The position numbers were made by a program, and so were the translations under genes. DNA of 37,515 nucleotides from Acidimicrobiia bacterium (lineage in GTDB: Bacteria > Actinomycetota > Acidimicrobiia > Spongiisociales > ZC4RG35): positions 1 through 37,515 of the forward strand of contig JALSJV010000331.1 of the NCBI GenBank assembly GCA_026989215.1, written 5' to 3'. Below are positions 1 to 37,515 of the stretch, one piece after another. Within the stretch, counting starts at the first letter, position 1; each line of letters starts with the position of its first letter. The notes beneath the pieces were generated by a model, which was not told where the DNA came from, ran no database searches, and was given only the letters and a program-made list of their open reading frames with translations.

Positions 1-1
1 C

Positions 2-106
2 AAGGCGAAGGGCCGGGAGGTCGTCACCCTCCGCTGGCGGGCGTCCGGACTGGTGAAAAAGGACGTCCTCGCAGGCCAGCTCGTCCGCAACGGGGCCGGC
101 GAGTGA
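2..106 (+). CDS. C-terminal fragment of an unidentified protein, truncated by window start (...KAKGREVVTLRWRASGLVKKDVLAGQLVRNGAGE*)
   Basis: Open frame 2 from the window edge to TGA at 104-106; not identifiable. Confidence 0.4.
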   Translation, partial: KAKGREVVTLRWRASGLVKKDVLAGQLVRNGAGE

Positions 107-550
107 CCACCGCCGCTCTCTCGGCACGGTCCCCTCATCCCGCGCCGAGCAGGCCCACCCCCACCCAGAAACAAGCTCTTCTCGCTGCCACCGCAGGGGC
201 CTCCAACGGCCCCACTGAAGCCCACAACATCACCACCGCCAAACCCCTTCCGCCTCGGCCACGTCTACCCCAGCTTCACCAACCACCGCCTCCCCCGGGA
301 TACCCACGTCGCGCATGCCCGCAAAACTCCCCTGGCCTTTCCGGAGCCTGCTCCTCGTAGATGGAGGCCAAGCCCCACTCGCAGGATCGAGAACGCGCGA
401 TCGGCGCCCCATCATCGGCAGCGAACGCCCCGATGGGTCCGTCAACGACGTGGCCGCGGAGGGGCCGGTGGGGACGACGAGCCGGCGCGCTGCCCCTGGG
501 TGACCGAGATTCGAGACCGGCTTCCTCCCAGCGGCCTCCACGACAGACCG

Positions 551-860
551 AGGAAGAAAATGGCCGCTGCGGACCTGTTGGCCGTCACCGGATTCCCCAA
601 GGCGCATTGGTCCCAGATCCGGTCCAACAATGCCCAAGAGCGGTTGAACAACCAGCTCCGGCGCCGCGACCGGCGTCGTCGGGACCTTCCCCATCCGCAA
701 GGCGATCATCCGTCTCGTCGGCGCCGTGTTGGCCGAACAGCACGACGAGCGGGCCATCACCCGCCGCTACATGAGCCTCGGCTCCCTCGTCCACCCCCGC
801 ATCCGAGCCCTCGAAACCCCCGACCCCGAGGAGGTGGCAGCCCTCCACCCAACCGGCTGA
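551..860 (+). pseudogene. IS256-family transposase C-terminal remnant, frameshifted
   Basis: Frame of ORF 500..916 reads [37 protein letters not shown]; the IS256-type continuation [40 protein letters not shown]...HPTG* lies in another frame, ending TGA 858-860. Confidence 0.85.
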
Positions 861-894
861 AACCATGCCCACGAGGCCGCCGCGGCATCACCCA

Positions 895-925
895 TACACC
901 ACGTCCATGGACGTGACCCGGAATC
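895..925. mobile_element. Possible right-end remnant of the IS256-family element
   Basis: acaccacgtccatggacgtgacccg just downstream of the transposase remnant resembles actinobacterial IS256-type terminal sequence; contains the palindrome cacgtccatggacgtg. Confidence 0.35.
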
Positions 926-989
926 GTGGTGGAGGTCTACCAGGGAATGAGGCCGTTCCCCTCACGCGTGTATTCGAGCAACGCTCGCA

Positions 990-1685
990 TCACCCGCTTT
1001 GTAGAGGGATGTTCGATGCCCATGGTCCGGGCCTCGCCCGTGTGACGCTCCTCCCCAGCCAGACCAGCACGAATCCCGCCAGCACGGCAGCTCCCGTCGA
1101 CGCGGGCGGGAACCCCCCATCGGGGGCGAACCACCAGATGACCGTCTGCCACACGGCGACCGCCACACCGAGGACCGTCGACCCCACCACGACCGATGGT
1201 CGAGACGGTAGGGCCACGACGGCGACGACCGTCGCTGCGACGACGACGAGGATCGGATCGACGACCACGCCGGCAGCGAGGCCCGCCGACATCACCAAGA
1301 GCATGTCCGTGCGGCCCACCGGACGCACGGAGTGACCCGCGACCACCCAGCCGACAACGGAGACAGCAACCATCATCAACGCCGCGCTCACCGGCACTCC
1401 CCCCAACGAAGGCGCCGTGAGGTGAGTACTCGCCCTGGTCAGCCACCACAACGGCGCCAACAGGACGGCCGGGACGGCCGTCCATGGCCTTCGACCTTCG
1501 AGGGTCCCCCACGCACCGGCGACGGCACCAACCCACAGAGCCCACCGAATCAAGGTCCACGGAGCCTCGACCTGCCGCATCGTGATCGCTACCACGACCA
1601 CGCCGATCACCAGCGAGGAAGCAGCCACCCCGAGGACCACTCCCCTCCAGAACGTCGTCGCATCGACGACCCTCATCATGCCCAC
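990..1685 (-). CDS. Hypothetical multi-pass membrane protein (231 aa)
   Basis: Repeated hydrophobic segments; no family recognised. Confidence 0.6.
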   Translation of the reverse strand: MGMMRVVDATTFWRGVVLGVAASSLVIGVVVVAITMRQVEAPWTLIRWALWVGAVAGAWGTLEGRRPWTAVPAVLLAPLWWLTRASTHLTAPSLGGVPVSAALMMVAVSVVGWVVAGHSVRPVGRTDMLLVMSAGLAAGVVVDPILVVVAATVVAVVALPSRPSVVVGSTVLGVAVAVWQTVIWWFAPDGGFPPASTGAAVLAGFVLVWLGRSVTRARPGPWASNIPLQSG

Positions 1686-1760
1686 CCTTTCTCCCTCATC
1701 GTCCTGCAGCCGGTTCCCCGCTCACTCCCGCCCTTGGAGACCGGTCGCTTCCCCCGACCC

Positions 1761-2426
1761 TCATGGCTGCGGACACTCTTCGTTGATGGCTTCCCATCGG
1801 CCGGGGCCGAGGGCCTCGGGCACGGCATCGTACGCCACCCACGCCGACGGGTCATCGACGAAGGCATCGAAGGTCGGCACCCGGGCCTCGTACCCGAAAC
1901 GCTCCTCCAGGCACTGCGCTGTGACCACCTGCTCCTCGTACACGATCCACCACTCCTCCCGGGTCACCGGCCTCGGGCGGGGAGGGAATCGTAAGAGCGC
2001 TTCGACCACGCAGAGGCCGTGGACCCTCGCCACGTCGGGGTCGTCGAGGGCGAGACCACCGACGTCGACTCCCGGACCCTCCGCCGCTTCGACGATCTCG
2101 GCCGGATATCCCCCACGGCGGAGACAGTCGGCGACGAAACCGGCGAAAGCCCAGTCGTAGTCGGCTCTGGTCGGGAACGCATCGTAGGGTTGGGGATCGA
2201 ACGACTGCACCTCGATCGTCCCCAGGTCGGCGTCCGTGAGTCCGAACTGCTCCACCATCTCGGCCACGTACGAGAGCCGATACCGCTCGACGATTGGCTC
2301 CCATGACGCGGGGACCGATCCCTGCGTCTCGGCCTTCGTGTCGGAGAGGGCACCGATACCGGCCGCCGCGCACGCGGCCAGAACCAGCGAGGCCGCCCCG
2401 ATAACCACCCGCCGCACGACCCTCAC
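1761..2426 (-). CDS. Putative lipoprotein (221 aa)
   Basis: N-terminal MRVVRRVVIGAASLVLAACAAAG with lipobox LAAC. Confidence 0.65.
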   Translation of the reverse strand: MRVVRRVVIGAASLVLAACAAAGIGALSDTKAETQGSVPASWEPIVERYRLSYVAEMVEQFGLTDADLGTIEVQSFDPQPYDAFPTRADYDWAFAGFVADCLRRGGYPAEIVEAAEGPGVDVGGLALDDPDVARVHGLCVVEALLRFPPRPRPVTREEWWIVYEEQVVTAQCLEERFGYEARVPTFDAFVDDPSAWVAYDAVPEALGPGRWEAINEECPQP

Positions 2427-2468
2427 CGCCGACGGGCGAAAGAGACCAGGAGTGCGGAAGCCGCGATC

Positions 2469-2837
2469 TCAGTTCCCCGTGTAGAAGCAACCCGCCCGCG
2501 TATAGATCCGATCACCCCAATCTGCATGACGTGTCCATGCATCTCCTCCGCCGTCATAACGGCGGTACGAGTACGCCGATGCGATGCCGAGCGAGCCGAA
2601 ATGGTACTGCAGACCGGAGGACACGTAGGTGTAGGTGGAGCCATCGTCGGGGCCGTTGACCCAATCGCCCCACGCGGTGGCCAACGTCATGTCCTCGCCC
2701 CGAACCCGGGCACTCAACGTGTATCCGGTCGTACAGTCTCCCCGGTACGACTCCGTGTAGGCCCACGCCACCCCGGAGAGCAGCACCACGATCACGGCGA
2801 CGACGGCACCCATACCCGACAGACGAACACCCACCAC
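2469..2837 (-). CDS. Small secreted hypothetical protein (122 aa)
   Basis: Signal peptide-like N-terminus (VVAVIVVLLSGVAWA|YTES), aromatic-rich mature region with two Cys. Confidence 0.6.
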   Translation of the reverse strand: MVGVRLSGMGAVVAVIVVLLSGVAWAYTESYRGDCTTGYTLSARVRGEDMTLATAWGDWVNGPDDGSTYTYVSSGLQYHFGSLGIASAYSYRRYDGGGDAWTRHADWGDRIYTRAGCFYTGN

Positions 2838-2932
2838 GGGATCCTCCCTTCACCCTCGACTCCCCGAAGGCGGCACCCTGGACGCCGGTGGTGCCGACCA
2901 GGGAGAGCCCCCTTCACGATGGACGGACTCTG

Positions 2933-2959
2933 ACACACACACACACACACACACACACA
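2933..2959. repeat. (AC)n dinucleotide microsatellite, ~13.5 units (27 bp)
   Basis: Direct reading: acacac... from 2933 to 2959. Confidence 0.97.
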
Positions 2960-2963
2960 GATG

Positions 2964-4136
2964 TCAAGACGGGGACGAAAGGTCCGGGCCGAGACCCCGG
3001 GCCTCCGCCGCCGGAGTCAGCCACGCTCCGAGTCCGAGGATCAGGCCGACGAGGGTGAGCCATCCCCCCACGTACGGCACCAGATACACGCCGCCCCACA
3101 GCACCATGCCGACGATGAAGGCCCCGAAATCCGAGCCCCCGGGGCGGAGGCGTCGCCCGAGACCGGTCGCCACCGGGGTCGCGGCGACGAGGAGCCCGGC
3201 TCCCACCAGAGAGCCGGAGACGAGGATCAGGGGCAGGAACACCGCCAGCAGCGGGATCCCCGACGACGGCGGAACGACGGCGAGGAGGGCACCGACGACG
3301 GCGATGAGGACCACGGGGACGGCCGTCACCGAGACGCCGCGCACCAGCGCCCTCCCCGGAGTCCCCACCACGGCAGAGGCCGCCCGCCGGGCACGATCCG
3401 GGGCCGCCCACAACACCGCCAACCCGAGGGCGACGGTACCGAGCCACCCCAGCACGAACATGAGGATGCGGAGCGCCCGCAACTCGATGTTGGGAGGCAG
3501 CGGCTTGCGGTGCAGCAGCGTGCCGCCGACGTCCAGGTCACGCACCTCGGCCGGATCTTCGGCCCGATAGGCGAGATCGCCGCCCACCCGAGCACCCTCG
3601 ATCACCAACCCCCGCACGGTGACCTCCACGTCGCCCGCCACCTCACCCCGGAGGGCGAGGTTTCGCTGCCGGCCTTCCAGGTTCCGCCCGACCGAGCCGT
3701 CGACGGCGGCGTCCCGGACCCAGGCCAACAGATCCCGCCCGATGGTCGCCCCCTCGGCGACGGTGAGGCGGTTGGCCGAGACGAAGACGTCGTCGCCGAC
3801 GGTGCCTTCCACGGTGACGGTGGGAGACGCGACCCGGAGGGAACCACCGACCTCACCGGTGACCACCACCCGGGACGCCACCGCCGTCACCGACCCGGTC
3901 ACCGTTCCTTCGATCAGGATCTCGTCGAAGGCCACCGCCAACAGGTCGCCCTCGACCCGACCGGCGATCGTGATGCGGTTGCCCGCCGCGTAGAGGTCCT
4001 CGGAGACCACGTCCTCGGTGCGGATGAACACGAAATCCGCCTGGGTGCGCTCCGCCCGGACCGGCAGCGCCGGGCCGACGACGAGAACCAGGCCGAGGGT
4101 GACTGCCCAGAGCAGGCGGTCACACCGAGAACGCAT
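2964..4136 (-). CDS. Bactofilin-like (polymer-forming, beta-helix repeat) protein with C-terminal transmembrane region
   Basis: Signal peptide followed by repeated G-V/T-V-x-G-D/S-V/L repeats (ITIAGRVEGDLLAVAFDEILIEGTVTGSVTAVASRVVVTGEVGGSL...), then TM helices; likely ATG at 4134-4136, overlapping the nuoN 3' end. Confidence 0.75.
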   Translation of the reverse strand: MRSRCDRLLWAVTLGLVLVVGPALPVRAERTQADFVFIRTEDVVSEDLYAAGNRITIAGRVEGDLLAVAFDEILIEGTVTGSVTAVASRVVVTGEVGGSLRVASPTVTVEGTVGDDVFVSANRLTVAEGATIGRDLLAWVRDAAVDGSVGRNLEGRQRNLALRGEVAGDVEVTVRGLVIEGARVGGDLAYRAEDPAEVRDLDVGGTLLHRKPLPPNIELRALRILMFVLGWLGTVALGLAVLWAAPDRARRAASAVVGTPGRALVRGVSVTAVPVVLIAVVGALLAVVPPSSGIPLLAVFLPLILVSGSLVGAGLLVAATPVATGLGRRLRPGGSDFGAFIVGMVLWGGVYLVPYVGGWLTLVGLILGLGAWLTPAAEARGLGPDLSSPS

Positions 4137-5571
4137 TCCTCGCCAGGTCGAGCAGCGGCTGGGGCAACACACCGAAGAGGATCGTCACGACCGTGGCGGC
4201 GACGAGCATCCAGCGGGCGGCGACCGTCGGGATCGCCGGGGCGTCGTCGCCGGGCTCTCGCATGTACATGACGACGATCACCCGGAGGTAGACCCCGAAG
4301 GCGATCACCGACGCCAACACCGCCACGATCACCAACCATTCGAATCCCGCCTGCCAGGCGCTCACGAAGACGCCGAACTTGGCGACGAACCCCGAGGTGA
4401 GGGGGATCCCCGCCATCCCCAAGAGGGCGACCGTGAAGGCCCCCGCGAGGAAGGGGGAACGGGTGGCGAGACCGGCGAACGCACCCAGATCCGACCGGCT
4501 TCCCGCCGACCCGGTCACCGCCGCGACGATGGCGAACCCGGCCACGAGCTGCACCGTGTAGACGGCCAGGTAGAACCAGATCCCGGTGGTGGCGGTCGCA
4601 CCGGCGACGACCCCCGTCAAGATGAACCCCGCGTGGGCGACACCCGAGTAGGCGAGCATCCGCCGAACGTCGTCCTGGACGAGGGCGAGCACCACCCCGA
4701 CGGCGATCGAGACCGCGGCGATGGCGGCGACCACCGACGACCACTCGTCGGTCATGGACGGGAAGGCGGTGAAGAGGATCCGGGTGAGGGCCGCGAACCC
4801 GCCGATCTTCGCCCCGGCGGCCATGAACCCCACCACCCCGGCCGGGGCGCCCTGGTAGACGTCGGGCGCCCAGGTGTGGAAAGGGACCGCCGAGACCTTG
4901 AATCCCAACCCGACGATCACCAGCGCCAGGCCGATCAGCAGCACCGCGGGCCGGGTGAGGATGTTGGCGTCGAGGAACGCCCGCTGTCCGAGCAGGGCGA
5001 GCCGACCGGTCCCCGCGAAGGTCAGGGCGACGCCGTAGATGAACACCGCCGAGGCGAAGGAACCCAGCAGGAAGTACTTCATCGCCGCCTCGTCCGACTC
5101 GGTCCGCTCCCGGGTGATGCCCGCCAGGACGTAGAGGGAGATCGACCCGACCTCGAGCCCGAGGAAGATCATCACCAGATGGATCGACGACGCCATGAAG
5201 GAGAACCCGACGGTCGCCAACAGGACGAGGGCCAGGGCTTCGGCGGCTCGGCGGCCCAGACGCTCGAAGAGCCGCCAGCCGCCCGCCACCCCCATGGCGG
5301 CCACCGCCAACAACACGAAGCGGGCGAGCACCGAGATCCGGTCGAAGGCGATCATCCCCCCGAAGGGCGTGGTGATGTCGCCCGGCGTGTCGAGGCGGAG
5401 CCACTGTCCGACCGACAAGACCGCCGCCGAGACCACCGCCAGGGCGACGATGCCGCCCAGGACCCGGGTGTGCGGCTTCCACTGCACGTCGACCATCAGG
5501 ATCGCCACCGCGCCGGCCACCAGCGCGATCTCGGGGGCGATCGCCGCCCAGGACACCTCGGGGAAGATCAT
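4120..5571 (-). CDS. nuoN: NADH-quinone oxidoreductase subunit N
   Basis: 483 aa antiporter-like membrane protein; EAAMKYFLLGSFASAVFIYG, FKVSAVPFHTWAPDVYQGAP; last in the nuoHIJKLMN order. Confidence 0.97.
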   Translation of the reverse strand: MIFPEVSWAAIAPEIALVAGAVAILMVDVQWKPHTRVLGGIVALAVVSAAVLSVGQWLRLDTPGDITTPFGGMIAFDRISVLARFVLLAVAAMGVAGGWRLFERLGRRAAEALALVLLATVGFSFMASSIHLVMIFLGLEVGSISLYVLAGITRERTESDEAAMKYFLLGSFASAVFIYGVALTFAGTGRLALLGQRAFLDANILTRPAVLLIGLALVIVGLGFKVSAVPFHTWAPDVYQGAPAGVVGFMAAGAKIGGFAALTRILFTAFPSMTDEWSSVVAAIAAVSIAVGVVLALVQDDVRRMLAYSGVAHAGFILTGVVAGATATTGIWFYLAVYTVQLVAGFAIVAAVTGSAGSRSDLGAFAGLATRSPFLAGAFTVALLGMAGIPLTSGFVAKFGVFVSAWQAGFEWLVIVAVLASVIAFGVYLRVIVVMYMREPGDDAPAIPTVAARWMLVAATVVTILFGVLPQPLLDLARNAFSV

Positions 5572-7103
5572 TCACCCCCTCCTTCGGCCACGAACACGTC
5601 GGCGAGCCGTCCAGGCTCGGGGACCTGGAAGTCGGTGGTCTGCTCGATCCGATCGAGGATCGCCTCGGTGGAGGGCGCGACCTTGTCGAGGAGCACCTTC
5701 GGGTAGAGCCCGAGGACGAGGATGAGGACGACGAGCGGAGCGAGGAGGGCGATCTCCCGTCCCGACAGGTCGACGAGCCGCTGGTTCTCGGGCTTGTCGG
5801 GGACCCCGGTGAAGACCCGCTCGTACGCCCACAGCAGGTAGATGGCGGCGAGGATCACCCCGAAGGCGGCGATGATGGCGTACACGGGGAGCGTGGCGAA
5901 GCTGCCGACGAGGACCAGGAACTCGCCGATGAAGCCGTTGAGGCCGGGCAGCCCGATCGAGGCGAAGGCCATGAAGAGGAAGAAGCCGGCGTAGACGGGC
6001 ATGACCTTGGCCAGACCGCCGAAGTCGGCGATCTTCTTCGTGTGACGCCGCTCGTAGATCATTCCGACGAGGAGGAACAGGGCACCGGTGGTGAGCCCGT
6101 GGTTGATCATCTGGATGACGCCGCCCTGCAGCCCGCCGGAGGTGAGGGCGAACGTCCCCAGCACGATGAATCCGAGATGGCTCACCGACGAATAGGCGAC
6201 GAGCTTCTTGAGGTCGGGCTGGACGATGGCGACCAACGCCCCGTAGATGATCCCGATCACCGCCAGCACCGCCAGCACGGTGACGAGGTCGACGGTGGCC
6301 TGGGGGAACAACGTCAGGTTGAAGCGGAGGAACCCGTAGGTCCCCAGCTTCAGCAGCACCCCGGCCAGCAGCACCGACCCGGCGGTCGGCGCCTCGACGT
6401 GCGCGTCGGGGAGCCAGGTGTGGAGCGGGAAGACCGGCACCTTGATGGCGAAGGCGAGCCCGAAGGCCGCGAACAGCCACCGCTGGACGGTGGGCGACAG
6501 GTCGAGGGCGAGGAGATCGGCGAAGGCGAAGGACGGGACGCCGGTCTGGTTGGCGTGGATCACCGCCAGGGCGATGATCGCGGCCAGCATGAGGGCGGAG
6601 CCGACGGCCGTGTACAGGAAGAACTTGACCGCTGCGTAGATCCGCCGTTCACCCCCCCAGATCCCGATGATGAAGTACATGGGGACGAGGATCGCCTCGA
6701 AGAACACGAAGAACAGGAACAGGTCGAGGGCGACGAACACCCCGAACAGGCCCGCTTCGAGGAGGAGGATGTAGACGACGAACTCCTTCAGCCGCCGGTC
6801 GATCGACGTCGACGCCGCCAGCGAGATCGGGACGAGCACGGCGGTGAGCACGAGGAGCCCGAGGGAGATCCCGTCGACCCCCACCCGATAGGAGATCCCC
6901 AGCGGCTCGTACCACGTGGCCTGCTGGAGGAACTGGAACCCGGCCTCGCCCGTCTCGAACTGGAAGAAGAGGACCCCGGCGAGGCCGACGGGGATGAGGG
7001 AGACGGCGATGCCCACCGGCAGCACGAGCTCGGTTCGGCGACGGGGCAGCAGGGCGACGACCGCCGCCCCGAGCACGGGGATGAGGATGAGCCAGGTCAG
7101 CAT
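5568..7103 (-). CDS. nuoM: NADH-quinone oxidoreductase subunit M
   Basis: 511 aa; FFVFFEAILVPMYFIIGIWGG, KVPVFPLHTWLPDAHVEAPTAGSVLLAG. Confidence 0.97.
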   Translation of the reverse strand: MLTWLILIPVLGAAVVALLPRRRTELVLPVGIAVSLIPVGLAGVLFFQFETGEAGFQFLQQATWYEPLGISYRVGVDGISLGLLVLTAVLVPISLAASTSIDRRLKEFVVYILLLEAGLFGVFVALDLFLFFVFFEAILVPMYFIIGIWGGERRIYAAVKFFLYTAVGSALMLAAIIALAVIHANQTGVPSFAFADLLALDLSPTVQRWLFAAFGLAFAIKVPVFPLHTWLPDAHVEAPTAGSVLLAGVLLKLGTYGFLRFNLTLFPQATVDLVTVLAVLAVIGIIYGALVAIVQPDLKKLVAYSSVSHLGFIVLGTFALTSGGLQGGVIQMINHGLTTGALFLLVGMIYERRHTKKIADFGGLAKVMPVYAGFFLFMAFASIGLPGLNGFIGEFLVLVGSFATLPVYAIIAAFGVILAAIYLLWAYERVFTGVPDKPENQRLVDLSGREIALLAPLVVLILVLGLYPKVLLDKVAPSTEAILDRIEQTTDFQVPEPGRLADVFVAEGGGE

Positions 7104-7119
7104 CGGGCCGGCTCCGGCA

Positions 7120-9012
7120 TCACACGCCTCCTCCGACGACGAGCAACCAGGCCACCACCACGACCACCCCGGCGACGAACACGACGCCGTAGTTGCGCAC
7201 GAACCCCGTCTGCAGCGGCCTCAGGGCGGCCCCGACCCGGCGCACGACCCAGCCGACACCGTTCACCGCCCCGTCCACGATCCCGAGATCGAAGGAGAAC
7301 GCCGTCCGTTCGGCGAGGGTCTTGCCGGGGGCGACGATGAGCGCACCGTAGAGGTCGTCCACCCGATAGGCCTCCTCCCACCAGCGCCAGGGTGCCCCCA
7401 GCGACTCCTGGAACCGCTGCCAGACCTCGGCGGGGCGCCGGTAGGCGAGATAGGCCGCCACGATGCCGAGGACGCCGGCCAGCACCGAGACCGCCGCCAG
7501 CAGGAAGAACGTCGACAGCTCCTTCGAAGGCTGGGCGATGGCGACCCCTTCGAAGGCGGGCTCGAGGAAATGCTCCAACGCCGTCCGCCACGGCGTGTTC
7601 ACGAACCCACCACCGAAGGCGAGGAGGGCGAGGACCAGCAGTGGGATCGTCATCGTCCGGGGGGACTCGTGGGGATGGACACCTTCGTCCCATCGGGGAG
7701 CGCCGAGGAAGACCATGACGAACTGGCGGGTCATGTAGAAGGCGGTGAGCAACGCGGTGACGAGCCCGATGATCCACAACACGACGAACCACCCGCCGGC
7801 TTCGAAGGCGACACCGAGGATCTCGTCCTTCGACCAGAAACCGGAGAACGGCGGGATGCCGGCGATCGCCAGGGTGGCGACCGCCATCGTCACCGCCGTG
7901 ATCGGCATGTGACGGGCGAGTCCACCCATCTTCCGCATGTCCTGCTCGTCGGCCATGCCGTGGATCACCGACCCGGCGCCGAGGAAGAGCAACGCCTTGA
8001 AGAAGGCGTGGGTCATCAGGTGGAACACCCCGGCCACGTACGCCGCGGTGCCGACCCCGAGGAACATGTAGCCGAGCTGGCTGATGGTGGAGTAGGCCAG
8101 CACCTTCTTGATGTCGTTCTGGGCCAGGGCGATCGATGCCGCCCACAGGGCGGTGAGGGCACCGATGGTGGCGACCGTCCCGGCGGCGAAGGGAGCGAGC
8201 TGGTAGATCGGCGCCGACCGGGCGACGACGTACACCCCCGCCGTCACCATCGTGGCGGCGTGGATGAGGGCGGAGACCGGGGTGGGGCCCTCCATGGCGT
8301 CGGGGAGCCACACGTAGAGGGGGATCTGGGCCGATTTGCCGATGGCGCCGACCAGCAGCAGCAGGCCGATGGCGGTGGCGACGCCCGTCCCCAGTACTTC
8401 TGGGGCACGCTCGAAGATCCCGGCGTAGGAGAGGGTGCCGAAGGAGGTGAAGATGAGCATGAGGCCGACCATGAAGCCGAAGTCGCCGATCCGGTTGACG
8501 ACGAAGGCCTTCTTGCCGGCGGCGGCGGCGGAGGGGCGGGTGAACCAGAAGGAGATCAGCAGGTACGAGCAGAGGCCCACCAGCTCCCAGCCGAGGAAGA
8601 GCATGGCGTAGTTCCCCGCCAGGACGAGGGTGAGCATGGAGGCGGCGAACAGGTTGAGGTAGACGAAGAAGCGGGAGAACCGTTCGTCACCGGACATGTA
8701 GCCGATCGAGTACAGGTGGATGAGCGACCCCACACCGGTGACGATCAGCACCATGAGGGCGGCGAGGGGGTCCCACTGCAGCTCGAAGCCGGCACCGATG
8801 GCAGGCATCCACTCCCACAGCAGGACCCGGACGTTCTCCCCGGTCCCCCGGAAGAAGGGGACGGCGGCTCCGGCGGCGACGACGAAGGAGCCACCGATGA
8901 GCAGCGTGGCGACCCAGCCCGCGGCCGGCTCACCGAGACGACGACCGAAGAAGTGGAGGAACACCGCCCCGAAGAGGGGGAGGGCGATGACGAGCCAGAG
9001 AAGGTCGATCAT
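7120..9012 (-). CDS. nuoL: NADH-quinone oxidoreductase subunit L
   Basis: [19 protein letters not shown] start; [36 protein letters not shown]. Confidence 0.97.
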
Positions 9013-9314
9013 CCCTTCAGCTCCGACAGCTCGTCGACCGAGGCCGTCGCCCGGGCACGGAAGACGGCGACGATGATGGCCAGGCCCACCACCACCTCGG
9101 CGGCGGCGACGACCAGGACGAAGAAGACCGACACCTGACCGTCGAGGGTCCCGAGGGCCCGCCCCGCCGCCACGAACGTGAGGTTGACGGCGTTGAGCAT
9201 CAGCTCGATGCACATGAACATGACGAGCGCGTTCCGCCGCACCAGCATGCCGATCGCCCCGATGGAGAACAGGGCGGCCGCCAAGGTCATGTACCAGCCC
9301 GGGCCGACCGTCAC
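9009..9314 (-). CDS. nuoK: NADH-quinone oxidoreductase subunit K
   Basis: 101 aa; [26 protein letters not shown]. Confidence 0.97.
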
Positions 9315-9844
9315 TCGTGCTCCTCCCGGATCAGGCCCCGCTTGAAGTAGGCGAGGGCGATCGCCCCGGCGGCGGCGATCGTGAGGAGCAACGCGGTGAC
9401 CTCGAAGGCGAGGATCCAGGTGGTGAACAGCGGCTCGGCGACGGCCTGGACCGTGCCGTTGGGGATCTCGACGTCACCGACCGCCGCCGGCACCCAGACG
9501 AAACGCCCGGAGACGACCAACGCCGCCACGACGAGCCCCAGCGCCGTCCCCAGCACGCCGACGAGGATCCGCTGTCGGGGCAGGTGCTCGGAGGTGTCCT
9601 CGGCCTTGTCGACTCCGATGAGCATGATCACGAACAGGAACAGCGTCATCACCGCCCCGGCGTAGACGATCACCTGGACGGCGGCGACCAGGTGGGCGAG
9701 GTTGACGACGTAGATCACCGCCAAGGAGAACAGGGTCCCGAACAGGCCCATGGCGGAGTGAACCGGGTTCCGGGCCGTCACCACCGTCACCGCCCCGGCG
9801 AGGGCGGCGACGGCGGTGATGACGAACAGGATCAGCTCCACCAT
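9311..9844 (-). CDS. nuoJ: NADH-quinone oxidoreductase subunit J
   Basis: [41 protein letters not shown] at 9842-9844 overlapping the nuoI end. Confidence 0.96.
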
Positions 9845-10473
9845 CAGGCGTCCCTCGTCTCCTGGTCCGGTTCGGGATCCCACGAGGCGGGCCCGGGCGT
9901 GCCCTGCCACATCGTCACCCCTTCGTAGGCGGCCGACCCGGCGGGGGCGGTCGCCCGCAGCCAGCCGTCGGCCACCTCCAGCTCGGACATGTCGGCGTAG
10001 GGATCGTCGGGTCGGGGGTGGGGCACGCTGCCGTCGGGACGCATGAGCAGCTCGTTCTTCGTGTAGATGGCGTCCTCCCGGGAGGTGACCGACATCTCGA
10101 AGAGATGGGTCATCGTGATCGCCTCGGTGGGACAGGCCTCCACACAGAGTCCGCAGAAGATGCACCGCAACATGTTGATCTCGTAGACGAACCCGAACCG
10201 CTCCCCGGGACTGGTCGGATCGTCGGGGGGGTTGTCGGCCCCCCGGACGAAGATGCACTGGGCCGGGCAGGCTCCCGCACACAGCTCACATCCGATGCAC
10301 TTCTCCATCCCGTCGGGGTACCGGTTGAGGACGTGCCGCCCGTGGAAACGCTGAGGCTTGGTACGAAACTCGTGGGGATACTCGGTGGTGACGATCCCCC
10401 GACCGAACAGGGAGCGCAGCCCGATCCGCCCGGTGACCCGTAACCCCTTCCACAGCTCCGACATCACTCCCAT
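9844..10473 (-). CDS. nuoI: NADH-quinone oxidoreductase subunit I (2x[4Fe-4S])
   Basis: [16 protein letters not shown] and [16 protein letters not shown]. Confidence 0.97.
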
Positions 10474-10482
10474 CGGCTCACC

Positions 10483-11583
10483 TCACGTCCACGGCCAACC
10501 GAATTGGCGGATCCCGATCACGACGGTGGAGAGGATCAGCCAGACGAACGCCCCCGGGATGAGCCGCTTCCACCCGAGCTGCATGAGCTGGTCGTAGCGG
10601 AGCCGGGGCAGGGTCGCCCTGATCCAGAAGAAGACGAAGATGATGACGTAGGTCTTCAGCAGGAACCACACCGTCGGCAGGATCGCCGAGATCACCGCCG
10701 GCACCGTCCCCTCCCACGTGGGGCCGTTCCAGCCACCGAGGAAGAGGGTGACTGCGATCGCCGACATCGTGAAGATGTTGATGTATTCGGCCAGGAAGAA
10801 CATGGCGAAGCGGATCCCCGAGTACTCGGTGTGGAACCCTCCGACCAGTTCCTGTTCGGCCTCGACGAGGTCGAAGGGGGCCCGGTTGGTCTCGGCGATG
10901 GCGGCGATGAGGAAGATCCCGAAGGCGACCAGCTCGGGAAACAGGTTCCACCGGGGAACCCATCCGAGGGCGGGGATCCCCAACGCGTCGCCCCAGCTTC
11001 CCTGCTGGCGGGCGACGATCTCGGCCAGGGACAGCGTGCCACCGTCACCGGCCGTCGCCGTGAACATGACCACGGCCACCATCGACAGGCCCATCGCCGC
11101 CTCGTAGGAGATCGCCTGGGCGGTGGCCCGCACGCCACCGAGGAGCGGGTACTTCGAGCCCGACGACCACCCGGCCATCACGACCGCGTACACGGCGACC
11201 GAGGACATGGCGAGGATGAAGAGGAGTCCGATGTTGAGGTCGGTGCCCTGGAGGGGGACGACCCGACCGGCGATCTCGATCGGTCGACCCCAGGGGACGA
11301 CCATGAAGGTCAACAGGGCGGGGATCACCGCCAGGAAGGGCGCCATGAGGTAGACGCCCAGCTCGACCTTCCGGGGGGTGACCTGTTCTTTGAAGAAGAG
11401 CTTCATGCCGTCGGCGAGGGTCTGGAGGATCCCGAAGGGACCGGCCCGGTCGGGCCCGATCCGGTTCTGCATGTCGGCGACGATCTTCCGCTCCAGCCAC
11501 ACGTTGAGCAGGGTGACGACGAGGAGCAGCGCGAACACCACCACCACCCGTGCGACGACGATGAGGAGGTCGATGGCGTCCAT
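10483..11583 (-). CDS. nuoH: NADH-quinone oxidoreductase subunit H
   Basis: MDAIDLLIVVARVVVVFALLLV... ERKIVADMQNRIGPDRAGPFGILQTLADGMKLFFKE. Confidence 0.97.
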   Translation of the reverse strand: MDAIDLLIVVARVVVVFALLLVVTLLNVWLERKIVADMQNRIGPDRAGPFGILQTLADGMKLFFKEQVTPRKVELGVYLMAPFLAVIPALLTFMVVPWGRPIEIAGRVVPLQGTDLNIGLLFILAMSSVAVYAVVMAGWSSGSKYPLLGGVRATAQAISYEAAMGLSMVAVVMFTATAGDGGTLSLAEIVARQQGSWGDALGIPALGWVPRWNLFPELVAFGIFLIAAIAETNRAPFDLVEAEQELVGGFHTEYSGIRFAMFFLAEYINIFTMSAIAVTLFLGGWNGPTWEGTVPAVISAILPTVWFLLKTYVIIFVFFWIRATLPRLRYDQLMQLGWKRLIPGAFVWLILSTVVIGIRQFGWPWT

Positions 11584-11793
11584 CAGTCCTTGACCCGGCA
11601 GGTGGCGAAACTCACGGCGCACCGAGCATAGGAACCGGCGACGAACCCGGACAAACCGACGGGCGTCGGCGATGACCTCCTCACGCCCGGGGTTCCGAGT
11701 TCCCGGCCTCCCCGGAGGGACGGTTCGAGGCAGGGTTCCTACGATGGCCACCGAAAGGAGCCGCTCCGTGTACACGCGCGACGCCCTTCGGGA

Positions 11794-12303
11794 GTGTGGA
11801 AGGGTGTGGAATCGGTCGAGCTCGTGACCTCGCCTCCCGAGTACGAGGACTTCTACCGCCGCGAATACCCGGCGATGGTCGCCCTCGCCGCCGCCGTCTC
11901 GGGCAGCTTCGCCGCCGCCGAGGACCTGGCCCAGGAGGCGCTCACCCGAGCCTTTCGCCGCTGGGGCAGGATCAGCACCTACGACCGACCCGGCGCCTGG
12001 TTGCGGAGGGTGACGATCAATCTGGCGCTGTCCCGACGCCGCCGACTCGCCTCGGAGGCTCGCCTGCGCCTCCGGCTCGGCGGCCCACCCCTCGTCGAAC
12101 CCCCCGAGGGCGACGAGACCCACGTCTGGATCGCGGTCCGCAGGCTCCCCGCCCGCCAACGGGCCGCCATCGCCCTCTACTACCTGGAGGACCGGTCCGT
12201 CGCCGAGATCGCCGACATCCTCGGCTGCTCCGAGGCCACGACCCGGGTGCACCTCCACCGAGGCCGGACGAAGCTGGCCACGATGCTGGAGCACGACCCA
12301 TGA
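11794..12303 (+). CDS. ECF-family RNA polymerase sigma factor (GTG start)
   Basis: AAEDLAQEALTRAFRRW (region 2) and LPARQRAAIALYYLEDRSVAEIADILGCSEATTRVHLHRGRTKL (region 4). Confidence 0.93.
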   Translation: MWKGVESVELVTSPPEYEDFYRREYPAMVALAAAVSGSFAAAEDLAQEALTRAFRRWGRISTYDRPGAWLRRVTINLALSRRRRLASEARLRLRLGGPPLVEPPEGDETHVWIAVRRLPARQRAAIALYYLEDRSVAEIADILGCSEATTRVHLHRGRTKLATMLEHDP

Positions 12304-14048
12304 AGGCCGAAGACCGCGTCCGTGCCGCCTACCGGGCCCTCGCCGAACGTGCCGCCCGCCAGGCCGACGTGGAGGCGGGACTCCGACGGGCGATGCGGGC
12401 ACGGCGTGTCGCTCCGGCGGCCGCGGCCGTCGCCGTGGTCGTGGGCCTGATCGGCGGCGCGGCGTGGCTCGGCCTGTTTCCCGCCGCGCCCGAGCCCGCC
12501 TCCACGCCCGCCACCACCCCGGCACCGCAGACCAGCTCGACGACGTCGAGCATCCCCCCGGCGACGAACCCGCCTCCCGCCGTGCCCGATCGCTACCGGG
12601 TCGCCACCGACGGCCTCCCCGACGGTGCCCTCCCCCTGCGAACCGCACCGGATCCGACTGCGCCCGTCATCGCCGAGCTACCGCCCGCCTACGCCGGGAT
12701 CCGCCGATTGGGGGAGACGCAGACCCTCGACGACGGCTCGGTCTGGTACCGGGTTCGACTCACCGAGCCCGTCACCGTGGTCGCCGACGGCGACGAGCCG
12801 ATCGTGGGTTGGCTGGACTCGACGTACCTCGTCCCCCTCCCCGAAGGCCTCGCCGTCACCAACGCCGAGCTGGAGCCCTGCGAAGGGGGCACCGACTTCG
12901 AGGCGACCAACCCGACGTCGGTGTTCGTCTCGTCGCTCCGCATGGCAGCGGTCGCCGAAGGATGCACCAGGATCGTCGTCGGGTTCTCGTCGGGGGACGC
13001 TCCCTCCGGATGGTCCGACATCGGGGACGGGACCGCCCCCGCCGCGAGCCCTCCATCCTGGCGGATCCTCCAGGCCCCGTGGCCCCTCATCATCCACTTC
13101 CCCGACCTCACGTCGGCCTGGGGCGACGCTGCCGGGGAGGCCGGGGCGTATCTGGTGCGTCAGCCCGATCGGTCCCTCGCCCTGGTCGTCACCCGCCCCG
13201 CCGACGAGGTCTGGGTCCGCACCATCGGAGGCCGCCTGGTGGTCGACCTACGTGAAGCCTCCCGCCCCCAGCCCCCTTGGGGACCGGCGGCGGCGCTCCT
13301 CCGCGCCCCCTTCACCGGACCCGGCCGCGTCGAGGCGACGGGGCTGGCCCGACCCTTCGAAGCCAACCTGGCCGTCTGGGTGGAGTCCGAAGACGGCACG
13401 GTCCAAGAGGCGGTGTTCTCGGGGAGCCCGACCCTCGGCACCCACCGCACCGACCGGTATGCCATCCCGACGAACGACTGGCTCGAGGCGTGGGCACCCT
13501 TCGCGGTGCGTGTCGAGGACCTCGCCCCAGGCGAGTACCGTCTCGTCTTCGACACGGGAGGCCAGGAGCCGCTCTCGGTCCCCTTCACGCTCCAGCGGTC
13601 TGGCCCCGCCCCCGAGGTCCCGAGCGACGAGGCCAACGAGCTGGCCCGCCGACTCGTGGATTTCGCCACCGGCGGGACACCGCCTCCCATGGCCGACGAG
13701 GTGACCCTCCGTCTCGCCGACCAGGTCTCGATCTCCCATCCGGCGACGGCGATGACCGACCCGTCGAACTGGGTGGTCGACGACGCCCTCTTCGCCGGTC
13801 GCGTCGGTCCCTTCGACCTCCTCGACGGGCTCCGCAGATGGCCGAACATCACGGTGAGCGAACGGCGTACCAGCCCCCGATGCGGTGGCCGACCCGCCGA
13901 CTGGTGGCCTACGGAGACCCTCCTCCAGCTCCCGGTCGTCATCGAGCCGGTCGGTGTGGAGAGCTGCCTCGAGTGGTACTCGCTCTCGGTGCTCGTCGAC
14001 GGGAACGGCGCCGTCGCCGAGCTCGTCCTCGACCTGTACGAGCCGTGA
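12300..14048 (+). CDS. Membrane-anchored putative anti-sigma/regulatory protein with large extracytoplasmic region (SH3-like, AMIN-like and Gmad2/Ig-like segments suspected)
   Basis: ATGA overlap with the sigma gene; short cytoplasmic N-terminus, single TM (VAVVVGLIGGAAWLGLF), Pro/Thr linker, then PLRTAPDPTAPVIAELP, LALVVTRPADEVWVRTIGGRLVVDLRE and GRVEATGLARPFEANLAVWVESEDGTVQEAVFSG. Confidence 0.7.
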   Translation: MKAEDRVRAAYRALAERAARQADVEAGLRRAMRARRVAPAAAAVAVVVGLIGGAAWLGLFPAAPEPASTPATTPAPQTSSTTSSIPPATNPPPAVPDRYRVATDGLPDGALPLRTAPDPTAPVIAELPPAYAGIRRLGETQTLDDGSVWYRVRLTEPVTVVADGDEPIVGWLDSTYLVPLPEGLAVTNAELEPCEGGTDFEATNPTSVFVSSLRMAAVAEGCTRIVVGFSSGDAPSGWSDIGDGTAPAASPPSWRILQAPWPLIIHFPDLTSAWGDAAGEAGAYLVRQPDRSLALVVTRPADEVWVRTIGGRLVVDLREASRPQPPWGPAAALLRAPFTGPGRVEATGLARPFEANLAVWVESEDGTVQEAVFSGSPTLGTHRTDRYAIPTNDWLEAWAPFAVRVEDLAPGEYRLVFDTGGQEPLSVPFTLQRSGPAPEVPSDEANELARRLVDFATGGTPPPMADEVTLRLADQVSISHPATAMTDPSNWVVDDALFAGRVGPFDLLDGLRRWPNITVSERRTSPRCGGRPADWWPTETLLQLPVVIEPVGVESCLEWYSLSVLVDGNGAVAELVLDLYEP

Positions 14049-14054
14049 GGTCCG

Positions 14055-16478
14055 TCAGGCGGGGGTGACGGTGACCCCGGGGCCGGGTCCGAGCGGGGGG
14101 ACTCCCGGCTGGTTGAAGGGGACGTAGACGACGCCGCGGTGCAGGGTGTCGTCCATTCGGAGCGGCAGGGTCGCCTCTCCGTGCTCGGTGACGACCCGGG
14201 CTTGTTCGGCCGACCCGAGACCCAGCCGGGTGGCGTCGTCGGGATGCAGGAACACCGCCCCGCCCGGGGCGAGGCCTGCGAGGGCGGGGCTGTGACGAGC
14301 CAGCACCCCGTCGTCGTACATGACCCGGGCGAGATGGAGGACGAGGTCGCCACCGTGACGGGCCCCCGGGGTGTCGGCCGGGACGTATCGCAGCGGGGCG
14401 TGGCCTTCCTCCGGCACCACGATCCCGTCCCGGGCCTCCCAGTCCAGACGCTCCCAGGTGACCCCCCGATAGGCGGGAGCGACCTCCGCGATCTCCTTGG
14501 CGATCGCCTCGGCGGACGTCAGTCCCAGCTCCACGCCGAGGCGACGGGCGAGGTCGTCGAGGATGGACCAGTCGGGTCGGGTCTGCCCCGGCCCGGGGAC
14601 GATGCGGTTCACCTTCTGCACCCTCCCCTCCAGGTTGGTCACGGTGCCCTCCTTCTCGGCGAACCCGTCGGCGCAGAACACGACGTCGGCGACCCGGGAG
14701 GAGTCGGTGAGGAACTGGTCGATGGCCACGACGAAGGGCACCGTCTCCAGGGCGCGGCGAGCCAGGTCCCCGTCGGGGACGTCCCTGACCGGGTCGGCTC
14801 CGACGAGGATGAGCACCTCGATGTCGCCGGCGGCGGCCGCCTCCAGGATCCCCCGGGCGTCGAGTCCCGGATGGTCGGGGAGGCCGCCCCAGGCCTCGGC
14901 GATGGCGTCGGCCCCTTCACCGGCGACCGAGACCCGCCCGGGCAGCAGGGTCGGGGCGAGACCCATGTCGAGCGCCCCGTAGACGTTGGCACGGCGGGCG
15001 AGGGGCAGGACCTTGCCGTCCGGCAGGGTGCGGACGAAGGCGGCGACCGCCTCCGCCAGACGGGGATCCTCCCCGTATCCGGCTCGTCCCACCAGGCCGA
15101 CCACCGGCCCTTCGGCCAGCGCCTCCCGAGCCTCGGCGGCCCTCCCCGTCCCGGCCACCAGCTCGGTGAGGAGGTCGGCCCCCTCGCCGGGACGGTAGGT
15201 GAGTTTGTGGGTGGCCCGGTCGTCGAGCCCGGTGCGTCGAGGATGGACCACGACCAGTTTGGCGCCCAGCTCTTGGGCGGCGCGGCGCACCCGCAGATAC
15301 AGGGTGGGGTGTTCCTCTTTGAGGTCGGGCCCCCACACGAGGATCGCCTTCGCCGTCTCCAGGTCCCCGATGCGGGCCCGGTCGACGGTGGCGGCGAGGA
15401 ACTGGGGGTCGAGGCCGTCGTCCATCTGGGCGTCCACGTGGTTGGTGCCGAGCACCACCCGGGCGAACTTCGACAGGGCGTAGGCATCTTCGTTGGTGAG
15501 TCGGGCCCCGCCGAGGACCGCCACGGCCTGACCGCCCGAACGCTGGAGGACGTCGCCGATCCGAGTGGCGGCCACCGCCAGCGCCTCGGACCAGGAGGCC
15601 TCGACGTGGTCGCCGGTGGCGTCCCGGAGCAGCGGGGTGGCGAGCCGCTCCGGCGACCCGAGGTACTGGAAGCCGAACCGGCAGCGGTCCGACAGCCAGC
15701 CCTGGTTGGTGGGTTCTACGTCGACGCCGAGGATGCGGAGGACCTCGTTCTGCGACGCCTGGATGCTGATGCGGTCGCCCGCCGTGCACTGCAGGCACGT
15801 GGACTCGACCGCCGTCAGATCCCACGGACGGGCCCGGAACCGGTAGGCGGTGGCGGTGAGCGCCCCCACCGGGCAGATCTGGACGGTGTTGCCGGAGAAG
15901 TAGGAGGAGAAGGGCAGGTCGGGGAAGGTGGCGATGTGGACCCCGTTGCCCCGGTCGGTGAACTCGATCAGGGGATCACCCGAGATCTCCTCCGAGAAGC
16001 GGGTGCACCGGGCGCAGAGGATGCAGCGCTCGCGGTCGAGCAGCACCAGGTCGGAGATCGGGATCGGCTTCTCGAAGTGGCGTTTCTCCTCGACGAACCG
16101 ACTCTCCCCCGGCCCGTAGGCCATGACGTGGTCCTGGAGGGGGCATTCTCCGCCCCGGTCACAGACGGGACAGTCGAGGGGGTGGTTGATGAGGAGGAAC
16201 TCCAACACGCCTTCCTGGACCCGCTGAACGGTCTCGTTTCGGGTGTGGACGACCATGCCGTCGGAGACGGGGGTCGTGCAGGCGGTGACGATCGCCGGAC
16301 CCCGCGGCGTCTCCAGCTCGACGAGGCACATCCGGCACATGCCGACCGGCTTCATCCGCGGGTGCCAGCAGAAGCGGGGGATGTAGGTGCCGCGGTCCTG
16401 CGCCGCCTTGATGAGCAGCTCGCCGGCAGGCACCTCCACCTGCCGCCCGTCGATGGTGACGGTGACGACCTCGCTCAT
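14055..16478 (-). CDS. nuoG: NADH-quinone oxidoreductase subunit G
   Basis: 807 aa; MCRMCLVELE, CPVCDRGGECPLQD, CILCARC, QICPVGALT, C-terminal molybdopterin oxidoreductase-like region. Confidence 0.96.
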   Translation of the reverse strand: MSEVVTVTIDGRQVEVPAGELLIKAAQDRGTYIPRFCWHPRMKPVGMCRMCLVELETPRGPAIVTACTTPVSDGMVVHTRNETVQRVQEGVLEFLLINHPLDCPVCDRGGECPLQDHVMAYGPGESRFVEEKRHFEKPIPISDLVLLDRERCILCARCTRFSEEISGDPLIEFTDRGNGVHIATFPDLPFSSYFSGNTVQICPVGALTATAYRFRARPWDLTAVESTCLQCTAGDRISIQASQNEVLRILGVDVEPTNQGWLSDRCRFGFQYLGSPERLATPLLRDATGDHVEASWSEALAVAATRIGDVLQRSGGQAVAVLGGARLTNEDAYALSKFARVVLGTNHVDAQMDDGLDPQFLAATVDRARIGDLETAKAILVWGPDLKEEHPTLYLRVRRAAQELGAKLVVVHPRRTGLDDRATHKLTYRPGEGADLLTELVAGTGRAAEAREALAEGPVVGLVGRAGYGEDPRLAEAVAAFVRTLPDGKVLPLARRANVYGALDMGLAPTLLPGRVSVAGEGADAIAEAWGGLPDHPGLDARGILEAAAAGDIEVLILVGADPVRDVPDGDLARRALETVPFVVAIDQFLTDSSRVADVVFCADGFAEKEGTVTNLEGRVQKVNRIVPGPGQTRPDWSILDDLARRLGVELGLTSAEAIAKEIAEVAPAYRGVTWERLDWEARDGIVVPEEGHAPLRYVPADTPGARHGGDLVLHLARVMYDDGVLARHSPALAGLAPGGAVFLHPDDATRLGLGSAEQARVVTEHGEATLPLRMDDTLHRGVVYVPFNQPGVPPLGPGPGVTVTPA

Positions 16479-17785
16479 CGCTCCCCCCCTTCGAAGGGGC
16501 AGCCACCGCCGTGGATGTGGGCCAGCAGCTCGTCCTTGAAGTACTTGGTGATCGAGATGATCGGGGAGACCGCCGACGGACCGAGGGGGCAGATGGTGGT
16601 CATTCGGGGCGGCCAGGCGAGCCCGACGGAGATGTTGCCGCCGACCTCCAACAGCAGGTCGACGTCCACCTCACGCCCCGCGCCGGATTCGATGCGGCGG
16701 AGGATCATCTCCAGCCAGGTGGTCCCCTCCCGACAGGGGGTGCACTGCCCACAGGATTCGTGGGCGAAGAAACGGACGATCCGCTCGGCCGCCCGGACCA
16801 CGCAGGTGGTCTCGTCCATCACCACCACCGCCCCCGAGCCGAGCATCGACCCCGCCTTCCCGGTGTCGTTCTTGGTGATGGGCAGGTCGAGGTGGTCGCC
16901 GGGTACGAACCAGGGGGCGGACGCTCCACCGGGGATCCAGGTCTTCAGCTCGTGTCCGTCGCGGATGCCCCCGGCGACCTCGAAGATCAGCTCCCGCCAG
17001 GTCAGACCGTGGGGGAGCTCGTAGTTGCCCGGCCGGTTCACGTGGCCCGAGATCGAGAAGAGGAAGCTGCCCGTGTCCTCCTCGTGCCCGAGGGCCTTGT
17101 AGGCGTCGGGCCCCATCTCCAGGATGTGGGGGAGGTTCGAGATCGTCTCGACGTTGTTGACGATCGTCGGCATCATGTACAAGCCCTTGGCGGCGGGGAA
17201 GTAGGGGGGTTTCAGCCGCGGCTCTCCACGCCGGCCCTCCAGACTGTTGATGAGCGCCGTCTCCTCCCCGCAGATGTAGGCGCCGGCCCCCAGGTGGACG
17301 GTCACCTCCAGGTCGTAGTCGGACCCGAAGATCCCCTCGCCCAGGTAACCGGAGGCGTAGGCCTCGTCCACCGCCCGCTGGAGCCGCCGGGCCGGTTTCG
17401 GATACTCGCCCCGCACATAGACGAAGGCGTGATGCACCTCGTTGGCGACCGCGGCGATGATGATCCCCTCGACGAGCTGATGGGGATCCCGCTCGAGGAG
17501 CTGCCGATCCTTGAAGGTCCCCGGCTCGGACTCGTCGGCGTTCACGACCAGATAGGCGGGACGCGCCGGAGCCAGGAACGACCACTTGAGCCCGGCCGGG
17601 AACGCCGCCCCGCCCCGCCCCAGCAGCCCCGACTCCTTGGTCAGCTCGACCAGTTCGTCCCGGGTCATCCCCACCGCCCGTCGGGCCTGGCGGTATCCCC
17701 CCGTCGCCTCGTAGCGGGCCAGGGTGTGGGAGTCGGCGGGGTGCTCCGTCATCCGCCGGGTGATGACGCGAAGCTGGGTCGTCAT
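16475..17785 (-). CDS. nuoF: NADH-quinone oxidoreductase subunit F
   Basis: GRGGAAFPAGLKW, ADESEPGTFKDR, GAGAYICGEETALINSLEG, ESCGQCTPCREG. Confidence 0.97.
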   Translation of the reverse strand: MTTQLRVITRRMTEHPADSHTLARYEATGGYRQARRAVGMTRDELVELTKESGLLGRGGAAFPAGLKWSFLAPARPAYLVVNADESEPGTFKDRQLLERDPHQLVEGIIIAAVANEVHHAFVYVRGEYPKPARRLQRAVDEAYASGYLGEGIFGSDYDLEVTVHLGAGAYICGEETALINSLEGRRGEPRLKPPYFPAAKGLYMMPTIVNNVETISNLPHILEMGPDAYKALGHEEDTGSFLFSISGHVNRPGNYELPHGLTWRELIFEVAGGIRDGHELKTWIPGGASAPWFVPGDHLDLPITKNDTGKAGSMLGSGAVVVMDETTCVVRAAERIVRFFAHESCGQCTPCREGTTWLEMILRRIESGAGREVDVDLLLEVGGNISVGLAWPPRMTTICPLGPSAVSPIISITKYFKDELLAHIHGGGCPFEGGER

Positions 17786-18423
17786 GGGTGACCGTCCGTG
17801 GTTCCGTAGGGCTCGAACGCCGGGTAGGGTCCGACCGCTCCCGCGTGCTCCGCGATCGCCCAGTCGAAGCTGCGTCTCGTCCCGAACAGCTCCTGCATCT
17901 CGTCGGCCCGAACCGAGTCGGGGGCGGCGGACCGCAGCCACCGCACCAGCTCCCGTGCCGTGTCGGGCGTGACCCCTTCGATCAGCTCGTAATTCACCTG
18001 CACCGCCGGCGCCCCCCCGCAGGCGCCGATGCACTCGACGTGTTCGACGGTGATGACCCCGTCCTCGTCGGTCTCCCCGGCGGGGACGCCGGCCTCGTCC
18101 TCGACGGCGGCCAGCACCTCGTCGGCGCCGAGGAGCATGCACGAGATCGAGGTGCAGCAGGAGACCAGATAGCGCCCGGTCGGCTCCCGCTTGTACATCG
18201 TGTAGAAGGAGGCGACCGACTGCACCTGAGCCGGGGTGAGACCGACCCACTCGGCGACCTCGGCCATCCCCTCGTCGGTGAGGTATCCCTCCTCGGCGGC
18301 GGCGAGGTAGAGGAGGGGCATCACGGCCGACCGTTTCTCGGGGTAGCGGGCGAGGATGCTCCGGGCTCGTTCTCTGGTCTCCGGACTCCAGCGGCTCATC
18401 GCCCCGGCAGGATAGATTCCCAT
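17782..18423 (-). CDS. nuoE: NADH-quinone oxidoreductase subunit E ([2Fe-2S]); alternative ATG at 18399
   Basis: SFYTMYKREPTGRYLVSCCTSISCMLLG ... ECIGACGGAPAVQVN. Confidence 0.95.
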   Translation of the reverse strand: MGIYPAGAMSRWSPETRERARSILARYPEKRSAVMPLLYLAAAEEGYLTDEGMAEVAEWVGLTPAQVQSVASFYTMYKREPTGRYLVSCCTSISCMLLGADEVLAAVEDEAGVPAGETDEDGVITVEHVECIGACGGAPAVQVNYELIEGVTPDTARELVRWLRSAAPDSVRADEMQELFGTRRSFDWAIAEHAGAVGPYPAFEPYGTTDGHP

Positions 18424-18477
18424 CCCCCCGACCGAACAATCGACACCCCTCCTCCCCGACGGCTCCGCCGCCGGGAC

Positions 18478-21400
18478 TCAGGAGATCAGGGCTCGGACCT
18501 GACGGATCCCCACGAGGACCGGAGCCAGATCCTCCACCGGCTGAGCCTCCAGGCTCCGCATGAAACGGACGAGGCGGGCCACCGCCCGGGAATGCTCCGC
18601 GAGGTAGTGATCCACCGCCTCGGTGGCCGACCGCTCACCACCCTCCGCCAGGATCTCACAGACCAGGGCTCGGCGGAGCGCCAACAGCTCGTCCTCCATC
18701 GTCTGGGTGGCCCACCGATCCCACGGAGAGTCGGCGGGGAGCGCGACGACCATCTCCTCGAGTCGGTCGAGACGGACGGCCTGACCGACGAGGAAGAACG
18801 CCCTGGTCACATCGGGAACCGAACGGGCGAACCGCTCCGCCACCTCGATGATGTCGGGAGCGTGGACCAGCCCCGGCATGAAGGCGTGCCAACGGGCGGT
18901 GGCGTCGGGCACTCCGACCCGGCGAAGACGCTCCGCCTCCTCGTCGCGCTCCTTCCGCCATTCGGGCGGACCTGCCTCGGGGAGCGTGGCCTCCACCTCC
19001 CGGAACGCGGGCCCGTGGGCGGCGACGATCTCGCCCATCTCCACCCCGTTGAGCCGTGCCAGGTACCACCGGGTGAGGACCGCCACCAGCCGGTCGACCC
19101 GCCCCATGAGGACGTTCCAGGTCTCGGCGTCGAGACGGCCGAACAGCGACTCGATCATCTCCCAGCGACGCACCGCGCCCGCCACGTCGCGGGCCACCCG
19201 GTAGGCGCGGACCACCTCCGCCGGGTCGGCTCCCGTCTGCCTGCAGAGGCGATCCACGAACGTCACCCCCTCCGAGTTGACGACGTCGTTGGCGACGATG
19301 GTCGCCACCAGCTCACGCCGGAGCGGATGATGCTCGACGAGGTCGCCGAACCGTTCGACGACGTTGTCGGGGAAGTAACGATGCAGATCGGTGAGGAAGT
19401 AGGGGTCGTCGGGGAGGTCGGACTCGATCAGTGACTCCTCCAGACTCCGTTTGGCATCGGCGAGGAGCACCGCCAGCTCCGGCCGGGTCATCCCCTCACC
19501 GGCCCTCACCCGCTCGGCGATCTCCTCGGACGTGGGGAGAAAATCGATGGAGCGGTCGACGATGCCCTGGGTCTCCAGGGTGGACATGAGGTCGTCATAG
19601 GCCTCCATCCGATGTGGGGAGGCCAGCTCCTCCTGGGAGAGCATCTGGACTTGAAGAAAGTTGTCGTACAGGATCCGGTCGACGACCCCCTCCGCCGCCT
19701 CCTGCACGAGGCGGTTTCGGTCGTCCCGCTCCAGACGTCCCCGCTCCTCGGCGAGGCCGAGGAGGATCTTGAGGTTGACCTCCCGGTCCGAGCAGTCCAC
19801 CCCGCCGGAGTTGTCGATGAAGTCGGTGTTGATCCGTCCACCGGCCCGGGCGTACTCGATCCTTCCCCGCTGGGTGAATCCCAGGTTGCCCCCCTCCACC
19901 ACCACCCGCGCCCTCAGGTCGGCGGCGTCGACTCGGACCGCGTCGTTGCTGCGGTCACCGACCTCCTCGTTGGTCTCGTCCCTGGCCTTCACGTAGGTGC
20001 CGATCCCGCCGTTCCAGATGAGATCGACGGGAGCGGTGAGGATCGCCCTGATCAGGTCGGGCGGCGCCAGCACCTCGTCGGTGATGCCGAGGGCCTTCCG
20101 GGCCTCCGGGGAGATCGGCACCTTCTTCGCGCTCCGCGGCCACACCCCTCCACCTTCGCTGATCACATCCGGGTCGTAGTCGGCCCAGCTCGAACGTTCC
20201 ATCTCGAACAGTCGCCGCCGTTCCGCGTAGGAGCGGCGAGGATCGGGGTCGGGGTCGATGAAGATGTGTCGGTGGTCGAAGGCGGCGACCAGCCTGATCT
20301 TGTCGGAACAGAGCATGCCGTTGCCGAAGACGTCCCCCGACATGTCGCCGATCCCGACGACGGTGAAGGGATCCGCATAGGGGTCGATCCCGAGCTCGGC
20401 GAAATGCCGCTCCAGGGACTTCCACGCGCCGCGGGCGGTGATCCCGAGCTTCTTGTGGTCGTATCCGGTGGATCCCCCGGAGGCGAAGGCGTCGTCGAGC
20501 CAGAAGTGGTACTCGCGGGCGATCTCGTTGGCCAGATCGGAGAAGGTCGCCGTGCCCCGGTCGGCGGCCACGACCAGATACGGGTCGTCGCCGTCGTGGA
20601 CGACGACCCGGTCGGGGTGTGTCACCCGCCCTTCCACCCGGTTGTCGGTGAGATCGAGCAACCCCCGGATGAACACCGCGTACCGACGGCGCACCGCCTC
20701 GGCCAGATCCGCCGGGTCGGTCGGCGGGGTCCGTAGCACGAAGCCCCCTTTCGCTCCGGTGGGGACGATGACGGCGTTCTTCGTCATCTGCGCCTTCAGA
20801 AGCCCGAGGACCTCGGTGCGGTAGTCCTCTCGGCGGTCCGACCATCGGATCCCGCCTCGGGCGACCGCCCCGCCCCGGAGGTGGATCCCTTCGACGTCCT
20901 TGGCGATCACGAAGATCTCCGCCATCGGATGGGGGCGAGGGGCGTCGGGGACGTCGGCCGAGCGGAACTTGAACGCCAGGCTCTGCCGGTCGTCGCGGAA
21001 CGCGCTCGTCCGGGTCGTCGCCTCGATGAGCCGGAGGAAGCTGCGCAGGATCCGGTCCTCGTCCCGGGAGGGGACGGCGTCGAGCTGCTCGGCGAGGACG
21101 GCCGCCACCATCGGGTATTCGTCCCGGTCGGCGTCGGGGTCGAAGCGCAGCTCGAACAGACGCACGAGGTTGGCGGCGATCTGCGGGTGGGCGAGGAGGG
21201 TGTCGTTGACGTAGGCGACCGTGAAGACGGGAGCGACCCGACGCCAGTAGGTGCGGTACGCCCTGAGGATGGCGACCTGACGGTGGTCGAGCCCGGCGGT
21301 GACGACGAGACGGTTGAGGCGGTCGGATTCGGCGGTGCCCTCCCAGACGGCGGTGAGGGCGGCGGCGACCCGTTCCCCGACGGCGTCGAGGTCGAGGGCC

Positions 21401-23295
21401 TCCCCATCGGGGCCCCGCACCCCGAAGTCGTGGATGAAGAAGGAACCGGGGGCTTCGAGACGGGTCGGCACCTCCTCCACCACCTGCATGCCCATGTGCT
21501 CCAGGGTGGGGACCAGCTCGGACAGGGGCCGCTTCCCGTCGCTCCGGTACAGCACCACCCGGGTCAGCTCTTCCCCGGCCTGGGCCAGGTTGCGGAGACC
21601 CACGACGAAGGAACGCCCCGACGACGCCAGCTCGTCGAGCCGGAGGATGTCGTCGGCGGCGACCTCGGTGGCGACCGAGCTCGTGTAGTACTCGGGGAAC
21701 CGTTCGCACCAGGTCTCGGCCAGCCGTCGTCCCTCCTCCTCGCCCCGTCGACGGATGAGGACGTCGGCGACCTGCTCCCCCCACGACCGCATCAGCGACA
21801 CGACGTCCGCCTCCAACGACGAGAGGTCGACTTCGGGGACGTTGCCCCATTCGACCCACACGGTGAAGTGGATCTGGGCGGGGTCCGACTCCCCCAGACT
21901 GAGGTGGTACTCGACGGCCGTGCCGTGGAACCGCTCCATGAACATGTCCTGGAGGCGGCGCCGCAGCTCGGCGTTGAACCGGTCCCGGGGAAGGGCGACG
22001 AGGATCGAGACGCTCCGTTCGAGCAGATCGCGCCGGACGAACAACCGGACCTGATGTCGCTCCTCCAGGTCGAGGAGCTCCCGCAGCTCCCGGCGCAGGT
22101 CGTCGGTGTCCGCCGAGAAGAGGTCGTGCTTGGAGAACCCGTCGAACAGCTCGACGATCTTCTTGTGGTCGTGGCTGCCCTCGATGAGGTCTTCGGCGGC
22201 GACGATGTCGGCCAGTTTCGCCCGCAGGATGGGGATCTGGCTCGCAGGCTGCATGTAGGCCTTCGACGTGAACAGGCCGACCAGCCGTGCCTCCCCGATG
22301 GTCTCCCCGTCGGGCCCCACCATCCGCACCCCGACGTAGTCCATCTTCGCCCGACGGTGCACCGTCGAGTAGCGGTTCGTCTTCGTGATGACCACCAGAT
22401 CGCCGGATTCGTACCGCCGCGCCAGGTCGGGCGGCAGGTCGGCGAGGAGCACCGGCTCGGCCATCGACGACTGGCGCTCGTCGGAGAGGAGACCGAGACC
22501 GCTGTCGGGCACCACCTCGACCGCCTTGCCCTCGGGCGTCTCGATCACGCGGTACTCCCGGTAGCCGAGGAAGATGAAGTTGCCGTCCCGGAGCCACTGG
22601 AGGAAGTTCACACCCTCGGTGATGACGACGTCCGGATAGTGCCCCACGGCGACCCTCACCAGGTCGGCCATGCGGTCGACCCGACCCATCATCGGATGGA
22701 AGTCACGGACGACCCGATGGACGTCCTCCAGCACCGACCGGAGGGCGCGCACCAGGGCGGGGAGGTCCGCTTCGAACAGGCGCCGGTCCAGCTCGTAGTG
22801 CTGCACCGACTCGCGGCTGGTCGTGTAGCGGGCGTTACGGATGTGCCGGAGGGTCCCGTCCGAGCTCCGCTCGGTGCCGATCACGGGGTGGAGCACCAGC
22901 TCCACCCGGAGCCCGTGGGCCTCCAGCTCGTTGGTGACCGAATCGTGCAGGAACGGGGAGTCGTCGGTGACGAGCTCGACGACGGTTCCCCGGGTCTCAT
23001 ACCCGTGCTCGGCCACGGTCGGGTTGAAGGCCCGGACCTTGATCGGCTCCTCACGCCGTTCGATGAACTCGAAGATCCCCAGCAGATGGTGGAAGGTCGC
23101 CTCGGGGTCGAGCTGGGGAAGGAGGTCGCCCGGGATCCGACGGAGGTAGGAACGGGCGAACTCGCGCACGAGGTCCGCCTTCGGGGGATCGACGCGTTCA
23201 CCGACGATCCGCACGACCTCGGTGAGGAGCGGGCTCGCCTCGTTGGGCGGTCGACCGTCGTCCACGGGCTGCACGGTACTCCCCCTATCGACCAA
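18478..23295 (-). CDS. NAD-specific glutamate dehydrogenase, large (~180 kDa) bacterial type
   Basis: 1605 aa; [104 protein letters not shown]. Confidence 0.95.
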   Translation of the reverse strand: [1605 protein letters not shown]

Positions 23296-23314
23296 CCGGA
23301 AGGAGTCTGTAGCC

Positions 23315-24673
23315 CTACCTGTCCACGTCGCCCATGACCGGATCCAACGAGGCGATCGTGGCGATCGTGTCGGCGACGAGGGTGTCGGCCATCATCACCG
23401 GCAAGGCCTGGAGGTTGTAGAAGGACGGAGCCCGGATGTGCATCCGCCAGGGCCTCCCCTCCCCGACCGAGACCAGATAGCAGCCGAGCTCACCGCGGGG
23501 GGACTCGACCGCCACGTAGGTCTCCCCGGGGGGGACCCGAAAACCCTCCGTGAAGATCTTGAAGTGGTGGATGAGCGCCTCCATCGACTCGTCGATCCTC
23601 GCCCGGGGTGGCGGGGTGACCTTGCGGTCGTCGGCCCGGTAGTCGCCCTTCGGCATCGTCTCGGCGACCTGCTCCACGATGCGGATCGACTGGCGGATCT
23701 CCTCCATCCGGATCATGTAACGGTCGTAGACGTCGCCGTTGGTGCCGGTGGGGACGTCGAACTCGTACCGATCGATCCCGCTGTAGGGAAACGCCTTCCG
23801 CAGGTCCCAGTCCACCCCGGTGGAGCGGAGGATGGGACCGGTGATGCCGTAGGCCCGGCACTCCTCGGCGGTGATCACCCCGACGCCTTTGGTTCGGGAC
23901 AGCCAGATCGGGTTCTCCCGCAACAGGTCGTCGTAGTCTCGGATCCGAGCCGGGATCGTCTCCACGATCCGGGCCACGTCGCGGCGCCATCCCGGTGGGA
24001 GATCGGCGGCGACCCCGCCGGGGCGGATGTAATTGTGGTTCATCCGCAGGCCCGTGGTCTTCTCGAAGAACTCGAGGATCAGCTCCCGCTCCCGGAAGCC
24101 GTACAGCATCATCGAGAGCGCCCCGATGTCCATCCCGTTGGTGGCGAGGGCGACCAGGTGCGAGGAGACTCGGTTCAGCTCGGTCATCAGGATCCGGATG
24201 GCCTGGGCCCGGGGTGGCACGTCGATGCCCAGGAGCTGCTCCACCGCCAACGAGTAGGCCAGCTCGTTGTGGAGCGGCGCCAGATAGTCCATCCGGGTGA
24301 CGTTGGTCGGACCCTGGGCGAAGGTCAGGGTCTCGGCGGTCTTCTCCATCCCGGTGTGCAGATATCCGATGATCGGTTTGGAGCGACGGATGATCTCACC
24401 CTCGAGCTCGAGCTGGAGGCGCAGCACCCCGTGCGTGGAAGGATGCTGCGGCCCCATGTTGATGATCATCCGCTCGTCCTCGGGGGCGACCTCGGAGTCG
24501 ACGTAGTCGTCGGTGACCACCGAGCCGAGCTGCTCCCGGAGCCGCGCCTCGGGCTCCTCCTCGGCCATCTCCTGCGCCCCTTCGTCGGTGGGCGGCACCT
24601 CGGTCCCCGACAGCCAGATGTCGACGATCTCGGGTTCGCCGTCGATGGTGGGGGTGGGGGTTTCGTCGCTCAT
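23315..24673 (-). CDS. nuoD: NADH-quinone oxidoreductase subunit D
   Basis: INMGPQHPSTHGVLRLQLELEGE, GYLHTGMEKTAE; ATG at 24671-24673. Confidence 0.97.
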   Translation of the reverse strand: MSDETPTPTIDGEPEIVDIWLSGTEVPPTDEGAQEMAEEEPEARLREQLGSVVTDDYVDSEVAPEDERMIINMGPQHPSTHGVLRLQLELEGEIIRRSKPIIGYLHTGMEKTAETLTFAQGPTNVTRMDYLAPLHNELAYSLAVEQLLGIDVPPRAQAIRILMTELNRVSSHLVALATNGMDIGALSMMLYGFRERELILEFFEKTTGLRMNHNYIRPGGVAADLPPGWRRDVARIVETIPARIRDYDDLLRENPIWLSRTKGVGVITAEECRAYGITGPILRSTGVDWDLRKAFPYSGIDRYEFDVPTGTNGDVYDRYMIRMEEIRQSIRIVEQVAETMPKGDYRADDRKVTPPPRARIDESMEALIHHFKIFTEGFRVPPGETYVAVESPRGELGCYLVSVGEGRPWRMHIRAPSFYNLQALPVMMADTLVADTIATIASLDPVMGDVDR

Positions 24674-25206
24674 CACGTCGCCTTGTGGGATTCCTTGAAC
24701 TGGACGGGCACCGACCCGACCCCGAAGTCCTTCCGCAGGGGATGACCCTCCCAGTCGTCGGGCATGAGGATCCGGGTGGGGTCGGGATGCCCTTCGAAGA
24801 CGAGGCCGAACATGTCGAAGACCTCCCGCTCGGGGAAGTTGGCGCCCGGCCACAGATCGCAGAGGCTGGGGACCACCGGATCGTCGGCCGGCACCGGGAC
24901 CAGGAGACGAAGGCGAAGCCGATGCCGGTGGGAGAGGAGGTTGACGACCAGCTCGAAGCGGATGGGACGGCGGTCGAACCAGTCGACGCACGTCACGTCG
25001 GCGCACACCTCGAACCCGGCATCCCGGGCCGCCGACGCCAACGCGTGGTAGTCCTCCCGGCTCACGACCACCGTGTGCTGTCCGGCGGATTCGACGTAGA
25101 CGGCCTCGGGGAAGTCGGCCAGGAGCCCGGCGAGAACCTGGGGGAGGTCGGGCGGGGCCACGTCGGCGTCGGAACCTTCGGGAGCCCGTTCCATCTCGTC
25201 GTTCAC
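24673..25206 (-). CDS. nuoC: NADH-quinone oxidoreductase subunit C (probable GTG start)
   Basis: [42 protein letters not shown] overlap with the nuoB stop. Confidence 0.95.
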
Positions 25207-25688
25207 GATGAAGCTCCCGAGGAGACGTGCTCGCCCTGCACGATCATCCGCTGGAGGGTGAGGATCCCGTGCATGAGGCTCTGGGGACCCGGCGGACATC
25301 CGGGGACGTACATGTCGACGGGGACCACCTGGTCGACGCCCTGCACCAGGGCGTAGTTGTTGAACATGCCCCCCGACGAGGCGCAGGCCCCCATCGAGAT
25401 GACCCACTTGGGATCGGGCATCTGGTCGTACACCTGGCGGAGCACCGGCGCCATCTTCTGGGAGACACGTCCCGCCACGATCATCAGGTCGGCCTGGCGC
25501 GGCGACGCCCGGAACACCTCCATCCCGAACCGGGCGAGGTCGTTGTGGGCGGCCCCGGTGGCCATCATCTCGATGGCGCAGCAGGCCAGTCCGAAGGTCG
25601 CGGGCCACATCGACTGGGTGCGAGCCCAGCGGGCGGCCTTCTCGATCGTGGTGGTGAGGAAGTTCGACGGATACGACCGGGCGGCCAT
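25203..25688 (-). CDS. nuoB: NADH-quinone oxidoreductase subunit B
   Basis: [43 protein letters not shown]. Confidence 0.97.
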
Positions 25689-26098
25689 CAGGCTGCCTCC
25701 TGGGAGACCTCGGAGGAGACGTACCGGCGACGGCGATGCACGTTCCAGTCGAGGGCGCCCCGTTTCCAGACGTAGAACAGGGTCTCGAGGACGAAGAACG
25801 TGAAGATGCCGACGGCGGCGATGCCGTACCAGGCGAGGTCGTCGAACCGGGACGCCCACGCGAAGAGGAAGATGATCTCCACGTCGAAGATCACGAAGAG
25901 CATCGCCACGAGGTAGAACTTCACCGGGAACCGCTGCGACGGCTCCTGCTCGGGGACGATCCCGCACTCGTAGGGTTCGAGCTTCTCGGGGGTCGGGCGG
26001 TGAGGGGAGAACAGCCGGCTCACCACCATCGACACCCCGACGAACCCGACGGCGAGGACCAGCATGACCGCGATCGGGAGGTAGTCGGCGAGTGTCAC
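25688..26098 (-). CDS. nuoA: NADH-quinone oxidoreductase subunit A
   Basis: [41 protein letters not shown]. Confidence 0.97.
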
Positions 26099-26146
26099 AG
26101 CGTCCGCGAGGATAGAGACGCCGGGCGTCGGTGGACAAAAGGGCCG

Positions 26147-26458
26147 TCAACGGTCCGGCGGGCGCGAGGCCACCTGACCGCAGACGCACCGGTACCGGTC
26201 GCCCTCCACGTCGGGCCATCGAATCCAGACGGTGGCATCCAGCTCCGGGCAGCGCACGGGGAAGGCCATGTCCCGAGCCGAGCTCGGGTCGGGGCTGAGG
26301 GCGATCCGAAGTCGCCAGACCTCCTGGCGCAGGCGGTCGAGCCGTGCCCTCGACTCGGCCAGGTCCCGCAGCGGCGCCCGTCGCGCCCGCAGACGCTCAT
26401 GATGCCTCCAGGCGGCGACCAGCTCGCCGAACGCCGCCTCGAGCCGGGGATGGAGCAT
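26147..26458 (-). CDS. Hypothetical protein (103 aa)
   Basis: Arg-rich helical N-terminus, YRCVCGQ motif near C-terminus; lies in the run between nuoA and the flavoprotein. Confidence 0.5.
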
Positions 26459-26482
26459 CGACCCTCCGACACCTGCTCCGGC

Positions 26483-27721
26483 TCAACGGATCGGCAGAGG
26501 GCGCACCATGGTCGCCAGCATCCGATACGCCTGCTCTCCGACGCCCCGCTCGTCCTCGTCGAGCAGGTTCGCCATCACCTTGAGGGTCCATTCCATCAGC
26601 GGCCGGTTCCGCAAACCCACGTGGGCCAGGGTCCGCATCACCGGCGGATTGCCGATCAGCCTCACGAAGATCCGCGCCATCTTGTAGTAGAGGCTGTACT
26701 CGTCGTCGAGGATCCTCGGGTACCGGGCCAGGAGGCCGAGGTCGTCGGCGGCGAAGGCTTCGGAGATGACGCCGGCGGCGATCCGACCCGTCTCGTACGC
26801 GTAGGAGATCCCTTCCCCGTTCCACGGGTTGATCGCCCCGGCCGCGTCACCGACGACGAGCCAGTTGGGTCCTGCGAGCGGCCCCTTCGAGAAGGCCATC
26901 GTGAGCTTGCCGCCCATCGGTTCGGTGAGACGCCGGTCTTCCGACAGCGCCCAGTACTCGGGGGCCGTCCGCACGTAGTCCTCCATCATGCGGGTGGTGT
27001 TCGTGTGCTTCCATCGCTTGAAGGTGGAGAGCAGACCCACACCGACGTTGACGGTGCCGTCGCCGAGGGGAAACACCCAGCCGTACCCGGGCATCGACGC
27101 CCCCGTCTCGTCCCTCAGATCGAGTTGGCTCTCCAAGAACCGGTCCCGCGAGCGGGGACTGGCGTAGTATCCGCGGGCGGCGAGCCCCATCGGATAATCC
27201 TTGCGCCGGGACGTCCCCAGCCGGCGCCCGAACCGATCGAGGGAGCCGTCGGCGACCACCACCACCTCCGGGACGACCCGTTCGGTCTCGCCGTCGGAGA
27301 CGAGGTCGACGGCGACGAGGCGCCCACGGTCCAGCACCGGCCGGGCTTCGGTCCGTTCCCGGACGGTCACGCCCTGCGCCGCCACCAGCCGGGCCACCTC
27401 GGCGTCCAGATCGCGGCGGCGGATCACCCCTCCCCAATCGGGGAACCGGGAATGCCGAGGCCACCGCATCTCCAACATCAGGTCGTCCCCGGCGTACGAA
27501 CGCAGCCCGTCGATCCGCCAGAAGGTGGCCGCCGAGAAGTCGAACCCCATCTCCCGGAGTTGGTGGATCGCCCGCGGCGTGAGGCCGTCGCCGCAGGTCT
27601 TGTCCCTGGGATACGCCTTCTTCTCGACCAGCATGACCGGATGCCCCGCACGCGCCAGCCAGTAGGCAGCGGCCGAACCCGCAGGTCCTCCGCCCACCAC
27701 CACGACCCGATGATCCGCCAT
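26483..27721 (-). CDS. Geranylgeranyl reductase family FAD-dependent oxidoreductase (menaquinone reductase MenJ-like)
   Basis: VVVVGGGPAGSAAAYWLARAGHPVMLVEKKAYPRDKTCGDGLTPRAI; VVGDAAGAINPWNGEGISYAYETGR. Confidence 0.9.
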   Translation of the reverse strand: MADHRVVVVGGGPAGSAAAYWLARAGHPVMLVEKKAYPRDKTCGDGLTPRAIHQLREMGFDFSAATFWRIDGLRSYAGDDLMLEMRWPRHSRFPDWGGVIRRRDLDAEVARLVAAQGVTVRERTEARPVLDRGRLVAVDLVSDGETERVVPEVVVVADGSLDRFGRRLGTSRRKDYPMGLAARGYYASPRSRDRFLESQLDLRDETGASMPGYGWVFPLGDGTVNVGVGLLSTFKRWKHTNTTRMMEDYVRTAPEYWALSEDRRLTEPMGGKLTMAFSKGPLAGPNWLVVGDAAGAINPWNGEGISYAYETGRIAAGVISEAFAADDLGLLARYPRILDDEYSLYYKMARIFVRLIGNPPVMRTLAHVGLRNRPLMEWTLKVMANLLDEDERGVGEQAYRMLATMVRPLPIR

Positions 27722-27801
27722 GGCGGCGACGTTACCGGCGGCAGCGACGGAGCGGGAATCCCCTTTGGCTTCGACGTCCGCCGTCCCTATCGTCGCCCCC
27801 C

Positions 27802-28470
27802 ATGACACGACGGATCCCCCGGGCGACGGTGGCGCGCCTTCCGGCCTACCTCCGTCATCTCGACTCCCTCGGGCCCGGGCAACAGACGGTGCAGTCCTCG
27901 GATCTGGCGAGCGCGTCGGGCGTGAACGCGGCGAAGGTCCGAAAGGACCTCTCCTACATCGGCGCCACCGGGGTGAGGGGGGTCGGATACGACGTCGAAG
28001 AGCTGCGGAACCTCATCCTGCGGCGCCTCGGCCTCAGCACCGACCTGACGGTGGTGCTCATCGGCGCCGGAAACCTGGGGAGCGCCCTGGCCCGCTACAA
28101 GGGTTTCGACAATCGGGGCTTCCACATCGTCTCGGTGTACGACATCGACCCGAAACGGGTCGGGAAACGGATCGCCGGCATCGAGATCCGCCATCTCGAC
28201 CGCCTGGAGGAGGACCTGGAGCGCAATCCCGCCGACATCGGCATCATCGCCACCCCGGCGTCGGAAGCCCAAGGTGTCGCCGATCGGCTGATCGCCGCGG
28301 GGATCCCCGGCATCCTCAACTTCGCCCCGACCGTGATCAGGGTGCCGCCCGGCGCCACGGTCCGCCAGGTGGATCTGGCGACCGAGCTGCAGATCCTCGC
28401 CTTCTACCTGGGCTCCCGCCGAGAGACGGGTTCGACGTCGAGCCTCCCCGAGCGATGGCGCTCCGGGTAG
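27802..28470 (+). CDS. rex: Redox-sensing transcriptional repressor Rex
   Basis: [83 protein letters not shown]. Confidence 0.96.
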
Positions 28471-29741
28471 ATCGGGAAGCGGGCGCAGAGCTCCGACACC
28501 TCACCCCGGATCCGTTCGACGAGACGTTCGTCCGCCCCGTCGAGCACGTCGGCGATGCGGCCGGCGATCCATCGGAACTCGTCCACACCGAACCCGCGGG
28601 TGGTCCCCGCCGACGAACCCAGCCTGATCCCGGAGGCGACCCAGGGTGGACGGGTCTCGCCCGGGACCGTGTTCTTGTTCACCGTGAACCCGGCGCGCTC
28701 CAACAGCTCCTGGGCGTCTTTGCCGGTGACGTCCCGGGATCGGAGGTCGACGAGGACGATCGGGGTGTCGGTCCCGCCCGTGACCACGTCGAACCCCCGG
28801 GCGATCAGGGTGTCCGCCATCGCCCGGGCGTTGGCCAGCACCGCCGCCGCCCAAGACGCGAACTCGGGCCGCAGCGCCTCCCCCAGACACACCGCCTTCG
28901 CCGCCACCGCGTTGAGGATCACGCTGCCCTGCACTCCGGGGAAGACCGCGGCGTCGATGCGTCGACCCAGCTCGGCATCCCCGGTGAGGATCAGCCCGCC
29001 GCGTACCCCGCGGAGGTTCTTGTACGTCGTCGCCGTCGTGACGTGGGCGTGGGGAACCGGGTCGGGATGCAGGCCGGCAGCGACGAGTCCGGCGACGTGG
29101 GCGATGTCGGCGAGCAGTACCGCCCCGACCTCGTCGGCGATCTCCCGGAACGCCGCGAAATCGACCGCTCGGGGATACGCCGAGCCTCCGCAGATGATCA
29201 ACCTGGGGCGTACCTGCCGCACGAGACGAGCCGTGGCGTCCAGGTCGATCCGCCCCGTGGTCGCATCCACGCCGTAGTGATACGCCCTCATCCAGCGTCC
29301 GGAGATGTTGACCGGTGAACCGTGGCTGAGATGTCCCCCCATGGAGAGGTCCATGGACACGACGACGTCACCGGGTTCGAGGAAGGCGGCGAACACCGCC
29401 AGGTTCGCCTGGCTGCCCGAATGGGGCTGGACGTTGGCATGGGCGGCGCCGAAGAGCTCCTTGGCACGTTCGACGGCCAGCCGCTCCACCGCGTCGGCGA
29501 ACTCGGCCCCGCCGTAGTAGCGCCTCCCCGGCAGGCCCTCGACCGTCTTGTTCACGATCACCGAACCGATCGCCTCGAGGGACGCCCGGGAGACGAGGTT
29601 CTCCGACGCGATGAGCTCGATCTGGTCGCGTTGCCGCCCGAGCTCACCGGCGAGGGCCTCGGCCACCGCCGGATCGATCTCCTCGAGGGACGCGTCGAAG
29701 TACCCGCCGTGCAGCACCGGGGGCCGACGACCGCCCGTCAC
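28404..29741 (-). CDS. glyA: Serine hydroxymethyltransferase (family member with atypical PLP-lysine context [12 protein letters not shown])
   Basis: [45 protein letters not shown]; 445 aa. Confidence 0.88.
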
Positions 29742-30101
29742 CTAGAGGTCGGCTCGCTCCTGGGTCTCCTCGTACTGTTTGAGGGCGACGAGGAACGCGA
29801 CGAAGACGATCGCCGACACCAGCATGAAGGTGATGGGGATGATCCGGATCTCGAAGGCGTTGAGGCCCTCGATGTCGGCAGGCCGGGGTCCCCGGGGTGC
29901 GTAGAGGACGAACAGGAGACTCCCGATCGTCCACCAGGCGGACACCCCCGCCCCGGTCACCAGAAACCCCAGCTTCTTCCCCAGGTTGGTGTAGGTGAGC
30001 AGGTAGATCGTCCCGTAGAAGACGAGGATCGACGCGACCGTGAGGATGATGCCGGTGACGAACAGGTTGGCGGAGAGCAGCTCGCGCATCAGCTCGCGCA
30101 T
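29742..30101 (-). CDS. Small membrane protein (119 aa) downstream of cytochrome bc genes
   Basis: Three hydrophobic segments; tightly packed next to the diheme cytochrome c gene. Confidence 0.65.
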   Translation of the reverse strand: MRELMRELLSANLFVTGIILTVASILVFYGTIYLLTYTNLGKKLGFLVTGAGVSAWWTIGSLLFVLYAPRGPRPADIEGLNAFEIRIIPITFMLVSAIVFVAFLVALKQYEETQERADL

Positions 30102-30104
30102 GGT

Positions 30105-31823
30105 TCACTCACCCCTCTCGGCGTGGTTGACGATTCCGTCCAGGTGTCCACCCCACAGATACTGTGCGAGGAGCTCGAGGTCCTCCATGCTCAAGGTCTT
30201 GCCGAAGCCGGGCATCCGGCCGGTGCCTACCCCGTTGAAACCATAGGGTTTGTTGGCGCGGGGGCCGGTCACCAGGAAGTCACCGAGGTCTTCCACCGAT
30301 GCGAACTGCTTCCGCACCCGGCCCTCCCAGAGGGCGGGACCGAAGCCGCCGGCCCCCGGCTCCTGGGCGAAGGGGATCCCCGCCGAATACCCCGACGTGT
30401 GGCAGCGGGCGCAGTATCCCTGGAAGATCCCGACCGCCCGCTCGGCCTTGGCGAGGTCCCCGTCGAAGACCTGGTCGGCGACCCCCTGGATGTCGATCTC
30501 CCAGCGGCGCTCCTTCTGGGCGGTGAGCAGCCGCTGGAGACCTTCCTCGGCGGGTCCGAGCAGCTTCTCCAGGTTCTCGGCCTGGATGGTGAGGTTGAGC
30601 GACAGCGTGGACAGCCCGCCCACCACCCGGTGGGCGACGTCCTCGTCGGGCTCACCGGAGGTGGCGGGGTTCCTCGGGTCGAGATCGATGACCTGGATCT
30701 CACTCGGCCGCATCGCCTGCACCGCGGCGGTGAGCTGTGAGGTGATCTGCTGCTCGGCCTCGTCGGGGATGGTGTCGAGGTCGGAGTCCTCTCCCTCGGT
30801 CTGGGCGAGCGCCTCGCGGATCGCCTCCACGTTGGGGGCGATGAGCGGCGCCCGGGTGGCGACCAGCTCCTCGAGGGTGGCGAGGAGCTCCTCGGCGACC
30901 TCCCGATCGGGCCGGTCGGTGCTCGCCGGGGCCTCGGGATCGAAGGTGATGGGCTCGAGCCCGGGAATGGCGAAGGCGCGTTCCGCCTCGCGGGTGATGT
31001 CGCTGATCTCCCGCTCCGCCACGTCGGAGAGGCCGTCACCGTCGGTGTCGAGCCCCTCGCCGGCGGTGGCGAGGACCTTCTCGGCGCGTTTCGCCAGGTC
31101 GGCGGCGATCGGAGCCAGCGTCGGGGCGGCCTCGAGGTCGACGATGAGCTGACGCTGCCTACGGATGATCTCTTCCAGGGCGGCGTCGGCCCCTTCGAGC
31201 TTCGCCAGCTCGGCGCGGACGACGTCGTTCGCCCGGGCCACGGCCTCACTCTGGGGGATCTGGATCGTCTCCAGGTAGTTGACGATGTCCTCGACCTGCT
31301 GTTCGGTCATCGGACCGCCCCCGGCCACCCCCCACGGGGGCATCGGGGTGTTCCCCCGCCCGTAGGTGATCCAGAAGTTGATCTCCTCGCGGGTGTACCG
31401 GTAGAAGATGTCGTCGAGGGACGGGGCCACCCAGCTCACGTTCACCCCGGTGCGCTTCTCCACGAACGGCGCCGCCCCCCCGACCCCGTTGGGGCCGTGG
31501 CAGTTGAAACACCCGAACTCCTGGACCAGCTCGGCTCCACGCTCGACCGACTCCTCGTGGAACTGGTCGACGAAGCTCTCCTGACGATCCGTCTCCCCGA
31601 GGAAGTAGAGGGGGAGGGCCAGGGCCAGGAAGGCGGAGAGGACGACGGCCGCCTGCTGGGCCCGTTCGAGACGACGGGTCTCCAGCTCGTCGTCGGGGAT
31701 CGGCGGCTTGAGGTTGGGCGGGATCTCCTCTTTGCCCCGGGTGCGCAGGGCGCTGACCCCGAGGAAGGCCAGGTAGCCGACGGCCAGGACGACGGCGACG
31801 AGGATGACGGCGTTGGAGCTCAC
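30105..31823 (-). CDS. Membrane-anchored diheme cytochrome c (QcrC-like), with long inter-heme insert
   Basis: N-terminal TM segments, CFNCH (31497-31511) and CARCH (30399-30413); adjacent to Rieske and cytochrome b. Confidence 0.9.
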   Translation of the reverse strand: MSSNAVILVAVVLAVGYLAFLGVSALRTRGKEEIPPNLKPPIPDDELETRRLERAQQAAVVLSAFLALALPLYFLGETDRQESFVDQFHEESVERGAELVQEFGCFNCHGPNGVGGAAPFVEKRTGVNVSWVAPSLDDIFYRYTREEINFWITYGRGNTPMPPWGVAGGGPMTEQQVEDIVNYLETIQIPQSEAVARANDVVRAELAKLEGADAALEEIIRRQRQLIVDLEAAPTLAPIAADLAKRAEKVLATAGEGLDTDGDGLSDVAEREISDITREAERAFAIPGLEPITFDPEAPASTDRPDREVAEELLATLEELVATRAPLIAPNVEAIREALAQTEGEDSDLDTIPDEAEQQITSQLTAAVQAMRPSEIQVIDLDPRNPATSGEPDEDVAHRVVGGLSTLSLNLTIQAENLEKLLGPAEEGLQRLLTAQKERRWEIDIQGVADQVFDGDLAKAERAVGIFQGYCARCHTSGYSAGIPFAQEPGAGGFGPALWEGRVRKQFASVEDLGDFLVTGPRANKPYGFNGVGTGRMPGFGKTLSMEDLELLAQYLWGGHLDGIVNHAERGE

Positions 31824-31825
31824 GC

Positions 31826-32686
31826 TCAGGCTCCCCCGCCGGCGGCGATGCAGGACGGACCCTGCGGGTACTTCACGGTGAGGATCGGAGCCCGCGGCGT
31901 CTGGACGATCGACCCGGTCTTGATGATCAGGTCGTCGGCCGGGGTGAAATCGATCACGAACCGGTCGAGGTTGCGGGGCGCGGGCCCGGCGAAGTACTCA
32001 CCCACCAGGCTGTACTTCGAGCCGTGGCACGGGCACTCGAACCCTTGAGACGGCTGGCACCAGGGCACCCGACATCCCAGATGGACGCAGCGTTGCCAGA
32101 GCGCCATCACGCCTCGGTCGGCGACCCCGAGGTCGCGGAACTGTGGGGACAGCGCGTTCTCGTCGTAGGGGACGAGGTAGGCCCGGGCCTCGGGGATGAA
32201 CAGCGGGGTCACCGAGCCGTCCTCGTTGAAGAGCTGCTCCCGCAGCTCGTCGACCTTCCCGGCGTTGACGTCGGACCCGAATCCCCCCGTCAGCTTCGGC
32301 CACAGGAACGAGAGCGAGGCGAGACCGAACCCGGCCAGGAAGGTCCCGAAGGTGGCGCCGAGCGCCCGGTTGAAGAATTGGCGGCGCGTGACGCCCGCCT
32401 CCTCGGGGGTGACCTCGACCACCACCGGCTCGGAGACGACCTCCACCGCGGTGGCGACCGGCGGCTCCGAGGTCGCCTCGCCGCCCTCCTCGGCGGCCTG
32501 CTCCCCGGCGGACTCGGTCGCGGCGACGAAGGCTTCGGGGACCTCGGACCGATCGGCGGCCAGGGTCTCCGAACTCACACCCTTTCGCCAGTCCGTCGAA
32601 CGGCGGTAGGCGATGGCGAAGGCGGCCGCGGCGGCGGCGATGGCCACCAAGGCGACACCGACCAGGATCAGGTTTGCGGCACTCAT
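31826..32686 (-). CDS. Rieske [2Fe-2S] protein of cytochrome bc complex
   Basis: CVHLGCRVPWCQPSQGFECPCHGSKYS; twin-Arg TRRQFFNRALGATFGTFLAGFGLASL. Confidence 0.95.
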   Translation of the reverse strand: MSAANLILVGVALVAIAAAAAAFAIAYRRSTDWRKGVSSETLAADRSEVPEAFVAATESAGEQAAEEGGEATSEPPVATAVEVVSEPVVVEVTPEEAGVTRRQFFNRALGATFGTFLAGFGLASLSFLWPKLTGGFGSDVNAGKVDELREQLFNEDGSVTPLFIPEARAYLVPYDENALSPQFRDLGVADRGVMALWQRCVHLGCRVPWCQPSQGFECPCHGSKYSLVGEYFAGPAPRNLDRFVIDFTPADDLIIKTGSIVQTPRAPILTVKYPQGPSCIAAGGGA

Positions 32687-33741
32687 TCGAAACTCACCCA
32701 GTCTTTCAGATCGTCGAAGAAGATCCCGTCCTTCCACGGGTAGCTGAAGTTGAACCCCTTCCCCCGGAACAGCACCCCGAGGATGGTCAGGGTCGCCGAC
32801 CCGGCGAGGAAGATCGTGTAGAGCATGATGGCGAGCTTCCGGTCGGAGGGCTTCGTCGACGGGTTGCGGTCCACGTAGGGGATCATCATGAACCCGACCA
32901 GCCCGATGATCGTCGGCACGGTCACGCCCGCGATCTGCGGGTCGAAGTACGACAGCAGCTCCTGCAGTCCGAGGAAGTACCACGGAGCCTTCGACGGGTT
33001 CGGCGTCAGGTTGGGGTTGGCGGCTTCGAGCAGCGGCGCCTGCAGGGCGACCGACATCAGGATCAACAGTCCGGTCATCGCCAGGAGGGCGACGAACTCG
33101 ACCAGCATGAGGTGGGGCCAGGTGTTGACCTTGTCGTGGGGCTCCGCCTTGACCTGCTGGATCGCCTTCGCCTTGACGACGGTGAGGAGCCGCTGGGTGC
33201 GGACGCCTTCGGGGACACCGGCGGGCGGGACGCTGGGCCGAGGCGACACGACCGCCGCCACCTTGCCGCCTCCGTTCCCGGTGGGCGCCGGGACGGTGGG
33301 CTCCTCCACCGCCACCGCGGCGGGGGCCTCGGCGGGCTGGGGAGCGCCCGCGGGAGGCTCCGCGGCCGGTGGAGGCGCCTCGGCGCCCACAGGCGGCGCT
33401 TCGCCCGCCATCTCGGCCAGCACGTTCACCAGGGGGACGCCGAGCGCCTTCGCCTTCGCCTCGGCGGAGCGCCGGAGGAGCGCCTCGGGCATCCCGGCGA
33501 CCTGGGCCGCCTTGGCCAGGAGCGCGTCGACGTCGCCGGAGCTCGCCGCGGGATCGGACGACGGTTCCTGCGGGGACGGCTCGGCCGGCGGGGCGGTCTG
33601 CTCGGACGGCTCCGATGCGGCGGGCGGGGTCGGCGGGGCCTCGCCCTTCATCTCGGCGAGCACCTGCTCGACGGGGATGCCGAGGGCTTTCGCCTTCGCC
33701 TCGGCGGAGCGCCGGAGGAGACTTTCGGGGATCTCGGTCAT
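32683..33741 (-). CDS. Cytochrome b C-terminal (subunit IV-like) subunit with N-terminal duplicated ~35-aa module and Pro/Ala linkers
   Basis: NPSKAPWYFLGLQELLSYFDPQIAGVTVPTIIGLVGFMMIPYVDRNPS; N-terminus has two copies of (I/M)PExLLRRSAEAKAKALG(I/V)P. Confidence 0.92.
   Translation of the reverse strand: MTEIPESLLRRSAEAKAKALGIPVEQVLAEMKGEAPPTPPAASEPSEQTAPPAEPSPQEPSSDPAASSGDVDALLAKAAQVAGMPEALLRRSAEAKAKALGVPLVNVLAEMAGEAPPVGAEAPPPAAEPPAGAPQPAEAPAAVAVEEPTVPAPTGNGGGKVAAVVSPRPSVPPAGVPEGVRTQRLLTVVKAKAIQQVKAEPHDKVNTWPHLMLVEFVALLAMTGLLILMSVALQAPLLEAANPNLTPNPSKAPWYFLGLQELLSYFDPQIAGVTVPTIIGLVGFMMIPYVDRNPSTKPSDRKLAIMLYTIFLAGSATLTILGVLFRGKGFNFSYPWKDGIFFDDLKDWVSFE
33449..33480. repeat. Direct repeat copy (32 bp; partner at 33689-33720), 240-bp period
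   Basis: ttcgccttcgcctcggcggagcgccggaggag identical at both sites. Confidence 0.97.
33689..33720. repeat. Direct repeat copy (32 bp; partner at 33449-33480)
   Basis: ttcgccttcgcctcggcggagcgccggaggag identical at both sites. Confidence 0.97.
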
Positions 33742-33754
33742 TCGCTACCTCCGA

Positions 33755-34543
33755 TCACAGTGGTCCCGAGATGCCGCCGTCCTTGCGGACCCGCCAGAAG
33801 TGGACGGCCATGAAGATGACGATGATGAACGGGAGGAACAGGACGTGGAGGACATACCACCGCAGCAGCGTCCCTGCGGTCACCTCCACCCCCGCCAGCA
33901 GCGCGAACTTCACCTGGTCGCCGAAGACCGGGACGAAGCCCGCCATGTTGGTCCCCACGGTGACGGCCCAGAGGGCGAGCTGGTCCCAGGGGAGCAGATA
34001 GCCGGTGAACGAGAGCAGCAGCGTGAGGAGCAGCAGCACGACCCCGACCACCCAGTTGAACTCGCGGGGCGGCTTGTAGGCGCCGTGATAGAAGACCCGG
34101 GACATGTGGAGGAACACGGTGAGCACCATGAGGTGGGCGCCCCAGCGGTGCATGTTGCGGACGAGGGACCCGAACGCCACGTTGGTGGAGAGGGCCTGGA
34201 TGTCGACGTAGGCCCGCTCGGCGGTGGGCGCGTAATAGAACATCAGGAAGATGCCGGTGATGGTGAGCAGGATGAACAGGAAGAAGCTCAGACCGCCGAG
34301 GCAGAGGGTGTAGGAGAGCTTCACGCCGTGCCGCTTCACCTTCACCGGGTGGAGGTGGTACAGCACATTGTTCATGATCACGTACGACCGGTTCCGCGGA
34401 CTGTCCGCGTACCCCTTCTTGAAGGGCGATCCGGGCCGGAACACCGACTCCATGAACTGGGACCCGCGGAGACGGTCGACCGCCTCGGCCGTCCGTTCGC
34501 GCACCCGCTCCAGCAATCCCGTCTTCCCGTTTCCGTTGGCCAC
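33755..34543 (-). CDS. Cytochrome b N-terminal subunit (cytochrome b6-like), probable GTG start
   Basis: [65 protein letters not shown] upstream of GTG at 34543. Confidence 0.94.
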
Positions 34544-34553
34544 TCGGCTCCTC

Positions 34554-35003
34554 CTACCAACGCATCCCGTAGGCGTATCCGTTCTTGAAATCACGCTGAC
34601 CCGTGTCCACGTCCCAGGGCGCCCGGTCGAGACCGAGGGCGGCTGCCTGCTCCGCCAGCGAACCCTCGAACTTGCCGAGGGTGATCACCCCGGTGGGGCA
34701 GCGGTCGATGCAGAGGGCGCAGCGGGTGCACTCGTTCTCGTCCACCACGAAGAATCCGAGGTTCGTGGGGTCCGTCGTGGGGTCGTCGACGTTGACCGCC
34801 TCGGCGATGGCGTCGATCGACAGGTAGTGGATGCATTTCCACGGGCAGATGTCGACACATCCTTCACAGAGGATGCATTCGGACTGATCGATGTGGAGGA
34901 ACTGCTTGGGACGCAGCTTGTCCTTGAAGTAGTCGCCGTCGACGAGGGCGAGCTGGTAGTCGTCGCGGAACGGCGGCGTCTCGTCGACCACGCCGCGAGG
35001 CAT
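34554..35003 (-). CDS. 2x[4Fe-4S] ferredoxin-type protein in the cytochrome bc cluster (149 aa)
   Basis: [15 protein letters not shown] and [12 protein letters not shown]. Confidence 0.93.
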
Positions 35004-35644
35004 CAGCGCTCCCCCTCCACGAGTGGGCGACCGTAGGGCGACTTCGGTGCGGGCTTCTCCACCTTCGGGCGGGGCTTGCCGATGTCCTGCACCTTGTAGG
35101 CGAACACGGCGGCGGCGCCCAACATCACCAGGTTGTAGGTGCCGGAGATGGCGTCCTTGATCGCCGCCAGGCTGATGTCGACCTGATTGCCGAGGGTGAG
35201 CCACCGCGGAAGCGTGAACGCGACCCGCTGCGGAGACCAGTTGAGATCGGTCTGGGCCAGGTTGAGCCACTCCGACGGCACGACCCCGAAGATGAGCACC
35301 AGCTCCATCCAGGCGATGAAGGCGGCGAACGCTGCCCGTGCCCAGGTCATGGGCCGACCGAGCACGAACCCGATGGCGGCACCGGCGAGCATGAGCTGGC
35401 TCCCTCCGAACGCGATGAGGTAGCCGATCGATTTCGGCAGCCAGCCACGGGGGACCCAGTTGAATTCACCGAGGACCACCGGGACCTCCACCCCGTCCAC
35501 GAGTTCGGTCTCCGGGAAGCCGGCGTAATGGACGAGCCACACCCCGACCGCCAGAACGAGGGTTCCGAGGATCAGCAGGGTCCAGGCGAGGCGCGAACGC
35601 TGCTGAGCCGTCAGCTCACCGAGTCGATTCATCAGCCGATCCAT
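35003..35644 (-). CDS. Multi-pass membrane protein (~214 aa) at head of cytochrome bc cluster
   Basis: About four hydrophobic segments, charged C-terminus; start overlaps ferredoxin co-translation context. Confidence 0.75.
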   Translation of the reverse strand: MDRLMNRLGELTAQQRSRLAWTLLILGTLVLAVGVWLVHYAGFPETELVDGVEVPVVLGEFNWVPRGWLPKSIGYLIAFGGSQLMLAGAAIGFVLGRPMTWARAAFAAFIAWMELVLIFGVVPSEWLNLAQTDLNWSPQRVAFTLPRWLTLGNQVDISLAAIKDAISGTYNLVMLGAAAVFAYKVQDIGKPRPKVEKPAPKSPYGRPLVEGER

Positions 35645-35835
35645 CCTCGTGGTCGCCGCACGCATCGGGGTCGCCGATGCGCGGCATGTTGTACCACACA
35701 CCCGGCCCGGAGGCGGAATCAGCGACGACCGGCCACCCGATCGCGACCCTCCGGTCCGGCGAGCCGAGAGCGGGGACGGAGGGGGTCGCCCGTCCGGCTA
35801 TGCTCCCGCCCGTCCGCGACGACCCGAGGAGCAAC
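35645..35835. promoter_or_regulatory. Divergent intergenic region between the cytochrome bc cluster and the CcoN-like gene
   Basis: ~190 bp between divergent starts; no promoter motif assigned. Confidence 0.4.
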
Positions 35836-37260
35836 GTGGCCTCGAGCCAAACCGCCGAGACGCCGACCCGATCCGATCTCCGTGGCGATCGGGCCGCGAC
35901 CCTCCATCTACTCGGATCATCCCTCTTCCTGGCCCTGGCCGGGATCGTGTTCTTCGCATCGCTGGTCGCGATGCGGTTCCCCGCCCTCTTCAGCGGGCCC
36001 CTCTCCTACGGACGGTTACGCCCGGCGGCGTTCGTCGCCGCCCTGCTGGGATGGCTCGTGCTGGGCCTGGCCGGAGGGATCTACTACGTCCTGCCTCGGC
36101 TCACCGGCTCCCCGCTCGCCGGCGAGGGACTCGCCATCGCCGGGTTCTGGGCGACGGCAGCGGTCACCCTGGTCGGGATGGCGGCGGTCGCCCTGGGGCT
36201 CGGCGACGGCCTCGAACCCTTCTCCCTCCCCTGGTACCTCGACCTCGCCGTGTTGGCGGTGCTGGTCGTCCCTGGGGTGGTGACGATCCAGACCCTGCGT
36301 CGCCGCAACGAGCCGAACACCTACGTCACGATCTGGTACGTCCTCGCCGGGGCGGTGCTCCTCCCCCTGCTCTATCTGGTCGGGAACCTGCCCGGGCTCG
36401 GCGCTCTGGGACGCACCCTCCAGGAGGCGACCTTCCTCGCCGGATTCCTCGTCCTCTGGGTGGTCGGTGTCGGCGCCGGTCTCGCCTTCTTCGTCGTCGC
36501 CAAGGAGACCGACCAGCCCTTGGCGAGCCGTCGCCTGGCGAAGGTGGGCTTCTGGTCGCTGGCCTTCACGGCGTTCTGGTGGGGGCAGCTCCAACTGGTC
36601 CACGGCCCGACCGCCGACTGGGTCGGCGCGGTGGCGCTGGTGATGACCCTGGCCCTCCCCCTCGCAGCCCTCGCCGTCGGTTTCGACCTCGCGACGACGG
36701 TGGGGTCCGCCTGGCCCAGGCTCCGTGAGCTGCCGGCGAGCGCCTCCGCCCTCGCCGCCTCGGCGATGTGGCTGGCACTCTCCGCCGTCATCGTCGCCGC
36801 CGGTCTCCGTTCCTCGGCGGCCCTCGTCGGGCTGACCCTGCTCTGGGACGGCGTCGTGTACGGATTGGTGTTCGGCGTCGGTGGTCTCTTCTTCGCCGCC
36901 GTCGCGCTCCGCGCGGTCCCGGCGGTGAGCGGTCGACAGCTCTTCAGCCGCGACCTCGCCCGAAGGTACCTGCGGTGGACCGTCGGCGGCGTGGGCGGCA
37001 CCGTGACCCTGTTCGTGCTCGCAGGTCTCGCCGCCGGGTACGGCTGGACCGGAGGATCGTTCCTCGGCGTCGTCGCCGACACCGGCACCGGATGGGGCCA
37101 GACCACGGCGCTGGTCGGGCTCCTGTCCGGGCTGGCGGTCCTCACCGCCGCCATCGCCCTCGGAGGTCAGCTCATGCTGGTGATCAACCTCTATCGCACG
37201 GTGACCTCCGGTCGAGCCGGGATCGGCGAAGTCCTCGTCATGAAGGAGACGAACCGATGA
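35836..37260 (+). CDS. CcoN-like (heme-copper oxidase subunit I-like) membrane protein lacking metal-ligand histidines; GTG start
   Basis: GAGGAG upstream of GTG 35836; SYGRLRPAAFVAALLGWLVLGLAGGIYYVLPRLTGSPL, RRRNEPNTYVTIWYVLAGAVLLPLLYLVGN, FFVVAKETDQPLASRRLAKVGFWSLAF; only 2 His in ~474 aa. Confidence 0.75.
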   Translation: MASSQTAETPTRSDLRGDRAATLHLLGSSLFLALAGIVFFASLVAMRFPALFSGPLSYGRLRPAAFVAALLGWLVLGLAGGIYYVLPRLTGSPLAGEGLAIAGFWATAAVTLVGMAAVALGLGDGLEPFSLPWYLDLAVLAVLVVPGVVTIQTLRRRNEPNTYVTIWYVLAGAVLLPLLYLVGNLPGLGALGRTLQEATFLAGFLVLWVVGVGAGLAFFVVAKETDQPLASRRLAKVGFWSLAFTAFWWGQLQLVHGPTADWVGAVALVMTLALPLAALAVGFDLATTVGSAWPRLRELPASASALAASAMWLALSAVIVAAGLRSSAALVGLTLLWDGVVYGLVFGVGGLFFAAVALRAVPAVSGRQLFSRDLARRYLRWTVGGVGGTVTLFVLAGLAAGYGWTGGSFLGVVADTGTGWGQTTALVGLLSGLAVLTAAIALGGQLMLVINLYRTVTSGRAGIGEVLVMKETNR

Positions 37261-37515
37261 GCGACCTGGCCAAGGCCGCCGAAGCACTGGGGATCCCCGA
37301 GGCGCTGGTCCGCCGCTCCGCGGAGGCCCGAGCCGCCGCCACCGGCGTCCCGGTGGACGACATCATCGCCGCCTGGGCCTCCGGCGGCGAGGCCCCCGCC
37401 ACCGAGGCTCCCAAGACCGAACCCACACCCACCACCCCGCCCGAACCGGCCCCCGAAGCCGCCCCCACCCCCGAGGAGACCCCGAGCGAGCCCGCCCCGG
37501 CACCGGCCCCCCCGG
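37257..37515 (+). CDS. N-terminal part of protein carrying the RRSAEA module and Pro/Ala/Glu-rich linker; truncated by window end
   Basis: ATGA overlap with the upstream gene; MSDLAKAAEALGIPEALVRRSAEARAAATGVPVDDIIAAWASGGEAPA... Confidence 0.8.
   Translation, partial: MSDLAKAAEALGIPEALVRRSAEARAAATGVPVDDIIAAWASGGEAPATEAPKTEPTPTTPPEPAPEAAPTPEETPSEPAPAPAPP

Follow-up and report, generated by a model that had tools for sequence, protein, structure and literature searches.

The hemes and CuB are the usual defining features of subunit I of heme-copper oxidases (HCOs); in a functional oxidase, these cofactors are held by six His ligands: two for the low-spin heme, one for the high-spin heme, and three for CuB. 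In CcoN, subunit I of the cbb3 (C-family) oxidases with structures in PDB entries 3MK7, 6XKW, and 9G6B, these residues are (P. stutzeri numbering) H60 and H349 for low-spin heme b, H347 for heme b3, and H207, H257, and H258 for CuB; a cross-linked Tyr occupies position 251. CcoN has a 12-helix fold, a GRLRP segment, and a CcoO-type monoheme cytochrome as a partner, and a bifunctional CcoN/CcoO fusion is represented by the NCBIfam model PRK14485. The actinobacterial bcc-aa3 supercomplex (Mycobacterium, Corynebacterium; PMC8361435, PDB 7QHM) uses tethered c-type hemes, which link the bc complex to the heme-copper oxidase without free cytochrome c. A genome paper on UBA5794, an order sister to Ca. 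Actinomarinales, mentions complexes III and IV (PMC12008989), and its cytochrome and oxidase passages make no mention of a ligand-free CcoN-like protein. In the literature that we searched, which omits most subscription papers, nothing specific was found on a ligand-free CcoN, on HCO pseudoenzymes, or on the bc operon described below.

Here, we analyze a locus in a stretch of 37,515 nucleotides (the window) from an Acidimicrobiia bacterium. The window is one whole contig, whose end truncates the last gene of the locus. The central protein, referred to here as CcoN(−), shares with CcoN the 12-helix fold, the GRLRP segment, and a CcoO-type monoheme partner, but the six His ligands and the cross-linked Tyr are missing. 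Features of the locus, together with one related site elsewhere, are as follows.

29742..30101, − strand: p119, a small membrane protein encoded at the end of the conserved bc operon
30105..31823, − strand: cytochrome c with two CxxCH motifs split by an acidic TSP3-like insert
31826..32686, − strand: Rieske iron-sulfur protein (Rieske, E 7e-7)
32683..33741, − strand: cytochrome b C-terminal half, subunit IV-like, with two N-terminal docking-like motifs
33637..33741, − strand: docking-like motif of subunit IV, first copy
33397..33528, − strand: docking-like motif of subunit IV, second copy
33755..34594, − strand: cytochrome b N-terminal half, b6-like (Cytochrome_B, E 2e-47)
34554..35003, − strand: ferredoxin with two 4Fe-4S motifs (Fer4, E 8.5e-12)
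35003..35701, − strand: mem232, a 232-aa membrane protein heading the divergent bc operon (no Pfam family)
35836..37260, + strand: CcoN(−), a 474-aa protein with a predicted 12-helix CcoN fold and without heme or CuB ligands
37257..37515, + strand: CcoO-like gene, 5' part, cut by the contig end, with an N-terminal docking-like motif and a Pro/Ala-rich linker
37257..37394, + strand: docking-like motif of the CcoO-like protein
G000:C185:5203-5343 (locus L119): docking-like motif of a membrane protein near an aa3 COX1

Compared with the bcc-aa3 supercomplex, the components here are a CcoN fold that appears to be heme-less, a CcoO-like cytochrome, a ferredoxin subunit, and a docking-like motif; a physical complex has not been shown.

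Results

CcoN(−) is a homolog of CcoN

The reading frame of CcoN(−) is intact, running from a GTG at 35836, which is preceded within a few bases by a GAGGAG motif, to a TGA at 37260. The first-pass annotation had described an intact CcoN/HCO-like frame of ~474 aa with two His, and this held: the product has 474 amino acids and exactly two His, H24 (LHLLGSS) and another in QLVHGPT. The closest named relative is an Acidimicrobiia MAG (84% identity). Pfam COX1 matches the protein with an E value of 1.5e-19 (70.6 bits, over the curated cut-off of 34.8), and the solved CcoN chains match it in sequence with E values of 2e-16 to 1e-9. The NCBIfam ccoN equivalog model (TIGR00780) scored 101.7 bits, and its cut-off of 583 was not met.

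An AlphaFold2 model of CcoN(−), for which the input consisted of 37 family members and no classical CcoN, had a mean pLDDT of 91.4 and a pTM of 0.92. When the model was compared with the PDB, the top seven matches were CcoN chains (TM 0.85-0.88, E 2e-19 to 6e-18; TM-score 0.88 against 3MK7), and NOR and aa3/ba3 subunits ranked next. Thus, CcoN(−) is homologous to the cbb3 oxidase subunit CcoN and, as computed from the predicted model, has the CcoN fold; by descent and fold (12 helices, Pfam COX1) it belongs to HCO subunit I. A lack of profile or structural similarity to HCOs would have refuted the annotation, and the check returned clear CcoN similarity in both. Identity with NorB was rejected, since the His ligand columns for heme b, heme b3, and FeB are empty and the NOR fold match is weaker than that to CcoN (E 8e-9 vs. 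2e-19).

The cofactor ligands are missing throughout the family

Ligand columns were read from a MAFFT alignment that included the CcoN chains of known structure (3MK7, 6XKW, and 9G6B). At the positions of H60, H207, H257, H258, H347, H349, and Y251, the window protein has A, A, L, Q, V, Y, and A, respectively, so that none of the six His ligands of a functional oxidase (0/6) is present and the cross-linked Tyr is Ala. Among 56 homologs, the window protein included, the six ligand columns contain a single stray His (in L066, at the H257 position), and no His-less member has a Tyr at the Y251 position, while all seven residues are kept in the 11 CcoN rows (eight CcoN-type relatives and three PDB CcoN chains). 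With a single stray His in 56 homologs, and with all of the ligands kept by every ligand-bearing relative examined, the loss in the window protein is far beyond chance. The annotation had claimed that the six His were missing; this was confirmed, and the observation proved to be larger than claimed. The active-site Tyr is replaced as well. Ancestry places CcoN(−) in the HCO superfamily, but judged by its ligands it is no oxidase.

The alignment of 56 homologs contains neither a replacement His column nor a conserved His pair in the heme layer (helix limits were taken from the AlphaFold2 model and the CcoN topology). The most His-rich column (36/56) is at the cytoplasmic start of helix 1, and many family members hold just 1-5 His in the whole protein. 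Among columns conserved in ≥80% of members, no Met, Cys, Lys, or His pair was found in the heme layer. The substitutes at ligand columns differ among members (A/S/G/F/N, Y/F/V/I) and are mostly small (A, S, G). The possibility that homologs carry the His at shifted positions, which would also have counted against the annotation, was checked, and none is shifted in any homolog. We infer that CcoN(−) binds no heme or copper, with the reservation that unusual ligands cannot be excluded from sequence alone. With the same reservation, the annotation's view of a non-catalytic HCO-fold protein beside a bc complex is supported, and is likely to be valid, for canonical HCO chemistry.

An apparent single loss, and constraint away from the cofactor layer

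In a maximum-likelihood tree, one branch with 100/100 support parts 52 His-less rows, from Acidimicrobiia and three other actinobacterial family groups, from the 11 ligand-bearing rows. An artefact of the ligand columns was rejected as the source of the split, which was unchanged in a tree that omitted these columns, the columns next to them, and the two long branches L065 and L126. A single loss of the ligands follows if the root is placed, as seems necessary, among the ligand-bearing HCOs; that the origin appears single is shown by the computation.

In three close pairs of CcoN(−) sequences, pN/pS was 0.18-0.22. The conserved columns cluster in loops and at helix ends. Periplasmic loops have the highest mean column information (1.99 bits), cytoplasmic loops come next (1.76), and the middle third of the helices has the lowest (1.42), so that constraint is weakest in the layer that once held the cofactors. 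Computation thus shows CcoN(−) to be a conserved family under purifying selection, and not a product of decay.

The distribution survey covered Actinomycetota; phyla beyond were not assessed. CcoN(−) is matched in 109 of the 296 genomes of class Acidimicrobiia (E up to 1e-5), and, outside the class, the actinobacterial family groups f61, f65, and f91 have His-less copies. In group f12, with ~1-Mb genomes, which we take, from their size and class, to be probably Candidatus Actinomarina, all 10 genomes tested carry an aa3-type COX1 and a weak COX1-like match at the place of CcoN(−); nine of them have one copy of each and the tenth (G017) has two of each. The genome of the window has three further COX1 genes. 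Four genomes of 95-100% completeness (G038, G062, G054, and G249) have no COX1 match and likewise no CcoN(−) match. Some genomes, such as G228, G230, and G105, have COX1 without a CcoN(−) match, and these absences may be real or may be assembly gaps.

The nearest ligand-bearing relatives found are CcoN-like proteins of groups f71, f72, and f80, within the phylum, and of a Paraburkholderia plasmid. They have CcoO downstream and score 267-307 bits with the ccoN model, also under the cut-off of 583. Unlike CcoN(−), they keep all six His and the Tyr, and no bc operon of the window's type follows in the loci examined. A search of plasmid records for CcoN(−) returned partial matches only, to Sinorhizobium cbb3-type subunit I.

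In Acidimicrobiia, CcoN(−) is divergent from a ferredoxin-containing bc operon

In 40 of 40 Acidimicrobiia loci, CcoN(−) is divergent from a bc operon in the order mem232, ferredoxin, cytochrome b, subunit IV, Rieske protein, diheme cytochrome c, and p119, read as far as contig ends allow. CcoN(−) and the operon are mostly separated by a few hundred bases, but by as much as 3-4 kb in L036, L051, and L057. Downstream of CcoN(−), on the same strand, a CcoO-like cytochrome is followed by a second monoheme cytochrome. This conserved neighbourhood is shown by computation; the survey of homologs proposed with the annotation found a family-wide loss of His, consistent with one origin, and conservation of both the bc complex and the downstream cytochromes. 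Two groups of the class, f18 (L159) and f29 (L158), have the same bc operon and a divergent cytochrome c without CcoN(−), which is therefore dispensable for some bc complexes of this type.

Beyond Acidimicrobiia, the His-less gene frequently does not adjoin a bc operon. By inspection, the His-less CcoN/CcoO pair in L104 and L108, from other actinobacterial groups, lies near ResB- and CcmF-like cytochrome c maturation genes, and geranylgeranyl-reductase-like or NADH dehydrogenase genes are also found in these surroundings.

Several features of the bc operon were noted in passing. The ferredoxin with its two 4Fe-4S motifs is conserved across all loci, and its role in a quinol-oxidising complex is unclear. 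The insert of the diheme cytochrome c (30105-31823, −) is long and acidic, with DxDxDG-type TSP3-like repeats, and perhaps binds calcium. An ORF at 27802-28470 (+), convergent to both the bc operon and an ORF similar to serine hydroxymethyltransferase, resembles, by inspection only, the redox-sensing repressor Rex.

CcoN(−) is paired with, or fused to, a redox domain

The CcoO-like gene of the window is truncated at the contig end, and the identity of the partner rests on its relatives, which, where complete, are CcoO-like monoheme cytochromes c (FixO E 1.1e-11 in L032). A CcoO-type CxxCH adjoins or is fused to CcoN(−) in 39 of 40 loci. In the sole exception, L057 of group f15 (reverse strand, 8771-10204 onwards), CcoN(−) is fused instead to a C-terminal cupredoxin-like domain (HNFSVY...YYFFCDVHPTMKG), and a CcoO-like motif is found ~6 kb further on. 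Since the exception has a cupredoxin-like domain, a periplasmic redox domain partners CcoN(−) in every locus.

CcoN(−) and CcoO are fused in 15 loci, and form one chain of ~640 aa in f2, f3, f8, and L051. The order of the two parts is common to these chains and PRK14485 (171.9 bits), but the score is far under the 1080-bit cut-off, and the CcoN half is without ligands, while the CcoO half retains CxxCH and Met. Both the CxxCH and the Met of MPSY are invariant in the fused chains. A model of the fused chain of L050 had a mean pLDDT of 80 and a pTM of 0.88. Where CcoO is a separate gene (compared in L032-L048, L054, L065, and L068-L071), the axial Met position of MPSY reads His in f4, f7, f12, L054, and all 10 examined loci of f1, the family of the window; two f6 loci have Met, and L041 has Gln. 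Retention of the heme motif by the partner is thus shown by computation; that the Met-to-His branch of CcoO has a lower-potential heme c is suggested by inference.

A docking-like motif is common to bc and aa3-linked proteins

A motif of ~45 aa (consensus LLAxAAxALGxPExLVxRSAEARAxAxGxxVExxLAAWAGG) opens subunit IV, the CcoO-like protein, and the second cytochrome in one or several copies, and is followed by a Pro/Ala-rich linker and then a membrane helix. Its cytoplasmic location is inferred from the topology that these cytochromes are expected to have. Four such sites occur in the window's genome: subunit IV carries two, the CcoO-like protein carries one, and the fourth is in a membrane protein encoded 2.3 kb from an aa3-type COX1. 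Wherever a motif-bearing protein and aa3 COX1 share a contig, which is the case in 11 genomes (G000, G013, G030, G034, G042, G046, G066, G082, G160, G236, and G270), they are 2-8 kb apart. Computation therefore shows the motif to be common to bc and aa3-linked proteins. No match was found in genomes of f61, f65, f91, f72, and f80, and the motif thus belongs to the Acidimicrobiia version of the system. Attempts to assign it to a known domain gave no convincing Pfam match; PDB matches were to short repeated stretches, and none passes alone except one at E >1.

Discussion

The results are best explained if CcoN(−) is an HCO pseudoenzyme that serves as a membrane scaffold anchoring cytochromes in a bc-aa3 assembly. 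We put the probability of this reading at ca. 0.55, the scaffold role being inferred. In this view, a descendant of CcoN that lost all ligands of heme b, heme b3, and CuB would survive as a membrane scaffold; it would anchor the CcoO-type monoheme cytochrome c, probably together with the second one, beside the ferredoxin-containing bc complex, and electrons from that complex would pass via the tethered c hemes toward an aa3 oxidase, bypassing CcoN. A scaffold is more probable than an enzyme because all ligands were lost and yet bacteria, even those with tiny genomes, keep CcoN(−) among the parts of their respiratory chain. The single complex, its assembly through the motif, and the path of electrons are all inferred: association rests on gene order and on a motif of unknown function, and there are no biochemical data. 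Counting against the reading are the f18 and f29 bc operons that lack CcoN(−) and the frequent separation of the His-less gene from a bc operon outside Acidimicrobiia; in its favor, CcoN(−) accompanies an aa3-type oxidase in the ~1-Mb genomes and is missing, like COX1, from four near-complete genomes. Of the roles that the first-pass annotation had offered, scaffolding or electron transfer remains an inference, and quinone binding has no support so far.

Among the alternatives, CcoN(−) could act in the assembly, maturation, or regulation of the CcoO-like cytochrome or the bc complex without being a lasting structural part of an electron-transfer assembly. Its constant position beside the bc operon and cytochromes in sampled Acidimicrobiia would agree with this, as would the maturation genes ResB and CcmF near the pair in L104 and L108. 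We consider it unlikely, however: single-chain fusion with CcoO in 15 loci indicates a stable 1:1 partnership, and HCO-fold proteins are not known to act as assembly factors. Reuse of the fold, with quinone or lipid bound in the emptied heme cavities, or with conduction of protons or ions, coupled to electron transfer by the adjacent cytochromes, is favored by linkage to a quinol-oxidising bc complex, and a cavity could remain because the residues at ligand positions are mostly small. Yet the mid-membrane layer is the least conserved, and no conserved polar pathway or binding motif was seen in the core, making this reading improbable as well.

Doubts are stronger still about a redox subunit whose heme would be held by ligands other than His or by residues that a partner supplies. 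Retention of the fold and a partner, CcoO, that is itself a heme protein speak for this, but the heme layer has no conserved Met, Cys, Lys, or His pair, and the replacements are variable. A functional oxidase or NO reductase whose ligands are shifted and misaligned, which the similarity in fold and profile to CcoN might suggest, is virtually excluded by the family alignment: no His is conserved in the membrane core, the shared His column is at the cytoplasmic start of helix 1, and in the 11 CcoN rows all of the ligands fall in the same aligned columns. Loss of every catalytic residue could likewise be expected of a decaying pseudogene, but frames are intact across the class, the gene is kept in ~1-Mb genomes with conserved synteny, and the pN/pS near 0.2 together with the breadth of occurrence leaves practically no room for that reading.

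The scaffold reading can be extended to a bolder one, for which the balance of evidence falls slightly short and which is likewise inferred. The cofactor-free CcoN(−) class would then be the structural heart of a new respiratory assembly, holding the CcoO-type and second cytochromes between the ferredoxin-containing bc complex and an aa3 oxidase, with undescribed docking domains of ~45 aa, carried on Pro/Ala-rich linkers, stitching the cytoplasmic side together. As a ligand-free CcoN family, CcoN(−) has no description in the literature searched, from which most subscription papers are missing, and the chance that a new class of respiratory assembly is represented here is substantial.

A conserved ligand-free branch of HCO subunit I would amount to a class of respiratory pseudoenzymes, and would make automatically derived numbers of cbb3 oxidases in actinobacterial genomes misleading. 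In the scaffold reading, CcoN(−) may point to an unrecognised supercomplex architecture of the respiratory chain in a group that includes bacteria with ~1-Mb genomes, and it makes directly testable what the oxidase fold does without oxygen chemistry.
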